Part shown: in pieces, positions 1-64,000 of the stretch
Layout: each line of letters starts with the position of its first letter
Numbering within the stretch: the stretch's first letter is position 1
Source of the DNA: Flavobacteriales bacterium
GTDB lineage: Bacteria > Bacteroidota > Bacteroidia > Flavobacteriales_D > Crocinitomicaceae
Reading direction: 5' to 3'
DNA length: 64,000 bases
NCBI GenBank assembly: GCA_015665275.1
Contig: JADFAL010000040.1
Span: 1 to 64,000, forward strand
Position numbers and translations under genes: made by a program
The notes under the pieces: model-generated
What the model saw: the letters and a program-made list of their open reading frames with translations, nothing else
What the model was told of the DNA's origin: nothing
Databases searched by the model: none

Positions 1-709
1 AATGTGCTTCGCGGGCAAGATCCAAATTCCCTTCCTGAGAGGCGTGCACCATTTGAGCGAATCGTTTCGGGAAAGCATTTGCAACCACTGAAATAACGCC
101 ATCAGCTCCTGATGCAATCATGGGCATGGTAATCGCGTCATCTCCGGAAAGCACTGAGAATCCCATCGGTTTGTGTTGAATGATTTCCATAATTTGAGAA
201 AAATCACCAGACGCTTCCTTCATAGCTACAACGTTGTCAATCTTTGCTAGTTCCAATGTAGTTGCGGCACTCACATTCGATCCAGTACGCCCTGGAACGT
301 TATAAAGAATAATTGGTAAATCCGTGCATGTTGCTAGATGCTTGTAATGCGCAATTATTCCTTGCTGCGTAGGTTTGTTGTAATACGGTGACACCGATAA
401 AATCCCATCTACTCCCGCGTTATCGAGCGATTTTAGCGTATTTCCAACTTCAACCGTATTGTTCCCACCGATTCCAAAAACAATCTTCAGCGCTCCGTTA
501 TTCTCTTCTTGAACCGCTTTTAAAACGGCCATCTTCTCTTCCCATGACAACGTTGGCGACTCACCCGTAGTTCCTTGAACCACTAGAAAATCAGTGCCAT
601 TATCGATTTGGTAGCGAACCAATTTTCGCAGCGCATTGAAATCAATAGTGAAATCATCGTTAAATGGTGTCACGAGTGCTACACCAGAGCCTGAGAATGG
701 ATTGTTCAT
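1..709 (-). CDS. dapA: 4-hydroxy-tetrahydrodipicolinate synthase, 3' end cut by window edge
   Basis: Condenses pyruvate with aspartate semialdehyde, the first committed step of lysine and diaminopimelate synthesis in the cytosol. I translated the minus strand from the ATG at 709; 236 codons remain open to the left edge, against about 290 residues in the family, so only the C-terminus is missing. Visible hallmarks are the TTGE motif (residues 47-50), the catalytic Tyr136 in LYNVPGRTG and the Schiff-base Lys164 in VAMKEASGD. The ATG directly follows the TAG stop of the upstream DUF6913 gene, so it is the last visible gene of a ligA-DUF6913-dapA operon, an arrangement I recall as common in Flavobacteriia. 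Identification is firm. Confidence 0.95.
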   Translation of the reverse strand, partial: MNNPFSGSGVALVTPFNDDFTIDFNALRKLVRYQIDNGTDFLVVQGTTGESPTLSWEEKMAVLKAVQEENNGALKIVFGIGGNNTVEVGNTLKSLDNAGVDGILSVSPYYNKPTQQGIIAHYKHLATCTDLPIILYNVPGRTGSNVSAATTLELAKIDNVVAMKEASGDFSQIMEIIQHKPMGFSVLSGDDAITMPMIASGADGVISVVANAFPKRFAQMVHASQEGNLDLAREAH

Positions 710-4097
<3,388 letters not shown>

Positions 4098-4098
<1 letters not shown>

Positions 4099-4757
4099 TA
4101 CTCGCTGACTTTCTCACCGAAATAAAAGGAATACCCAAAACCAATAAAGAAAAATTGGGTCGAATTGTCCAAAACATCTGGCGTGTAGTCACCGTTTGAA
4201 GTCAACCCGATATCGACAGGCTCATAAGGGAACCCGTAAAACGTATATCCCAAATTTAAGCGGTACGAATTCCGTTCATCTGCCTTAAGAATCAAACTAA
4301 ACACCGGCTCTGCAAATACGTTCGACCAATTCAAACGGTTTCGAAACTCGGGTTCATCAACAGGCTGCACCAAAGTATTAATGAAATGCTGTGCGTAGCC
4401 CACTTTCACTCCGAAGTCTACTCCGAAAGTCTGACCGTAGAATTTATCCCATCCTACTTTCGCAAATGCCCCACCGGTATGCAAACCGCCGAAAACGGGT
4501 TGTGAAATGGCAAACTCATTCACCGTGAAGTATGAATACTTCAATCCAAGCCCAACGTTTAAATGGAACGGAAAACTATATTGCTGATACGTATTAATTG
4601 TGACGAGCCCCTGCATGATGTCGCAAAATGGTTGATTCGAGGTCGCAACGGGCAATCCCAACTCAACATTCCAAGTGTATTTGGGCTCATATTCGCCTTG
4701 CGCTCTTCCGGCAAAACAAACGATAACGAAGGTTAGTAGTACAATACCTCTTTTCAT
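4098..4757 (-). CDS. exported protein, probable outer-membrane beta-barrel
   Basis: First gene of the minus-strand operon ending in dapA. I prefer the ATG at 4757 (MKRGIVLLTFVIVCFAGRAQ) over an in-frame ATG seven codons upstream, because it gives a clean signal peptide ending in GRAQ. The mature part (about 200 residues) alternates short aromatic-rich strands and glycine turns and ends with an aromatic-rich strand (FIGFGYSFYFGEKVSE), the pattern of a small outer-membrane barrel. No family is recognised and the function is unknown. The stop overlaps the prmC start as TAATG. Confidence 0.7.
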
Positions 4758-4952
4758 GTGTAAATGTTCTCTTTTCAATAGTCACACGGAAGCCGCAGGA
4801 AAATTTTAATCATTCCATATGTTGAATGTTCTCATAAAATTTGCAAGCCAGTTTCATAGTCAATAGAACAACGCTAAACTACCAATTAAATTTTAACGGC
4901 AGATTAGAAAATCTATATTCCAAGTTTGTCACTATTAGAACAATTTCCTGAC

Positions 4953-4960
4953 TACTTTTG
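4953..4960 (+). promoter_or_regulatory. Bacteroidota -7 box TACTTTTG before the EamA gene
   Basis: Exact match to TAnnTTTG, ending 11 nt before the ATG at 4972. A TTTG at 4925-4928 is 24 nt upstream, slightly outside the usual spacing, so the -33 element is uncertain. The predicted transcript would have only a few leader bases. Confidence 0.5.
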
Positions 4961-4971
4961 TTACTGTGAAC

Positions 4972-5862
4972 ATGGGAATTGTCTATATTATCCTGTCAGG
5001 GATTTGTTTTTTGATCGTGAATTTTTTCGTTAAAACGCTCGGCCCCGGACAGAGTAATGTTCTTACGGATCACCTTAATTTACAGGAATATCCGGCGCAT
5101 GAATTGGTTTTAGCACGATCCATTGTTTCGTTCGCGATGAGTTATGTCATTATTCGAAGAAAAAAACTTCCTGTTTTCGGCTATAACAAGAAATGGTTAT
5201 TAATTCGAGGACTGGCTGGAACGGCAGCATTAACCATCTTCTTCTATACGATGCATTACTTGCCTTTAGCCGTGGCTTTAACGATTCAATATCTGGCTCC
5301 TATTTTCACGATTATTTTTGCGATGATTTTACTAAAAGAGCGGATTCGCTGGATTCAGTGGCCGTTTATAGGAATGGCATTCGGGGGTACTTTGTTACTC
5401 GCTTTTAGCAATCAAGGTAGCGATGCCGATTTCGGTGGATTATCTCCCCTTTGGCTTGGCGCGGGGATGATAGCCGCAGTGCTATCGGGCGTAGCTTACG
5501 TCGCCATCATGAAACTAAAACCTACTGATGCCCCCATTACGATTGTGATGTATTTCCCAATGATTGCTATTCCATTTATGATTTTGTTGTGCCTGTGGGA
5601 GTTCACCGTTCCTCAAGGAATTGAGTGGTTGTTCTTGCTCATTATTGGTGTGTTCACACAATTTGCTCAGATTACCATGACCCGAGCATTGCACTCCGGA
5701 AACGCTGCCACAATTGTTCCTTTTCAGTATCTCGGTGCGATCTACGGATTCATAGTTGGGTACTTTATTTTCCTTGAATCACTGAGCAACACCTTGCTAA
5801 TAGGAATGTCTCTTGTATTGTTTGGAGTTATTGTGAATTCGGTTTTGAGACAGAGAAGTTAG
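4972..5862 (+). CDS. EamA/DMT family transporter
   Basis: Inner-membrane protein of 296 residues with about ten hydrophobic helices in two EamA repeats (roughly residues 2-135 and 150-293). The repeat signature is clear around ALTIQYLAPIFTIIFAMILL and again in the C-terminal half at GNAATIVPFQYLGAIYGFIV. The family exports or imports small metabolites such as amino acids; no substrate can be read from sequence. A GTG two codons upstream is possible, but the ATG at 4972 better fits the promoter box. It converges on a relic gene whose end overlaps its stop. Confidence 0.88.
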   Translation: MGIVYIILSGICFLIVNFFVKTLGPGQSNVLTDHLNLQEYPAHELVLARSIVSFAMSYVIIRRKKLPVFGYNKKWLLIRGLAGTAALTIFFYTMHYLPLAVALTIQYLAPIFTIIFAMILLKERIRWIQWPFIGMAFGGTLLLAFSNQGSDADFGGLSPLWLGAGMIAAVLSGVAYVAIMKLKPTDAPITIVMYFPMIAIPFMILLCLWEFTVPQGIEWLFLLIIGVFTQFAQITMTRALHSGNAATIVPFQYLGAIYGFIVGYFIFLESLSNTLLIGMSLVLFGVIVNSVLRQRS

Positions 5863-6215
5863 GGAGCTATAAGTTCTTGAGTTATGAATTGTTGGAAGGT
5901 GGAAGTTGGAACTTTTGCTGCTTCATCATTGATGTATTTCAAACTAAGCACGTGAAACCCATTGTTTGCAGCATGTTTGGGGAAAAGAACTGATTGATAT
6001 GGAGCAGCAAAAGTTCCAACCATATGTACTAAAAGTGTATTCCGAGGCGTACAGTCTGGATTGAAGAATGTATAATGTCGCGGCAACTCAACGGGAATAT
6101 TGGAATCTGTATCGCTAGCTCTTACCTGATCGATAATCAGAGCGTTGGTGTCACACGATTGCGCATGCATTGAAAAGCTTAAGGATAAAGCAATAAAGGT
6201 CAGTAGGTTACTCAT
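5859..6215 (-). pseudogene. truncated alpha/beta-hydrolase-like exported protein
   Basis: A 118-codon frame with a signal peptide (MSNLLTFIALSLSFSMHAQS) and a segment LLVHMVGTF...LFPKHAANNGFHVLSLKY that resembles the first strands of an alpha/beta-hydrolase-like Bacteroidota family normally several hundred residues long. After KYINDEAAK the text changes to sequence whose DNA looks like low-complexity intergenic junk, and it stops after 17 codons. No nucleophile, acid or histidine can be assigned. I infer a 3' deletion leaving an N-terminal relic; an intact short exported protein is the alternative. Confidence 0.55.
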
Positions 6216-6341
6216 GGTATAAAGGTAGGAAATTGAGACGAAAGGTAGAAGGTTAATAGTTGTAGGTAGAAGGATGAAGGTTTCGTCAACATTCGCATCT
6301 TGGCTACTTCAGTAGACTCAGTAAAGCGCTGGTTCGAAGAC

Positions 6342-6438
6342 CTCAGATTTAATGCCAATTTGGCTCGATGACCGCATCTGAAAATTCTTGGAATCTGAGT
6401 GAATTAAAATCATTCTTGGAATCTTAGTGAAAATTGGC
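6342..6438. repeat. nested palindromes around a 28-bp tandem repeat
   Basis: Within the 260-bp spacer 6216-6475, the words ATTCTTGGAATCTGAGTGAA (6384-6403) and ATTCTTGGAATCTTAGTGAA (6412-6431) repeat with a 28-bp period. CTCAGATT (6342-6349) is inverted as AATCTGAG (6392-6399), and the palindrome GCCAATTTGGC (6354-6364) is echoed as AAATTGGC (6431-6438). The left part of the spacer (6222-6283) is a purine-rich AGGTAGAAGG-like stretch. No gene is visible here. Confidence 0.6.
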
Positions 6439-6475
6439 AAAAACGAGCGATTGAAATTCGTAAATTGTGTTCGCT

Positions 6476-7396
6476 ATGGAATCAACAATCAATCAAGGGA
6501 AGATTGCACGATTCGGGAATATTGAATTACTTGCCAGACAAGTAGTTGAAGGATTCATCACTGGATTGCACAAAAGTCCCTTTCACGGTTTCTCGGTAGA
6601 ATTTGCCGAGCATCGTTTATATAACAAAGGAGAATCAACACGCCACATCGATTGGAAGTTGTACGCTCGGACAGGAAAACTATTCACCAAAAAGTATGAG
6701 GAGGAAACAAATCTTCGTTGTCAAATTGTGATAGACTGCTCCAGTTCGATGCTTTTCCCAGTGGGAGAAGATCAAACAAAATTGAGTTTTTCAATTTATT
6801 CCGCTGCCTCCATCATAGAGTTATTGAAACGTCAGAGAGATGCCGTTGGACTTTCCTTGTTTACGGATCGTGTTGAAGTGCATACCCCAGCAAAATCATC
6901 TGTACGCCATCACCGATTTTTATACAGCGAGATGGAGAAACACCTGCATCAATACGAAAAATCAGATCGGAAGACTACCTCCACCATTCAGACTTTGCAC
7001 GACATCGCTGAGTTGACGCATAAAAGAAGTTTGGTGGTTATTTTCTCTGATTTGTTGGACAATCCGGAAAAAACGGATGAGTTTTTCCAGGCGTTGCAGC
7101 ATTTGAAACACAACAAGCACGAAGTCATTGTATTCCACACCATAGATAAACGAACAGAACTCAATTTTGAATTGGAGAATCGCCCGTACAATATCATTGA
7201 TATGGAATCTGGGGAATCTATGAAGTTACAACCGAACCAATTAAAGGAGGCCTATACTACAGCCATAGGAAGTTATTTCAAGGAAATAGAAATGTGTTGT
7301 TCTGATTACGCCATTGATTTCATGCCTGCAGATATCAACGAAGGGTACAATCACGTTTTGTTGCAGTACTTATTGAAGCGGCAGAAGTTGCATTGA
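6476..7396 (+). CDS. DUF58 domain protein with von Willebrand A-like fold
   Basis: Soluble 306-residue protein. The conserved DUF58 block RHIDWKLYARTGKLFTKKYE (about 56-75) is followed by a vWA-like strand with a MIDAS-type DCSSS (87-91). DUF58 proteins usually sit beside a MoxR AAA+ ATPase and act in assembly or activation of envelope complexes, but no MoxR gene is adjacent here. The start is the ATG at 6476; a GTG three codons upstream is in frame, but the ATG starts the conserved text. The upstream word TAAATTGTG (6461-6469) only weakly resembles the -7 box. Confidence 0.88.
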   Translation: MESTINQGKIARFGNIELLARQVVEGFITGLHKSPFHGFSVEFAEHRLYNKGESTRHIDWKLYARTGKLFTKKYEEETNLRCQIVIDCSSSMLFPVGEDQTKLSFSIYSAASIIELLKRQRDAVGLSLFTDRVEVHTPAKSSVRHHRFLYSEMEKHLHQYEKSDRKTTSTIQTLHDIAELTHKRSLVVIFSDLLDNPEKTDEFFQALQHLKHNKHEVIVFHTIDKRTELNFELENRPYNIIDMESGESMKLQPNQLKEAYTTAIGSYFKEIEMCCSDYAIDFMPADINEGYNHVLLQYLLKRQKLH

Positions 7397-7500
7397 AACT
7401 CTAGACTGAAGACCGCTGCACTTTTAGATAAAGGACCGTTCGTTGTACTCACTTCTAGACGGTAGATTCTTTGGTTACATCAAAGTCTTACGTCTAACAC

Positions 7501-8874
7501 CTAAGCCTTATGCGCCTCCTTCGTTAAATCAAATACGGATTTTACCGGTGAGAAGACTTCTTTTGGAATTTCTACGAACACTGTATTCCAATTGTGCATG
7601 CTTCCATTCCACAAACCGGGAAGTTCACGATAACGCAAAACTCCGCCGCCATGAGGCTTATTTACGACAAGATATTTAGAGACATCAACAAATCTTTCTA
7701 GGTCTAACTGATTCCCATTGATATCTGTTTTCGATAAAGCAATGAATACCGGATTGAAATGACTGCTCTCCTCCACCAATGGCTTATCCTTCTCGGAGAT
7801 TTGAACTTTCTCTACGATTTGTTTAGTGACAACTCCATTATCATCAATCCAGAACGGTCCACCGCCCGGTGCCCCTTCATTCACAACCATTCCACAGACA
7901 CGCGAAGGCCTATTTGCATGTTGTTTCAGTCGATTCACATCACACGACGCCATTTCTTGCTCTGAAAGAAATTGGTATTTCTCGTTCAATACGGCTAAAC
8001 CTTCCTCACTGAAGTTTTTCGTAAGTTTTTCAATGTCTGATTTAAACTCTAACAACAAGCCAGCACAATACTTCCAAACTCTTTGATTTAAAGTAGCTTT
8101 ATTCGGGTGCTGAACGTTGTCTATATTTTTAATGAAAACCAAATCGGATTTGATAGCATTCAAATTCTTCAGTAGCGCACCATGTCCTGCCGGTCTTCGA
8201 AGCGGAGCGTTTTCTACTTCCACCAAATCACCTTCTTCGTCAAAGCAATATGCATCGGCAGCACTGTCTTGATGAGAAAACGAAACAATGGATTCCAAAT
8301 CCATCAATCCCAATTCCTGAAGGCTTTCCAAAACTTGGCCTTCAAAGTCCTTTTGGATGGTGAAATGAACCTTGCCTTCACTCCCTAACAATCGTATCGC
8401 TTGCTTAAGTTGTTCTTGAAACGGATTGACTGTCCCTTCCTCCGTTCGATGGAATGGAATTAAGCCTTTGGGGCGATCCGAGAATTTCATTCCATCTTCA
8501 CTGATCAAGTACTCCGCTAAATAAATGGACTGTAACGCTTCAAATTTCTCCCGAACAACCAGCGGAAGTTCTTGAAACAAAGCCAAGGCTGGAAGTTCAT
8601 CAAAAAAAGACGTAAGAGCATCGGATTCTTCGCCCGTAGTTACAAATTGAGCCAATTCAGCGAACATTCTCGAACCTGAACCAGACGCAGGGATAAAAAA
8701 GGAAGCCTTCCCTTCCCACGAATCGTATCGCTCAGAAAAGTATTCTTTTTCAAGATCGTTTAAACGAAGAATTCCTTTACCAATAACACAAGAGCCTACT
8801 AATTTTACAGTATTTGCCCCTCCTGAAATATCGCTTTTTTGTTGTTCGATGGACGATTTATCGTATGTACTCAT
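7501..8874 (-). CDS. DUF4301 family protein
   Basis: A 457-residue cytosolic protein conserved in Bacteroidota. It contains PASGSGSRM (62-70), similar to the nucleotide-binding loop of sugar nucleotidyltransferases, and the later blocks RRPAGHGALL and GAPGGGPFW, which suggest a nucleotide- or sugar-phosphate-binding enzyme. The reaction is unknown. The start is taken at the ATG at 8874; the frame is open 44 codons further upstream, but that part runs into the divergent gene and lacks conserved text. Upstream it faces a methyltransferase gene across a 51-bp spacer. Downstream, 7397-7500 holds only low-complexity sequence. Confidence 0.82.
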   Translation of the reverse strand: MSTYDKSSIEQQKSDISGGANTVKLVGSCVIGKGILRLNDLEKEYFSERYDSWEGKASFFIPASGSGSRMFAELAQFVTTGEESDALTSFFDELPALALFQELPLVVREKFEALQSIYLAEYLISEDGMKFSDRPKGLIPFHRTEEGTVNPFQEQLKQAIRLLGSEGKVHFTIQKDFEGQVLESLQELGLMDLESIVSFSHQDSAADAYCFDEEGDLVEVENAPLRRPAGHGALLKNLNAIKSDLVFIKNIDNVQHPNKATLNQRVWKYCAGLLLEFKSDIEKLTKNFSEEGLAVLNEKYQFLSEQEMASCDVNRLKQHANRPSRVCGMVVNEGAPGGGPFWIDDNGVVTKQIVEKVQISEKDKPLVEESSHFNPVFIALSKTDINGNQLDLERFVDVSKYLVVNKPHGGGVLRYRELPGLWNGSMHNWNTVFVEIPKEVFSPVKSVFDLTKEAHKA

Positions 8875-8925
8875 ATCTTCGTGGAAGGATCTTACTCTTA
8901 ATTCGTGTTTTTGGGCTTCGAATAT

Positions 8926-9672
8926 ATGAAATATCGATGGAACGCTAAACGGCGTCATGGCGTTCATTCTCCGTTTGTTTACGAACTTACGGACAAATGC
9001 TTGCAAACTCCAATTTCAAAAGCGTTCAAAGATCGGATGGCCTCACTAAAATCAAGACTGAAGGGAAATCAACGAACAATTGAAATTACAGATCATGGTG
9101 TTGGCTCCAAACGCATGGGAAACACGAGGTCTCTCGGTCAGCTTTATAAGAATAGCAGCAGCAAGGGGAAATACGGAAAGTTGCTGTTTCAGTTGATGCA
9201 ACATTACAAGTTAGAGTCTGCACTCGAGTTGGGAACATCCATTGGAATTGGTTCTGTGAGTTTATCGACTGGAAACGAAGCGGCATCGGTTACTACTATT
9301 GAAGGGTGTCCGAGTACGAGAAAGGAAGCTTTATCGAATTTCGAATTATTGGGATTGACAAACATTCATTCGTTGGAAGGTACATTTTCCGAAGTCATTC
9401 CAAAGCTTGATAAAGGAACCTACGATTTGATTTTTATCGACGGGCATCATGATGGAGTCGCGACGCTTGAATACATAGAGCAATTACTACCGTATACTCA
9501 TGACGATACTTTTTTCATTCTTGATGATATTCGTTGGAGCTCTTCAATGCAATCTGCTTGGGAGCAATTAAAAGAGGACGAACGTTTCCATGTCACCATT
9601 GATTTATTCAGAATGGGGATCGTTTTATTACGCCCACAGCAAGAAAAAGAGCACTTTGATATTCTTCTCTAG
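8926..9672 (+). CDS. class I SAM-dependent methyltransferase
   Basis: 248 residues. After an N-terminal segment (KRRHGVHSPFVYELTDKCL) typical of a Flavobacteriia-wide group, a Rossmann motif I appears at ALELGTSIGIGS (99-110), and motif II/III-like DLIFIDGHHDG follows, as in O-methyltransferases of the Methyltransf_24 type. The substrate cannot be deduced. The start ATG at 8926 is preferred to an in-frame GTG at 8905. It is divergent from the DUF4301 gene and its last four bases overlap the convergent anti-sigma-like gene. Confidence 0.82.
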   Translation: MKYRWNAKRRHGVHSPFVYELTDKCLQTPISKAFKDRMASLKSRLKGNQRTIEITDHGVGSKRMGNTRSLGQLYKNSSSKGKYGKLLFQLMQHYKLESALELGTSIGIGSVSLSTGNEAASVTTIEGCPSTRKEALSNFELLGLTNIHSLEGTFSEVIPKLDKGTYDLIFIDGHHDGVATLEYIEQLLPYTHDDTFFILDDIRWSSSMQSAWEQLKEDERFHVTIDLFRMGIVLLRPQQEKEHFDILL

Positions 9673-10337
9673 AACGTCGCTGTTAACAAATCAAACATTT
9701 CTGGTGCTTCGCTGGCAGGCTGCGATACCGCAACAAAAACACCGTCTGGATGATTGCTAGCAGAAGCAGATGCGCCAGTAGCAGATGCGCCTGGAGCCGG
9801 TGCAGCGGAAGCAACTAAAATTGGTTCCTCGCTGCGTTTTGTTTCCGTTTCCCTCTTTAAAATTATCGGATCTTCATTTGTATCAGCTACAGGTTCGGCC
9901 TTTAGATTTTGAGACTTCTGTCTTGTTTCTAATTGCTCTACTTGAGCGACTTGTTGAGTTGATTCCGGGTTTTCGATCTGTGAATCGGAGCTCCAAAACG
10001 GAACAAGCAACAACGCAAGCAAGGCAATTGCCGCAATTTGCGCTAATGGCTGACGGTACAGAGGCTTCCCCTTGGGCACAACCACTGCCAGCACCGAACT
10101 GTACCAAATCGGAGCTGCTTTCGGATAAGTAGCGTCAAACAATTCATCCAACCGCTGTTTGGTTTCTGCCTTTGGCTTCAGATTTTCCCGTGTCATTTGC
10201 TCCATGCCCAAAAACACTTCCTTCATCTGATTGTACTCATCTTCAGAAGTACAATAGGTGCTCAGTTCCTCCCGCTCTAACTCCGTAAGTACGTGAAACT
10301 CTTTTTCCATGATGGTATCGATCAAATCCTTTTTCAT
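9669..10337 (-). CDS. putative anti-sigma factor, single-pass membrane protein
   Basis: 222 residues with an acidic cytosolic N-terminus of about 95 residues (TELEREELSTYCTSEDEYNQM), one transmembrane helix (about 99-113, AQIAAIALLALLLVPF) and a low-complexity extracytoplasmic tail rich in Ala, Ser and Gln. It starts one base after the stop of the ECF sigma gene, the classic place for an anti-sigma factor. No zinc-binding HxxxCxxC motif is present, so the assignment rests on topology and context. Confidence 0.7.
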   Translation of the reverse strand: MKKDLIDTIMEKEFHVLTELEREELSTYCTSEDEYNQMKEVFLGMEQMTRENLKPKAETKQRLDELFDATYPKAAPIWYSSVLAVVVPKGKPLYRQPLAQIAAIALLALLLVPFWSSDSQIENPESTQQVAQVEQLETRQKSQNLKAEPVADTNEDPIILKRETETKRSEEPILVASAAPAPGASATGASASASNHPDGVFVAVSQPASEAPEMFDLLTATF

Positions 10338-10338
10338 C

Positions 10339-10929
10339 TTACCTGTTTAATACTGGGTTAAACGCCTCCAAACTGGAAGCCAAATATTTTGTCGCGTAGA
10401 ACAGTCTTGACTTTACCGTTCCATCGCTAATGTCTAGTATGTCTGCAATTTCCTTTATGGACAATCCATCCAAATGCCGCAATCGGAATACTTCGCTGTG
10501 TTTTTTGTCTAAGTCTTCCAGGCATTGGTGGAATTCCTCTCGGAACTGACTGTCTGCAACTTCAGAAAGCACATTGGTACCATGGTCTTCCACTGTATAA
10601 TTTTCATCAAGTCCGTTCGACGTATTTTTTCGAACCTCCTGTTTTTTGTATTCGTTCTTACACATGTTATTCGCTACAGAATACAGCCATGTTTTGAAGG
10701 TCCTATTTGGGTCGAAGAGTTCGGGCTTACGAATGATCTTGGCGAAGATATCGTGTACAAAATCTTCTGCCTTTTCCCGATCACGCCAGAGCATGCGCAT
10801 AAAGTAGCCCAATAATGGACCTGAGTAACGATGGTAAATCTCGTCAAAAGCACGCTTGTCCCCTTTGGAGATAGCTACCATCAATGACTCGTCAGTCATT
10901 TCTTTATATCGCGGTTTAACTAGGCGCAT
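10339..10929 (-). CDS. ECF-type RNA polymerase sigma factor
   Basis: 196-residue sigma-70 family protein with region 2 (FMRMLWRDREKAEDFVHDIF then FKTWLYSVANNMCKNEYKK) and region 4 (FRLRHLDGLSIKEIADILDI then GTVKSRLFYATKYL). It should direct transcription of a small stress or envelope regulon. Its ATG overlaps the stop of the upstream exported protein as TAATG, and the anti-sigma-like gene follows after one base, so expression of the three is coupled. The sensed signal is unknown. Confidence 0.93.
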   Translation of the reverse strand: MRLVKPRYKEMTDESLMVAISKGDKRAFDEIYHRYSGPLLGYFMRMLWRDREKAEDFVHDIFAKIIRKPELFDPNRTFKTWLYSVANNMCKNEYKKQEVRKNTSNGLDENYTVEDHGTNVLSEVADSQFREEFHQCLEDLDKKHSEVFRLRHLDGLSIKEIADILDISDGTVKSRLFYATKYLASSLEAFNPVLNR

Positions 10930-12272
10930 TAATAGCTTGACTTCAGCTTTTGGACTTGGTCATACTTTTTACATTGCAGACTGACCTTGTCTATCGCTTT
11001 ATCAATTTCTTTTACTTTTTGATTTTCTTCTTTTTGTCCGTACACCTTTCGAAGCTGTAAGAGCATCGGGAGGTAATTCGCAGACAATTGCTTCGATTTT
11101 TCATCCTTAGCATCATCTATGAGATGCTTGGATAGTCCGGTATTCCATAATTCTTCGTTCCTACTAAAGTTATTGTACACTTCTTGATGATATTCAAACA
11201 CCAAACCTGTCACGTACAAATTAGATTGAATCAGCAGGAAATATTCTTTGGGCGTTGTCATTGAAATACTAATCGATTTGGATGCATTCAATTCACAAAA
11301 CGCTTTTAGGTAGTTCACATCAATCACATCTTGTTCAGGAAAAGCAAACCCATCTTCTCTTAATAATCTTCGATAGAAATCGCTTTGCAAGAAGTCCAAT
11401 GAAATCAAGGTTACATCTTCTCTCACGCCTTCATCTTGTTGCTTCTTGTAAGCACTGTACGTATCATCAAAACCGTGTGTAATCAATACCCCCTGACTGG
11501 GAACAGATAAAAGTAAATCTTCAGCATATACGAGGGTATTGGCGTTCAATCTCCCCGAAGTCAACATTTTATCAATGTAAATATCTGCGCTATCGGCATC
11601 TCGAATGATGATGTTATATGCGGCCAATTGCGCATGAACATCACTGTTGTCTGGCATGATTTTCTCCGCCTCTCGTAAATTATCAATGCGGGTAACATCA
11701 TAGTTTCCAGACGTGTAGTTGAAATAATGATATTCGAATGAATTCGGTGCGTTGGTCGCAAAATATCCAACAGCATCATCCATTTCCTGTTGCTGCTCTA
11801 TTGACGGAGAGCGCTGCATTGTCTGCTGTGATGACTCAATTTTAGAATTGGTAAATCCATAGTTCGCATCTTGATATCCCGGAGCCATTTGATACGCGTT
11901 CGGGCTCGGTGGCATCGCATCCTCGGCAGCAGACATTTCCAAGGACTTCTCCTCTTCCGCTTCCTCTAAAGTCGCAGAGCGATATTTCGGTGCTGGCTTT
12001 AAGGATCGTGACTCTGCCTTCTTTACTTTTCTGTCTCGATTAATCGAAGTTCCTTTAATTTCCTTCGCTTTGTCCGCTTCGGTATCGAGAGTAATCGTAT
12101 CCTGCGAAATCACTTTCTCCTCTTCGAGCGTATAGTTGAACGAATTATTATTCAATGGCTCAAGATTGTTCGTATTCGAATTGTTATTCGTTGCCGGCAC
12201 AGGAGTTTCCTGTTGTGCAGAAACGCCGAACACACTGAAAATCAGAATACATATTTGCAAAAGTCTAAGCAT
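10929..12272 (-). CDS. exported TPR-like protein cotranscribed with the ECF sigma factor
   Basis: 447 residues from the ATG at 12272 (MLRLLQICILIFSVFGVSAQ, signal peptide); an ATG 36 codons upstream would bury the signal sequence. Residues about 25-170 are a low-complexity Asn/Glu/Ser/Pro linker. A TPR-like helical part follows (LREAEKIMPDNSDVHAQLAAYN), then GVLITHGFDDTYSAYKKQQDEGVREDV-type text that resembles the soluble C-terminal part of DUF2723-like proteins. Being the first gene of the sigma operon, it is a candidate periplasmic sensor or regulon member. That role is inference. Confidence 0.65.
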   Translation of the reverse strand: MLRLLQICILIFSVFGVSAQQETPVPATNNNSNTNNLEPLNNNSFNYTLEEEKVISQDTITLDTEADKAKEIKGTSINRDRKVKKAESRSLKPAPKYRSATLEEAEEEKSLEMSAAEDAMPPSPNAYQMAPGYQDANYGFTNSKIESSQQTMQRSPSIEQQQEMDDAVGYFATNAPNSFEYHYFNYTSGNYDVTRIDNLREAEKIMPDNSDVHAQLAAYNIIIRDADSADIYIDKMLTSGRLNANTLVYAEDLLLSVPSQGVLITHGFDDTYSAYKKQQDEGVREDVTLISLDFLQSDFYRRLLREDGFAFPEQDVIDVNYLKAFCELNASKSISISMTTPKEYFLLIQSNLYVTGLVFEYHQEVYNNFSRNEELWNTGLSKHLIDDAKDEKSKQLSANYLPMLLQLRKVYGQKEENQKVKEIDKAIDKVSLQCKKYDQVQKLKSSY

Positions 12273-12401
12273 ACCCTTTGTCGGTTTGATATCTAATACA
12301 ATCGAATTAAAAATACGTTCAATTCTTTGAAAAAAAAATTTCAATTGTGATTCGGTCAAAGATGGTGCCAAGGGAGACACTGGATATTGAGAAGCTAGAC
12401 A

Positions 12402-12917
12402 CTAGGTTTGATCTTGCCCTCCTCTGGGAAATCGATCCAAAGGGGAAGACAGAGCTTCTTCTGACGGAACTTCAACCGGCTTCTCTTTAGCAATAACGAA
12501 TAAGGCAATTGTCCCAATCATCATTAAGAAAAAACCTGAACGAATTGACCCTCCTACGGGAGTTGCTCCCCAACTCGGGCCTCCGATTGAAACCAAGTTG
12601 TAAAGCAGTAGTATGCAATAAATTGGAACCAATGGAACCAATGGAACCAATAGATACTTGTGCCATTTCTTTGTCGTAACTAGAAGAACTAAGGTTATTA
12701 AAAGGATCACAATTATATTGAGAATCCCTCCCATTTGTTCGAATGCCAAATAGGAAGTTTCATAAAGGTATTCATCCGTATCAATTTCAATCGGGAGACT
12801 TGACTCATTCACCTTATCCCATGATACTTCTGTACAAAATGGCGTAAAAACTGCTACAAGAATAAATGCATAACAAAGCGAAAACCAAATCCAGTATTTT
12901 CTGTGAGTTTTATTCAA
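12402..12917 (-). CDS. four-helix membrane protein, function unknown
   Basis: 171 residues with hydrophobic segments near residues 9-26, 65-80, 88-108 and 128-142, and a polar, Pro-rich cytosolic tail. The apparent start is TTG (12915-12917); no ATG precedes the first helix. The extracytoplasmic loop between helices 1 and 2 is acidic (IEIDTDEYLYE). A 9-bp tandem repeat inside the gene encodes repeated Leu-Val-Pro in the third helix. No family is recognised. It is separated from the sigma operon by 129 bp and may be a lone gene. Confidence 0.6.
   Translation of the reverse strand: MNKTHRKYWIWFSLCYAFILVAVFTPFCTEVSWDKVNESSLPIEIDTDEYLYETSYLAFEQMGGILNIIVILLITLVLLVTTKKWHKYLLVPLVPLVPIYCILLLYNLVSIGGPSWGATPVGGSIRSGFFLMMIGTIALFVIAKEKPVEVPSEEALSSPLDRFPRGGQDQT
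12624..12650. repeat. 9-bp tandem repeat, three copies, in frame within a coding region
   Basis: TGGAACCAA occurs three times head to tail. On the coding (minus) strand it reads as repeated Leu-Val-Pro codons in a transmembrane helix of the 12402-12917 gene. Because the unit is a multiple of three, copy changes keep the frame. Confidence 0.85.
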
Positions 12918-12959
12918 TTGTTAGGCTAGATCTTTTTTCAAATTATTAATCTTTTCGGC

Positions 12960-13015
12960 CTCTCGACACTTCGGCAAGCTCAGTACGTCACAGCTCGATG
13001 ACCTTACGTTAAGGT
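12960..13015. repeat. dispersed Bacteroidota intergenic repeat remnant with small hairpin
   Basis: In the spacer 12918-13033, CTCGACACTTCGGCAAGCTCAG (from 12963) resembles the dispersed CTTCGACAAGCTCAG-type palindromic text common between genes in Bacteroidota. It is followed by a perfect small hairpin ACCTTA-CGT-TAAGGT (13001-13015). The shorter phrase GCTCGATGACC (12993-13003) also occurs in the 6216-6475 spacer, at 6363-6373. No promoter or gene is seen. Confidence 0.5.
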
Positions 13016-13033
13016 ACTACAGGCTTCAAAAGC

Positions 13034-13714
13034 TTATGAGTTAGTATCAGAAGTGAACAAGAATTTGTTCGGGGAAATAAGGTTGGTTTTTACCGCATAC
13101 ATCACAATTCCTGCCGTGTTCTTCACCCCAAGTTTCGACATGATGTTCTTTCGATGCGTATTGATGGTGTGAGAACTCAGAAACAACTGATCTGCTATTT
13201 GCGTATTTGTGTTTCCTTCTGCGATTAGCGTGATGATTTCGCTCTCGCGCTTAGAAATAAGTACAGGCTCACACGTGAATGAGTCCAGTTCGATGTCATC
13301 AATATTCAGATTGGCCTCCTGAATAGTTTCTAAAATCTGTCCGCAGAAAAACTTATTCTCCATGGAAGTTTCTTTTACGGCTTCTAGAATCTCAGGGAAA
13401 GAACAATCTTTCTTCACGTAGCTAGTAACTCCGGCACGAAGCGCATCGACCAATACCTGTGCCGATTGTTCGGGAGTAATGGCAAGCATTTTAATTTTCG
13501 AGAACTCTCGCTTGATTACTGCAATGTCGTCGATTTCAAAACCTGCCGACGTAAAATCCATAATGATTACATCTACTTCAAAAGATTCCAGAATTTCCAC
13601 AAGTTCTGGTGAATTAGAGGCTTCTCCCACTATTTCGCATTCCAGTTCCGAATTCAACAAAACGCGAATCCCCAAACGAATTAGTTCATTGGTATCTGCC
13701 AGTACTATCTTCAC
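13034..13714 (-). CDS. NarL/FixJ-type response regulator
   Basis: 226 residues: receiver domain (1-120) with phospho-acceptor Asp53 in IIMDFTS and the conserved lysine in SYVKKDCS, then a LuxR-type HTH (about 150-212; SKRESEIITLIAEGNTNTQI, LFLSSHTINTHRKNIMSKLG). The acidic pair normally at the start of the receiver is reduced to D7-T8, one acid short. No histidine kinase is adjacent, so it is an orphan regulator. The start is a GTG at 13714 preceded by an exact TATATTTG box 30 nt upstream. Regulon unknown. Confidence 0.9.
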   Translation of the reverse strand: MKIVLADTNELIRLGIRVLLNSELECEIVGEASNSPELVEILESFEVDVIIMDFTSAGFEIDDIAVIKREFSKIKMLAITPEQSAQVLVDALRAGVTSYVKKDCSFPEILEAVKETSMENKFFCGQILETIQEANLNIDDIELDSFTCEPVLISKRESEIITLIAEGNTNTQIADQLFLSSHTINTHRKNIMSKLGVKNTAGIVMYAVKTNLISPNKFLFTSDTNS

Positions 13715-13744
13715 TTCACTTATTTAGAATAATTCTAGTTAAGA

Positions 13745-13752
13745 CAAATATA
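13745..13752 (-). promoter_or_regulatory. -7 box TATATTTG for the response regulator gene
   Basis: Minus-strand exact TAnnTTTG, 30 nt before the GTG start at 13714. The expected -33 position falls into the ilvE terminator and shows no TTG, so only half of the promoter is recognisable. Confidence 0.5.
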
Positions 13753-13774
13753 ACGCTCAATCAACTAGCATCAT

Positions 13775-13804
13775 AAAAAAAGCCCCGAAAAAAATCGAGG
13801 CTTT
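13775..13804 (-). terminator. Rho-independent terminator of ilvE
   Basis: On the minus strand AAAGCCTCGA, a six-base T loop and TCGGGGCTTT form a 10-bp stem with one mismatch, running into TTTTTTT at 13781-13775. It lies 15 bp beyond the ilvE stop. The A-rich far side makes it potentially bidirectional. Confidence 0.85.
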
Positions 13805-13819
13805 ATGAACATATCTTCG

Positions 13820-14890
13820 TTAGAATCTCAGCATCCAATTGAAATCGTCTTCAATGGCGCCTGTTTTCAAGTCTCTTAGGTACTTTCCGATTTTATTTGA
13901 TATCGTTCTAGTCTCAATTTCTGGAAGCTCAAACATCTCATCGCGGAATCCAATTTTAGCAATGGGAGCGATCGTAGCCGCTGTTCCTGCACCGAAGGCA
14001 TCTGTCAATTTTCCATCACGTGCAGCTTGAACAACTTCTTCTACTGTTACTTTTCTTTCCTCTACGGTAACTCCCCAACTCTCTGCAACTTGAACTACAG
14101 ACCGCTTGGTAACACCTCTTAGGATAGTATCAGTATCTTCTGCTGGCGTAATCAACTTGCCATCGATTTCGAACACGATGTTCATTGTTCCAGACTCCTC
14201 AATGTACTTGTGCTCTTTTGCGTCTGTCCAAACCAACTGATGAAATCCATTTTCTTGCGCCAATTTCGCAGGATACAGAGAAGCTGCATAATTACCCGCA
14301 GTCTTAGCTCGTCCAACTCCACCTTCCGCAGCGCGTGTATAATATTCCTCAATCTTCACGTTTACTGGATTCGAGTAATACGCTCCAACTGGACACGTGA
14401 AAATCACAAATTTGTAATTGTCTGATGGCTTGATTCCAATAAAGTCATCCGTAGCGAACAAGAATGGACGAACATACAAGGAATACCCTTCTTTCTCTGG
14501 AACCCAATCACGATCAACATCTACAGTTCTCGTAATTAACTCCGTGAACATTCCTTCTGGCAAGGTTGGCATACACATACGCTCGCAAGACTCAGCAAAA
14601 CGCTTCTCGTTCATATCCGGTCTGAATACCATAACATCGCCATTTTCAGCGCGGTATGCTTTCATTCCTTCAAATATCGATTGTCCGTAGTGGATCGCTG
14701 AAGTTGCAGGGTGCAATGATAAATCTCCGAATGGCATAATTTCAGGCTCTTGCCATGCACCATCTTTGTAATCCATTACCAACATATGATCGGAGAACAC
14801 TTTACCGAACGGCAAGTTTTCCCAATCCACCTCTGTAATTCTAGAATGCTGTGTCTTGTTGATTTTTATGGAAATAGTGTCTTTAATCAT
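13820..14890 (-). CDS. ilvE: branched-chain amino acid aminotransferase
   Basis: PLP enzyme of fold type IV that interconverts valine, leucine and isoleucine with their keto acids. The 356 residues match the long (type II) form. The PLP lysine is Lys196 in GVGRAKTAGNYAAS; the substrate-side blocks EESGTMNIVFEIDG and DTILRGVTKRSV are intact. It has its own promoter (TTG, 20 nt, TATCTTTG) 17 nt before the ATG and a strong terminator just after the stop, so it is monocistronic. It is divergent from recQ. Confidence 0.96.
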   Translation of the reverse strand: MIKDTISIKINKTQHSRITEVDWENLPFGKVFSDHMLVMDYKDGAWQEPEIMPFGDLSLHPATSAIHYGQSIFEGMKAYRAENGDVMVFRPDMNEKRFAESCERMCMPTLPEGMFTELITRTVDVDRDWVPEKEGYSLYVRPFLFATDDFIGIKPSDNYKFVIFTCPVGAYYSNPVNVKIEEYYTRAAEGGVGRAKTAGNYAASLYPAKLAQENGFHQLVWTDAKEHKYIEESGTMNIVFEIDGKLITPAEDTDTILRGVTKRSVVQVAESWGVTVEERKVTVEEVVQAARDGKLTDAFGAGTAATIAPIAKIGFRDEMFELPEIETRTISNKIGKYLRDLKTGAIEDDFNWMLRF

Positions 14891-14907
14891 ACCCTTGAAA
14901 TGTGGTG

Positions 14908-14938
14908 CAAAGATACTGAGATTCTCCTATTAATGCAA
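14908..14938 (-). promoter_or_regulatory. ilvE promoter
   Basis: Minus strand: TTG at 14938-14936, 20 nt spacer, exact -7 box TATCTTTG at 14915-14908, 17 nt before the ilvE ATG. It fits the Bacteroidota sigma-A consensus closely. Confidence 0.75.
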
Positions 14939-14945
14939 TAGGGTA

Positions 14946-14979
14946 TTGATTTTCACCTTTTTTTTATTTGTTAGCTTTG
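14946..14979 (+). promoter_or_regulatory. recQ promoter
   Basis: TTG at 14946-14948, 23 nt spacer, exact -7 box TAGCTTTG at 14972-14979, ending 16 nt before the presumed TTG start of recQ. Its -33 region overlaps that of the divergent ilvE promoter. Confidence 0.6.
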
Positions 14980-14995
14980 ATCCCATAGCATTGAT

Positions 14996-16867
14996 TTGGA
15001 GAAAAGTCGCGAGATACTGCAAAAAATGTGGGGTTATTCAACCTTTCGGCCGCTACAAGAAGAGATTGTTGATAGCGTTATATACGGGCACGACACTCTG
15101 GCCATTCTTCCTACGGGTGGAGGTAAATCCGTTTGTTTTCAAGTTCCGGGATTGGCACTGGACGGTATTACTTTGGTGATTTCGCCGCTGATCGCCCTAA
15201 TGCAAGATCAAGTAAATCAACTAGAACAGCGAGGTATTCGTGCAGCATTGATCTCCAGCGGACTTTCGTACAGAGAAATTGATATTGCCCTTGACAATGC
15301 TCGATTCGGGAATACGAAGTTTCTCTATACGTCACCCGAGCGATTGAAATCAGACCTTTTCATTGAGCGCTTCAAGCGAATGAACGTAGGATTGATTGTC
15401 GTTGACGAAGCACATTGCATTTCGGAGTGGGGACACGATTTCCGCCCTTCGTATAGAGATATTGCAGAAATTCGAGCCCATCACCCCAACACTCCTTTGA
15501 TTGCTGTTACCGCCTCTGCCACCCAAAAGGTTAAAGAGGACATCGTTTCGAAATTGGAATTAAAGCAACCGAAGGAATTTGCAGGTTCTTTGGAGCGGAA
15601 AAACATTCTATACAGCCTTCACAATGCCGAAAATAAAATCCAACGGGTTTTAGAACACTGCCGAAAGCATCCTAATGAGACAGGAATTGTTTACTGTCAA
15701 ACGCGCAGAAGCGTTAAGGAAGTTGTTACGCAATTGCGAGCGCACAAAATTCCGGCGGGGATCTATCACGGAGGCATGTCTTCCGAAGATCGCAGCTATA
15801 TGCTCGATGAATGGATGCAGGATCGCCTAAAAATAATGGTGGCAACGAATGCCTTCGGAATGGGAATCGATAAATCAGATGTAAGATTCGTTCTACACTA
15901 TGAATTGCCCAACAATCTCGAAGCCTATTATCAGGAAGCTGGACGCGCCGGTCGTGATGGCCAACCGTCTGAGGCTATTGGATTTTGGAACGATCGCGAT
16001 ATTTCCATCATGGAAGAAAGGCTGGTTGCGCAATACCCGCCAAAAGAACGAATTAAAACAATTTACAACGCCATTTGTAATTACTTGCAGGTTGCCATTG
16101 GTTCAGGAAAGGACGAAACCTATCCTTTTAACTTGCCTGCTTTTGCGAATACATTTGAAGTGTCGGCCAGTGAGGCATATTATGCTTTGCGCATTCTTCA
16201 ACTCAACGAAACACTTGGTTTTACGGAATCCAGCTTCTTCCCTACCCGGTTGCGGATAATTGTTGGCAATAAAGCTTTGTATACCTTCCAAGTTGCTCAC
16301 GACACCTTAGCCCCGTTGATTACCTTATTGACGCGAAGCTACCCTGGAGTATTCGATCGATTCACCACCTTACACGAAGGAAAATTGTCCAAGCGTCTAA
16401 AAATTTCAGAAAACGAACTGCGAAAGCATCTGGAGCGCCTGGAGCAATACGGTGTTATCGACGTTCAGTTTCAATCGAACTTGCCGAAGATTACATTTCT
16501 ACAGGAACGCATCGCTGATACTCAATTGACGTTAAGGCCGTCCGTCTACTTACATAAGAAAGAACGCGAAGAATTGAAATTGCAATCCTTGATTGAATTC
16601 GTGCGATCTGAGGAATGTCGCTCTAAATTAATTTCTAATTATTTCGGATCAGAGGGCAGAGATTGTGGTATTTGTGACAATTGCTTGCGTCAGGAGTTTG
16701 ATTCAAAATCCTTGCACGAGATCATTCTGGCCAAGCTCCCGAATTCATTCGCACAATTGGAACAAGAGATCCCCGCATCGAAAGATCTGCTTCAATTAGC
16801 TATTAGAGCAATGATGCACGATGATGTGATTTATTATGAGGAAGGAACTTACTTCAAAGCAAAATGA
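14996..16867 (+). CDS. recQ: ATP-dependent DNA helicase RecQ
   Basis: 3'-5' superfamily 2 helicase for recombination and repair. 623 residues: motif 0 FRPLQEEIV, Walker A TGGGKS (40-45), DEAH (137-140), and motif VI YQEAGRAGRDGQP. A winged-helix region follows, and a four-cysteine zinc site (CRSKLISNYFGSEGRDCGIC, then DNC) lies near the C-terminus. That places the zinc site after the wing, as in one of the RecQ subtypes I associate with Bacteroidota; no HRDC domain is visible. No ATG is in frame before the conserved region, so TTG at 14996 is the likely start (an ATT two codons earlier is the only alternative). Confidence 0.93.
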   Translation: MEKSREILQKMWGYSTFRPLQEEIVDSVIYGHDTLAILPTGGGKSVCFQVPGLALDGITLVISPLIALMQDQVNQLEQRGIRAALISSGLSYREIDIALDNARFGNTKFLYTSPERLKSDLFIERFKRMNVGLIVVDEAHCISEWGHDFRPSYRDIAEIRAHHPNTPLIAVTASATQKVKEDIVSKLELKQPKEFAGSLERKNILYSLHNAENKIQRVLEHCRKHPNETGIVYCQTRRSVKEVVTQLRAHKIPAGIYHGGMSSEDRSYMLDEWMQDRLKIMVATNAFGMGIDKSDVRFVLHYELPNNLEAYYQEAGRAGRDGQPSEAIGFWNDRDISIMEERLVAQYPPKERIKTIYNAICNYLQVAIGSGKDETYPFNLPAFANTFEVSASEAYYALRILQLNETLGFTESSFFPTRLRIIVGNKALYTFQVAHDTLAPLITLLTRSYPGVFDRFTTLHEGKLSKRLKISENELRKHLERLEQYGVIDVQFQSNLPKITFLQERIADTQLTLRPSVYLHKKEREELKLQSLIEFVRSEECRSKLISNYFGSEGRDCGICDNCLRQEFDSKSLHEIILAKLPNSFAQLEQEIPASKDLLQLAIRAMMHDDVIYYEEGTYFKAK

Positions 16868-17064
16868 ATTATGCTTTGAAAGTTATGAGTTGAGCTTTGG
16901 AGTGTTGAATAATCAATAAGGAATATTGAATTAGGGATATAACGATGGCTGAGGCTATCGAAGCCGGAGTTGTGAATTATCAATTCACCCCTTCTTGACC
17001 TTGAGTAATTTCGCCACAACTAGGAATTAACGAAAGAAAATCTAGCGACTCATAAAGACAAGTA
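16868..17064. repeat. spacer with AT-rich junk and a dispersed palindrome
   Basis: No gene is visible. The left half has AATAATCAATAAGGAATATTGAATT-like text typical of decayed Flavobacteriia intergenic repeats. GGCTGAGGCTATCGAAGCC at 16947-16965 is an 18/19 match to the reverse complement of 61150-61168 downstream of acs, so the two are copies of one dispersed element. Confidence 0.6.
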
Positions 17065-17868
17065 TTATTCTCCTTTAATCATCCCTTTCAAATCGTGTAC
17101 TTCTTTCTGAAGTGACTTTATGGATTGCGACAGTCCACTATCATCCATGCGCACTTCTGGGAGTTCCGGTGAGATATAATTCACGAATTTCCAGATTTCA
17201 AGAATGTCGTTGGCATGAACTGTATAGGGCTCATAGAAGGTATTGGTGGAGCACAATTGGAAGGATTGCTCCGAACTTAACAAATTGTGCAGTACTTTGA
17301 ATACGATTCCCTCATCTTTGGTTACCACAATACACGGGGTTCCGTTTCGGATAGACATCCAGTTCTGAACGAATTCACCTATCACAAAGGAGCCTTCAAC
17401 TACAGGAGGCATTGAATCTCCTTTTATGGGAAACGAACGGTATTTACGGTCTTTTGAAAGGAAGGGTAAGTGAAATGTTGGCAATACTTTTATGTAATCA
17501 GGATCGGCATAGCCTGCTGTGTAACCAGCACTTGCTTTCAAAGGAACCAATTCAATCAGCTCGTCATTGTTTGCATCAACTGTAGATGTCAAAACGCGCA
17601 ACTTCTGCCCCTTAACATCGGCGTGTAATCCTTGATCTACCCGCTTCCAATCACTCTCTTTAAACGTAGAAAGATCCTTGCGCACAAGGTCGTCGATTGT
17701 TACTTTGTAATAGTCGCTGAACAATACCAAACTCTCGAGATTCGGTTGCGCAACTCCATTCTCATAACCAGAGTATGAACTCCTTGTAAGTTCGAGATCC
17801 GTCGCCACCTCTTCCTGAGATTTCTTCAATCGATTTCTTAAAAGCTTTAAATTTTTTCCGATTTCCAT
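17065..17868 (-). CDS. XRE-type regulator with LexA-like S24 domain
   Basis: 267 residues. N-terminal HTH_3 (6-62, KKSQEEVATDLELTRSSYSG), a linker, then an S24 peptidase-like domain with Ser152 in KGDSMPP and Lys191 in VFKVLHN, the expected Ser-Lys dyad of LexA and phage CI relatives. A TAGY segment at 117-120 could be a cleavage loop. In Bacteroidota such free-standing regulators are common outside prophages, and no phage genes are near. A promoter (TTG, 20 nt, TATTTTCG) lies 24 nt upstream. Targets are unknown. Confidence 0.87.
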   Translation of the reverse strand: MEIGKNLKLLRNRLKKSQEEVATDLELTRSSYSGYENGVAQPNLESLVLFSDYYKVTIDDLVRKDLSTFKESDWKRVDQGLHADVKGQKLRVLTSTVDANNDELIELVPLKASAGYTAGYADPDYIKVLPTFHLPFLSKDRKYRSFPIKGDSMPPVVEGSFVIGEFVQNWMSIRNGTPCIVVTKDEGIVFKVLHNLLSSEQSFQLCSTNTFYEPYTVHANDILEIWKFVNYISPELPEVRMDDSGLSQSIKSLQKEVHDLKGMIKGE

Positions 17869-17892
17869 ACCAAATTTGACCTATTAATAAAT

Positions 17893-17923
17893 CGAAAATA
17901 ACAACTTCTTAGAAATTAAACAA
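17893..17923 (-). promoter_or_regulatory. promoter of the S24-type regulator
   Basis: Minus strand TTG at 17923-17921, 20 nt spacer, TATTTTCG at 17900-17893 (one mismatch to TAnnTTTG), 24 nt before the ATG. Confidence 0.5.
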
Positions 17924-17937
17924 GTATTGATCAATAT

Positions 17938-18816
17938 TTAATCATTTAGATACTCTCTAGTTTGGATCGGAGACCCAATGAACTTGGCGTAAACATACGA
18001 GAATTTAGCACCAAGGAATAAAATTTGGGAAGAATAATACACCCACACCAAAATAACAAGAAAGGTTCCGGCAACGCCTCCTTCTGAAGCAAAGAAATAA
18101 TTCGCGAGATAGAACTTAATAAGTAGTTGTCCGAGGTACAAGAAAATCCCGGTAACAATACCTCCCGTAATTGCTACTTTCCAGCGAACTACCCCATCGT
18201 GCAAGTATTTAAAGATAAAAGTAAATACAATAAAATTCAATAGCACTGGAAGCATGTGATGTGCAAATCCAGAGAACAACCAACTAATAAATGCATTGTC
18301 GGAGAAATAGGTTTCTTCCAAACTGAGTACCAGCGTTTCAAGGAAATAAAGGGCGATAATAATGGAGGTCATGGCGCCAATCACCAGCATTGATACCAAG
18401 CGAAAAATAATGTTTCGAACAATTTTCTTTCTGCGTCCTAATTTGCGTTTGTCCAAATCATAAAACTCCATCATGCTTCGCTTCAAGGAATTCAGAATAG
18501 CCGTGGAGGATAGCATCAAAGCAATTACACCTATGGTTTTAAGCGCAAAGCTTCCGGTTAAATCGACCTGGCCAAGAAATTCGATAATTCCACCTACATC
18601 CTTGATTCCGACATTTTCATGCAGAAGTTCACTAATTATTTCCTGCATCGTGTCTTGCCCGACCCAACTTCCAAAGAAGGTTACGCTCAAATACAGAATG
18701 GGAATTAAGGCCATTATGGCATAGTACGAAAGAGCCGCACCATGATGTAGCGGATGCTCTCGGGTGAATTCAACCACCGTTGTTTTTAACAAACTTCCAA
18801 GTTCGCGTAAGGTCAT
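17938..18816 (-). CDS. YihY/BrkB family inner-membrane protein
   Basis: 292 residues with six hydrophobic helices and the family blocks HGAALSYYAIMALIPILYLS near the N-terminus and GSFALKTIGVIALMLSSTAI in the middle. The family was once misnamed ribonuclease BN; it is an integral membrane protein of uncertain transport or permeability function. The ATG overlaps the end of the ABC ATPase gene by four bases (ATGA), which is an unusual partnership. Confidence 0.88.
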   Translation of the reverse strand: MTLRELGSLLKTTVVEFTREHPLHHGAALSYYAIMALIPILYLSVTFFGSWVGQDTMQEIISELLHENVGIKDVGGIIEFLGQVDLTGSFALKTIGVIALMLSSTAILNSLKRSMMEFYDLDKRKLGRRKKIVRNIIFRLVSMLVIGAMTSIIIALYFLETLVLSLEETYFSDNAFISWLFSGFAHHMLPVLLNFIVFTFIFKYLHDGVVRWKVAITGGIVTGIFLYLGQLLIKFYLANYFFASEGGVAGTFLVILVWVYYSSQILFLGAKFSYVYAKFIGSPIQTREYLND

Positions 18817-19733
18817 GAGCGTTTGTGAATTCGAATAGCTTCTATATCCTCCAGCGATTTGCTCGAAGAAAGTACGATGCGTTCGTTCGTTTCAGTGGAA
18901 AAGTAGTTAAATACCACGACGCCCGTATCAAAACAAGACTCAAATTTGATTAAAATATTGGGGGACTCCACGGAATATTCAGACGGTCGAAAAAGAATTT
19001 CCTCTCCATTTACCTTCATCGTATTCACCATTCCCATTAGAGCCGCTTGGCGCTCGGTTTTAGGGTGGTAATACATCTCGTTTGCCGGAGCGATTCGTTG
19101 AATAGCACCATCAGATAAGTGCATCACCTCATCTACAAAACCCATCATTTCTGCACCGTCATGAGAAACCAATACAATGGCTGTCTTCCGAACTTCGTTC
19201 AAAGATTTCAAATACGCCATCACTTTCAAGCGGAGGCGTTGATCCAAATGAACGAATGGCTCATCCAACAATAAATATCTGGGTTCGCATGCCAATGCTC
19301 GGGCAATGGATACACGCTGTTGCTCTCCTCCAGAAATCCAACGTACCTGTCGGTCACTTAGATGACCAATCTCAAGTAGATCAAGCATTTCCTTCACCAG
19401 AACCGATTGATCCTCTTTTGGCAAGTGCAATACTTTCTCTTTGATATTTTCTGCTACTGTGTGAAAGGTATCCAATTCGAAATCCTGATTCACCAATTGA
19501 ATTTCCTCGTAACCTGGAACCAATTTATCTGTAGGCCCAATGATTTTCTTACTGTCTAGCGAAACCTCTCCTTCAACCACATCCAGAAAACCAGAAATAG
19601 CTTTCAATAAGGTTGTTTTTCCTGCTCCACTATCTCCGATAATACCCAGTAATTTTCCTTCAGGCAATTCAAATGAAACATTGCGCAGCACCCAGTCGTC
19701 ACGAAGAACTCCTATGTTCTCTGCGCGAATCAT
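18813..19733 (-). CDS. ABC transporter ATP-binding protein without a visible permease
   Basis: 306 residues. Walker A GDSGAGKTT (33-41), Q-loop in IQLVNQDF, signature ISGGEQQRVS, Walker B YLLLDEP and the switch His in LVSHDG are all intact, so ATP hydrolysis is expected. The C-terminal 75 residues (from about 230, FRPSEYSVESPNI) look like the TOBE-like domain of ferric, polyamine or sulfate importers. No permease or binding protein is nearby; four-base ATGA overlaps tie it to an unknown 143-residue protein upstream and to the BrkB-family protein downstream. Confidence 0.87.
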   Translation of the reverse strand: MIRAENIGVLRDDWVLRNVSFELPEGKLLGIIGDSGAGKTTLLKAISGFLDVVEGEVSLDSKKIIGPTDKLVPGYEEIQLVNQDFELDTFHTVAENIKEKVLHLPKEDQSVLVKEMLDLLEIGHLSDRQVRWISGGEQQRVSIARALACEPRYLLLDEPFVHLDQRLRLKVMAYLKSLNEVRKTAIVLVSHDGAEMMGFVDEVMHLSDGAIQRIAPANEMYYHPKTERQAALMGMVNTMKVNGEEILFRPSEYSVESPNILIKFESCFDTGVVVFNYFSTETNERIVLSSSKSLEDIEAIRIHKRS

Positions 19734-20161
19734 TCAGTTGTGATCAATGATTTAGGGAAATAACGAGAGGCAATGTAAATTCCCGTAACTGGGTTGGCTA
19801 AGGGCTCCTCCCCTTTCAGAAATGCCTCCAATACGATTTCATCATCGTTCTCCTGAATGGAATACGAGTCGAGCAAAACCTCGGAACAACCAACCACGGC
19901 AACCGGTGCATCTCTATCCATCAAATAAAACAATCGCATATCGGCTATTTCCTCAGTGAAGGGGGCATCACCGTTCTTTCCTTGCAATGGGTACACTTCG
20001 TAATCGCGAGAGTCTACTTTCGTGACCTTGGTTTTAATCGCAAATTCATCTTCCCACAAATACAAACGATTCAATTCAGAAGGCTCGCCGTTGTTGTGTT
20101 CGTCAGCGTGCTCCTGTGAAAAGTGATCATTCAGTAAATAAAAATGGATACGACAGGTCAT
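19730..20161 (-). CDS. hypothetical protein, first gene of the ABC/BrkB operon
   Basis: 143 residues, cytosolic, acidic, without signal peptide, helices or recognised motifs. The alternating hydrophobic text (MRLFYLMDRDAPVAVVGCSE) suggests an alpha/beta or beta-rich fold. Its stop overlaps the ABC ATPase start as ATGA, so it is cotranslated with that gene. Unknown function; coupling suggests a regulatory or accessory role for the ATPase. Confidence 0.6.
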   Translation of the reverse strand: MTCRIHFYLLNDHFSQEHADEHNNGEPSELNRLYLWEDEFAIKTKVTKVDSRDYEVYPLQGKNGDAPFTEEIADMRLFYLMDRDAPVAVVGCSEVLLDSYSIQENDDEIVLEAFLKGEEPLANPVTGIYIASRYFPKSLITTE

Positions 20162-20197
20162 AATTGCAATTTGCAGGCAAAAGTACCAACTTTAAAC

Positions 20198-21907
20198 TCA
20201 ATCGCAATTGGTAACCCAAGGAACCTTCTCGTCTTTTCTCCAGCGAAAACTTGACGTCGAATCCCGCCCAACGAATTCCAATTGCGCATCAGAGATACAT
20301 ATTTGTTGGAGTTGCGCATTCTGATCGAAGGTGGCCATTGTCAATCGCGGACAATTCTTGACATTTAAGAACTTTAATTTATTCTTCGAGCAGTTGAGAT
20401 GTTGAAGTCCGTTCTTGGCTCCAATATTCAATTCAGTCAGCTGATTATTACTGCAATTCAACGATCTCATGTAAACATGGTCTGTAATATCTATTCGCGT
20501 TAATTTATTGCTGCCACATGCCAATGCTTCCAAATTCAAATTTTTTGAAATGTCTAGATTCGACAATAGCATGCTCGAGCACCCAAGCTCTTCCAATAGG
20601 ATATTTTGAGAAACATCTAACTGCTTAATTGGATTGGCCGCACAGCTAAATAAGGTTAAGTTAGGCAGCATAGAGCAATCAATCTGTTGCACATTGTTTT
20701 TTGCGAAATAGAAATGTCTCAATAGTACATTGCTGCTAACATCTAGCAGGTTTAGGTTGTTTTGTGAGCAGTACAATCGTTCTAATCTTGGAAGGCCAGA
20801 AAGATTCAGTTTTGACAATTGATTTTCATCGCATTGAATTAACTCCAATGAATCGTGTTGGGATAGGTGCAATACCTTCGCTTGATTGCGCCACAATTGA
20901 AATTCCTTGAGTTTATCATTCTTCCGAAGATCGACATATTCAATCTTATTCTGATTGAAATTGGCAACAACAAGATTTGGATAGACGGTGAAGTCGAACT
21001 TCTTGATTTCATTATCCTGAGCCTGAATTTTCTTGAGAGGTCCGGACTCCAAATTAAGATCTGCGATGGCATTGTTCCTGCAATTTAATTCTACCAACGA
21101 TGAACTCTTGAGCGTTAAATAAGTTAACTCATTGTCGTTACAGAACAATTCAAGCATCTCGCTGGATGGATGAATGCTCAGAACCTTCAAATCGTTGTGT
21201 GCACAGGACAAAAACTCAACTGAAGCACCAATGGATAATTCCGTCAATAAATTGGTATCACAATCCAAACGTTTCAACGATTTTAAACCTTCCAGTGACA
21301 CGGTCTTAATGTTGTTTCGGGAGAAGATCAAGGATTCCAGTTGCGTACAATATTCAAGATTCAACTCCGACAAATTATTCTCAGAACAATTCAAACGCTT
21401 CAAAGGAGCAATGGTGCTCACTTTCAATTCTTGCAAGTTATTTCTCGAACAATTGAGCAATTCCAACTTAGAACAGTTGGAAAGGTTTAAGGAGTCCAAT
21501 TCGAGTCCCGAACAATCGACCTCTCTTAGGCTGGTATTAAAACTCAAATCAAGATTTCTTAACTGAATCGAAATGCTACCACGGCGAAACTCTTGATCTC
21601 CCCAATTCATTCCGGAGTTTTGTATTATCCTGAAATCAGAGAAAATTGGTTTCCCCATCTTTAACACCTCAAGATTTTGAAAACCTCGAATTCCTTCTAA
21701 ACTTCTAATAATTCCCGAGCCAATGCTGGAAAAGTTAAGCTGGTGCACTTCATCCGCTTCAGACAATTGTATTTCGCCGTCATCATTCTGGTCAATCCCC
21801 GATTGAATTAAGAAATTCTTAAAATTAGTATCAGGGATCTCAAGGTGTTGCCCATTACTGGTAGCAGAAGCCATCAAAAACAGACCAAAAAGTAATATGC
21901 GCATCAT
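20198..21907 (-). CDS. exported leucine-rich-repeat protein with one EF-hand-like loop
   Basis: 569 residues. Signal peptide (MMRILLFGLFLMASATSNGQ), then the block IPDTNFKNFLIQSGI and a canonical Ca-binding loop DQNDDGEIQLSE, followed by about 20 short LRRs of the form LxxLNCSxNxLxxLNL from residue 80 to 545. The repeats are rich in Asn-Cys and often carry an aromatic or charged exposed residue. No T9SS sorting domain, lipobox or membrane anchor is visible, so it may be periplasmic or released. Probably a protein- or glycan-binding module; the ligand is unknown. Confidence 0.85.
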   Translation of the reverse strand: MMRILLFGLFLMASATSNGQHLEIPDTNFKNFLIQSGIDQNDDGEIQLSEADEVHQLNFSSIGSGIIRSLEGIRGFQNLEVLKMGKPIFSDFRIIQNSGMNWGDQEFRRGSISIQLRNLDLSFNTSLREVDCSGLELDSLNLSNCSKLELLNCSRNNLQELKVSTIAPLKRLNCSENNLSELNLEYCTQLESLIFSRNNIKTVSLEGLKSLKRLDCDTNLLTELSIGASVEFLSCAHNDLKVLSIHPSSEMLELFCNDNELTYLTLKSSSLVELNCRNNAIADLNLESGPLKKIQAQDNEIKKFDFTVYPNLVVANFNQNKIEYVDLRKNDKLKEFQLWRNQAKVLHLSQHDSLELIQCDENQLSKLNLSGLPRLERLYCSQNNLNLLDVSSNVLLRHFYFAKNNVQQIDCSMLPNLTLFSCAANPIKQLDVSQNILLEELGCSSMLLSNLDISKNLNLEALACGSNKLTRIDITDHVYMRSLNCSNNQLTELNIGAKNGLQHLNCSKNKLKFLNVKNCPRLTMATFDQNAQLQQICISDAQLEFVGRDSTSSFRWRKDEKVPWVTNCD

Positions 21908-21990
21908 ATGTATAGTCTACATCTAATTTAAACATTGGTTCATGATTTTATCAATTTTCTCGAAAACCGCTGTAGTTTGAGGAATCCGAC

Positions 21991-21998
21991 TATTTTTG
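21991..21998 (+). promoter_or_regulatory. -7 box TATTTTTG before the RlmI-like gene
   Basis: Exact TAnnTTTG ending 11 nt before the ATG at 22010. No good TTG is seen at the -33 position. The short distance implies a leader of only a few bases and supports the 22010 start. Confidence 0.5.
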
Positions 21999-22009
21999 CT
22001 CTCCGCATT

Positions 22010-23182
22010 ATGAAACGCACAGTCAACATACATCCTAAGAAATTACATTCCATAGAGCGAAAGCATCCTTGGATTTTTTCTGGTGCCATTACTTCCAAAA
22101 CGGATCCTTTTGAGGATGGAGATTTGGTAGCAGTGCACGATTCTAAAGGAAACATCTTGGCTCGCGGTCACTTTCAACATGCGACAATTGCCGTTCGCAT
22201 TCTCAATTTTGGAGAGGAACCAATTGATCATGTATTCTTTAAAAATCGTGTGGTAAATGCGGTTCAAACAAGAAAAAACAGTGATCTGTTCAGAGAAGAC
22301 AATTCCATTTGTAGAATAATTCATGGTGAAGGCGATGGTTTGCCAGGACTAATTATTGATTACTACGCCGGAGTAGCAGTGGTGCAATGTCACAGTATTG
22401 GGATGTACAAAGAATTGGACAAAATTGTTCCTGCTTTGGTGCATGCCCTTGGCGATGATTTGATTGCTGTGTATTCAAAATCGAGCGATACGTTACCTGA
22501 ACGTTCAGAAGTAGAAGATGGCTACTCACATGGCGCTTGTGAAACGCCGCATATTGCCTTAGAGAATGGAGTAAAATTCAATATAGACTGGATTACAGGG
22601 CAAAAGACCGGATTTTTCATAGATCAGCGAGAGAACCGAGCACTACTAGCGAAATACGCCAAAGGAAAAAAAGTACTGAATACCTTCTGTTATTCCGGAG
22701 GGTTTAGCTTATTGGCACTTCAAAACGGAGCTGAACTGGTACATTCATTGGATAGTTCGAAGAAAGCAATTGAATTGACGGATGCGAATATCGAATTGAA
22801 CGGTTTCACAGATCAGCACAAATCGATTGTAGCAGATGCCATGAACTACATGAAGGATCTGCCCGAAGATTACGACATCATTGTATTGGATCCTCCTGCA
22901 TTTGCGAAACATCGCAACAAACGACATAAGGCAGTTCAAGGTTACAAGCGATTAAACGCACACACTATAAGACAAATTAAACCGGGTGGAATAATTTTTA
23001 CTTTCTCTTGCTCACAAGTGGTCGATAAACAGTTATTCACTAATACGGTAATTGCTGCAGCCATTGAAACTGGAAGAAACGTCCGGATCTTAGAGCAATT
23101 GCACCAACCCATGGATCATCCGATCAGCGCCTTTCATCCTGAGGGAGAATATTTGAAAGGACTTGTAATTCAAGTGGACTAA
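22010..23182 (+). CDS. class I SAM-dependent rRNA cytosine-C5 methyltransferase, RlmI-like
   Basis: 390 residues from the ATG at 22010, which begins the PUA-like domain (HPKKLHSIERKHPWIFSGAI). The Rossmann domain has NTFCYSGGFSLLA (motif I) and DPPAFAKHR (motif IV), then SCSQVV with the catalytic cysteine region. Relatives methylate 23S rRNA C1962 in E. coli. The frame is open upstream, but that stretch contains the promoter box. The stop overlaps the MATE gene start as TAATG, so the two are coupled, and fmt follows in the same operon. Confidence 0.9.
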   Translation: MKRTVNIHPKKLHSIERKHPWIFSGAITSKTDPFEDGDLVAVHDSKGNILARGHFQHATIAVRILNFGEEPIDHVFFKNRVVNAVQTRKNSDLFREDNSICRIIHGEGDGLPGLIIDYYAGVAVVQCHSIGMYKELDKIVPALVHALGDDLIAVYSKSSDTLPERSEVEDGYSHGACETPHIALENGVKFNIDWITGQKTGFFIDQRENRALLAKYAKGKKVLNTFCYSGGFSLLALQNGAELVHSLDSSKKAIELTDANIELNGFTDQHKSIVADAMNYMKDLPEDYDIIVLDPPAFAKHRNKRHKAVQGYKRLNAHTIRQIKPGGIIFTFSCSQVVDKQLFTNTVIAAAIETGRNVRILEQLHQPMDHPISAFHPEGEYLKGLVIQVD

Positions 23183-24510
23183 TGCTCGATTTACGTTATC
23201 GTACTATATTATCCGTAGCCATTCCGCTGATGGCCTCTTCCTTCATCCAATCCGTTGTGATGATAACGGACTCTTCATTTCTTAGTCGGTATGGAATTGT
23301 TGCATTCGATGCTGCAGGAAATGGTGGATTGATCTTCGTGACTTTATTTGTTGCACTGATGGGCATGAGTGACGGCTCACAAATTTTGATGGCGAGAAGA
23401 ATTGGAGAGAAGAAAGAACATCTGTTGGCACAAATTTTTGGAACAACACTACTGGTCAATGTTGTGATTGCATTTATCCTGCTGATTGGGATTCAATTGT
23501 TCTTACCTGATTTGATCCGAAGCTTTACGCACAACCCTAAGATTGCAGAGGCGGAAATTGTATTTGTTCGCATCCGAAGCTTTGGTTTACTCTTCAGCAT
23601 GATCACCTTGGCGATTAATGCCTATTTCATGGCGATGGGGAAAACCTATATGATTCTTGTTAGTGCGGCGGTTATTGCGTTTACAAATATCATTCTGGAC
23701 TACGGAATGATTTTCGGGAACCTCGGCATGCCCTCCATGGGATTAGCAGGTGCGGCTTATGCATCCATGCTGGCAGATGGTGCAGGAATGGTATTCCTTA
23801 TTATTGCCTTAGTATTAAGCGAAGATCGAAAGCGACATAAACTTTTCAAAAGCTTACGTTATAATACGGAATCCTTCAAGTCACTCTTCAAAATTGGTTC
23901 TCCTATCACCTTACAATTATTGGTGGCTTTAATCACTTGGACGATCTTCTTTATTTGGATAGAACAAAAGGGCGAATACGAATTAACCGTATCGCAAACC
24001 ATTCGAACGTTGTATTTCTTGGCTTTTGTTCCTATTTGGGGGTTTTCTTCTACGACGAGGACGTATATCAGTCAATATCTAGGGAACAAATCCTACGATG
24101 CCATCAAGACCATTCACCGAAGAATTCAATTACTAACCATCGTGTTCCTCTTTGGATTGTTCCATGGGGCACTTTTCTATCCTGAATTCCTTGTTCGTTT
24201 GATCAACCCGAAAGAAGTATATATAGAAGGTACGGCTGAAGTACTTCGCTTTATTTCAGGATCGATTTTAATCTACGGAATCTCATCTGTATACTTCCAA
24301 ACGATTTCGGGAAGTGGCAATACGAAAGTTACCTTTTATATAGAGTGCATTTCTGTGGGCGTTTATGTAGTAGCGGCTTACCTCTTCTTAAAGGTATGGA
24401 ACTGGGACATTTACTGGGTATGGGCCGTTGAATATGTCTACTTTATCATATTAGGATTATTGAGCGTTGGTTATCTTCGCCTTTTCGATTGGAAAACTAA
24501 AAGCATTTAA
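23182..24510 (+). CDS. MATE family efflux transporter
   Basis: Inner-membrane antiporter of 442 residues with twelve hydrophobic helices in two six-helix halves. Family hallmarks include VMITDSSFLSRYG early in the first half, NIILDYGMIFGNLGMPSMGL before helix 6, and the second-half repeat FKIGSPITLQLLVAL. Such proteins extrude cationic drugs or metabolites using Na+ or H+. Start overlaps the RlmI-like stop (TAATG); fmt starts two bases after its stop. Confidence 0.9.
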   Translation: MLDLRYRTILSVAIPLMASSFIQSVVMITDSSFLSRYGIVAFDAAGNGGLIFVTLFVALMGMSDGSQILMARRIGEKKEHLLAQIFGTTLLVNVVIAFILLIGIQLFLPDLIRSFTHNPKIAEAEIVFVRIRSFGLLFSMITLAINAYFMAMGKTYMILVSAAVIAFTNIILDYGMIFGNLGMPSMGLAGAAYASMLADGAGMVFLIIALVLSEDRKRHKLFKSLRYNTESFKSLFKIGSPITLQLLVALITWTIFFIWIEQKGEYELTVSQTIRTLYFLAFVPIWGFSSTTRTYISQYLGNKSYDAIKTIHRRIQLLTIVFLFGLFHGALFYPEFLVRLINPKEVYIEGTAEVLRFISGSILIYGISSVYFQTISGSGNTKVTFYIECISVGVYVVAAYLFLKVWNWDIYWVWAVEYVYFIILGLLSVGYLRLFDWKTKSI

Positions 24511-24512
24511 AG

Positions 24513-25472
24513 ATGAGTGATCTTCGCGTCGTATTTATGGGGACTCCTGAATTCGCAGTTACCATAATGGATAAATTGGTTCAGGAGAAGATGAATGTAG
24601 TTGGCGTGGTAACAGCACCAGACAAACCATCCGGGCGCGGAAGAAAGATCAATCAAAGTGCCGTGAAGCAATATGCGGTAGAAAACAATTTGAATGTTCT
24701 GCAGCCGACCAATTTGAAAGATCCTGAATTCATCAGTGAATTACGAGCACTAAATGCTGATGTATTTGTGGTAGTCGCCTTCCGTATGTTACCCGAAGTA
24801 GTTTGGGCCATGCCACCGAAAGGAACAATTAACCTTCATGCATCGCTTTTACCAAATTACAGAGGAGCAGCACCTATTAACTGGGCCATTATTAATGGAG
24901 AGACAGAAAGCGGCGTTACTACCTTCTTTATAGAAAAGGAAATCGATACTGGTAAAATCATCGAACAATCGAAGGTGAACATTGGTCCTGATGAAACTGT
25001 AGGACAATTGTATGAAAGATTGATGCATCTGGGAGCGGATGTCATGCTCCATACCTTATTGAACCTTGATACAGGAATGGCAAATGCAACATCGCAAGAT
25101 GAATTGATGCAGCAAGACTTTAAACCAGCCCCTAAGATCTTCAAGCAAGATTGCATTATTAATTTCAATCAACCTGTTGAAAGCGTGCACAACTTCTGCC
25201 GCGGATTATCGCCGTACCCTGCTGCTTGGTGCATGATTACAGACGAAAGCAAACAGGAAACGAAAACATTCAAAATATTCGGCACCAAAGTTTCAGATCA
25301 ACCGGTGGATAATACAAGCGCTCTGATATCAAGTTCGGAAGGCATATTATTCCCATGTAAAGATTACTACTTAATTGCGACTGAAATTCAACCGGAGGGA
25401 AAACGACGAATGCATTTTAAAGACTACTTAGCAGGTAATTCTATCGAAAACCTTACTGTTGCTACGGTATAA
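24513..25472 (+). CDS. fmt: methionyl-tRNA formyltransferase
   Basis: Formylates initiator Met-tRNA using 10-formyl-THF. 319 residues; the N-terminal half carries LHASLLPNYRGAAPINWAI (109-125) with the folate-site SLLPxYRG core, and FFIEKEIDTG follows. The C-terminal OB-like domain starts near residue 205 (FNQPVESVHNFCRGLSPYPA). It is the third gene of the 22010 operon; no def gene is adjacent. Length and motifs are standard. Confidence 0.96.
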   Translation: MSDLRVVFMGTPEFAVTIMDKLVQEKMNVVGVVTAPDKPSGRGRKINQSAVKQYAVENNLNVLQPTNLKDPEFISELRALNADVFVVVAFRMLPEVVWAMPPKGTINLHASLLPNYRGAAPINWAIINGETESGVTTFFIEKEIDTGKIIEQSKVNIGPDETVGQLYERLMHLGADVMLHTLLNLDTGMANATSQDELMQQDFKPAPKIFKQDCIINFNQPVESVHNFCRGLSPYPAAWCMITDESKQETKTFKIFGTKVSDQPVDNTSALISSSEGILFPCKDYYLIATEIQPEGKRRMHFKDYLAGNSIENLTVATV

Positions 25473-25602
25473 GTACCTACACTATTTAACGACATTTTTA
25501 GATAGTTCGTCGAAAACCCCTTTAAAACAGGCTATTTCAGGGTGTTTTATTAACAAATTAACGTACTTATCCACAAAATACGCGTTTTTTGCCCGCTATT
25601 CC

Positions 25603-25632
25603 TTGCGTGGCAAGGATATTACGATATATTTG
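25603..25632 (+). promoter_or_regulatory. hup promoter
   Basis: TTG at 25603-25605, exactly 19 nt, then TATATTTG at 25625-25632: an essentially perfect Bacteroidota sigma-A promoter. It implies a leader of about 30 nt before the HU start at 25670. Confidence 0.85.
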
Positions 25633-25669
25633 TCTCAACAATTTTTTAACAAACTAAAAAACCAATACT

Positions 25670-25942
25670 ATGAACAAAGCAGAATTGATTGATGCAATGG
25701 CTGATTCAGCTGGATTGTCTAAAGCGGATGCTAAAAGAGCATTGGATGCATTTGTAACATCAACTACTTCAGCATTGAAGAAAGGAGACCGTATTTCTTT
25801 GGTAGGATTCGGATCATTCTCTGTATCTGAGCGTGCTGCTCGTACTGGACGTAATCCACAGACAGGTAAAGAAATTCAAATCGCTGCAAAAAACGTTGTT
25901 CGTTTCAAAGCAGGTTCAGAGCTTTCTGAGAAAGTAAACTAA
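25670..25942 (+). CDS. hup: HU family DNA-binding protein
   Basis: 90-residue nucleoid protein that bends and compacts DNA. The text is canonical: [20 protein letters not shown] at the N-terminus, the GFGSFSV strand, and the arm with [12 protein letters not shown] (about 61-72) whose Arg-Asn-Pro intercalates in the minor groove. It has a near-perfect promoter upstream and a strong terminator 20 bp beyond the stop, so it is a highly expressed monocistron. Codon choice looks optimised compared with neighbours. Confidence 0.97.
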
Positions 25943-25961
25943 TCTGAATTCTAAGATTATT

Positions 25962-25994
25962 AAAGGGAGCACTTCATTGTTGCTCCCTTTTTTT
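25962..25994 (+). terminator. Rho-independent terminator of hup
   Basis: AAAGGGAGCA, nine-base loop, TGCTCCCTTT gives a perfect 10-bp stem running into a T tract, 20 bp past the HU stop. Confidence 0.95.
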
Positions 25995-26053
25995 GTTTCT
26001 AACATTATTTATTTTTTCAAGAATTGTGCATTTAAACCACGAATGAATTCAAA

Positions 26054-26734
26054 ATGACCGTCGACGAGAAAGTACTTGCTGCCTTTTATGATATCATTTC
26101 CGAAAGCAAACAGGAGATGTACGATCGCATTGCCTCTGACAGGACCAGACATTTGGCAGTAGTAATGGAAAACATCCGTAAAGATCATAATGCATCGGCC
26201 GTAATACGCACGTGTGATTGTTTCGGAATTCAAGATTTGCATACTATAGAAAAGGATGTTGAGTATGTAGTGCAGCGCGAAATCTCTAAAGGTGCCAGCA
26301 CTTGGATTGATCTCCACTCCCATTCTACCGGAGAAAACCCAGGAGTAGAATGTATTGAAGGATTGAAAAAACAAGGCTATCAAATTGTCTGCACCAGTCC
26401 GCACACGGAACAAACACTAGAAGACTTAAACGTTGAGCAGCCTACCGCCCTGGTTTTTGGAACAGAAGTACACGGAATTTCCGATGACATTCTGGAAATA
26501 GCCGATCAAACCATTCGATTACCAATGTATGGATTTACCGAAAGCTTCAACGTTTCAGTATCGGCAGCACTTTCGTTAAATACACTCCGAAATCGATTGG
26601 AAAATTCCAATATCGACTGGAAACTGTCTCATGCCGACCAAGTATACCTCAAAATTCAGTGGTGCACCAAAATAATCCGCGATGGAGAAGCAGTTGAGCG
26701 TGAGATTCGCAGACGTATTTTAGAAAAAGAATAA
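26054..26734 (+). CDS. TrmH/SpoU family RNA 2'-O-methyltransferase
   Basis: 226 residues of a SPOUT knot methyltransferase. Motif 1 is NIRKDHNASAVIRTCDCFGI, motif 2 ALVFGTEVHGISDDIL and motif 3 IRLPMYGFTESFNVSVSAAL, with the asparagine and serine that bind SAM and ribose. The likely product is Gm18 in tRNA (TrmH), though other RNA targets cannot be excluded. No promoter match is evident upstream; the terminator of hup lies 60 bp before it. Confidence 0.9.
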   Translation: MTVDEKVLAAFYDIISESKQEMYDRIASDRTRHLAVVMENIRKDHNASAVIRTCDCFGIQDLHTIEKDVEYVVQREISKGASTWIDLHSHSTGENPGVECIEGLKKQGYQIVCTSPHTEQTLEDLNVEQPTALVFGTEVHGISDDILEIADQTIRLPMYGFTESFNVSVSAALSLNTLRNRLENSNIDWKLSHADQVYLKIQWCTKIIRDGEAVEREIRRRILEKE

Positions 26735-26742
26735 TATATTTG
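26735..26742 (+). promoter_or_regulatory. -7 box TATATTTG before the bTHX-like gene
   Basis: Exact TAnnTTTG beginning directly after the stop codon of the SpoU methyltransferase, 28 nt before the ATG at 26771. The -33 TTG is not evident. Confidence 0.55.
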
Positions 26743-26770
26743 TAATAGAACTGAAAAACACAAACAAACT

Positions 26771-26986
26771 ATGGGTAAAGGAGATAGAAGAACGACTAAA
26801 GGAAAACGAATTCTTGGAACGTATGGAAATACAAGAAAACGTAAAAAATCTACTCCAACCGTAGCCGAAGCCAAGCCAAAGAAAAAAGCGGCTCCAAAGA
26901 AAGCGGCTAAGAAAAAAGCAGCGGCTAAGAAAACTACAGCGAAAAAAGCTCCGGCGAAAAAAGCTGAAGAAAAAACAGAAGAGTAA
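26771..26986 (+). CDS. 30S ribosomal protein bTHX with a histone-H1-like Lys/Ala tail
   Basis: 71 residues. The first 27 (MGKGDRRTTKGKRILGTYGN, then TRKRKK) align with bTHX, the small basic 30S-head peptide first found in Thermus (MGKGDRRTRRGK...). The rest is a Lys/Ala/Pro tail of AKKK, APKK and AAKK units ending in an acidic EEKTEE, like bacterial histone-H1-like proteins. Thermus bTHX is only about 26 residues, so the tail is an extension. It is monocistronic with its own -7 box and terminator. I am confident of the bTHX part; a separate DNA- or RNA-binding role for the tail is inference. Confidence 0.85.
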   Translation: MGKGDRRTTKGKRILGTYGNTRKRKKSTPTVAEAKPKKKAAPKKAAKKKAAAKKTTAKKAPAKKAEEKTEE

Positions 26987-26996
26987 CAAATTTGAT

Positions 26997-27022
26997 GGCT
27001 GCCTGATGGGCGGCCTTTTTTT
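26997..27022 (+). terminator. Rho-independent terminator of the bTHX-like gene
   Basis: GGCTGCC, five-base loop, GGCGGCC (7 bp with one G-U) followed by seven T, 11 bp after the stop. Confidence 0.9.
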
Positions 27023-27043
27023 ATAACTATAATCCACATCAAA

Positions 27044-28111
27044 ATGAAACACAACTTTGGAGCCGGACCTTGTATTTTGCCGCAAAATGTATTTAAAGAA
27101 GCTGCAGCAGGAGTCCTTGATTTCAACGGATTGTCGATTCTGGAAGTATCACACCGTAGCCCCGACTTTGTCGCTGTTATGGAAGAAGCACAAGACCTCG
27201 TAAAAAAAGCACTTAATGTACCGGAAGGATATTCAGTACTATTCTTGCAAGGAGGTGCGTCTCTAGGTTTTACTATTACCGCATTAAACATGATGCGCGA
27301 CCAGAAAAAAGCTGGGTACATTAATACTGGTACTTGGGCAAAAGGAGCTATTGGAGAAGCAAAAGCGGTTGGCGTTGATGCCAACGTATTCGCATCTTCT
27401 GAAGATAAGAACTTCTCATACATCCCGAAAGGATGGAAAGCGCCAGAAGATGTAGATTACATTCACTACACTTCCAACAATACCATCTTTGGAACGCAAT
27501 TTCAGGAAATCCCTGAAGTTCATGCTCCATTGGTTTGTGATATGTCCTCTGACATTTTCTCAAAACCGGTAGATGTTTCAAAATTTGATTTGATTTACGC
27601 TGGAGCTCAGAAAAACATGGGCCCCGCAGGAGCTACCTTATACATTGTAAAAGATGAAATCCTTGGGAAATCAACATCTGAATTCATGCCGAAGTACTTG
27701 AATTTGAAGAATCACGCCGACAAAAGTTCCATGATGAATACACCTCCTGTATTCTCCGTGTTTGCTTCTATGTTAAACTTGCGCGATTTGATGGCTACCG
27801 GAGGCGTTCAAGGAGCTGCCGATCGAAACAAGGCAAAAGCAGACGCATTGTATGCAGAAATTGATGAGAACCCAATGTTCAAAGGAACTACGGCAGTAGA
27901 AGATCGATCTAAAATGAACGTGACCTTCTTATTGAACGATGAATCCGCGAAAGAAGAATTCGATAAGATGTGGAACGACGCTGGAATCATTGGATTGAAA
28001 GGTCACCGATCTGTAGGTGGATATCGCGCTTCCATGTACAACGCATTGACACTTGACAGCGTGAAAGTATTGACAGAAGTGATGAATGAATTTGCACGAG
28101 TTAAAGCATAA
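27044..28111 (+). CDS. serC: 3-phosphoserine/phosphohydroxythreonine transaminase
   Basis: PLP enzyme of serine synthesis (and of PLP synthesis in some bacteria). 355 residues beginning MKHNFGAGPCILP, the family start; HRSPDF (38-43), the phosphate-binding QGGASLGF region (69-76) and the PLP lysine Lys190 in YAGAQKNMGPAG are intact, and the C-terminal VGGYRASMYNAL block is present. serA follows after three bases, forming a serine operon that continues into DUF1015 and YggS genes. Confidence 0.97.
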   Translation: MKHNFGAGPCILPQNVFKEAAAGVLDFNGLSILEVSHRSPDFVAVMEEAQDLVKKALNVPEGYSVLFLQGGASLGFTITALNMMRDQKKAGYINTGTWAKGAIGEAKAVGVDANVFASSEDKNFSYIPKGWKAPEDVDYIHYTSNNTIFGTQFQEIPEVHAPLVCDMSSDIFSKPVDVSKFDLIYAGAQKNMGPAGATLYIVKDEILGKSTSEFMPKYLNLKNHADKSSMMNTPPVFSVFASMLNLRDLMATGGVQGAADRNKAKADALYAEIDENPMFKGTTAVEDRSKMNVTFLLNDESAKEEFDKMWNDAGIIGLKGHRSVGGYRASMYNALTLDSVKVLTEVMNEFARVKA

Positions 28112-28114
28112 AAA

Positions 28115-29071
28115 ATGAAAGTATTAGCAAACGACGGAATCTCGCAACAAGGAATTGATGCTTTAGAAGCAGCGGGATATACAGTTCTAACAGATAAAAT
28201 CGAGCAAGATCAATTGATCGAGCAAATCAATGCGCAAAATATTGAAATCGTGTTGGTTCGAAGTGCAACCACAGTGCGTAAAGAAGTATTTGACGCTTGT
28301 CCCGGATTGAAATTCGTAGGGCGCGGCGGCGTTGGAATGGACAACATCGATGTACAGTATGGTCGAGATAATGGTCGTATTGTTGCAAACACTCCGGCAG
28401 CTTCAAGTCAGTCTGTTGCCGAGTTAGTAATGGGACAGATGTTCTCAATTTCTCGCTCCTTACATGATTCTGCAAAGCATATGGCTACTGGAGATTTCAA
28501 AACCTTGAAGAAAAAATACGGTAAAGGAGTCGAGCTCCGCGGTAAAACATTGGCAATTGTTGGATTCGGACGCATTGGACAAAGTTTGGCGGGATATGCA
28601 CTTGGTGCCGGAATGAATGTGGAAGCTGTAGATATGATAGCTGATCCACGTAAGGTTGACGTACAATTAGGAAACGGACTTTCAGCATCGGCTGAAATTA
28701 CTCCGAAAACGAGTATTGAAGATGTACTTGCTACCGCAGACTTTATCTCTTTGCACGTGCCCAAGCAGGCGGATGGATCTGCCGTATTTGGAGCTACAGA
28801 ATTTGCAAAAATGAAAGACGGTGTTCGCATCGTAAATGCTGCACGAGGCGGTGTTGTTGATGAAGATGCGTTAATCGATGCATTGAACTCAGGTAAAGTA
28901 GCTTCTATTGCATTGGATGTCTTTGAAAATGAGCCGAATCCACGCAAAGATTTGTTGGAACACGATCTAATTGCCGCGACTCCACATATTGGAGCTGCTA
29001 CCGTTGAAGCACAAGGTCGAATCGGTACCGAACTCGCAGAAACAATTATTGCTAATTTTGGTACGTTCTAA
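28115..29071 (+). CDS. serA: D-3-phosphoglycerate dehydrogenase, short form
   Basis: NAD-dependent oxidation of 3-phosphoglycerate, first step of serine synthesis. 318 residues: NAD-binding IVGFGRIGQ (148-156), catalytic Arg in VNAARGGVVDE and His in ATPHIGAAT. It lacks the C-terminal ACT domain of E. coli SerA, so feedback by serine through ACT is not expected. It is coupled to serC (three-base gap), which supports this identity over other D-2-hydroxyacid dehydrogenases. Confidence 0.94.
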   Translation: MKVLANDGISQQGIDALEAAGYTVLTDKIEQDQLIEQINAQNIEIVLVRSATTVRKEVFDACPGLKFVGRGGVGMDNIDVQYGRDNGRIVANTPAASSQSVAELVMGQMFSISRSLHDSAKHMATGDFKTLKKKYGKGVELRGKTLAIVGFGRIGQSLAGYALGAGMNVEAVDMIADPRKVDVQLGNGLSASAEITPKTSIEDVLATADFISLHVPKQADGSAVFGATEFAKMKDGVRIVNAARGGVVDEDALIDALNSGKVASIALDVFENEPNPRKDLLEHDLIAATPHIGAATVEAQGRIGTELAETIIANFGTF

Positions 29072-29086
29072 CATTGACGTACTTCT

Positions 29087-30325
29087 ATGGCTAAAATAAG
29101 CCCATTTAAAGCAATACGACCGACGCGTGACCTCGTTCATTTGGTAGCCACACGTCCCTATTATACTTATAAGGAGAATGTCCTCAAGGCAAAACTTGAG
29201 GACAATCCTTATACCTTCCTTCACATTATCAACCCTGAGTTTGGTGTAGAAGAACGCACGGAACCGAATTCTCTGGAGCGTTTTGCTATGGTTAGCGACG
29301 CCTATCAAGAGTTCATTGATGAAGGAATATTGCTTCAAGACGAAGATCCACACATTTATTTGTACCGCCAAACCAAGGATGGCCATGAATATATGGGAAT
29401 TGTCGCCGGAGCAAGTATCAAAGAATACCAAAACGATCAAATTAAAAAGCACGAAGCCACCATTACCTCTCGCGAGGAAATGTTTACGCGTTACCTCAAC
29501 GTTGTTGGATATAATGCCGAACCGGTCGTACTCTCCTACTCTGACTTAGAACACCGAATTGAACCTTTGTTGTACAACAAAGTAAAGGAACGCCCGGAAT
29601 ACGAGTACACAACAACGGATCGTGTAAAGCATGAACTTTGGATTTTCGACGAGGAAGAATCCGAAACGGTACAGCATGCCTTTGAAATGGTAGAAGACCT
29701 ATACATCTGTGACGGTCATCATCGAAGTGCTTCCTCGGTTGGTTTGAAAGGCTGGCGTGAAAAGCAAGGACAAGGACACTTCCCGAACGAAGACTTCTTC
29801 TTAGCATTTTTCCTGAACGAGAAGCGACTGCACATTTTAGAATTCAATAGGTTGGTAAAACACCTGAATGGACTTACCCCAGATGCCTTCATTGAAAAAC
29901 TAGGTGATTATTTCGACGTTGAGCCGATGCTGGTTCCTGGAAAACCGACGCAGCGTCATGAAATTACTGCCTGCGTAGAAGGAAAATGGGTTAAAATGCG
30001 ATGCAAAGCGTCACTTTTTGAGACAAAAGACCCCGTAAAGGTGCTCGATCCTGAAATCTTAACAGAATACGTGCTCTCGCCTATTCTAGGCATCGATGAT
30101 TTAAAAACGAGCGACGACATCGACTTCATTCCTGGAACGCAAGACTTAGAAAAAGTAGTTGGGAAAATTGCATCCGGTGAATTCAAAGCAGCATTCTTTT
30201 TGTTCCCGGTAGAAATTGAGGATATCAAACGCGTGGCTGATCACAACTTAACAATGCCACCAAAGTCAACATGGGTGGAACCAAAGTTGCGCAGTGGATT
30301 GACCATTTATAACATCAACGAATGA
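29087..30325 (+). CDS. DUF1015 family protein
   Basis: 412 residues, cytosolic, matching DUF1015 from its first residues (ISPFKAIRPTRDLVHLVATR). The conserved blocks LYRQTKDGHEYMGIVAG and YICDGHHRSASS (a histidine-rich HxxxR-like site) are intact. In many bacteria the gene follows serA, as here. The function is not established; the DGHHR block suggests a hydrolase or nucleotide-binding role, which is inference. It overlaps the YggS gene by four bases. Confidence 0.9.
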   Translation: MAKISPFKAIRPTRDLVHLVATRPYYTYKENVLKAKLEDNPYTFLHIINPEFGVEERTEPNSLERFAMVSDAYQEFIDEGILLQDEDPHIYLYRQTKDGHEYMGIVAGASIKEYQNDQIKKHEATITSREEMFTRYLNVVGYNAEPVVLSYSDLEHRIEPLLYNKVKERPEYEYTTTDRVKHELWIFDEEESETVQHAFEMVEDLYICDGHHRSASSVGLKGWREKQGQGHFPNEDFFLAFFLNEKRLHILEFNRLVKHLNGLTPDAFIEKLGDYFDVEPMLVPGKPTQRHEITACVEGKWVKMRCKASLFETKDPVKVLDPEILTEYVLSPILGIDDLKTSDDIDFIPGTQDLEKVVGKIASGEFKAAFFLFPVEIEDIKRVADHNLTMPPKSTWVEPKLRSGLTIYNINE

Positions 30326-30984
30326 TCAAAGAAGCATTAGATAAAGTAAAATCTGAAATTCCAGAAGGAGTGACATTGGTGGCTGTATCGAAGACGAAAC
30401 CGGTTGCTTTACTTCAGGAAGCATACGATCACGGACAACGCATCTTTGGTGAAAACCGCGTGCAAGAATTGGCCGAGAAATACGAACAACTCCCGCAAGA
30501 TATTGAATGGCACTTGATTGGTCACTTGCAAACGAATAAGGTCAAGTATATTGCACCTTTTGTGTCCATGATTCACGCAATAGATAGCATGAAATTGCTC
30601 AAAGAAATCAACAAACAAGCCGCAAAGCACGATCGCATTATTGAATGCTTGTTGCAGTTCCATATCGCTGAAGAAGACAGCAAATTCGGTATGAGTTTCG
30701 AAGAAGTTCAGGATTTATTAGAATCGAGTGAATTTGTTGAATTGCGAAATATCTCAATTGTTGGATTGATGGGAATGGCCACGTTTACCGATGATACTGA
30801 GCAAGTTCGCGAAGAATTCAGAAACCTCGAGAATTACTTCCAAATTATAAAAAGTCACTACTTCAAATTCAACGATGGATTCAAACACATCTCCATGGGG
30901 ATGAGTGGCGATTATCCTATTGCCATTGAAGAAGGCAGTACAATGGTTCGAGTTGGAAGTGCCATTTTTGGAGCAAGAAACTAA
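30322..30984 (+). CDS. YggS/PLPBP family pyridoxal-phosphate homeostasis protein
   Basis: 220 residues, a single-domain fold-type III PLP protein. The PLP lysine is Lys24 in VAVSKTKP; FGENRVQEL, WHLIGHLQTNK and the phosphate-binding SMGMSGDY near the C-terminus are all intact. The family buffers PLP and affects amino-acid pools, which fits its place next to serC, a PLP enzyme. Four-base overlap with DUF1015 upstream. Confidence 0.94.
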   Translation: MIKEALDKVKSEIPEGVTLVAVSKTKPVALLQEAYDHGQRIFGENRVQELAEKYEQLPQDIEWHLIGHLQTNKVKYIAPFVSMIHAIDSMKLLKEINKQAAKHDRIIECLLQFHIAEEDSKFGMSFEEVQDLLESSEFVELRNISIVGLMGMATFTDDTEQVREEFRNLENYFQIIKSHYFKFNDGFKHISMGMSGDYPIAIEEGSTMVRVGSAIFGARN

Positions 30985-30986
30985 TT

Positions 30987-31583
30987 ATGAAAAATTTAAT
31001 CTTCACAGCCTTCCTTCTACTTTCTACCTTCGCTTTTTCTCAATTGACGGAGCAAGAAACGCTGGAAAATCGTACCGAACACCAAGCCGATCTTCGTGAT
31101 ACTTCCATCCACATGATGGATTCTATTGAAAGAACCGAATGGCAAGGGTTGGACTATTTCGACTTTGATACTTCCTATCAAATTACGGCACGTTTCAAAA
31201 AGAAAAAAGGTCGGAAATTCGAAATGCCAACTTCTACGGATCGATTGCCGGTATATCGACGCTACGGATATCTCTTTTTCACCATTGATGGGACCGAACA
31301 TCGATTGACAGTGTACCAAAATGTGGAACTTGTTAAACGTGAGGAGTTTGAGGATTACCTCTTTATTCCCTTTCGAGATGCTACTTCGGGGTCAGAATCC
31401 TACGGCGGAGGACGCTTTTTGGACGTTACCATCCCCAGGGAAAAAGAAATTCTGATCGATTTCAATCAGGCCTATAACCCTTACTGTGCTTACTCGCATA
31501 AGTGGTCATGCCCCATTCCTCCAGCAGAAAATACGTTGAAAACTTCTATAGAAGCCGGGGAGAAAATACCTCTGGCACATTAG
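30987..31583 (+). CDS. DUF1684 family exported protein
   Basis: 198 residues with signal peptide MKNLIFTAFLLLSTFAFSQ. The diagnostic DUF1684 blocks are RRYGYLFFTIDG, LFIPFRDATSGSESYGGGR and the C-terminal FNQAYNPYCAYSHKWSCPIP with conserved Cys, Tyr and Pro. The family has no proven function. It starts two bases after the YggS stop and heads a run of four exported proteins. Confidence 0.88.
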   Translation: MKNLIFTAFLLLSTFAFSQLTEQETLENRTEHQADLRDTSIHMMDSIERTEWQGLDYFDFDTSYQITARFKKKKGRKFEMPTSTDRLPVYRRYGYLFFTIDGTEHRLTVYQNVELVKREEFEDYLFIPFRDATSGSESYGGGRFLDVTIPREKEILIDFNQAYNPYCAYSHKWSCPIPPAENTLKTSIEAGEKIPLAH

Positions 31584-31620
31584 TTGGTGAAACTTTTAAT
31601 CGTAAATTCGTTATTACGTG

Positions 31621-32319
31621 ATGAAGAACATGCTTAAAAGAACACTACTCCTCATTGTTTTGCTTGTATCAGTGCAAGCATATGCCCAGCCTTACAAGAC
31701 TGTAAAGCCTTTTAAACCGTACAAATGGATGTTCGGTGTGCATTGGTCTGCCATTGAGGACGACGGAAACAAATTTGGAGGCATGTTCAATGTCAATCAA
31801 TCCTGGAACCTGAAGCCTTACCCTACAATGCTAACGATTGATCGTTACTTTGTGTATGGCTGGAGTGCTGAATTCACGGCAAATTATGGGCAATATGCAG
31901 GAAACCGATTGGTTAATGATACCATGAATGTTACAGGCATCAACTTATCGGCTGACCTTCACGCAAAATATAGTTTCTACAATTTGTACGCTCCTCGTGC
32001 TCGTTGGATTGATCCCTACCTCGTTGCTGGAGTTGGCTTCACTTACCGCACTGGAACCGCAGACCCGTATATTCCAACAGCCAATATTGGCGGTGGATTG
32101 AACCTTTGGTTTGTGAATTGGATGGGAATTCGACTCTCTGCAACTGCGAAATTTGGAGTTTTCCCGGGATTTTGGGACACTCCGAATAACTATCTCCAAT
32201 ACAATGCCGGAATCGTTTTCAGAACGCCAGATCAATCTACGTATCGTTCACCGAACAAGCGCCAGCACAAATGGGTGAACAAACGTTCTCGCAAATACAG
32301 AAAGAAAGGCGGACAATAA
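31621..32319 (+). CDS. outer-membrane beta-barrel protein
   Basis: 232 residues from the ATG at 31621 (an adjacent GTG is in frame one codon earlier). Signal peptide MKNMLKRTLLLIVLLVSVQA ending YAQ, then a barrel of about eight strands with aromatic girdles (WMFGVHWSAIEDDGNKFGGM, PYLVAGVGFTYRTG). A basic tail of about 20 residues (RQHKWVNKRSRKYRKKGGQ) is unusual for a barrel and may interact with peptidoglycan or LPS. The box-like word CGTAAATTCG lies 11 nt upstream. No family name can be given with certainty. Confidence 0.75.
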   Translation: MKNMLKRTLLLIVLLVSVQAYAQPYKTVKPFKPYKWMFGVHWSAIEDDGNKFGGMFNVNQSWNLKPYPTMLTIDRYFVYGWSAEFTANYGQYAGNRLVNDTMNVTGINLSADLHAKYSFYNLYAPRARWIDPYLVAGVGFTYRTGTADPYIPTANIGGGLNLWFVNWMGIRLSATAKFGVFPGFWDTPNNYLQYNAGIVFRTPDQSTYRSPNKRQHKWVNKRSRKYRKKGGQ

Positions 32320-32366
32320 TCTTGTTACTTTTTGATAGCATTGCATTTCATGTTCAAACTTATAGT

Positions 32367-32984
32367 ATGAAAACAATCTTTATCACAGCACTTTTATTAT
32401 TCTCTTCTTTTTCGTTTGGACAAGAAACTACCGTAGCAATTGAAAACATGGAAGCCAACGTTCTATTTCGAGGCTATGCGAACAAGATTATGATTAATTC
32501 CCACCCTGAGCAGGGAAGTTCTTACCAATTGACAGGAAGCAACGTGAGCATTACCAGAAAAGGGAATCACTTCATAGTGAAGCCAAGTCAAGGCAAAATG
32601 GCGTATTTAACAGTTACGGAAAGAAAAGAAGATGGATCCACTACCGTGATTGGTAAGAAAGAATTCCGAGTAAAAAACTTGCCAAACCCTACTCTATATT
32701 GGGGTTGGACTTCTTCTGGAAAAGCTGTTCACAATCAAAAACCGGTGCTCACCTGTGATTATGTCGATTACTTCCAAATGGATGTAGATTTCACCATTCT
32801 TTCCTGGGAGGCTGAGTATGATGGAAAAACATACACAGGAGAAGGCACTGACATTTCATCCCTAAATGAGTTAACTCAGACTTTTACGGAGTTAACAGAA
32901 TTCACCATTGTTGCCAACGTTGAAGGACCAGATGGAATTTCAAGGAAGTTGGCTGGCAGTTGGTTTGTTCGACCGACAGAATAA
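32367..32984 (+). CDS. exported GldM C-terminal-domain-like protein A
   Basis: 205 residues from the ATG at 32367 (MKTIFITALLLFSSFSFGQ, signal peptide); 32 further upstream codons are in frame but lack a signal. The body resembles the last periplasmic domains of the T9SS and gliding motor protein GldM: MEANVLFRGYANKIMI, then KEFRVKNLPNPTLYWG, then DYVDYFQMDVDFTILSWEAE. GldM itself has an inner-membrane helix and four periplasmic domains; here only the distal part is present, without the helix. It has a paralogue immediately downstream. The family link is from recognisable motifs; the role is unknown. Confidence 0.72.
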   Translation: MKTIFITALLLFSSFSFGQETTVAIENMEANVLFRGYANKIMINSHPEQGSSYQLTGSNVSITRKGNHFIVKPSQGKMAYLTVTERKEDGSTTVIGKKEFRVKNLPNPTLYWGWTSSGKAVHNQKPVLTCDYVDYFQMDVDFTILSWEAEYDGKTYTGEGTDISSLNELTQTFTELTEFTIVANVEGPDGISRKLAGSWFVRPTE

Positions 32985-33003
32985 TAATTAATTAAACATA
33001 AAA

Positions 33004-33621
33004 ATGAATTTTCGACTCTCAATACTTGCCTTCTTTTTAGTGCTGCTGAACACTAGCTTTTCACAAGTGATTTCGTTGGAACAACCGGAATTAATGGTTC
33101 TCTACAGAGGGTACCCGAATCAAATGCTTGTAAATATTCCCGAAACTTCGGAATTGAGTGTCAATGATATTTCTGTTACAGGCACTAATGTTTCAATCTC
33201 AAAGGTCAACAAACCAGGTGGTTATATTGTGAAGCCAGCCGGCGGAAAAATCGCAGTTATCGTTCTAAAAAAGAGGGTTGGAGATTCATTACAAGAAATT
33301 TACCGTACCGAATACCGCGTTAGTAATCTTCCTGATCCCGTTCTCTTCTGGGGCGGATCGAAATCAGGGACTAAAGCTTCGAAAAGCTCAAGAGCATTGT
33401 TAGCAAAATACCCACCCGAAATTCCGCTGAAAGCCGCTTTTAGAGTCACCAAATGGACACTTTCGTGCAACGGAGAAAAGGCTACTGGTGTTAGTGGAAG
33501 CCTTGGTCCTAGTGGAACTATTATCGTAAATACCACCGAAGGCTCACAGGTTGCCATTACCGCTACGGTAGTGGGACCAGATGGAATCGCTAGACAAATT
33601 GGAGGCGCCTGGTCGTTGTAA
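33004..33621 (+). CDS. exported GldM C-terminal-domain-like protein B
   Basis: 205 residues with signal peptide MNFRLSILAFFLVLLNTSFSQ. Same pattern as the preceding gene: ELMVLYRGYPNQMLVNIPE, YIVKPAGGKIAVIVL, EYRVSNLPDPVLFWGGSKSG, and a final GPDGIARQIGGAWSL. It is a clear paralogue of the 32367 product (both share LYRG/LFRGY, RV.NLP.P and GPDGI), produced by tandem duplication, but sequence identity is modest, so the duplication is old. No inner-membrane anchor. Likely periplasmic; may contact T9SS or another envelope complex. Confidence 0.72.
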   Translation: MNFRLSILAFFLVLLNTSFSQVISLEQPELMVLYRGYPNQMLVNIPETSELSVNDISVTGTNVSISKVNKPGGYIVKPAGGKIAVIVLKKRVGDSLQEIYRTEYRVSNLPDPVLFWGGSKSGTKASKSSRALLAKYPPEIPLKAAFRVTKWTLSCNGEKATGVSGSLGPSGTIIVNTTEGSQVAITATVVGPDGIARQIGGAWSL

Positions 33622-33759
33622 CAACGATAAGCAAACGGTAGCATTCATTTATTCTTCGGAGACTTAAAATCCGCACTCAATACTTATCTTAGTAGTGTTT
33701 TGATTACTACGAAAAGAACATCAGCACTTGAGCCATTGCGGATCATTTCGCGAGCCTCA

Positions 33760-35605
33760 ATGTCCGCTTCTGATGCTCTGCGACTGACCTTGCTCTTTAT
33801 TTATTCAACATTGCTTATTCAATGTGCTTACACTCAGGATTACTCAATCCAGTCCAGGGTGATTGAAAGTGAAACTAGAGCACCTATCCCATACGCGTCG
33901 GTGTATACCTTGAAAGATCGCCGCGGAACGATTACCGATCTAGATGGAAATTTCGAACTAACTGAAGTATTTGATAACGACACCATTGTATTCTATTTCG
34001 CTGGCTTCCAAAAGAAAAAGCTTATTGCCGGAAGCATTGGACCTACTGTCAAACTGGAACCTCTAGAACAATTGCTGGATGATGTAATTGTACTAGCGGA
34101 TGAATCGATTCCGTACAAGCTCATCTCCAACACTCGAAAAAAATGTGCGCCATAAGAATGAAGTAGCGCAGTCTTACATGGAAATGCAATCCTTTTTGAA
34201 CGAGCATCAACTCGAATATTTCCAAGGATATTATAATGGAACATACGATGGTTATGACATTGAAGATTTGGAACTAAAAACTGCCCGATTCGGTATTCAA
34301 AAAACGCCGAACATGGCCTTTCATTCGAAAGAAACGTCTCGGGCTATGTATAAACACGACATCTTCAATACTAATGAATTCTTTCCGGATTCTCCCTTTG
34401 GAATGAAACGAAGGAAATTGGTAAAAACGTTCAAAGTAGAAATGAATGCTAAATACAAAGAGCAGAATGGAGACATTACCTATGTGCTTTCCTTTCAACC
34501 CAGGAAAGAAGCAAGGTCTGCATTCTCAGGTAAAGTCTGGATTGATTCAGCAACTAATATCCTGACCAAAGTTGAGCTGTTGATTCAAGATGCTTCAAAA
34601 TGTCCATTTATAGCAATTCACAGAGGAGGCGTACTTCTAGATGTTAACATGCATATCACGAAAACGTATGATCGCATGTCTGAAGGAGTTCGCTTGAATT
34701 CCATGGATTTTGACTTTGATTTCACCTTCGATCCGCAGAGTTTTTATAATGTCGATAATGGTGTCTTCTATAAGCAACGCCCCCACGATTCAATTAACTA
34801 TAAGCCTATTCCCTCCTATCGGATTCGAGCTAATGCCGTACTGGCTGCATATAACTTTAACGAGGAATTCTACATCCCAAAATTTGATTTCCCGAGCCAT
34901 GAATTCGCGGATTACCACAAAATGATTGCTTTTAAGCATCACACGGATTTCTGGGATTGCTACACTACTTTCCGAGTAGGAAATAGCGAAAAGAACGAAC
35001 AGTTTCTCGATGATCCGCAAACTGTGACGCATAAAACTCTTTTTAAGAAGAACTCAATCTCGGGTGTTGGGATGTACGAATACCCTTACCGCCATTGGGC
35101 TAAAAAGCGCATCTATTTGCGGCCTCCTGCCAAGAATGAAGAAGAAAAGGTGCCAGATATCAGAACTCAGTTCGAAGGAAATTCCATTAATGCCCAGAAA
35201 TACAATTTAGTAGCACAAATTCTTTTTGAGGTAGATTCACTCTGTGGCAACTGGCAATACCGCACAAGAACTGTTTATGATCCGTTCCAAAGCTTCTACA
35301 ATTTTGAACGAACACCACGTTCCGTAGCGTTTCTAAATGTTTACTTCGACTTAATGGAAATTTCGAGGCGCAAACTAAATGCTAAACTCGACGCCGTTGA
35401 AAATCCATCTGAGGAAATTTGGATGAAAATCTACCAAAAACATAAGGAGAAAACATCGGCAAGAATGGATACTTTCTTTAAAGAGGTAGAGCGCGGCACG
35501 AGGGAAGAGGACTTCTTAAAATGGAACGCTTTGGTAATTGAAGAATTGGGCATTGACAATATTCAGATGTTTTCAATACCAGAGGAAGAAAGTGCCGAAG
35601 AGTAA
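33760..35605 (+). pseudogene. exported CarboxypepD-regulatory-domain protein, frame broken at an A7 run
   Basis: From the ATG at 33760 the first frame gives a signal peptide, an Ig-like regulatory domain (SRVIESETRAPIPYASVYTL, GTITDLDGNFELTE) and IPYKLISNTRKK, then stops at 34153-34155. The next frame resumes exactly at the A7 run (34137-34143) with NVRHKNEVAQSYMEMQ and continues for nearly 490 residues (FQGYYNGTYDGYDIEDLEL, FSGKVWIDSATNILTKVEL). Removing one A joins them as LISNTRKNVRHKNEVAQS, giving 614 residues, the layout of large Bacteroidota exported proteins with this N-terminal domain. It is either a lesion, an assembly error or slippage. The upstream in-frame TTG at 33700 is less likely as start. 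Confidence 0.8.
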
Positions 35606-35634
35606 TTTGGAAGTGCTGAGTTCACAGAAAGTAG

Positions 35635-35664
35635 AAAGCTGAAAATCATCCCTTTTCAGCCTTT
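35635..35664. terminator. probable bidirectional terminator between convergent genes
   Basis: AAAGCTGAAAA, seven-base loop, TTTTCAGCCTTT forms an 11-bp stem with a bulged C, between the plus-strand gene ending at 35605 and the minus-strand TPMT gene ending at 35670. T-rich on both strands. Confidence 0.55.
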
Positions 35665-35669
35665 AACTT

Positions 35670-36248
35670 TTAGCCTTTTACCACCTGAATGAACAACTCG
35701 CTCCCTTGTCTAGGAGTAATGGAATTATAACAAGGTTCCATATTGATTCGGTCAAACGCAGAGAAATAGCTGACGTATTCTTCCTTGTTTCCACCGTACG
35801 GAGGGCCGCCCTCAAAATCACGACTGAATAGTACCCCAACCAGTTTTCCGTCAGGTTTCAATAGATTATACACGGTGTCAGCATATCTCTGGCGAAGTAC
35901 CGGATTAATAGCACAGAACATCGTTTGTTCGAAAATGAAATCGTATTCTCCCTTGTGCTCAAAAAAATCTCCTTGATGTAATTGATCATTAGGAACTTCT
36001 GGGCATCTACTTTTTAAGTTTTCCAAGGGCTCTTTCGCTAAATCAATTACGTGCACGTTTTGAAATCCTTGTTTCCATAAATATTCCGCCTCGTAACCAT
36101 TACCACAACCGGGAATGAGAATTCGGACATTTTTATCCGTTAGTTGATCGATATAGGCCTTAATCGGCGGGCTTACTTCTCCAAGATCCCAACCTGTAGT
36201 TCCAGATACGTAGCGACTTGCCCAAAATTCTTCTGATAAATGTTCCAC
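35670..36248 (-). CDS. TPMT-family class I SAM methyltransferase
   Basis: 192 residues. Thiopurine S-methyltransferase-family hallmarks: FWASRYVSGTTGWDLGEVSP at the N-terminus, motif I ILIPGCGNGYEAEYL, and FEQTMFCAINP. Bacterial relatives methylate thiols, selenium or tellurium species. The start is GTG at 36248, only nine nt after the stop of the BtuG-like lipoprotein, so this is the last gene of the B12-riboswitch operon. A role in that operon (for example on corrinoid ligands or thiols) is unknown and would be inference. Confidence 0.87.
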   Translation of the reverse strand: MEHLSEEFWASRYVSGTTGWDLGEVSPPIKAYIDQLTDKNVRILIPGCGNGYEAEYLWKQGFQNVHVIDLAKEPLENLKSRCPEVPNDQLHQGDFFEHKGEYDFIFEQTMFCAINPVLRQRYADTVYNLLKPDGKLVGVLFSRDFEGGPPYGGNKEEYVSYFSAFDRINMEPCYNSITPRQGSELFIQVVKG

Positions 36249-36257
36249 GAATGAAAA

Positions 36258-37307
36258 TTAATCAAAAAAGAGAAGCTTTGTTGGATTCAGTCCTACTTGA
36301 TAACTGGTTAAGTAAGAACCCGTCATATCGTACTTACGCACTACTCCTTCATTCGTATATCCCATGGCATCCAAAATGTAGACGTTATCTTCGGAAGCGC
36401 GGTATTGAACCCGATACAAGGTATTTACCGTTGCCATGTCAATTGGAATGGTAGCTACAACATCATCTGATTGGAAATTAAAGCGTTGCACTCCAGAAGC
36501 GTTATAGACGAGCATATCGGTTGCAGACATTGAAGTCATTCCGCTAATATCAAACGCGTAAGCAGTATTTACAACTTGATCTGTTAGGGGATCAATCTTT
36601 CGCAATCGAGAAGGAATGGGACCGTAGTCTCCACGCGAGATCACGAAAATATCTCCGGCATCATTGGCCAGTACCCCACCTGGATTAATTCCTACGGATA
36701 TCTTTTGCAATTCCGTATTTGTAGCAATATCGATAACTGAAACGGTAGAATCTACATCAGGAAAATTCAATCCGCCTGAATTGGCAACGTACAACTTGTT
36801 GTTGCTCACCGCAATTCCTTCGGGATTCTCCCCTACGCTAATTCGTGTGTCAATAGTCAGACTGGCTGTATCCAACACATCCACAAAACCATCATAGCAA
36901 GTAATATAAACTTTACCATTGGCCGAAGCCATGAATCGTGGTTGTTTGGGCTGACCATTCTCTGTCATTTGAATTTGCTCAATCGGCGAAAAATCGGATG
37001 CGCGCATTATCTCAATGGTAGATGAAACATTCACAACGATGTAGATCTTATCACCGTAGCGAATCATGTCATTTCCTGTATCTCCCAGAGCACGACTCGT
37101 TTTCGTTTGAAAGAAAGACGGATCTTTCGCACCGCCTGGCAGTTGCACCCAAGTAATACTGGAGTTATTATGCTGATAGAGCCCTTCACACAAGACAACC
37201 ATACCGTTTTCTAGGTTGTTTACCTCTGGAACGAATGGTTGTGGTCCATCCTCATTACACGAAGTTAAAACCAAGGCTATTGCGGCAATGAGATTAAAGT
37301 ATTTCAT
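36258..37307 (-). CDS. BtuG-like seven-bladed beta-propeller lipoprotein
   Basis: 349 residues. Lipobox VLTSC with acylated Cys17, then YncE/DUF5074-like propeller repeats (VGENPEGIAVSNNKLYVANS, VGINPGGVLANDAGDIFVIS). In Bacteroides, BtuG is a surface propeller lipoprotein that grips cobalamin and hands it to BtuB; the order riboswitch, BtuB-like receptor, propeller lipoprotein here matches that system. It overlaps the end of the receptor gene by 14 bases. Assignment as B12-binding is by fold and context, not by proven residues. Confidence 0.78.
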   Translation of the reverse strand: MKYFNLIAAIALVLTSCNEDGPQPFVPEVNNLENGMVVLCEGLYQHNNSSITWVQLPGGAKDPSFFQTKTSRALGDTGNDMIRYGDKIYIVVNVSSTIEIMRASDFSPIEQIQMTENGQPKQPRFMASANGKVYITCYDGFVDVLDTASLTIDTRISVGENPEGIAVSNNKLYVANSGGLNFPDVDSTVSVIDIATNTELQKISVGINPGGVLANDAGDIFVISRGDYGPIPSRLRKIDPLTDQVVNTAYAFDISGMTSMSATDMLVYNASGVQRFNFQSDDVVATIPIDMATVNTLYRVQYRASEDNVYILDAMGYTNEGVVRKYDMTGSYLTSYQVGLNPTKLLFFD

Positions 37308-39297
37308 AATTCAAGGTCAATAAGAAGTGTCTTCCTGGCATTACATAAGAACGAATAAATGCGTAGGAAACATTGGTTAAGTTGCGCACGTTAATTTGTA
37401 CGCCAATTTTGTGTTTATTTTTAACGGTGTACTTGTATCCAACCGCTGCGTCTAGTGTCCAGAAAGGGTCCAAATAATTAGCCGGGACGTTCTGATTCAA
37501 AGCATATCTTCCCGAAACGAAATTGTTGGAAATGCGCATGTTTAATGATTTGTACATAAACATGATATCTGCATTCGCCGTGTGTTCAGGAGCATAAGCC
37601 ACTTGATGTCCGTTGGTAATTGCTCCCGGTGTAATGTCGATGACGCGTTGCCAAGTATAATTGGCCAAAAATTCGATCCGGTTTTCACCTCTAAACCTTC
37701 TAACGACTCTTGCTTCAGCTAGTCCGCCGTAAATCATGGCTTCGTCTACATTCTGCATGGACCAAATAAATAAATTCTTAGTTGGAATTGCTACAATCTT
37801 GTTTTGTACACGGTTGAAATATCCTTGGGTATTTATTTCAAAGCGCCAGCGGTAGTAATTTTCGCGAATCTTCCAATTATAGCCTAAATCAAATTGATGC
37901 GCGATTTCTGGTTGAAGATTGCTATTTCCTACTTCTCCGAAGTATAACTCGTTAAAGGAAGGCAAACGGAAATTTCGTTTGTACAAGAATTCCAACTTCA
38001 TTTGCGGCTTGCGCGGAATTTCGTACTGAACTGAGGCACTTGGCGTGAATTGCACATGTGTTTTCTGAGATTCGCCATTATCATCATACATCAATTGGGC
38101 GCCTGCAATAGCTTCGAAATTAAAGGCATTGTGCATCTTTTTTGCTCCGAATAGTCCGTAGGATGAAGACCTGAAGGGTACCCCCAATACTTCACGATTA
38201 CTCTGCAATGCCTCTATTTTCTCCTCAAGTCCCCACTTAAGAGCAATTTTATCGAATTGTTTGTTTTGAATATAACCTCCATTGAGACTTAAGTTTTGGA
38301 ATTGGTCTTGAACAAAACCTGCAGCGCTCAAATACGTTGGATCAAAATATTCCAAATTATTAATTCCACCGTTCAAGTAGAACCGCATTCTATTTTGGTA
38401 CTTATTAATAATATAATCTGCCATGAATCGATGATCCTGAGTGTTCATGCGCTCATCAGCGGACTGATTGTACAATAGAACGGCTCCCGGCAATCCTTGA
38501 TCCATGAAAGAAGAGCGATAGATGATTTTTAGTTGGCTATTGTCCTTGATCCTACGCCCCAATTTGAAACCAAAGTGCATGTCCTGATAGTCGTTATTTC
38601 CGCGAACATTATCCGTTAAGGTAGCACCGTTCAAAAACTGATACGGATAAGAACCGTCTGCATCTCGAAATTTACCAAAGGCGGCAACGCTCCACTTCCC
38701 AAAGGATCTATCTCCTTGCAAATAAGCTTCTCTTCGTAAGAATGATCCGTAACGGACCGATGCCTTCAGTCTTGTTTTATCGCGTCCAAAACCGAGCATG
38801 AAGGTGTTGAATTGCAAATAATTACCTGTGAAGTTTGCAGATACAGATTGTAATCCGTCAAAGACCAATTGTGTTCCGGCTAAAGCACTTTCCAAACCTT
38901 CAGACTGCAATTGTCCAAGGTTCATTTGCCCAGCTTGTGCATTGGTTACTTGAAAATTATCGATTATTACAGCGGTGTGCTGACCGCCAAGTCCTCGCAT
39001 GGAAACGGTTTTCAAGCCACCCAGACCGCCGTAAGATCGAACGGTAGCGCCCGGAACCTTTGATACCAAACCTGCGACATCGTCAGTATTCAGAAGCTCA
39101 ATATCATCCTTTGTTAGCCCTTTCAATGGTAGCATCCGAATCATCACAATATCCTGAACGCCAATTCTCACCGCATCAATATGTTTGACCAACACGATAC
39201 TTGTATCCACTTCCACCTCTTCTTGAGAAAAGGCATAAGTCGAGAGGATAAGCATCCCCCCGACTAAGCAACTATTTTTTAACCAACTATTCTTCAT
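37294..39297 (-). CDS. TonB-dependent receptor, probable cobalamin transporter
   Basis: 667 residues. Signal peptide (MKNSWLKNSCLVGGMLILST, ending AFSQ), plug domain (GLVSKVPGATVRSYGGLGGL, VSMRGLGGQHTAVIIDNFQV) and a 22-strand barrel ending with an aromatic-terminated strand (FLLTLNYEIL). It has the compact size of BtuB rather than the about 1000-residue SusC type. Position directly after the riboswitch-led first gene and before the BtuG-like lipoprotein makes vitamin B12 or other corrinoids the likely substrate. It should draw energy from TonB-ExbBD, which are not encoded nearby. Confidence 0.85.
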   Translation of the reverse strand: MKNSWLKNSCLVGGMLILSTYAFSQEEVEVDTSIVLVKHIDAVRIGVQDIVMIRMLPLKGLTKDDIELLNTDDVAGLVSKVPGATVRSYGGLGGLKTVSMRGLGGQHTAVIIDNFQVTNAQAGQMNLGQLQSEGLESALAGTQLVFDGLQSVSANFTGNYLQFNTFMLGFGRDKTRLKASVRYGSFLRREAYLQGDRSFGKWSVAAFGKFRDADGSYPYQFLNGATLTDNVRGNNDYQDMHFGFKLGRRIKDNSQLKIIYRSSFMDQGLPGAVLLYNQSADERMNTQDHRFMADYIINKYQNRMRFYLNGGINNLEYFDPTYLSAAGFVQDQFQNLSLNGGYIQNKQFDKIALKWGLEEKIEALQSNREVLGVPFRSSSYGLFGAKKMHNAFNFEAIAGAQLMYDDNGESQKTHVQFTPSASVQYEIPRKPQMKLEFLYKRNFRLPSFNELYFGEVGNSNLQPEIAHQFDLGYNWKIRENYYRWRFEINTQGYFNRVQNKIVAIPTKNLFIWSMQNVDEAMIYGGLAEARVVRRFRGENRIEFLANYTWQRVIDITPGAITNGHQVAYAPEHTANADIMFMYKSLNMRISNNFVSGRYALNQNVPANYLDPFWTLDAAVGYKYTVKNKHKIGVQINVRNLTNVSYAFIRSYVMPGRHFLLTLNYEIL

Positions 39298-40284
39298 CTA
39301 TTTTACAACTATCCGATTCGTATACGAATCAGATGCATTGTTCCAACGAATTACATAAACTCCTGAAGCAAAGTTTGAAACATCAATAGTAGATTGTCCA
39401 TTATGTGACTCCGCGTAAAGTACATTCCCCTGCATGTCAACTATTGACAGCTGTCCTTCAGGAGCACTTACATTCACAACATCAGATGCTGGATTCGGAT
39501 ACATTTCAATAGCTAATAATTCATTAGACGTTAATCCAACGCCCCCCATAGTCTTGATATCATCTATAGCGATATATTCGGGCGTATTGTTATAAATCCC
39601 ACTTTTATCAGACGAATCAAAACTGAAGTTAACCTCTGTAACTGGGAATGAAAATTCCGTGGTCAAATCAACCGTCTGCCAAGTATCTACAATATAATCC
39701 ATGGTGCTGTCGGCAAATCGATAGTCGGCAAGGTAGAATTCCATTGAATCCAATTCACCTTGATCGTTCGATGCATAAATCCAAAGAATAAAATAATCCT
39801 CTCCGTTCGTTCCATCTACAACTCCATTGGCATTAACCGTGTCTCCGAATACTTTGCCCAACCAGTTTCCGTTTTCCATGACTAATTTTGTCCATGCTGT
39901 ATTCGTGAAACTGAATTCTGTAATTTGCGTATTTGCACTTTCAACACTCATGGTACCCGATGAAGTGTAGATTGCGTAATTGGCTGATCCACCAAATCCG
40001 CTTCCTGTTACAGAACTATATTGATTTGCTGAACTTTGCGTTGAAACATCGGTAGTGTTTGAAATTGCATATCCACCCCAGAATCCTCCCCAAGACGTAT
40101 CGTAGTAATTTGTCAATCGAATCGACTCAGTTTCGGTCAAAACGAAATCTCCACCACCATGAGTGGGACCTCCATTATCGTAAGACTCTGTGCCTAACGT
40201 GTAAGATTCGAAATCGAATGTTGATTGTGCAGCTACTGTTCCACCCACTGCAAGGGCGATAATTGATAAGTAAATTTTCTTCAT
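39298..40284 (-). CDS. DUF4465 protein with T9SS type A sorting domain, first gene of the B12 operon
   Basis: 328 residues. Signal peptide MKKIYLSIIALAVGGTVAAQ; a DUF4465 domain (about 30-250) with GGFWGGYAISNTTDV, DSMEFYLADYRFAD, DTWQTVDLTTEF and YIAIDDIKTMG; then a T9SS type A sorting domain (about 255-328: IEMYPNPASDVVNV, IDVSNFASGVYVIRW). DUF4465 proteins recur in B12 loci of Bacteroidota, and I believe the BtuH-type surface B12 binder is a relative, though I cannot verify this here. The T9SS tail implies delivery to the cell surface by T9SS rather than as a lipoprotein. Its stop abuts the receptor ATG. Confidence 0.85.
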   Translation of the reverse strand: MKKIYLSIIALAVGGTVAAQSTFDFESYTLGTESYDNGGPTHGGGDFVLTETESIRLTNYYDTSWGGFWGGYAISNTTDVSTQSSANQYSSVTGSGFGGSANYAIYTSSGTMSVESANTQITEFSFTNTAWTKLVMENGNWLGKVFGDTVNANGVVDGTNGEDYFILWIYASNDQGELDSMEFYLADYRFADSTMDYIVDTWQTVDLTTEFSFPVTEVNFSFDSSDKSGIYNNTPEYIAIDDIKTMGGVGLTSNELLAIEMYPNPASDVVNVSAPEGQLSIVDMQGNVLYAESHNGQSTIDVSNFASGVYVIRWNNASDSYTNRIVVK

Positions 40285-40399
40285 CGTTTCATTTTTGAAG
40301 TGTTTAACGTTGAAGAATCAGCTAAATGAGAGATATGGCATTGCCTGTACACTGCAATGAGCATAAATCCGACTTTGATCTGAAGTCTTCATTAATATG

Positions 40400-40545
40400 A
40401 CCAGGGCAAGTATTCTGACTCGTACCATATCGGCTTCGTCTTCCCATGAACGCGGGGAGCATTCACAGTGACATATTGAAACCGACTTTAAGTACTTACA
40501 GCTGCAGATACAGTTCCGGATTTACACCGGATTCCTTTTTAATCC
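40400..40545 (-). promoter_or_regulatory. cobalamin (B12) riboswitch
   Basis: Minus-strand reading shows the conserved core in order: GGAATCCGGTGTAAATCCGG (40538-40519 region), AACTGTATCTGCAGCTGTAA, a GTCACTGTGAATGC segment, and the B12 box GAGTCAGAATACTTGCC (40421-40405). It lies in the long leader between a promoter at 40574-40604 and the DUF4465 start at 40284, about 115 nt before the ATG. No terminator hairpin with a T tract follows, so control is probably at translation initiation of the first gene. Confidence 0.93.
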
Positions 40546-40573
40546 CAACTTAATTGTAGAACCAAAGTCGCAG

Positions 40574-40604
40574 CAAATGTACGACATTAATTAAGGCGAG
40601 GCAA
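40574..40604 (-). promoter_or_regulatory. promoter of the B12 riboswitch operon
   Basis: Minus strand TTG at 40604-40602, 20 nt spacer, exact TACATTTG at 40581-40574. Transcription would start near 40567, giving a leader of about 280 nt that contains the riboswitch. It sits 13 bp before the stop end of the CotH gene. The 332-bp gene-free stretch 40285-40616 is therefore fully explained. Confidence 0.8.
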
Positions 40605-40616
40605 TGGGTAGTGCTG

Positions 40617-42689
40617 TTATTTAAGAACTACCTTCTTTGAAAGGGATTGATCACCAGAGTTTAAGGTGACGAAATAAATACCTGATTGTAGGTTACTAAG
40701 GGCTGAAAACGAGGCACTATTGATAACCTGCAAACCATTTGAGGTAAGCTCATCTTCCCAAAGCAGACGCCCATTAACATCCGTGACGGAAACGGAACAA
40801 TTATCCGAGAATGCATTGAATTCGATATAAAAATCTCCATCAGTTGGATTCGGAAAGATTTTCAATTCCATTTCTTCAATGGTTTCATCTACTGATAAAA
40901 ATGTACAATCACCATTCGAACCTGGCAAATTCGCATCGAGCCAATCCAATCGGTTTTGAATCCATTCTTTCAAATAAAGTATCTCTTGAGAATAAGTCCC
41001 AGCAACTGTATTGTTCGGCCACACATAGGTTCCGAGAATATCCCATCGATCAAAATTTCGTTGTTGTGCATTCGAAATCAAAGCTAAATTGGAATCGATA
41101 TGAGCAAAGATGGAATCGGTGTGATACGGTCCTTCTCTTAATTGATCCCATCTGCATCGAACTCGATTGCTAAATTCAGGGTCCGTTAACAATCGCTCCC
41201 ACCAAAATGGAACTTGCCAATTATCCCCTGGACAAACATCATTGAACTGATATGCCCACCCCGTAACATCACTTCCATCGCAATAATCAGCATTTCCGAA
41301 AGCCAAGTTATAATCCCATGGTGGACCAATTCGAATCTTTCCGTATTTACTGTCTTTATCTTTGATTAAAAAGGTGCTAATTCTGTATCCGTCTACATTT
41401 CGAACTGCTTCCGACAACAAAAAATAATCTACGAATGAATTGATTTCTGCCAGAGAACGATAACCAACGGATGGATCTTGATAATTCGACCCGTTTAATC
41501 GATCTTCAAATGAATCAAAATAGGACTGAATATATAATTCTTGCGCTGGAACTATAGAATCTGGTTTTGGATAATGGTAAAAGAACTCAACTTGCTGTGG
41601 ATTGGATGACCAAGTAGAATGCTGAGATGTCCAAGATCCGTTGTTGCCTCCAGTACTTTTGTCAATTTTCACAATGTAACCACCCGTTAAATCATCGCCA
41701 GTAATTTCAGTGCTCGATAAAACAGAAATATCCACACGTCCTTCATCCCTCTTAATTTTTTCGGCGAACAAATATACACCTTGATAGATTCCATTGATGA
41801 TCAGTTCGCACAATTGAGTGCGCGGACTGTACCCAGTAAGATGACTTCCCATATAGTATGCGAGTTCATTCCGCATTAACGTTTTATCGCTGTAAGGACC
41901 GTGCAACACCCAATCATTTTCTGCTGGCATTCCAAACAGAGATACGTTATTATTAAATCCTTGAAGGTCTCGCGTTTCCAAACCATATCCCTTTTTCGGA
42001 AACATAGAAGAAGAGCTTCCTCGTTGTTCAATTCCAATGAATCCATCATATCCAAAGGGCGGATCCGTAGCATGATTCATATTTCCCGGTCCATTATCAA
42101 TGATTTGCATAGTTCCTGTTGCCTTTGGCTCGTCTGGAATAGGAAAAATGGATGTATTGATATAAACTAACGGGATTTCACTAGAATCTGGCGCAACAAT
42201 GTTACTTAAGGTAATGTCAATCTGGTAATTTCCGGATGATCCTCCGTTGTATCCGTCGACCACAAAAAAATACGAAGTATTGGCTTGTAAAAGTACAGCA
42301 TCGATTCTGGAATTGTACTGAGCATTGTACGCAGGAGACTGACAACCATCTTCCTGACAGCCAACAAGATTTCCTCCACATGTTCCTTCGTAGATATAAA
42401 TTTGGGAGTCGTAATTAGTGACTGCTTCACAAACGCTTACATCAACAATGACGTTCGTTGCTCCATTATCAAATCGGTATACATGATCCGGCGCTCCTCC
42501 TTGGTTCCCTACATCTGGACAACTTTCGAAATAGTCATCATTGGCTCCCACGGTTGATCCCTGACCAGAAAATGGAAGATTGCTAATTACAGTGGCATTG
42601 GCACAATCCTCTCCTCCAGACTGTCCGAAGGCGGAAATGGAACATACTCCTAGTAAAACAATAGTGAGAAAAACTTTAGTTCGTTTCAT
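40617..42689 (-). CDS. CotH kinase-fold protein with T9SS sorting domain
   Basis: 690 residues. Signal peptide MKRTKVFLTIVLLGVCSISA ending FGQ; an N-terminal beta-sandwich (about 24-175, with four paired cysteines); the CotH domain (about 180-600) with KKGYGLETRD, NDWVLHGPYSDKTLMRNELA and KIRIGPPWDYNLAFGNADY, the last resembling the metal-binding segment of CotH kinases; and a T9SS type A domain (about 620-690, LKIFPNPTDGDFYIEF). CotH in Bacillus spores phosphorylates Ser-rich proteins; surface versions in Bacteroidota have unknown substrates. A near -7 box TACTTTAG lies at 42714-42707. Monocistronic. Confidence 0.88.
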   Translation of the reverse strand: MKRTKVFLTIVLLGVCSISAFGQSGGEDCANATVISNLPFSGQGSTVGANDDYFESCPDVGNQGGAPDHVYRFDNGATNVIVDVSVCEAVTNYDSQIYIYEGTCGGNLVGCQEDGCQSPAYNAQYNSRIDAVLLQANTSYFFVVDGYNGGSSGNYQIDITLSNIVAPDSSEIPLVYINTSIFPIPDEPKATGTMQIIDNGPGNMNHATDPPFGYDGFIGIEQRGSSSSMFPKKGYGLETRDLQGFNNNVSLFGMPAENDWVLHGPYSDKTLMRNELAYYMGSHLTGYSPRTQLCELIINGIYQGVYLFAEKIKRDEGRVDISVLSSTEITGDDLTGGYIVKIDKSTGGNNGSWTSQHSTWSSNPQQVEFFYHYPKPDSIVPAQELYIQSYFDSFEDRLNGSNYQDPSVGYRSLAEINSFVDYFLLSEAVRNVDGYRISTFLIKDKDSKYGKIRIGPPWDYNLAFGNADYCDGSDVTGWAYQFNDVCPGDNWQVPFWWERLLTDPEFSNRVRCRWDQLREGPYHTDSIFAHIDSNLALISNAQQRNFDRWDILGTYVWPNNTVAGTYSQEILYLKEWIQNRLDWLDANLPGSNGDCTFLSVDETIEEMELKIFPNPTDGDFYIEFNAFSDNCSVSVTDVNGRLLWEDELTSNGLQVINSASFSALSNLQSGIYFVTLNSGDQSLSKKVVLK

Positions 42690-42753
42690 AGGTTCGATAG
42701 AGTTACCTAAAGTACATCTTTAATACCTGCAATAAAACCAATAGCGTTTAGAC

Positions 42754-45183
42754 TTACGCCTTCTTCTTGTTCTTATCCAGTTTATAGGTATACTGAAGCA
42801 TAATCGTTCGTGGTGCTTCAATCTTAAGTGGACGAAGCGAATAAACACGATTGAAGATATTGGAACTGATCACCGCAATTTTATGCGTTTCCGTGATTTG
42901 GTAGGACATTCTTGCATCAAAAATCCAGTTTCCATTTCGGTTGTTGTTGAAGTAATCCATATAGCGGATGTTCTGAACAAAAGGAGGTGTGGTACTCGTT
43001 TCAAATTCTTCTATTACGCCATCTAGATTCAAGATTTTACTGAAGTATCGTGCACTGGCTCCAATAGCAAATTTCTCACGAATCATCACTTCCACATCCA
43101 TTTTCACATTATGTAAGAAACGATATTTTAGAATTCCATTGGTTGAATCCAGCGATGTTGAATTGTAGCTATAATCACTTCCCAGAATATCCGTTGCATA
43201 CACCAAATCTGGCGTTAATGTTTTAGGAACGATATAATTATATCCGGTAATAAAAGTCATTTCGGCCTTCTTTCCTAGTTTTGCCTTTCCTGAGAAAGAA
43301 ACGTCAATTCCGAGAACTCTCGACTCGCCTGTATTTCTAAACTGGAAGCCGTACGTGTTCGATGGATCGGTTGGATCTTCTCCCCAGAACCCAAACAAAT
43401 ACTCTATGGTATTGTCATATTCTTGCCAGAAGGCAGCAACATCCAGATACCCGAATAAGTCTCCAAATTTAAGTCCTTGTTTGATTCCCACTTCAGCATT
43501 CCAACTGCTTTCTGGTAACAACTCAGGATTCGGGAACACACCAAAATTGCCTACCCCTGTTCGAATGTAACGCTCTGTGATTGTTGGGAAACGATATCCT
43601 TGTCCGTACGAACCACGTAAGTACGTTTCTTGATAGAGTTTGATACTTGCTCCTGCGCGGAAAATAGGTTTCAATGCGGTAATGGAATCGTTTAATTGAA
43701 AATATTCCAATCGACCTCCAATGGATAAATTTAGAGTTTGTCTCACCTTTTTCTCCAGCTGGGTATACGCAGAAATATTCAGCAATTGATTGTTTGGACT
43801 TCCTCCTCCCGCATACAGATTCGCGAATGAATTGGTGAATGTGCTGGTAACGCCTCCAATAAAATCTAGGTCATTCAGGTTCTGGTAACGCTTTTTGAAC
43901 ATGTAATCTCCGTAGTACACCTCCGATTGGTTCGATTGATTTGCGGTCAATTCGTTATCCGTATATAGCAAACGTGCTCTGAAACTGTGCTTTCCACTTG
44001 CTTTCGTAAAGAAATTCAAGAAAGGATCGACATTAAAAATGAACTGCTCTTGCAAGAAAACGGCTCCGGGATATCCTTGAAACAAGCCAGAAGAATCGTT
44101 GAGCCATGCGAAAGTTAAGTTGGACTCTGAATACATTACGTTTCCATTGATTCCATAGTTCAAACCTTTGTGTTTCTTGGAGCGGCGTCGGATATTAAAA
44201 TTACCTCGGATACGTTGCATGGACATCTGTTGTTCTGAAAAATTAGAAACCGAATCAACAATTCCAGGATCTGTTACTGGAGGTCCTAAATATCCATGGT
44301 CGTAGTTCACGTTTCCACCCAAAACAATATCCCATTGTCCTGCGCGACGTGTATGTAAAAAATTGGCTCCAGTAATCAACGGCACGCCTGTCCACCATGT
44401 TCCACCTTCTACTCCTGGATTCGAATACAGCCCGGTGTAAACGTTTACTTTGGTTTTCGGTTTTAAGCCCGGATATGCCGTTCGAATATGAATCGATCCC
44501 GAAAGCGCTGAACTTCCAGAAAGCACAGAAGCCGCTCCTTTGGTTACTTCAATTTGATGGATATTTTCTACAGGAATGAATCCCCATTCAGGGCGCCCCG
44601 CATCTCCTGAAAGCATGGGCATGTCATCCACAATAACCGCTACTTTCGATCCAACGCCAAAGGTGAATCCACTCCCACCGCGGATTTGAGGTTCTCCGTC
44701 CAGAATATTCAATCCCGGAGTTTGATCCAGTGCCGTTTCAATGCTTCGCGTGTTTTTGTTCTCAATAAGTTCGGGTTTCAATATTTCCATGGAAACCGTT
44801 TGATCTTCGAAAGGTTTATCGAATTTCCCAACGCGTACCGTTACGTCATCCAATTGCTTCACATTCGGATCAATGAATGGCTTCAGAACAATGTCTTGGG
44901 TGATCGTATTTCCTTTGATAATGGTTAAGTCCAAGGTATCCGTTACCATTCCTGTAAACCTACAAACCACGCGTACATCTCCAGAAGGCAATTCAATGGT
45001 ATAATTCCCATCCAAATCCGACAGCGCTCCAATGGTAACATCGCCTTTGTAAACAATAGCCGCACCGATGAGAACTTCACCTTCGGTATCTGTTACTTTA
45101 CCCATTAATGTTCCCATGTTTTCATCTTGGGCAAAACCCCAAAAACTCATACATGTGAAAAGAAATACGAAAATCTGTTTCAT
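42754..45183 (-). CDS. TonB-dependent receptor with CarboxypepD-regulatory N-domain
   Basis: 809 residues from the ATG at 45183 (MKQIFVFLFTCMSFWGFAQ). After the signal peptide comes a regulatory Ig-like domain (about 25-105, GKVTDTEGEVLIGAAIVYKG, ALSDLDGNYTIEL), then plug (NTRSIETALDQTPGLNILDG, QIRGGSGFTFGVGSKVAVIV) and barrel ending RTIMLQYTYKL. The eight codons upstream of 45183 in frame lack a signal. It follows the PCMD-domain gene on the same strand across a terminator-like hairpin, so the two probably form an uptake pair with attenuated readthrough. The substrate is unknown. Confidence 0.87.
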   Translation of the reverse strand: MKQIFVFLFTCMSFWGFAQDENMGTLMGKVTDTEGEVLIGAAIVYKGDVTIGALSDLDGNYTIELPSGDVRVVCRFTGMVTDTLDLTIIKGNTITQDIVLKPFIDPNVKQLDDVTVRVGKFDKPFEDQTVSMEILKPELIENKNTRSIETALDQTPGLNILDGEPQIRGGSGFTFGVGSKVAVIVDDMPMLSGDAGRPEWGFIPVENIHQIEVTKGAASVLSGSSALSGSIHIRTAYPGLKPKTKVNVYTGLYSNPGVEGGTWWTGVPLITGANFLHTRRAGQWDIVLGGNVNYDHGYLGPPVTDPGIVDSVSNFSEQQMSMQRIRGNFNIRRRSKKHKGLNYGINGNVMYSESNLTFAWLNDSSGLFQGYPGAVFLQEQFIFNVDPFLNFFTKASGKHSFRARLLYTDNELTANQSNQSEVYYGDYMFKKRYQNLNDLDFIGGVTSTFTNSFANLYAGGGSPNNQLLNISAYTQLEKKVRQTLNLSIGGRLEYFQLNDSITALKPIFRAGASIKLYQETYLRGSYGQGYRFPTITERYIRTGVGNFGVFPNPELLPESSWNAEVGIKQGLKFGDLFGYLDVAAFWQEYDNTIEYLFGFWGEDPTDPSNTYGFQFRNTGESRVLGIDVSFSGKAKLGKKAEMTFITGYNYIVPKTLTPDLVYATDILGSDYSYNSTSLDSTNGILKYRFLHNVKMDVEVMIREKFAIGASARYFSKILNLDGVIEEFETSTTPPFVQNIRYMDYFNNNRNGNWIFDARMSYQITETHKIAVISSNIFNRVYSLRPLKIEAPRTIMLQYTYKLDKNKKKA

Positions 45184-45191
45184 ATTGAGAT

Positions 45192-45220
45192 AAAAAGGGC
45201 CGAACATTGCTGCTCAGCCC
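45192..45220 (-). terminator. hairpin with T tract between the PCMD gene and the TonB receptor gene
   Basis: On the minus strand GGGCTGA, loop, TCGGCCC (7 bp, one G-U) runs into five T. It lies 22 bp after the stop of the PCMD gene and just before the receptor ATG at 45183, so it could reduce rather than block receptor transcription, since no separate receptor promoter is visible. Confidence 0.7.
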
Positions 45221-45241
45221 GTTATTAATTCGTTTAAACTA

Positions 45242-46195
45242 TTATTGGTGGTATACCTTAAAACGCTTGGATTCGTTTCCTACAAGTACATTAACCAAGT
45301 AGATTCCAGTTGGAGCATCAAACGCTACCGTTGGAGCTGTTTCTCCTGAAAGAACAATAGATCCTGACATATCCACCACTTCAAACTTCCCTTGCTCTCC
45401 TTTCACTTGGAAGTTCAATTCGCTTGTTTGATTGTTCATGAATACATTTACTGGGAATTCATTCCCTTCCGACAATCCATTGTTGTTATAAATTAGTTCA
45501 ATATCATCCACCCAAACTTGATCATTCGCATCACCGCCACCTGGGGTTGCATTTGTAGTGAAAGTCACAAGAAGATATGCTACGTTCGAAGCTGGACCGC
45601 TATAATCGAAAGGTACAGACATTCTCACCCATCCACTTGTATATTGGTAGTTGAGTTCCGCTGTTGCGACCACTTCATCAGATGAAGCTGCATCTTCTGG
45701 ATCACGATAGTCGTAATCGTCATGCAAAGTAGCCTTCATTCGCGCTTCCTCAGAACCACCCAAAGAATCTATTGGAAGATAGTTCACCCAAAACACAATG
45801 GAATCAGGCATATCTGAAAATGCTTCAGAAAACTCTGCATCTCCCGTTCTTGTAATATTATGGTTCGCTGGATCACTAGCAACAATTGCTCCCATGTTAA
45901 CTTGTCCTAGAGTTAGGTTTCCATTGGCGGTAACACCAAATCCTGCATCTCTTGACCAAATTCTAGCGCTTGTAGTTCCTGAAGATCCCGGACGTACGTT
46001 TGTAGATTGCTCCACTTGTACGTCAGCGGCAAACGTAAAGCCACCAGATGCAGACATGAAACTGTTCCAGTTTACGGGCTCTTCACCAGCCGAGGCAGCT
46101 TCCCATTGTTCAAAGTCTGAATTTCCAATTTGAGTCTGTGCAAATCCACAGAAAGAAAGCACCGCTAAGGATGCCGATAGTAATAAATGTTTCAT
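45242..46195 (-). CDS. PCMD-domain exported protein with a T9SS-like C-terminus
   Basis: 317 residues. Signal peptide MKHLLLSASLAVLSFCGFAQ, then a PCMD-like beta-sandwich (about 20-235; QIGNSDFEQWE, SIVFWVNYLPIDS, ARMKATLHDDYDYRDP, QVWVDDIELIYNNNG), a fold often linked to carbohydrate or glycoconjugate binding. The C-terminal 75 residues (FEVVDMSGSIVLSG, PTGIYLVNVLVG, SKRFKVYHQ) resemble a T9SS type A sorting domain but lack the usual YPNP motif. Located upstream of a TonB receptor with a clear promoter, it is a likely surface binding partner of that receptor. The ligand is unknown. Confidence 0.78.
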   Translation of the reverse strand: MKHLLLSASLAVLSFCGFAQTQIGNSDFEQWEAASAGEEPVNWNSFMSASGGFTFAADVQVEQSTNVRPGSSGTTSARIWSRDAGFGVTANGNLTLGQVNMGAIVASDPANHNITRTGDAEFSEAFSDMPDSIVFWVNYLPIDSLGGSEEARMKATLHDDYDYRDPEDAASSDEVVATAELNYQYTSGWVRMSVPFDYSGPASNVAYLLVTFTTNATPGGGDANDQVWVDDIELIYNNNGLSEGNEFPVNVFMNNQTSELNFQVKGEQGKFEVVDMSGSIVLSGETAPTVAFDAPTGIYLVNVLVGNESKRFKVYHQ

Positions 46196-46217
46196 GAGCC
46201 TAAGGTTTTAAAACAAG

Positions 46218-46249
46218 CAAATATAGAATATTCGGCGTTCATCACGAAA
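46218..46249 (-). promoter_or_regulatory. promoter of the PCMD/TonB receptor pair
   Basis: Minus strand TTTCG at 46249-46245, 19 nt, then exact TATATTTG at 46225-46218, 22 nt before the ATG at 46195. Confidence 0.65.
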
Positions 46250-46356
46250 GTTGCTTTGATAATCGTACACAAGCGAATGTTCATCCACCACACACTATTC
46301 CAACACATTAATGATTGCAAGCGTTGTAGATAGTAGAACCTTTTTAATTCAATTAG

Positions 46357-46713
46357 ATGAGATCAAAACACATAAGCGACGTAAACGAAGCGATTTTAGT
46401 TTTGCGGCACTTCGTTGAATTGAGTGCCAAACTTCTTCCATTTCTGGATGAACTAGAGCGCAAAAAAGCTCCTACCATGCATGACCTTAAGAGTCGTGAT
46501 AAAATTATCGCGGTATACCGCAATTATGAGTTTGATACGCAAACGTCGAAAGTTTTAATGAACTCAGATGTTTTGGAGTTGATTAAAACATCATTTGAGA
46601 ACATCTCCAATCGGAAGAATCGCAGTCGCAAGAACCATTCACGCCCTTTAATCCAATTTCTACGTGAGCACGATCGTTTGCAACGGAACTGGGGGCTTGT
46701 GCAAGCGAATTAA
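46357..46713 (+). CDS. hypothetical basic protein upstream of the Kir channel
   Basis: 118 residues, pI clearly basic, no signal peptide or membrane helix. Predicted mainly helical (NEAILVLRHFVELSAKLLPF) with a Lys/Arg/Asn stretch (SNRKNRSRKNHSR) near the C-terminus that could bind nucleic acid or phospholipid. No family recognised. It ends 23 bp before the potassium-channel gene on the same strand, but a box-like TACTTTAG (46725-46732) lies between, so cotranscription is uncertain. Confidence 0.55.
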   Translation: MRSKHISDVNEAILVLRHFVELSAKLLPFLDELERKKAPTMHDLKSRDKIIAVYRNYEFDTQTSKVLMNSDVLELIKTSFENISNRKNRSRKNHSRPLIQFLREHDRLQRNWGLVQAN

Positions 46714-46736
46714 TCATACTTCATTACTTTAGCAGG

Positions 46737-47654
46737 ATGGCAAAGAACACCGATCCTGGTTTAGGCACAAATTATAGTACTGAGATCAAGCGATTTGTAA
46801 ATCCTGATGGGAGTTATAACATTCGTAGAAAAGGTGCGCTTAGTGGTGTGCGAGATTTTTACAAGTTTCTGATTGAGAGTTCGTGGAAGGCATTCATCCT
46901 TTATGCACTTCTCTATTACGTTGTTATCAATTGCATTTTCGCCGTTCTTTTTGTTTCGGTAGGACTTGAAGGGCTTTCCATCAGTACTACTGATATTCCA
47001 GATTTCTTTGATGCCTTCTTCCTTTCGGTTCAAACTTTTACTTCTGTTGGATACGGATCGGTTTCTCCATTGAGTCTGAGTGCCAATGTTGTTGCCGCGG
47101 TTGAATCATTTGTTGGTTTAATGAGTATTGCACTTATCACTGGATTGCTTTATGGGCGTTTTTCGCGACCAAAAGCGAAGATTGCATTCTCAAATAACAT
47201 TTTAATCACCGATTTCAAGGATCATCAGGCAATGATGTTCAAAATTGTCAACAAGAGAGATTCCACGCTATTGAATACAGAAGTAAAAGTCATTCTGTTC
47301 ATTGACAAAGGCGGTGAAGACGCCAATCAGTTCAATAAGGACTTCTTCCGACTGGAATTGGAATTGGAACACATTCATTTCTTTCCATTGTCTTGGACGC
47401 TCGTTCATGCTATTAAGGACGATTCCCCCTTCAAAGGTTTAACCGTTGCAGATTTGAAGAAGAGAAACGCAGAAGTGTTAGTACTTGTGGAAGCTTTTGA
47501 TGAGACACACGGTCAAAGCGTAAAAGAAAAGAAAGGGTACGGCGGCGACCAGTGGTTAGAGGGATATAAATTTGACCGGAATTTCCGAGGCGGACACGAT
47601 GGGGTTCTAGAGTTATACATAGACGAACTGGATAACGTAGTTCCTTTGGATTAA
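46737..47654 (+). CDS. inward-rectifier (Kir-type) potassium channel
   Basis: 305 residues, matching KirBac channels in length and layout: a slide-helix region (about 36-50), outer helix (about 52-76), pore loop with selectivity filter TSVGYG (102-107), inner helix (about 115-138, with the gating glycine) and the cytosolic Ig-like domain starting at RFSRPKAKIAFSNN. The cytosolic domain (about 140-300) has the usual immunoglobulin-like strands including LELELEHIHFFPLSWTLVHA. Bacterial Kir channels conduct K+ and respond to lipids or ligands. The start is taken at the ATG at 46737. Confidence 0.92.
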   Translation: MAKNTDPGLGTNYSTEIKRFVNPDGSYNIRRKGALSGVRDFYKFLIESSWKAFILYALLYYVVINCIFAVLFVSVGLEGLSISTTDIPDFFDAFFLSVQTFTSVGYGSVSPLSLSANVVAAVESFVGLMSIALITGLLYGRFSRPKAKIAFSNNILITDFKDHQAMMFKIVNKRDSTLLNTEVKVILFIDKGGEDANQFNKDFFRLELELEHIHFFPLSWTLVHAIKDDSPFKGLTVADLKKRNAEVLVLVEAFDETHGQSVKEKKGYGGDQWLEGYKFDRNFRGGHDGVLELYIDELDNVVPLD

Positions 47655-47698
47655 TGCAGATAGGTTTTTAATCGCAAGATTTTGATTCACACTATTTA

Positions 47699-47893
47699 AA
47701 ATCACACAGGTTTTCGACCGCAAAGGCGCAAGGAACGCTTGGACGTGTGCTGTAGAAGTACGCGAATAGAATCCTTTGGATTCTCCAGAAGTTGGAACAT
47801 GACCGTTTGATTCGAAACTCAGATGAATACCTAGAAAGACAGCTTTTCCCAAAATACCTTTCCTTCGTATGCGTCTTTGTAGTAAATCACACA
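47699..47893. repeat. MITE-like element with 10-bp direct repeats and imperfect inverted ends
   Basis: AAATCACACA at 47699-47708 is repeated at 47884-47893 in the same orientation. Just inside, GACCGCAAAGGCGCAAGGAACGC (left) and the reverse complement of the right end (ACTACAAAGACGCATACGAAGG) share CAAAGGCGCA/CAAAGACGCA. The text resembles the widespread Bacteroidota intergenic CGCAAAGGCGCAAAG repeat. A hairpin GAATCC-TTT-GGATTC sits inside at 47769-47783. The rest of the 272-bp spacer (47655-47926) holds no gene. Confidence 0.55.
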
Positions 47894-47914
47894 CACTTTA
47901 CCTTAGGTTTTTCT

Positions 47915-47922
47915 TACTTTTG
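47915..47922 (+). promoter_or_regulatory. -7 box TACTTTTG four bases before the queE start
   Basis: Exact TAnnTTTG, ending 4 nt before the GTG at 47927. Transcription would begin at or near the start codon, implying a leaderless mRNA unless a later Met is used. No TTG is seen at -33. Confidence 0.5.
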
Positions 47923-47926
47923 ATTT

Positions 47927-48550
47927 GTGAATAAACCGGATTTTAATAGCTCTGTGGAATTGCCCGTAATGGAGCAGTTTTACACGATTCAGGGCGAAGG
48001 AAGTTACAGTGGCAGGCCTGCTTATTTTATCCGTTTGGCAGGATGCGATGTTGGATGTGTTTGGTGCGATGTGAAAGAAAGCTGGGATGCTGGCGAACAT
48101 CAAATTACCGCAATTGATGATCTTGTTAAAAATGTGGTTGAAACCAATACGGAATTCTGCGTTATCACTGGTGGAGAACCGGCAATGTATCCTTTGAACA
48201 CGCTTATTGACACTCTAAAATCTCATGGAATTGAGACCGCAATCGAAACCTCTGGCTGTTACCCACTAGATGGAAATATTGATTGGTACTGTTTCTCTCC
48301 AAAGAAATTCAAAGCGCCAACAGACGAGGCATACGAAAGGGCAAACGAGCTAAAAGTGATCATTGCGCATCCTTCGGATTTTGAGTGGGCGGAAGGTCAT
48401 GCATCTAAAGTTTCGGAAGATTGCCAACTCTATTTGCAACCCGAGTGGTCGAAACAGGAACGGTTTTTGCCTTTGATAATTGACTATATTAAAACGCATC
48501 CGCAATGGCGCGTATCCTTGCAGACGCATAAGTTTATGAACATACCTTAA
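47927..48550 (+). CDS. queE: 7-carboxy-7-deazaguanine synthase
   Basis: Radical-SAM enzyme that contracts the ring of carboxy-tetrahydropterin to form the deazaguanine core of queuosine. 207 residues with the [4Fe-4S] motif CDVGCVWC (Cys40, Cys44, Cys47), preceded by FYTIQGEGSYSGRPAYFIRL and followed by ITGGEPAMYP for SAM and substrate binding. The start is GTG at 47927; Met15 is an alternative but would cut conserved text. No queC, queD or queF is adjacent; the PorE-like gene follows after two bases, an incidental operon. Confidence 0.95.
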   Translation: MNKPDFNSSVELPVMEQFYTIQGEGSYSGRPAYFIRLAGCDVGCVWCDVKESWDAGEHQITAIDDLVKNVVETNTEFCVITGGEPAMYPLNTLIDTLKSHGIETAIETSGCYPLDGNIDWYCFSPKKFKAPTDEAYERANELKVIIAHPSDFEWAEGHASKVSEDCQLYLQPEWSKQERFLPLIIDYIKTHPQWRVSLQTHKFMNIP

Positions 48551-48552
48551 CC

Positions 48553-50562
48553 ATGGTGAAATACATTTACACACTTTTTCTAGCCCTAGCCGTAACGGGA
48601 TGTGCCGAAGCACAAGTTGGCTACAGCACGAAAGACAAAAAAGCAATTAAACTTTTCGAAGCTGCTAAAACGGCACCGCAAGACGAACGAGCAGAAGGAG
48701 CGCGTGAGCCCAATTATCAAGCAGGGATTGAATATTTGGAAAAAGCACTAGATCGTGATTCGAATTTCGTTGAGGCGCATATGATGAAGGCTGAACTGCA
48801 CGAATACAAAGTGGAGTATGACGAAGCGATTCATCACTATAAGAGATCTTTGGCCATCAATCCAAACTTTTTACGCTCGGGTGTCACCTACTTCTTCCTT
48901 GGGAATTTGCAGCATGCTACGGAAGATTATGACAGTGCGATCAAGAACTTGGACATTTATCTTCAAAACCGGAATGCCAATCCAAAACTGCAACAAAAAG
49001 CTTCCATAATTCGTGCGAATGCGGTGTTTGCAAAGAACGCGATTGCCAACCCTTTGCCTTTTGATCCCGTGAATGTTGGACCGGGAATTAATACTGAAAA
49101 TCCGGAGTACTTCCCTACCATTACCGTAGATGGAGAAACTATTTTGTTTACGCGTCGCATCAAAGACGGGCGTGTTCAAGGGCGTTACAAGGAACAGGAA
49201 GATTTCTTTGTGTCTCAATTGGAGGATAAATTGTGGCAAAACGCAACACCAATGCCTACCAACGTAAATACAGTAAACAATGAAGGTGCACCAACCATTG
49301 CTGCCGACGGTAGAACGCTGATTTTTGTGGGATGTGCCGATCAATTTGGATCCTACGGAGAGAATCGTGGTGGACGTGGAAGTTGTGATTTGTTCATCAC
49401 TAAGAAATTAGGAAACCGATGGACAGACCCTGAAAATCTTCCCGGAACTTTGAATACTTTGCATTGGGAGACACAACCTTCCCTTTCGTCTGATGGGAAA
49501 ACTTTGTATTTCATTCGCGGGATTCGTGGACGTAATGCTACGAACAATTCCGACATCTACGTTTCTCATTTACTTCCCAATGGTGAATGGAGCACTGCAG
49601 AAAAATTACCGGATCACATTAATACTCCGGGGCGTGAGGAATCTGTAGTAATTCACCCAGATGGAAAAACCTTGTATTTTGCCTCTCGCGGACACATCGG
49701 CATGGGTGGATCGGACATCTACATGACTCGAATGAATGAGAAAGGAGAATGGTCAATGCCAGAGAATTTGGGATATCCTATCAATACGAAATATGACGAA
49801 AACTCGCTAATGGTAGGCCCAGACGGAGAAGTTGCATTCTTTGCTTCAGACCGTGAAGGAGGCTATGGAGATTTGGATATTTACTACTTCATCATGCCGG
49901 AAAACATGCGTCCGACAAAGACATTATACTTTGAAGGTTTGGTGTATGACATCAATACGAAGAACCCAATTCCAGGGAAATTTAAATTGGTAGATATCGA
50001 AACAGGAGAAGAAGTTATTTACTCGGAAGCTGATCCTATCACGGGAGAATTTACCGTTTCATTACCTGTGAACAAAGAATATGCATTGACGGTTGAATAT
50101 CCCGGATACGCCTTCTATTCAGACAACTTTAACATGACAGAACCGGAAGGTATGGACGCATTTCATAAAGATGTACCGCTCGTTCCAATTGGATCTGGAA
50201 CTGGAATTCCACTGGCCAACGTATTCTTCGACTTGGATAAATCAACACTACGTGAGAAATCGTTTGGTGAGTTGAACAAACTCGTTTCGTTCATGAAAGA
50301 GAATCCAGATTATAGCTTTGAAATTGGCGGTCATACGGATTCGCGCGGTAATAACAACCAACAACTGTCTGAAGACAGAGCAAAAGCTGTAATGGATTAC
50401 GTAGTTTCGAAAGGAATTTCTGGAGATCGATTGACTTCAAAAGGATACGGAAGTTCACAGCCTATCAACTCGGATGCAGCAATTGCGGCATTGCCAAGCG
50501 CAGAAAGAGAAGCAGCACATCAGGAAAACCGACGTGTAGAATATAGAATTATAAGCAAATGA
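48553..50562 (+). CDS. PorE-like OmpA family lipoprotein (TPR, propeller, CRD, OmpA)
   Basis: 669 residues. Lipobox VTGC (Cys17), TPR region (about 50-150, GIEYLEKALDRDSNFVEAHM), PD40/WD40-like beta-propeller (about 180-435; EYFPTITVDGETILFTRR, SDGKTLYFIRGIRG, MGGSDIYMTRMNEKGEWS), a carboxypeptidase-regulatory-like domain (about 460-535) and an OmpA peptidoglycan-binding domain (about 550-665, FEIGGHTDSRGNNNQQLSED). This exact domain order is that of PorE, a peptidoglycan-tethered T9SS component, though Bacteroidota encode several paralogues with it. It links the outer membrane to peptidoglycan; a T9SS role is likely but not proven. It overlaps the UbiA gene by four bases. Confidence 0.85.
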   Translation: MVKYIYTLFLALAVTGCAEAQVGYSTKDKKAIKLFEAAKTAPQDERAEGAREPNYQAGIEYLEKALDRDSNFVEAHMMKAELHEYKVEYDEAIHHYKRSLAINPNFLRSGVTYFFLGNLQHATEDYDSAIKNLDIYLQNRNANPKLQQKASIIRANAVFAKNAIANPLPFDPVNVGPGINTENPEYFPTITVDGETILFTRRIKDGRVQGRYKEQEDFFVSQLEDKLWQNATPMPTNVNTVNNEGAPTIAADGRTLIFVGCADQFGSYGENRGGRGSCDLFITKKLGNRWTDPENLPGTLNTLHWETQPSLSSDGKTLYFIRGIRGRNATNNSDIYVSHLLPNGEWSTAEKLPDHINTPGREESVVIHPDGKTLYFASRGHIGMGGSDIYMTRMNEKGEWSMPENLGYPINTKYDENSLMVGPDGEVAFFASDREGGYGDLDIYYFIMPENMRPTKTLYFEGLVYDINTKNPIPGKFKLVDIETGEEVIYSEADPITGEFTVSLPVNKEYALTVEYPGYAFYSDNFNMTEPEGMDAFHKDVPLVPIGSGTGIPLANVFFDLDKSTLREKSFGELNKLVSFMKENPDYSFEIGGHTDSRGNNNQQLSEDRAKAVMDYVVSKGISGDRLTSKGYGSSQPINSDAAIAALPSAEREAAHQENRRVEYRIISK

Positions 50563-51512
50563 TACATTTTATCCGGCTAACGCGGCCATTGAATATGATC
50601 ATCATCGCATTGACGATGTATGGTCTTGGATGGTTCTACGATGGATTGCTAAAAGACACCTCAGTTGGGATTCAGTCGATGGATTTCTTCCTCTTGGTTT
50701 TTAGCACCACCTTAATTGCTGCAGCTGGTAATATCATTAACGATTATTTCGATCGCAAAGCAGACCGCATCAACAAACCGGAGAGATTGATTATCGGTAA
50801 GTTCGTGAAACGCCGCGTTGCCATTCTAACACATGTATTGATCAATTTGTTTGCTTTTAGCGTTGCCGCCTATCTTAGCTGGAAACTTGAAACCTTCGGA
50901 TATGTTTTCATCCATCTGATGACGATCAACATGCTTTGGTTTTATTCCATGTATTTCAAGCGCAAATTCCTTATTGGAAATGTGATGATTGCTGGAATGA
51001 CGGCCATGGTCCCCCTACTCGTTGGATTCTATTACGACCAATCGATTTCATCTGGTGCATTGGAAGTAAATAACTTCAACGACGGATTGACCTTCATCTC
51101 TGCCAAGATCATCATTTTAGTCCTTTCTGTAGCATTAGCGGGGTTTGCTTTTATCATCAATTTGGGACGAGAAATCATCAAGGATATGGAGGATATTCCC
51201 GGTGACGAAGTATTAAAAGCTCGTACTATCCCTATCGTTCTGGGAATCAAAAGTTCACGCTGGATTGTAACAGTTATTTTAACCTTAGCGGCACTATTCA
51301 CCATCCTTCTAGTCCTTATGTTCCCTAGGATTGGGACATTGGGCTTCCTATCTATATTTGCGGCCGGTGCCTTGGTGATTGTAGCAATTATCACTATCTT
51401 GCTCGGTGACACTAAGAAACATTATAAACTAGCCAATAACTGGTTAAAGCTAGCAATGATAGCTGGTTTGCTGACCCCCGTTATTTGGAGGTTGTTATTT
51501 TACTATGACTAA
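50559..51512 (+). CDS. UbiA-family prenyltransferase, probable geranylgeranylglycerol-phosphate type
   Basis: 317 residues, about eight or nine transmembrane helices. First Asp-rich motif NDYFDRKAD (61-69) and second motif in KDMEDIPGDE (about 209-218), as in UbiA enzymes. In Flavobacteriia the homologue next to maf is annotated as geranylgeranylglycerol-phosphate geranylgeranyltransferase, the archaeal-lipid enzyme; menaquinone or heme-type prenyl transfer is the alternative. Overlaps the upstream gene by four bases and the maf gene by eight, so this is a tight operon. Confidence 0.87.
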   Translation: MIHFIRLTRPLNMIIIALTMYGLGWFYDGLLKDTSVGIQSMDFFLLVFSTTLIAAAGNIINDYFDRKADRINKPERLIIGKFVKRRVAILTHVLINLFAFSVAAYLSWKLETFGYVFIHLMTINMLWFYSMYFKRKFLIGNVMIAGMTAMVPLLVGFYYDQSISSGALEVNNFNDGLTFISAKIIILVLSVALAGFAFIINLGREIIKDMEDIPGDEVLKARTIPIVLGIKSSRWIVTVILTLAALFTILLVLMFPRIGTLGFLSIFAAGALVIVAIITILLGDTKKHYKLANNWLKLAMIAGLLTPVIWRLLFYYD

Positions 51513-52071
51513 TAACAAACTGGTTCTAGGGTCCAAATCACCTCGCAGGCAAGCACTTATTGGTGAGTTAGGATTCCCTGTTGAAATTAGAATCGACGAA
51601 ATTGAAGAGATCTATCCGGACGATCTGGCTCCCGAAAAAGTTCCGGCATATCTGGCCAAATTGAAGGCTCAGCCCTTGATTCCTACATTGAAGGAAAATG
51701 AAATCCTTGTAACTTCCGATACGATAGTACTATTAGATGGGAAAGTAGTTGGAAAACCAAAAGACAGAAACGAATCGATTGAAATGCTCCGCAGTTTGTC
51801 AGGGCGATCTCACACGGTTATCACGGGAGTTAATCTGGCTTCCATAGAAAAAATGTCTGCTTTCTCAACTGTTACTGAAGTCTATTTTTCGGAAATTTCA
51901 GAAGACGACATTGTACACTATGTAGATAAGCATCAACCATTTGACAAGGCAGGTTCTTACGGCATTCAAGAATGGCTCGGCTATATTGGCGTTTCCAAAA
52001 TTGAAGGTTGCTATTACAATGTAATGGGGCTTCCGCTGCATGATTTGTACAAGGCTTTGAAGTCTTTTTGA
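51505..52071 (+). CDS. Maf-type nucleoside triphosphate pyrophosphatase
   Basis: 188 residues. Hydrolyses modified or canonical pyrimidine NTPs (dTTP, UTP and variants) to monophosphates as a housecleaning enzyme. Hallmarks: LGSKSPRRQALIGELG (8-23), SDTIVLLDGKVVGKP (catalytic Asp region) and DKAGSYGIQEWLG. Eight-base overlap with the prenyltransferase gene. Standard length. Confidence 0.93.
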   Translation: MTNNKLVLGSKSPRRQALIGELGFPVEIRIDEIEEIYPDDLAPEKVPAYLAKLKAQPLIPTLKENEILVTSDTIVLLDGKVVGKPKDRNESIEMLRSLSGRSHTVITGVNLASIEKMSAFSTVTEVYFSEISEDDIVHYVDKHQPFDKAGSYGIQEWLGYIGVSKIEGCYYNVMGLPLHDLYKALKSF

Positions 52072-52074
52072 TAG

Positions 52075-52524
52075 ATGAAGTGGCTTTCTCTTTTTCTGCT
52101 GTTACTCCTTTTTTCATGTTCAGAGAATGAGTTTGAAGTAGAGGACCAAATGTACAATTGCCTATTGTCGCATGCCAAGAAAGAGAAAATAGATCTTACC
52201 AAAGAATTAACGAAGCTGGAGAAGAAGTATGTAAAATGTGGTCTTTTATCCAATACCAGTGGAAAGGCTAAAATTGCATTCTACGAAAACATCTTGAAAA
52301 CGGGTGATTTCCCGAAATTACCAAGGGGTTGCACCTACGACAGTAGTCTTTTCAAAGCCTTGAAGTGGTTCAACGATCCCGTTTGTATCGATAAGGTTGA
52401 AGAATTAGATGCGCCTAAATCGAAATACTTCCAGTTGCGGGAGAAGATGGAATCTCTGATGTCTACAGGAGATGCAACAGCTGTTCAGGGCGTAAAAGTA
52501 ATGCTGGAAGTACTAGATGCCTAG
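52075..52524 (+). CDS. hypothetical lipoprotein
   Basis: 149 residues. MKWLSLFLLLLLFSCSENE is a lipoprotein signal with acylated Cys15. The mature part (about 134 residues) is mostly helical and charged with four further cysteines that could form two disulfides (NCLLSH, KCGLLS, GCTYDS, VCIDKV). No family recognised. It starts three bases after the maf stop, so it is cotranscribed with maf. Location is the periplasmic face of the inner or outer membrane. Confidence 0.65.
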   Translation: MKWLSLFLLLLLFSCSENEFEVEDQMYNCLLSHAKKEKIDLTKELTKLEKKYVKCGLLSNTSGKAKIAFYENILKTGDFPKLPRGCTYDSSLFKALKWFNDPVCIDKVEELDAPKSKYFQLREKMESLMSTGDATAVQGVKVMLEVLDA

Positions 52525-52560
52525 GATTTTGAACCCCCTTACTTTCGAGCTTATTTCCTG

Positions 52561-52989
52561 TTGACGCTAAATGCAATCCTGGAAAAGGATACAGCGTACA
52601 TTCGAGCCATCCCGAAGAAATTAAATAACGTGCCTCCTCCCTCCAATATAAACGCAGAAGACATCACACACATCAAAGCAAATCAGAACCACGTTGTTAC
52701 GATAAATGATGAAGTTATTGCCCTCGATGCGCTTGAAAAAAAGCTCATACCAATTCTGAAAAAATTCAAAGAAGATGATTTCCAGCATATTCGAATAGAA
52801 GTTTCGCAGCAAACCAAATACAGCGTCTTTGCTCAAATTCATAGTGCAATTGAAGAAGCACACCGAAAAGTTTTGGAGTTCTACAGTTATCGAGAAGTAG
52901 GCTTGGAATTGGATAAACTTTCGGAGGAACAACGAAGCAAATTGGAAAAAATGCATCCTTGTCGTGTAATTGAGGCAAAACCTAATTGA
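52561..52989 (+). CDS. soluble ExbD/TolR-like domain protein without membrane helix
   Basis: 142 residues. From about residue 35 the text (ITHIKANQNHVVTINDEVIA, then HIRIEVSQQTKYSVFAQIHS) and the ending LSEEQRSKLEKMHPCRVIEA resemble the periplasmic domain of ExbD/TolR as found in Bacteroidota. The N-terminal transmembrane helix of ExbD is absent: the frame opens only 12 codons upstream of the TTG start and contains no hydrophobic helix. A box-like TACTTTCG (52540-52547) lies 13 nt before the TTG. No ExbB or TonB gene is near. Family match is moderate; function unknown. Confidence 0.55.
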   Translation: MTLNAILEKDTAYIRAIPKKLNNVPPPSNINAEDITHIKANQNHVVTINDEVIALDALEKKLIPILKKFKEDDFQHIRIEVSQQTKYSVFAQIHSAIEEAHRKVLEFYSYREVGLELDKLSEEQRSKLEKMHPCRVIEAKPN

Positions 52990-53016
52990 TACAGAATTCC
53001 TTCGTAATTTCGCGAC

Positions 53017-54702
53017 ATGTCAGATGCAGCCCAAACATCATCCTTTACCCCATTCATTGGTCCTACGGCTGCTATTCCCCTACCTGCTCAGTTTACCTTC
53101 CCGTTTTATTACGAGCCGCATGAATTGAGTCACTTGGCTGCTAAAGAATTACAAGAGCGGTTAAACTCAGAGGACTTCCAGCACAACTTCGGTCTTGAGG
53201 GCCCCAAAAAGGGAAATGGAAGCGGAAAAATGTTCGGAGTGCTCGTTGTGAAGAATCAAAATGGCGAATTGGGATACCTTTCCGGATTTTCTGGTAAAAT
53301 GGGTAATTCCAATGATCACCCTGGTTTTGTTCCTCCCGTTTTTGATATGCTGGAAAAAGGCAACTTCTTTACAGAAGGAATGCAGGAACTCGGAAAGATC
53401 AATCAGGCCGTACGAGAGAAAGAATCGAGCCCAGAATTCTTAGCGATGCAAGCCGACCATAATGCGTTGGTAGCACAAGCTGATCAAGAAATTGAAGCAT
53501 TCCGAGAAGAAATGCGACAGAAAAAGCGCCTTCGTAAAGAGAAACGACTGCAGTTGCCATCGGATATGAATGCTACAGAACGTGCGATTGTAGAAAATGA
53601 ATTGATAAGCGAAAGCCTGTCCAACAAACACCGACTGCGGCTGATGGTGGCAGAATGGAATACCAAAAAAGAACTGTCACAATCGAAAATTGACACGGAA
53701 ATTGCCATTCTGAACAGTTTAAAAGAACAGCGCAAATTGTTTTCGAACAGCTTGCAACAGCAAATATTTAGCGAGTATGCCTTTCTAAACGCCAAAGGGC
53801 GCGCTAAGAATCTTGTAGACATTTTTCAAGATCTAAATATTGATCCTCCTTCCGGTGCGGGAGAATGTGCAGCGCCAAAGTTGTTTCAGTATGCATTCAA
53901 ACATCAGCTAACGCCGATTTGTATGGCGGAATTCTGGTGGGGCAAATCGCCGAAATCGGAAATTCGAAAGCACGGAAGTTTCTATCCTTCCTGCCGGGGA
54001 AAATGCGAACCTATTTTAGGGCACATGCTAGAGGGATTGGACGTAGAACCCAACCCAATTCTCAAGAAGCCCGATTTCATTCCTCCGTTAAGCGTTGCCT
54101 TCGAAGACGATTATTTGGTGATCATCAATAAACCTTCTGGATTCTTATCCGTTCCGGGAAAATCAGACCTTCCTGACCTCTACTCTATGGTTCGGGAGAA
54201 ATATCCGAATGCTACTGGACCGATGATTGTGCACCGTTTGGATATGGCTACCTCTGGCATTTTACTCTTCACCAAAACGAAGGAGGCGAACAAGTTCATG
54301 CAACAGCAATTCATCAAGAAAACAATTTCGAAACGCTACGTAGCCTTGCTGGACGGAAACTTAGAATTGGACGAAGGAGAAATTGACTTACCGCTTCGCC
54401 TGGATTTGGACGATCGCCCGCGCCAACTTGTCTGCTACGAGTACGGAAAAGAAGCCAAAACGAAATACAAAGTCGTGGATCGTCTTTACGGAAAAACGCG
54501 CATTCATTTCTTTCCCATTACTGGTCGCACACACCAATTGCGGGTTCATGCGGCGCACCCCGACGGCTTGAACATGCCAATTATTGGAGATGATTTATAT
54601 GGAAAACGTGACGAGCGACTGCACCTGCACGCTGAGGAGATTGTGTTTGTGCATCCGAAGACAAGGGAGCGAATTACGGTGACGGTGCCGGCGGGATTCT
54701 AG
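53017..54702 (+). CDS. RluA-family pseudouridine synthase with long N-terminal extension
   Basis: 561 residues, about twice the size of simple RluA enzymes. The C-terminal half (about 360-561) is the synthase with MIVHRLDMATSGI (catalytic Asp409) and TGRTHQLRVHAAH. The first 350 residues hold FGVLVVKNQNGELGYLSGFS, a long coiled coil rich in Glu, Lys and Arg (about 130-255), and a conserved GAGECAAPKLFQYAF, then MAEFWWG segment. That layout is a known Bacteroidota variant. RNA target unknown. The near-box TAATTTCG (53005-53012) ends only 4 nt before the ATG. Confidence 0.9.
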   Translation: MSDAAQTSSFTPFIGPTAAIPLPAQFTFPFYYEPHELSHLAAKELQERLNSEDFQHNFGLEGPKKGNGSGKMFGVLVVKNQNGELGYLSGFSGKMGNSNDHPGFVPPVFDMLEKGNFFTEGMQELGKINQAVREKESSPEFLAMQADHNALVAQADQEIEAFREEMRQKKRLRKEKRLQLPSDMNATERAIVENELISESLSNKHRLRLMVAEWNTKKELSQSKIDTEIAILNSLKEQRKLFSNSLQQQIFSEYAFLNAKGRAKNLVDIFQDLNIDPPSGAGECAAPKLFQYAFKHQLTPICMAEFWWGKSPKSEIRKHGSFYPSCRGKCEPILGHMLEGLDVEPNPILKKPDFIPPLSVAFEDDYLVIINKPSGFLSVPGKSDLPDLYSMVREKYPNATGPMIVHRLDMATSGILLFTKTKEANKFMQQQFIKKTISKRYVALLDGNLELDEGEIDLPLRLDLDDRPRQLVCYEYGKEAKTKYKVVDRLYGKTRIHFFPITGRTHQLRVHAAHPDGLNMPIIGDDLYGKRDERLHLHAEEIVFVHPKTRERITVTVPAGF

Positions 54703-54810
54703 GCGGTGAGTTGTTTGTTATTTGCAATATGGACGTATATCCCACAAGCGGTGCACCAATGATTTACTACAGCACTCTGTAACATCAAAAAATAATTTGG
54801 TTATTCAGAT

Positions 54811-55421
54811 ATGAAAACCCTTCTAATCACCTTCATTTCTTTAGTTCACCTTTTGCTGACGTCACACATAACGATTCTGGAACAACATCCATTTCAGGCC
54901 CTTGGCAATTGCCGGTTCAAATCAAAAGTATTTATACAGAAAACGGGCATTTAATCGTAGGATTGAATGGCGCCGAACAAGATACGACGCATGTTTTGAA
55001 CGGAAGTCTTTGGATAAGTAGCGATGAAGGAAACTCCTGGACTGAAATCACCGGAAACATGCATGCGACAAACGTTTATGGGAACAATGTGGTTGCTGGC
55101 ATTAATGGGGAATTGCTGGTAGGCACCTACGGAGGAGGCATCTTTCGATCCAATGACTTGACATTAGGAACAGCCTCACTTACAAAAGATGAATTTCAAA
55201 TTGCCTTGTTCCCGAATCCAACTTCGGAATACGTGGTAGTTACTGCTGATCTTTCGTCTAGTTTTAATGTCGACATTATTGACAACTCGGGAAGGTTTGT
55301 TCTTACGAAAAAGGCAACAGATGGACAGAAAATTGATGTCCAACAACTGCCATCTGGTTCTTATGAATTAGTAATCTCAACTGAGACAACTAAAGTGTCT
55401 AAGAGCCTCGTGATTCAGTAA
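54811..55421 (+). pseudogene. T9SS-sorted BNR-like protein, frame broken after the signal peptide
   Basis: ATG at 54811 begins a signal-like MKTLLITFISLVHLLLTS in one frame; another frame runs FADVTHNDSGTTSISGPWQL from about 54852 through LWISSDEGNSWTEITG (a BNR/sialidase-like repeat) to a T9SS type A domain (FPNPTSEYVVV... LPSGSYELVIS). Adding one T in the T4 run at 54851-54854 joins them to a 203-residue protein. Family members are normally much longer, so an internal deletion is also likely. I treat it as a decayed cell-surface protein gene; an assembly error is possible. Confidence 0.65.
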
Positions 55422-55454
55422 GAATCGTTTTCTTGTGTAAAGATTTGACAAAAT

Positions 55455-55847
55455 ATGATACGCGTTCTACCCGTTTTTCTGCTCCTATTGCTTTCGGCAT
55501 GCACGAAAAAGCAGGAATGTGTGAGTTCCGATTGCCTAGAATTTCACCCAATACATTTGAGAGTGGAAAATACGACCAGTTATGATTTTACATCTCTTGA
55601 AGTTTCCCCTGGAACAGGAGAAATGCATGATTACGGCATTTTAGCCTCGGGAGATACTTCCGCATACTTTCTATATAACGACGGAGGATTCCATTATGGT
55701 ACCATTCGCGCCATTACAAACGCGAACGACACCTTTGCCCTATTCCCAATCGATTACGCTGGTGAAACGCCACTAGAAGGTGGTTATTACACGTATGTAT
55801 TATCCGGTAGTAATGGCTCGTTCTGGAGTTCCTTCCGAGAAGATTAA
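55455..55847 (+). CDS. hypothetical lipoprotein
   Basis: 130 residues. MIRVLPVFLLLLLSACTKKQE gives a lipobox LSAC with Cys16. The mature part is about 115 residues, beta-rich and aromatic (LRVENTTSYDFTSLEVSPGT, HYGTIRAITNANDTFALFPI), looking like a small immunoglobulin-like domain. Two cysteines after the lipobox may pair. No family is recognised. Its 3' end overlaps the convergent RNA-helicase gene by four bases. Confidence 0.65.
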   Translation: MIRVLPVFLLLLLSACTKKQECVSSDCLEFHPIHLRVENTTSYDFTSLEVSPGTGEMHDYGILASGDTSAYFLYNDGGFHYGTIRAITNANDTFALFPIDYAGETPLEGGYYTYVLSGSNGSFWSSFRED

Positions 55848-57103
55848 CGTCTTCCTTTCGGCTTCCCTCCTTGCTGCTTGTTCTTCTTGCGATTCGCGAA
55901 AAATTCTTGCTTACGGCGTTGTTTCTCTTTTTCAAACTCTTTCTTCTCCGCCTTCGTCATCGGGGAGTCCGTTTGCGGGAAAGGGTGATCGGAAACAACA
56001 GTAATACGCTGACCAATCAACTTCTCAATATCTTTTACGAATGCATTTTCTTCCGGTTCCGAAATGGAAATCGCTGTACCTGTCTCACCTGCTCTTCCTA
56101 CACGTCCAATTCGATGAACATACGTTTCTGGCAGATTCGGAATGTCGTAATTGATCACCCAGTTCAACTTGTCAATATCGATTCCACGCGCTGCAATATC
56201 GGTTGCCACCAATACGCGTAGGGTTTTGGCTTTGAAATTCTTCAACGATTTTTGTCGCTGGTTCTGAGCTTTATCTCCATGAATTGCAGCAGCGTCAATC
56301 TTCTTCTTGGTTAAATCTCTTGCCAAGCGGTCCGCTCCATGTTTCGTTCTAGAGAATATCAGGACCTGATCCTTCTTTGGATCTTTCAAAATGTGTAAAA
56401 TCAACTTCTTCTTATCCTCACGATTGGTGAAATACACCAATTGCTCAACAGTTTCTGCCGTAGTAGATTCTGGAGTAACCTCCACCTTTTCAGGATTGTC
56501 AAGAATTTTACGAGAAAGTCCAATGATATTCTCGGGCATTGTAGCTGAGAAAAACAACGATTGGCGGCGCTTTGGAAGTACTTCTAGCAACTTTCGGATA
56601 TCATGGATGAATCCCATATCCAACATACGGTCAGCTTCGTCTAAAACGAAAATCTCTACCTGCTTCAACGAAATATATCCTTGCTGCATCAAATCCAGCA
56701 ATCGGCCCGGAGTGGCAACAAGAATATCTACGCCTCCTTTCAATTGCGCTACTTGGCTGTGTTGTTTCACACCGCCAAAAATTACAGCATGTCTTATATC
56801 CGTAAAGGCTGCATATGCTTTGATGTTCTCTTCAATTTGAATCGCCAACTCACGTGTCGGTGTTACAATGAGTGATCGAATGGGTCGCTTCCCTCCTTTT
56901 ACCTGGTTTTCTCCAAGCAATTGAATGATAGGAATGGCGAAGGCAGCTGTTTTACCAGTACCAGTTTGTGCAACACCAAGAAGGTCCTTTTGTCGTAATA
57001 CAATTGGAATGGCTTGCTCCTGAATGGGTGTTGGTGTTGTATATCCCTTTTGATTGAGGGCGGTTAAGATCGAGTCGTCAAGACCCAATTCATTAAATTT
57101 CAT
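55844..57103 (-). CDS. DEAD-box RNA helicase, RhlE type
   Basis: 419 residues. Q motif YTTPTPIQEQAIP, Walker A AQTGTGKT (45-52), DEAD (155-158, VLDEADRMLDMGF), SAT, and the C-terminal HRIGRVGRAG. A basic tail (QRRKQEFFANRKKNKQQGGK) after about residue 385 fits RhlE-type proteins that bind RNA non-specifically. Acts in RNA remodelling, ribosome assembly or cold adaptation. A 97-bp spacer separates it from the J-domain gene upstream on the same strand. Confidence 0.93.
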   Translation of the reverse strand: MKFNELGLDDSILTALNQKGYTTPTPIQEQAIPIVLRQKDLLGVAQTGTGKTAAFAIPIIQLLGENQVKGGKRPIRSLIVTPTRELAIQIEENIKAYAAFTDIRHAVIFGGVKQHSQVAQLKGGVDILVATPGRLLDLMQQGYISLKQVEIFVLDEADRMLDMGFIHDIRKLLEVLPKRRQSLFFSATMPENIIGLSRKILDNPEKVEVTPESTTAETVEQLVYFTNREDKKKLILHILKDPKKDQVLIFSRTKHGADRLARDLTKKKIDAAAIHGDKAQNQRQKSLKNFKAKTLRVLVATDIAARGIDIDKLNWVINYDIPNLPETYVHRIGRVGRAGETGTAISISEPEENAFVKDIEKLIGQRITVVSDHPFPQTDSPMTKAEKKEFEKEKQRRKQEFFANRKKNKQQGGKPKGRR

Positions 57104-57200
57104 GCGTAAATGTTACTTGCCCTTTGAAAATCGAAAAATGTCGGTATGCGGGCTGTTTAAAGATGTGTAAAGGTAACGTTTAATAATAAAACGTGAACAT

Positions 57201-57800
57201 TTACTTTTTCTGATGCTTTGTACTTCTTCCAACGATAAAATATTTTACCAAAGGTTCATATAGGTAGGAAAGACCAATAATTACAAGTAATGAAGTTATT
57301 GAAAGAAAAACAAAGAGCATGGGATTCATATCGGGTTCCATCCCTTTTTGCATTTGCCTACTCATAACAACCCCTTCTGATGCTAGCCAACCATAATAGG
57401 CTCCGGCTGTTAAAAACAAAAAGGCAATTTTCAAGATCACCCCAAAGAACGACGAATTGTATTTCTCATCGCGACGGTATTGCTCGTAACTTAAGTTTGA
57501 ATGGTAGTTTGCTCGTTTCCTTCTTGGCGCCGTTCGTTTCCTTACGGTACTGGCGTATTTGCGGTTCAATGCTGGATTCAGAATCTTTTCCCGTTCAAAG
57601 CGCAGCAATTGATCATAAGCGAGCTTGGAATGTTTGTTTGATAAACAGCTATATGCCACTTCAAGATCTACGAATTCTTGCGTGGTATCTCGATCTCTAT
57701 TCATATCAGGGTGCAACTGCTTTGCCAGCTTACGATAAGCCTTCTTAATTGCTTCTGGAGAAGCAGTTTCAGCGATATTGAGTCTTTCGTAGTAATTCAA
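57201..57800 (-). CDS. membrane-anchored J-domain protein
   Basis: 199 residues. N-terminal J domain (1-66, NYYERLNIAETASPEAIKKA) with HPD at 30-32 that stimulates a DnaK ATPase, a basic linker (RKRTAPRRKRAN), then two transmembrane helices (about 120-138 and 160-182). No zinc or substrate domain, so it is a type III J protein that would recruit DnaK to the membrane. The apparent start is TTG at 57800; no ATG lies upstream in frame. Confidence 0.82.
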   Translation of the reverse strand: MNYYERLNIAETASPEAIKKAYRKLAKQLHPDMNRDRDTTQEFVDLEVAYSCLSNKHSKLAYDQLLRFEREKILNPALNRKYASTVRKRTAPRRKRANYHSNLSYEQYRRDEKYNSSFFGVILKIAFLFLTAGAYYGWLASEGVVMSRQMQKGMEPDMNPMLFVFLSITSLLVIIGLSYLYEPLVKYFIVGRSTKHQKK

Positions 57801-57860
57801 AGTATTGCGTTATGAAGAACTTTCAGTATTTTCAAATCTAGGTCAAAACTAGCAGAAAAG

Positions 57861-58601
57861 ATGGCAGAAGAAAGAGATGACAGTAGGGAGAATGAGATTC
57901 TGGATCAATTATCCCCAGAGAAGGAAGTCAAACTTACCTACTCCCTTCGCAAAGTCAGATCATTGGATGAAGCGGAATCTATAATTCATGCACTGGATTT
58001 GAAAGGAATTCCTGCCGAAATGAATCTGGATGGTGGAATTGTTGATCCAATTTTTATTGGTGGCACCCCTTCAAACAAATATGAAATTCTTGTAAAGGAA
58101 GAGGATAAAGAAGATGCCAATGCCATTTTCTGGGAATGGGCGCAGGAAGCTATCAGTCAAATTCCAAAAGACTATTATCTCTTTGAATACTCGAATTCCG
58201 AACTCAAAACCATCTTGATCGAATCTACCGAATGGAATGAATTGGATGTATTGCTTGCCGAGAAAATCTTACGCGATCGCTATGTAGCGATTGATGTTTC
58301 TGAAATTGACGCGAAGCGCAACGACCGAAAGAAAGAAATGGCCCAACCGCAATCAGGACAAGAAGGCTGGATTTTGATTGGCTACATTTTTTCGTTTATT
58401 GGTGGATTCGTTGGCCTTTTGCTCGGGTACTCACTATGGAAAGCGAAAAAAAGATTGCCGGATGGAGAGAAAACACCTGCATACGCATCAAATGTGCGTA
58501 CTCATGGTAAAATAATCTTCTTCATCTCACTTGTCTTTTTCACCTTGTCGGCAATATTGCTCATCCTGGGCCGTATTCAAAGCGCAGAGTCCATGGGCTA
58601 G
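57861..58601 (+). CDS. DUF2007-like protein with two C-terminal membrane helices
   Basis: 246 residues. Residues about 22-100 (KLTYSLRKVRSLDEAESIIH, then DANAIFWEWAQEA) resemble the putative signal-transducing DUF2007 fold, a ferredoxin-like domain with an addressed loop. A second similar half may span 105-150 (YYLFEYSNSELKTILIESTE). Two transmembrane helices (about 172-195 and 215-237) follow with a polar linker. Function is unknown. Separate from neighbours; no promoter box with full consensus was found. Confidence 0.62.
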   Translation: MAEERDDSRENEILDQLSPEKEVKLTYSLRKVRSLDEAESIIHALDLKGIPAEMNLDGGIVDPIFIGGTPSNKYEILVKEEDKEDANAIFWEWAQEAISQIPKDYYLFEYSNSELKTILIESTEWNELDVLLAEKILRDRYVAIDVSEIDAKRNDRKKEMAQPQSGQEGWILIGYIFSFIGGFVGLLLGYSLWKAKKRLPDGEKTPAYASNVRTHGKIIFFISLVFFTLSAILLILGRIQSAESMG

Positions 58602-58657
58602 TTTCATTTGTTGCACATTTTTGTAACTTTACTGTTTCAATCCAAAATTTCATTAAA

Positions 58658-59116
58658 TTGGATCAACTATTAACTGAAACGGTGGCAGCAAAATGTACCG
58701 GAACCATTATTCAACACGTCCAAACGGATTACTTCAGCTTGATTTTACGCGAGTTGGACTTTGGTATTCTCATGATCGAATGGGATGAAGTCATGGAGAA
58801 TTATCAAATCCAATTAAGTGAAATTCAATATTTGCGAAAGGCCAATCAGAATTATGCGCTCAAGCACGGCACTGTCCTGCTTCTCGTAAAAACATTCGAT
58901 GGAATCATTGTTGGTCCTGAAATTCAGAAGAAACTGCAAAATAAAGAAGTCTACGGTGGGATTCGTGCGGTGGCCATCATTCTTCAGAGCACTACGCATC
59001 GAATTTCATTGAACTTATCTTCTCAGTTCAGTAAGAATCGCATCCCGATTAGAGCATTCGCCTCTCACGAAAGTGCGTTTAAATGGCTCAAAAAGAGACA
59101 ATCTCAGAAATCTTAA
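58658..59116 (+). CDS. hypothetical SpoIIAA/STAS-like protein
   Basis: 152 residues, cytosolic. Alternating strands and helices with a C-terminal block LSSQFSKNRIPIRAFASHES then AFKWLKKR, typical of SpoIIAA-like STAS-related small proteins in Bacteroidota. No phosphorylatable serine can be assigned with certainty. The first in-frame start is TTG at 58658; the near-box TAACTTTA lies upstream. Unknown function, upstream of acs but separated by about 130 bp. Confidence 0.6.
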   Translation: MDQLLTETVAAKCTGTIIQHVQTDYFSLILRELDFGILMIEWDEVMENYQIQLSEIQYLRKANQNYALKHGTVLLLVKTFDGIIVGPEIQKKLQNKEVYGGIRAVAIILQSTTHRISLNLSSQFSKNRIPIRAFASHESAFKWLKKRQSQKS

Positions 59117-59250
59117 AGCGGTATTTCTCCTGCCTAAATCAATTCATTTCTGGTCAAAGTGAAGTTAACGAAGCATTCATTTCTGACAACATTGCCATCA
59201 TTCTGCCCAACATTTTTTCGAATTCCTTATTTTAGTTGAAAACCAACTGC

Positions 59251-61143
59251 ATGAACTTACGCATACCTTCGTTTGAAGCGTACACATCCGAATACAAGAA
59301 AAGTGTCGAGAACCCAGAAATCTTTTGGTCTGAGATTGCACAATCCTTCGAGTGGAAAAAACCTTGGACAAATGTCTTGAACTGGAATTTCGAGGAACCC
59401 AATGTGAAATGGTTTGAAGGTGGCAGCCTGAACATCACTGAAAACATGCTGGATCGTCATTTGGAAGAACGAGGCGATCAAGTAGCATTCTATTGGGAAC
59501 CAAACGAACCAGGAGACAAAGAGAAGACATTAACCTATAAGGAACTCTATCATGAAGTTTGCAAACTCGCGAATGGAATGAAGTCCTTGGGGATTGAAAA
59601 AGGAGATCGTGTGTGTATCTACATGCCAATGACGCTGGAAGGAATCATTTCAGTAATTGCTTGCGCTCGAATTGGAGCAGTGCATTCTATTGTGTTTGCA
59701 GGATTCTCGTCCAATGCTCTGGCAGATCGCATCAACGACGCAAAAGCGAAATTGGTCATCACCTCTGATGGGCTGAATCGTGGAACCAAGAATTTGGACT
59801 TGAAAGCCATGGTAGACGAAGCGCTGAAGCAATGCGATTCGATTGAACATGTTTTGGTGCACAAACACACGAATAACGATACGAATTACACCGAAGGTCG
59901 CGATGTTGATTACCAATCACTCGTGAATTCCATGGACGATACTTGTCCAGCAACGGAAATGGACAGTGAAGATTTACTTTTCATTTTGTATACGTCAGGA
60001 TCAACCGGAAAGCCGAAGGGTGTGGTACATACCTGCGGAGGATACATGGTTTATACTTCCTACTCCTTCGAAAATGTTTTTCAATACGAAAAAGACGATG
60101 TTTTCTGGTGCACGGCTGATATCGGTTGGATTACCGGACACTCATATATCGTGTACGGTCCTCTGCTTTCTGGTGCGAAATCAGTTGTATTCGAAGGCAT
60201 TCCTACTTATCCGGATTGTGGAAGATTTTGGGCCATTTGTGATAAATACAAAGTCAATCAGTTTTATACAGCTCCAACGGCTATTCGCTCATTAATGGGA
60301 GCCGGATTGGAGCTCGTTACGCCATACAAGTTGGATTCGCTAAAAGTAATTGGATCTGTTGGTGAACCTATCAATGATGAAGCTTGGCAATGGTACCACC
60401 GAGAAATCGGAAAGGAAAACTGTCCGGTGGTAGATACGTGGTGGCAAACGGAAACAGGAGGAATCATGATTTCTGGACTTGGGAGTCATTCACCAATGAA
60501 TCCCACACATGCCGGATATCCGCTTCCTGGAATTCAACCCGTACTTTTGGATCAGGAAGGAAAAGAAATTACAAAGAATGAAGTGGAGGGCTATTTGTGT
60601 ATCAAGCATCCGTGGCCATCGATTTTACGCACTACGTATGGAGATCATGAACGTTGTAAGAATGTCTATTTCTCAAACTACGAAGGCTATTATTTCACCG
60701 GAGATGGAGCGAAACGCGATAAGAATGGAATGTATCGAATCATCGGACGTGTAGATGATGTAATTAATGTCTCTGGACACCGGTTTGGAACCGCGGAAAT
60801 TGAAGATGCAATCAACACGAACAAACATGTAATAGAATCTGCGGTTGTGGGGTATCCGCATGATATTAAAGGACAAGGGATTTACGCCTATGTTGTAGTT
60901 GATTCCAATGATGACGACAATGCCATTGAACTTTCGGTTTGTGATTCCGTTTCTGAGGGTATTGGTCGCATTGCGAAACCGGATAAAATTCAAGTGGTTA
61001 CGGGACTTCCAAAGACACGCTCCGGGAAGATCATGCGCCGTATTCTAAGAAAAATTGCGGAAGGAGAGCAAGCTAATTTTGGCGATACCTCTACCCTTTT
61101 GGATCCGACTGTGGTGGAATCTATTTTGGAGAAAGCGAAGTGA
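59251..61143 (+). CDS. acs: acetyl-CoA synthetase (AMP-forming)
   Basis: Activates acetate to acetyl-CoA through acetyl-AMP. 630 residues from the ATG at 59251. A TTG five codons earlier is in frame, but it lies on a box-like TATTTTAG (59228-59235). ATP-binding P-loop YTSGSTGKPKGVVHT, the aromatic core VDTWWQTETGG, and the regulatory lysine in TRSGKIMRRILRK, the target of acetylation in relatives. Domain length is normal. A hairpin with T tract just after the stop probably ends the transcript. Confidence 0.95.
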   Translation: MNLRIPSFEAYTSEYKKSVENPEIFWSEIAQSFEWKKPWTNVLNWNFEEPNVKWFEGGSLNITENMLDRHLEERGDQVAFYWEPNEPGDKEKTLTYKELYHEVCKLANGMKSLGIEKGDRVCIYMPMTLEGIISVIACARIGAVHSIVFAGFSSNALADRINDAKAKLVITSDGLNRGTKNLDLKAMVDEALKQCDSIEHVLVHKHTNNDTNYTEGRDVDYQSLVNSMDDTCPATEMDSEDLLFILYTSGSTGKPKGVVHTCGGYMVYTSYSFENVFQYEKDDVFWCTADIGWITGHSYIVYGPLLSGAKSVVFEGIPTYPDCGRFWAICDKYKVNQFYTAPTAIRSLMGAGLELVTPYKLDSLKVIGSVGEPINDEAWQWYHREIGKENCPVVDTWWQTETGGIMISGLGSHSPMNPTHAGYPLPGIQPVLLDQEGKEITKNEVEGYLCIKHPWPSILRTTYGDHERCKNVYFSNYEGYYFTGDGAKRDKNGMYRIIGRVDDVINVSGHRFGTAEIEDAINTNKHVIESAVVGYPHDIKGQGIYAYVVVDSNDDDNAIELSVCDSVSEGIGRIAKPDKIQVVTGLPKTRSGKIMRRILRKIAEGEQANFGDTSTLLDPTVVESILEKAK

Positions 61144-61146
61144 GAC

Positions 61147-61175
61147 GTTGGCTTCGACAGCCTCAGCCAACTTTT
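61147..61175 (+). terminator. hairpin after acs, also a dispersed palindromic repeat
   Basis: GTTGGCT, eleven-base loop, AGCCAAC gives a perfect 7-bp stem followed by TTTT, three bases past the acs stop. The inner GGCTTCGACAGCCTCAGCC (61150-61168) is 18/19 identical, in reverse orientation, to 16947-16965 after recQ, so a dispersed repeat has become a terminator here. Confidence 0.6.
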
Positions 61176-61205
61176 GACCTCCTCTAATACTAAAGCGAAA
61201 CAATT

Positions 61206-61652
61206 ATGAAATACAAAAACGAAGTAATTATAAACGCGTCACGGGATAAAGTGATTGAATTGTTTGATAACCCAGATAATCTGCCCAAGTGGCAAAAAGG
61301 ATTTGTTTCGATGGAATTGATTGAAGGGAAAGCGGGGGAAGTTGGTGCAAAGCACAAAATGCATTACAAAATGGGGAAACGTGATATCGAAATGATCGAA
61401 ACGGTTACCAAAAGGAATTTACCGAATGCTTCTAGTGGATCGTACGAAGCAAAAAACGTATACAATCATATCGATAATTATTTCGAAGTAATCGATGCAG
61501 GTAAAACGAAGTACTGGTCTGAAAATGAATTCCGTCTCAAAGGATCAATGAAATTATTTGGCTGGATCATGCCCGGTGCATTTAAGAAGCAGTCTCAGAA
61601 GTATATGGACGATTTCCGTGATTTCGTAGAGAAAGAAGTAAGTGGCTCCTAA
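61206..61652 (+). CDS. SRPBCC-fold protein
   Basis: 148 residues of a START-like fold that binds hydrophobic ligands. MKYKNEVIINASRDKVIELF then DNPDNLPKWQKGF is the typical polyketide-cyclase/SRPBCC start, and the C-terminal helix begins near KQSQKYMDDFRDFVEKE. Ligand unknown. It stands alone after acs, and its stop overlaps the end of a convergent MFS gene by four bases. Confidence 0.87.
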   Translation: MKYKNEVIINASRDKVIELFDNPDNLPKWQKGFVSMELIEGKAGEVGAKHKMHYKMGKRDIEMIETVTKRNLPNASSGSYEAKNVYNHIDNYFEVIDAGKTKYWSENEFRLKGSMKLFGWIMPGAFKKQSQKYMDDFRDFVEKEVSGS

Positions 61653-62944
61653 AGCTTCGCACTTTCAACGTCTGCCAGCCCTTTATCCTTAACCGATGGA
61701 GGCTCATTGAGAATTCTTCCTTCTTGCAGCTTATCACTTCTGAAACGTTTCGTTGCCATCCAAAACAGATACGCAGCAATCATTACCAAAACTGCAGCTG
61801 CGAAGTAAGGCGTTCCGTATACTCTTTTGCCTTCTGGGAGCCCCACTGTTGTTAGCGAATATAAGGTCATCATAATTAGTGGGCCTAAAATTTCAGACAA
61901 ACTCAATACACTGGTGATGGTTCCTTGTAATTCTCCCTGTTCGGAATCCTTCGTATTATTCGACATAATTGCTTGAATTGCAGGTCCAGCAAGTCCTGTT
62001 ATAGCATAAGGAAGCATCAAAACGTACAGCATCCAACCTTGTGGCGCCAGACCGATCCCAATTGTGGCCAATACATACATCCACAAACTGAAATAGCTGG
62101 TTTTCACATTCCCATAGCGCTTTGAGAAGTATCCCGAGAGACCACCTTGAACCACTGCTACACAAATTCCGACGACAGCTAGCGACAATCCTACATCTCC
62201 TTCCGACCAATCGAATTTCTCCTTTGTCATATACACCCAAGTAACTTGGATCGCTGTACCAGCCAGATAATACAAGAAGATGACTCCGAACAACAGTCCC
62301 AATTCTCTGTATTTGGGTAATTGCAAAATAGCCCCTGCAGGATTCGATCGTTTCCAATTGAACGGACGGCGCTTCTCTGGTGGTAAGGTTTCTTTAAGTA
62401 CTATCAATCCGTAAACGAAGTTGATTAAAGAAACCGCTGCCGCAGCTAAGAACGGAATACGGACCCCTACTTCGCCTAGAAAACCTCCAATTGCCGGACC
62501 AATAATGAAACCGACGCCGAAGGCGGCCCCCACCATTCCGAAATTTCGAGTTTTGTTTTCTGGCGTTGAGATATCGGCGATATAAGCCATTGCTGTAGAA
62601 TAGCTTGCTCCGAACATCCCGCTAACACATCGTCCTATGACCAACCAAATCAAGCTGGGCGCAAAGAACATAATGATGTAGTCCAATCCCAGCCCGAATA
62701 GCGAAAAGAGTAAAACGGGCCTCCGACCATATCGATCACTCAATCCACCAACAAGTGGAGAAAACAAGAACTGCATTCCGGCATAGGCAACGCCAATCAA
62801 CAAATAATAGCTTTTCGATGCATCCAAAGAAATTTGCCCTACTTCTGAAATCAATTCCGGCAGCGTAGGAATGATAATCCCTATACCCGCTGCATCCAGC
62901 ATGATCGTAATGAAGATAAATATCAGGGCATTGTTTTTTTGCAT
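61649..62944 (-). CDS. MFS transporter, TetA-like drug:H+ antiporter group
   Basis: 431 residues, twelve transmembrane helices. Motif A-like [18 protein letters not shown] between helices 2 and 3, motif C-like [16 protein letters not shown] in helix 5, and the early [18 protein letters not shown] match TetA/Bcr-type exporters. Found in Bacteroidota without tetracycline resistance, so the substrate cannot be inferred; it is not sufficient evidence for antibiotic resistance. Convergent with the SRPBCC gene. Confidence 0.86.
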
Positions 62945-63131
62945 GGGCCAAATGTACAGTATTTACTATGGTAACCTCCTAGGAAATTGATCAGTCGTAT
63001 GCATTTGCAGGGATAAAGTGATGAACGGAGAATTATTCGTTATGACTCATTATACACGGCATCCGAAAATCTTTTTTTCAAGGTCTTGCAACCCTTTCTA
63101 TCTGGTGTGCATTGTATCAATAAAAACAACA

Positions 63132-63770
63132 ATGAAAAAGCTTTGCTTCTTACTACTAATGTTGCTTCCAATGGCTGGTATTGCGCAGGAAAAGGGCACC
63201 TGGTCTGTCTCAACGCATTTTCAATCTGAACACAATTTTATTCCAATGATGCGAAACGATTTCGGCTATTGGAGCGTGATAGAACCCATGTGGCAGAAAC
63301 AATATCATTATACAACAGGTCTTGGAGTCAACTATCGATTTGCCAATAACTTCGAACTCAGTTCTGGAATCCGGTATTCTAGAAAACGAGAAGAAATGAA
63401 TGGATATCCGTATTATTTCTGTGGAACTGTTGATTATTATCTGATTTCCGTTGCGCCTTTAACTAGACATTATGTTGAAATGCCCGTTCTTGCAAGATAT
63501 TACTTCTTGCCAGGTAAAATTAAAATGCATGTAGAATCCGGTTGGATTGGAAGCTATCGCGTTGGTGAATACGCAACTACTACGCAACATGACTGGATGC
63601 TAAGTGCGCAAACGGGAATTGGTGTGAATCTATTCTTGAACAAATGGCAGTTCGGTTTAGGAGCCAACTATCGCCTTCAATTCGATTTGGGAGATCGAGA
63701 TCCGTTTTATTCTGTGAACCCTCACGCTTTCGGATTTGAATTTAAAACTGCATTTTCGTTAAACAACTAA
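63132..63770 (+). CDS. outer-membrane beta-barrel protein
   Basis: 212 residues from the ATG at 63132 (MKKLCFLLLMLLPMAGIAQ, signal peptide); the frame is open 38 codons further upstream, but without signal. Alternating strands with aromatic ends (YHYTTGLGVNYRFANNFELS, WQFGLGANYRLQFDLG) predict an eight-stranded barrel, as in OmpX/OmpA-like or porin-family PF13568-type proteins. The last strand ends FGFEFKTAFSLNN. Function unknown. Confidence 0.75.
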   Translation: MKKLCFLLLMLLPMAGIAQEKGTWSVSTHFQSEHNFIPMMRNDFGYWSVIEPMWQKQYHYTTGLGVNYRFANNFELSSGIRYSRKREEMNGYPYYFCGTVDYYLISVAPLTRHYVEMPVLARYYFLPGKIKMHVESGWIGSYRVGEYATTTQHDWMLSAQTGIGVNLFLNKWQFGLGANYRLQFDLGDRDPFYSVNPHAFGFEFKTAFSLNN

Positions 63771-63817
63771 ACTAACCGTTAGCAAAGCGCTACCGTTTGA
63801 ATAAGAAACGTATATAG

Positions 63818-64000
63818 ATTAAAGTAATTCGATCGAAATATAAGCACTTCAATGAATCGGAGTTAGTACAAGCCTGCAGGTCAGGAAAGCGCCAAGCAGA
63901 GCGCGAACTGTACAACCGATACGCACCTAAAATGAGAGGTGTCGCATTGCGCTATGCCTCATGCGAAGAAGCGGCTAATGATATTTTACAAGATGCGTTT
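63818..64000 (+). CDS. ECF sigma factor, 3' end cut by window edge, start unclear
   Basis: The open frame to the right edge reads SELVQACRSGKRQAERELYN then RYAPKMRGVALRYASCEEAA and NDILQDAF, the start of region 2 of an ECF sigma-70 factor. There is no in-frame ATG, GTG or TTG between the stop at 63815-63817 and the conserved text; only ATT codons at 63818 and 63827. An ATG at 63852 is out of frame by one base, and a one-base addition after it would give M-x-S-E-L-V-Q. It may therefore carry a single-base lesion or use a rare start. Confidence 0.75.
   Translation, partial: MKVIRSKYKHFNESELVQACRSGKRQAERELYNRYAPKMRGVALRYASCEEAANDILQDAF

Follow-up and report, generated by a model that had tools for sequence, protein, structure and literature searches.

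In many communities, the scavenging of B12 decides which organisms compete successfully. What is known of the surface machinery comes mostly from gut Bacteroides, whose studied binders are lipid-anchored lipoproteins (PMC12751083). In that paper and in PMC13398666 (papers of 2025 and 2026), DUF4465 is identified as the BtuJ family of B12 binders, and PMC12751083 already prints an InterPro statistic of T9SS-type tails on 229 of 824 DUF4465 sequences. A purified DUF4465 protein of Fluviicola taffensis, 'Fluta' (F2I9N3), binds B12 (PMC13398666); the only targeting considered in that paper is by lipoprotein and periplasmic signals, with no mention of a tail. For BtuH, PMC8941943 names the B12-contact residues, including Asn399 and Phe401, and states a modest likeness to AlyQ.

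On the minus strand of the window, the 64,000-nucleotide stretch of DNA from a Flavobacteriales bacterium analyzed here, a riboswitch is followed by the genes for a DUF4465 protein with a type A T9SS tail, a BtuB-type receptor, a BtuG lipoprotein, and a TPMT methyltransferase, with all features at the coordinates listed in Table 1. Open reading frames (ORFs), Pfam and NCBIfam domains, and the lipobox agree on this four-gene unit, which a preliminary description of the locus had proposed. The DUF4465 and receptor ORFs abut, those of the receptor and BtuG overlap by 14 bp, and BtuG is separated from TPMT by 9 bp. The cobalamin riboswitch claimed in the same description was borne out by a covariance search, with RF00174 exceeding its threshold once in the 3.64-Mb genome, at the window copy only. 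Among relatives, 136 of 140 loci have a co-oriented riboswitch ahead of the DUF4465 gene, according to a scan with a model (R1) for which the window and 10 of these loci had served as input; thus, the layout is not due to chance. The promoter-like element comprises TTG at 40604-40602, N20, and TACATTTG at 40581-40574, in line with the consensus TTG/TAnnTTTG, which we take to be the Bacteroidota promoter. The bare TAnnTTTG motif is not enriched in the window (46 observed vs 58 expected); of 98 riboswitch cores located by regular expression, however, 71 have it at a distance of 15-60 bp upstream, compared with 3% of random 45-mers. Scans for terminator-like and sigma-70-like signals returned nothing useful for the operon.

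Table 1. Features of the B12 operon in the window
Feature	Position	Strand	Evidence
Bacteroidota-type promoter-like element, TTG-20 bp-TACATTTG	40574-40604	-	read from sequence
Cobalamin riboswitch aptamer RF00174	40388-40581	-	99.9 bits vs cut-off 31.5, E 9.1e-24, full model 1-189
BtuJ-type (DUF4465) protein, 328 aa, T9SS type A tail	39298-40284	-	ORF, Pfam, NCBIfam, model
DUF4465 domain, residues 64-243	39556-40095	-	Pfam PF14717, 119.2 bits vs cut-off 25
HI-loop motif NTPEY, putative B12-binding, residues 233-237, conserved Tyr237	39574-39588	-	motif per PMC13398666 and PMC12751083
T9SS type A C-terminal sorting domain, residues 261-328	39301-39504	-	PF18962 53.8 bits (cut-off 27), TIGR04183 50.2 (23)
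BtuB-type TonB-dependent receptor, 667 aa	37294-39297	-	PF00593 101.2 bits, plug PF07715
BtuG-type propeller lipoprotein, 349 aa	36258-37307	-	PF16819 (DUF5074/BtuG-type) 60.4 bits vs 27.2
TPMT-family methyltransferase, 192 aa, last gene of unit	35670-36248	-	PF05724 95.7 bits vs 26

The first protein of the operon begins with a signal peptide, read by eye (N-terminus MKKIYLSIIALAVGGTVAAQ), and a regular expression finds no lipobox in it. A comparison of its AF2 model (pLDDT 88.7) with known B12-binding proteins, which the preliminary description had suggested, identifies BtuJ1 (9fct) as the closest solved structure, with a Z score of 25.2 and an rmsd of 2.4 over 210 aligned residues. The predicted augmented jelly-roll fold is shared with 9fct, 9qpm, 4jqr, 9hmu, 9i2l, and 4e9k (Z 20.3-25.2); below these six, the ranking drops to Z 11.2 for a match to the tail and to 8.8 for the best other match to the DUF4465 domain. 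In an alignment of 141 sequences, the HI-loop tyrosine column is occupied by Tyr 127 times and by Phe 12 times, and the proline is present in 139; the residue preceding the conserved tyrosine is Glu in the window and Ala, Thr, or Gly in most relatives. A further BtuJ trait is a tyrosine on the DE-loop helix, Tyr146 in BtuJ1, and the same alignment contains aromatic columns. The DUF4465 protein of the window probably grabs B12 outside the cell.

The best NCBIfam match of the receptor is TIGR01779 (TonB-B12) at 62.6 bits, far under the equivalog cut-off of 599.7, and the BtuB-type label is given by context only. BtuG of the window matches BtuG1 (8blw_B) with an E value of 1.7e-53 and has a lipobox, ..VLTSC-NEDG with Cys17, by regular expression. 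The chances are even that the TPMT gene merely shares the regulation of the operon and takes no part in B12 capture: a downstream same-strand TPMT gene occurs at 31 of the 141 loci, the genus of the window contributing 22, and the window gene scores under the NCBIfam equivalog cut-off of TIGR03840 (47.9 vs 223.2 bits), whereas the coupling to the operon is tight, with 26 of the 31 genes lying no more than 70 bp from the preceding BtuG or X gene (X is introduced below). An identity as CpaM, a corrinoid-protein methyltransferase, was set aside (weak match, 21.6 vs 180 bits).

The type A sorting domain that the preliminary description assigned to the first protein scores over the cut-offs of both PF18962 and TIGR04183. 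The modelled tail resembles those of the T9SS cargo proteins mirolase (8qb1, Z 10.9) and NucA (8glk, Z 10.4), and other beta-sandwich domains match it as well (e.g., 8u01, Z 10.7). The survey proposed in that description covered the 142 genomes of the order with DUF4465, one place being taken where a genome had several matches and G770 being left out for a match in two fragments. The tail is present on 127 of the resulting 141 loci and a lipobox without a tail on 9, the lipobox replacing the tail in one genus; the remaining five, counted as not tailed, run off contig ends (L046, L118, and L182), are broken in two frames (L183), or form an odd fusion (L146). A T9SS-tailed DUF4465 protein is therefore the norm for this order and nothing exceptional. 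The tail profile, for which 22 unrelated tails from the window genome were used, had no matches in 3235 reversed ORFs or in 134 BtuB, 111 BtuG, and 31 TPMT ORFs. None of the 106 complete BtuG genes of the order is tailed (the lipobox regular expression misses 11 of them), while DUF4465 and X are, indicating that the choice of anchor in the order is gene-specific. A lipobox match in the tailed protein of L074 falls within the signal peptide and is considered spurious, an artifact of the regular expression. The anchor tree, inferred with FastTree only from 131 of the 141 order sequences and 7 from elsewhere, has long branches among the latter.

Most relatives' operons encode, besides DUF4465, another tailed protein that belongs to no Pfam family (X); it is absent from the operon of the window. 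The association of X with these operons is new here. Because the X loci named are the 80 top-ranking ones among 576 confirmed candidates, the linkage figures lean toward close relatives. In seven loci, X is fused with DUF4465; kinship between the two was rejected at a profile comparison probability of 0.25%. The X of the window genome was rejected as an operon member: it is an orphan copy (G000:C20:39748-40701), with no BtuB or BtuG among the nine ORFs around it and no riboswitch in the 20 kb read. Its neighbors, by eye, include a FeoB-like and a TPR protein.

When 994 solved chains were re-aligned to the X model (VIA, which re-orders the candidates that Foldseek supplies), the best two were BtuH2 (7biz, Z 12.4) and the BtuG1 H domain (8blw, Z 11.3), followed by PAPP-A in third place (Z 10.0) and discoidin/CBM32 domains (up to 9.2). 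Foldseek itself places weak, low-TM matches first, with BtuG1 8blw at rank 43 (E 6.2e-4) and 7biz not among the 50 matches listed. The CBM32 of AlyQ is also among the structure matches of X. In profile comparison (hhalign, A8/A7), X with distant members added aligns to BtuH over 98 columns with 90% probability (E 1.6e-6), and the narrower alignment without them (A6) reaches 19.7%. With BtuH numbering taken as the 7biz chain position + 100, contact Asn399 corresponds to Asn in 67 of 67 sequences of the X alignment A5 and 7 of 9 in the BtuH alignment A7, and Phe401 to Phe in 60/67 and 4/9; Gln333, placed by eye on a PA(P/A)GQ motif, is Gln in 37/67 and 5/9, and His476, Tyr510, Trp511, Trp577, and Leu578 lie outside the profile-aligned stretch. 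Sequence searches of X against solved structures returned T9SS tails and chance-level matches only, including, at E up to 10, two matches (E 0.11 and 0.16) judged to be chance. Given the VIA re-ranking and the profile comparison, on which its likeness to the C-terminal, B12-binding domain of BtuH rests, X is likely a BtuH-related family, nameless in Pfam and NCBIfam, and a likely B12 catcher.

We propose, with a probability of roughly 0.85, that the locus specifies a riboswitch-controlled, T9SS-exported catcher of the BtuJ type that feeds a lipid-anchored BtuG lid on BtuB. At low B12, the riboswitch would permit expression of the operon; the BtuJ-type protein would pass through Sec and then, by virtue of its type A tail, through type IX export, whereupon PorU would remove the tail and the protein would end up on or beyond the outer surface, attached (A-LPS) or released. 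There, it would bind B12 tightly and hand it over to the BtuG lid on BtuB, which would import it for methionine synthase. In relatives, X would usually complete the set as a second tailed scavenger, the lid remaining a lipoprotein. The metH gene of the window genome is split and intact, and its reading as a pseudogene with in-frame stops was rejected, since two overlapping ORFs (334 and 889 aa), both intact, make up the locus.

The T9SS might instead free the protein into the medium as a siderophore- or haemophore-like B12 carrier to be recaptured by BtuG/BtuB, which we hold to be possible but short of probable. The window genome encodes the T9SS sortase PorU (NF033707, 1255 vs 420 bits), a sortase that in P. 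gingivalis favors attachment to the surface; competitors would presumably gain from a catcher set free, and the genus with a lipobox in place of the tail indicates that anchoring is tolerated. Conversely, BtuJ1/J2 of B. thetaiotaomicron already act off the cell, on vesicles, according to PMC12751083. It is unlikely that the tail is simply ordinary for the lineage and uninformative about B12 uptake itself. The window genome abounds in tails, with at least 150 stretches over the cut-off, the window protein included (150 of 208 candidates scored), so that possession of one is by itself a weak sign of special design; the CotH neighbor at 40617-42689 likewise carries one, and outside the order tailed BtuG-like proteins exist beside untailed BtuG. 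Against this, BtuG is encoded in the same operon and is likewise a surface protein, yet it is consistently untailed within the order. That the tailed protein works in the periplasm as a BtuF-like carrier, as the non-lipoprotein members with periplasmic targeting signals of PMC13398666 might suggest, is highly improbable given the intact type A tail with its cargo-like modelled fold, its retention across the order, its substitution by a lipobox in one genus, and the C-terminal extracellular targeting motifs in the earlier count by the same group (PMC12751083).

The best reading of the anchor types is that the lid is lipid-anchored and the scavengers are T9SS-exported; if true, the anchor marks function. 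Tailed DUF4430 proteins were also found, a family that we take to be transcobalamin-like. It seems fairly probable that many non-Bacteroides Bacteroidota possess a T9SS corrinoid-capture layer, comprising tailed BtuJ-type, X, BtuG-like, and DUF4430 proteins under cobalamin riboswitches, with a lipid-anchored BtuG lid. Other Bacteroidota appear to have shifted the same binders to type IX export. The predictions that follow are a different location (surface polysaccharide or medium, not membrane or vesicle), T9SS-dependent B12 uptake, and a testable anchor swap on one domain.

The preliminary description saw in the locus a distinct surface organisation, and the contrast that it drew with the lipid-anchored binders of Bacteroides agrees with PMC12751083 and with the Bacteroides-type locus L316. 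The tail in place of a lipid anchor stands; because the tail statistic is already in print, the headline is not wholly new. The closest counterparts, BtuJ1 and BtuJ2 (BT_1491/BT_1957, IPR027828) of Bacteroides thetaiotaomicron, share with the window protein the domain family, the modelled fold, the HI-loop motif, and a riboswitch operon with BtuB and BtuG, but are lipoproteins on vesicles, whereas the window protein combines the lack of a lipobox with a T9SS type A tail. By computed kinship, F. taffensis belongs to the same family as the window genome, and its genome contains a single DUF4465 match, with DUF4465 and Por_Secre_tail, from which we infer that F2I9N3 is this tailed gene. BtuH2, a lipoprotein, includes three PKD domains (PMC8941943), whereas X is a bare domain of ~230 residues with a T9SS tail. 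Finally, as in the BtuB-BtuG pedal-bin transporter (PMC10404256), the receptor gene of the window is followed by that of a BtuG-type lipoprotein, but the window BtuG is without a fused BtuH domain and the accessory binder is T9SS-tailed.

The preliminary description of the window had a cobalamin riboswitch followed by genes for a DUF4465/T9SS protein, a BtuB-like receptor, a BtuG-like lipoprotein and a TPMT methyltransferase, and this layout was borne out by the riboswitch score, the Pfam and NCBIfam domains and the lipobox. In the covariance search the riboswitch matched along the entire length of the model and scored 99.9 bits (cut-off 31.5); no other exceeds the threshold in the 3.64-Mb, 115-contig genome. 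The first product has a DUF4465 domain and a type A T9SS sorting domain (hereafter the tail; Pfam, NCBIfam). The second is a TonB-dependent receptor with the B12 receptor model as its top NCBIfam match, far below the equivalog cut-off, and the third is a BtuG-type propeller with a lipobox (Pfam and NCBIfam; lipobox by regular expression), matched by BtuG1 of Bacteroides thetaiotaomicron at E 1.7e-53. The fourth is a TPMT-family methyltransferase (Pfam; gene at 35670-36248 in the window); among relatives and the window, 26 of the 31 loci having TPMT show it closely coupled to the B12 operon (overlap or <70 bp). The genome also encodes the PorU sortase (1255 bits), methionine synthase as two intact ORFs, and at least 150 tailed stretches above the cut-off, the BtuJ-type protein included (150 of 208 candidates scored). 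Elsewhere in this genome (G000:C43:15-7086), two PorU-like matches lie in tandem, the first with two in-frame stops, which may reflect a broken copy or an assembly error. Upstream of the riboswitch and on its strand, 42754-46195 holds an 817-aa TonB receptor gene and an ORF of 317 aa; ORFs of 808-815 and 313-328 aa, compared by size and order alone, follow the same order in L076, L130, L141 and L148.

Until recent papers, no function had been assigned to DUF4465. According to the accessible text of PMC12751083, the B. thetaiotaomicron members are named BtuJ1 and BtuJ2, BtuJ1 has solved structures and binds with sub-nanomolar affinity, and BtuJ on vesicles delivers cobalamin; B12 binding is reported for eight members in all (PMC13398666, accessible text). 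The structure model of the window's DUF4465 protein, for which 27 relatives from genome contigs served as the alignment (pLDDT 88.7), has BtuJ1 as its closest solved match (9fct; Z 25.2, rmsd 2.4, 210 residues). Five further DUF4465 structures match at Z of at least 20.3, and Foldseek agrees (9hmu, 1.2e-14). The last 75 residues match the T9SS cargo tails of mirolase (8qb1, Z 10.9) and NucA (8glk, Z 10.4), as well as other beta-sandwich domains, such as 8u01 (Z 10.7). The HI-loop motif reads NTPEY and includes the tyrosine described as a hallmark of DUF4465 B12 binders in the accessible parts of PMC12751083 and PMC13398666; of the 141 aligned sequences of the order, 127 have Tyr and 12 have Phe in this column.

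Of 399 genomes of the window's order, 142 have DUF4465; in a phylum-wide sample of 395 genomes, 11 do. One locus per genome was taken from 140 of the 141 other DUF4465 genomes of the order (fragmentary G770 was excluded), giving, with the window, 141 order loci. A profile built from 22 tails of other proteins in the window's genome matches 127 of the 141 DUF4465 proteins, with zero matches among the BtuB, BtuG and TPMT ORFs of these loci and zero in 3235 reversed ORFs. Nine proteins, all from a single genus (g183), carry a lipobox and no tail; the other five comprise three whose genes are truncated at a contig end, a frame-broken one and an odd fusion. By parsimony on a FastTree phylogeny of 138 DUF4465 proteins, at least three changes of anchor state are needed, versus 12.6 in shuffles, and two of the three are forced by starred branches. 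In contrast, the BtuG of these loci is a lipoprotein: the lipobox expression matches 95 of 106 complete genes, and a tail occurs in none of them. The T9SS route of the DUF4465 protein is the rule in this order and not an oddity. The odd fusion, a 500-aa protein (L146:6002-7504), carries DUF4465 behind an N-terminal extension; tail, lipobox and riboswitch were looked for there and none was found, and its genus-mates among these loci are lipoproteins.

In relatives, Rfam confirmed the aptamer in all ten loci scanned (83.5-114.7 bits), and a model made from these ten together with the window matches 99/100 and 37/40 order loci in two sets. In all 136, the riboswitch precedes the DUF4465 gene and shares its strand, at a distance of more than 1 kb in 11, as where BtuB is the first gene; the four loci without a match are the odd fusion and three that have the DUF4465 gene at most 174 bases from a contig end. 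TAnnTTTG, the Bacteroidota promoter motif, precedes 71 of the 98 riboswitch cores tested, versus 3% by chance. In two loci (L142:3264-3512, L151:4891-5139) the model matches as two weaker pieces, as if the aptamer were doubled or interrupted.

We take IPR026444 and IPR013424 to be the T9SS and PEP-CTERM sorting domains. Among 824 IPR027828 sequences, 229 carry the former and 88 the latter as C-terminal extracellular targeting motifs, with 275 lipoproteins, 170 periplasmic proteins and none combined; the name T9SS has no match in the accessible text (PMC12751083). The preliminary description was right in its observation and sound in its interpretation, including the tail in place of a lipobox, but its "distinct surface organisation" is not wholly new, being an instance of a lipoprotein-versus-T9SS contrast already counted in print. 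The titles and abstract beginnings listed for the searches yielded no other paper linking T9SS or sorting domains with B12, cobalamin, BtuB, BtuG or BtuH, which does not prove absence. The genome of Fluviicola taffensis RW262, from the same family as the window's, has a single DUF4465 match, a protein bearing DUF4465 and Por_Secre_tail (Pfam). B12 binding by the DUF4465 protein of F. taffensis is reported in PMC13398666, the accessible part of which makes no mention of a tail. We infer that accession F2I9N3 is this gene, and B12 binding has in all likelihood already been demonstrated for a tailed orthologue. By analogy with the families involved, the window's DUF4465 protein would be exported by Sec and translocated by T9SS, with its tail cut off by PorU, and would capture B12 and hand it to BtuG and BtuB.

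What is new for the specialist is the larger pattern, above all a second protein family, X, of ~320 residues, found within the fetched stretch of 102 of the 141 order loci; of its 99 complete copies, 94 are tailed. The most frequent gene orders are DUF4465-BtuB-BtuG-X, in 44 order loci, this set with TPMT added, in 17, and DUF4465-X-BtuB-BtuG, in 10; the window's DUF4465-BtuB-BtuG-TPMT is found in six, the window included. X is missing from the window operon, and a copy lies elsewhere in the genome, with no riboswitch in the 20 kb scanned. Tail aside, X falls below every Pfam cut-off (10 proteins tested) and every NCBIfam cut-off (six tested). Of the best 80 of 576 X loci from genome contigs, 77 encode a tailed X. 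A same-strand BtuB or BtuG neighbour is present in 65 and a riboswitch, always upstream and in the same orientation, in 59; 74 have at least one of the two. Six X-DUF4465-tail fusions and one DUF4465-X-tail fusion were found (with a Pfam check on one example of each). A tailed 787-aa WD40-repeat protein adjoins X at L326:9568-11931.

Family X looks like a relative of BtuH in fold and profile. Its structure model (67 sequences, pLDDT 90.7, pTM 0.74) aligns best, among 994 re-aligned chains, onto the C-terminal B12 domain of the B12-binding lipoprotein BtuH2 (7biz; Z 12.4, rmsd 3.0, 159 residues), followed by the H domain of BtuG1 (Z 11.3), PAPP-A (10.0) and discoidin-type domains (up to 9.2); Foldseek's own ranking, with BtuG1 43rd behind low-TM matches, counts against the resemblance. 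The BtuH alignment used for profile-profile comparison has a first member that matches 7biz at 1.3e-206; X alignment A6 reached a probability of 19.7% against it, and an alignment combining nine X proteins with eight distant X-like ones reached 90% (E 1.6e-6). Searched over all ORFs, the BtuH profile retrieved, after BtuH itself, mostly X proteins, from 5.2e-6 down, many not significant. The B12 contacts Asn399 and Phe401 of BtuH2 (PMC8941943, accessible text) fall on the VFENxF motif of X in the profile alignment, with Asn in 67/67 and Phe in 60/67 X sequences, versus 7/9 and 4/9 in the BtuH alignment; the position of Gln333, assigned by eye, holds Gln in 37/67, and the five other contacts were not placeable. 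L327-L334 encode distant X-like proteins, some of them untailed, most adjoining BtuB- or BtuG-type genes; the one in L327, without such a neighbour, directly matches the BtuH domain (E 0.0015).

Positions of the B12 unit and of tailed proteins in the window and in other loci (L numbers)
Feature	Position	Strand	Remarks
B12 unit: promoter-like element, cobalamin riboswitch, four closely packed genes	35670-40604	minus	
CotH protein with its own T9SS tail	40617-42689		Neighbour upstream of the riboswitch, outside the B12 unit (Pfam)
X example	L049:2790-3770	minus	Alignments A2, A5, A6
X example	L204:9001-9984	plus	Alignments A2, A5, A6
Loci with X and DUF4465 fused, in either order	L214, L223, L246, L249, L251, L252, L278		
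Tailed BtuG-like propellers	L207:7673-8956, L221:7565-8866 and similar loci		Next to an untailed BtuG; Flavobacteriaceae, other Bacteroidota
DUF4430 repeats with T9SS tail	L241:7489-9882, L277:1194-3305, L282:6872-8983		Downstream of cobalamin riboswitches, Bacteroidales MAGs

Tails also occur on other proteins of B12 loci. Flavobacteriaceae such as Winogradskyella encode a second, tailed BtuG-like propeller beside the untailed BtuG, and the tailed protein of ~420-460 residues preceding X in Bacteroidota MAGs, many labelled Bacteroidales, is a BtuG relative (profile-comparison probability 99.35%, 317 columns). Repeats of DUF4430, presumably a transcobalamin-like domain, are fused to X in one locus, and tailed DUF4430 proteins adjoin X in two more. 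In the Bacteroides-type locus L316, by contrast, BtuJ, BtuH and BtuG all have lipoboxes, whereas the BtuJ-type protein of the window is tailed; likewise, X carries a T9SS tail, whereas BtuH2 is a lipoprotein.
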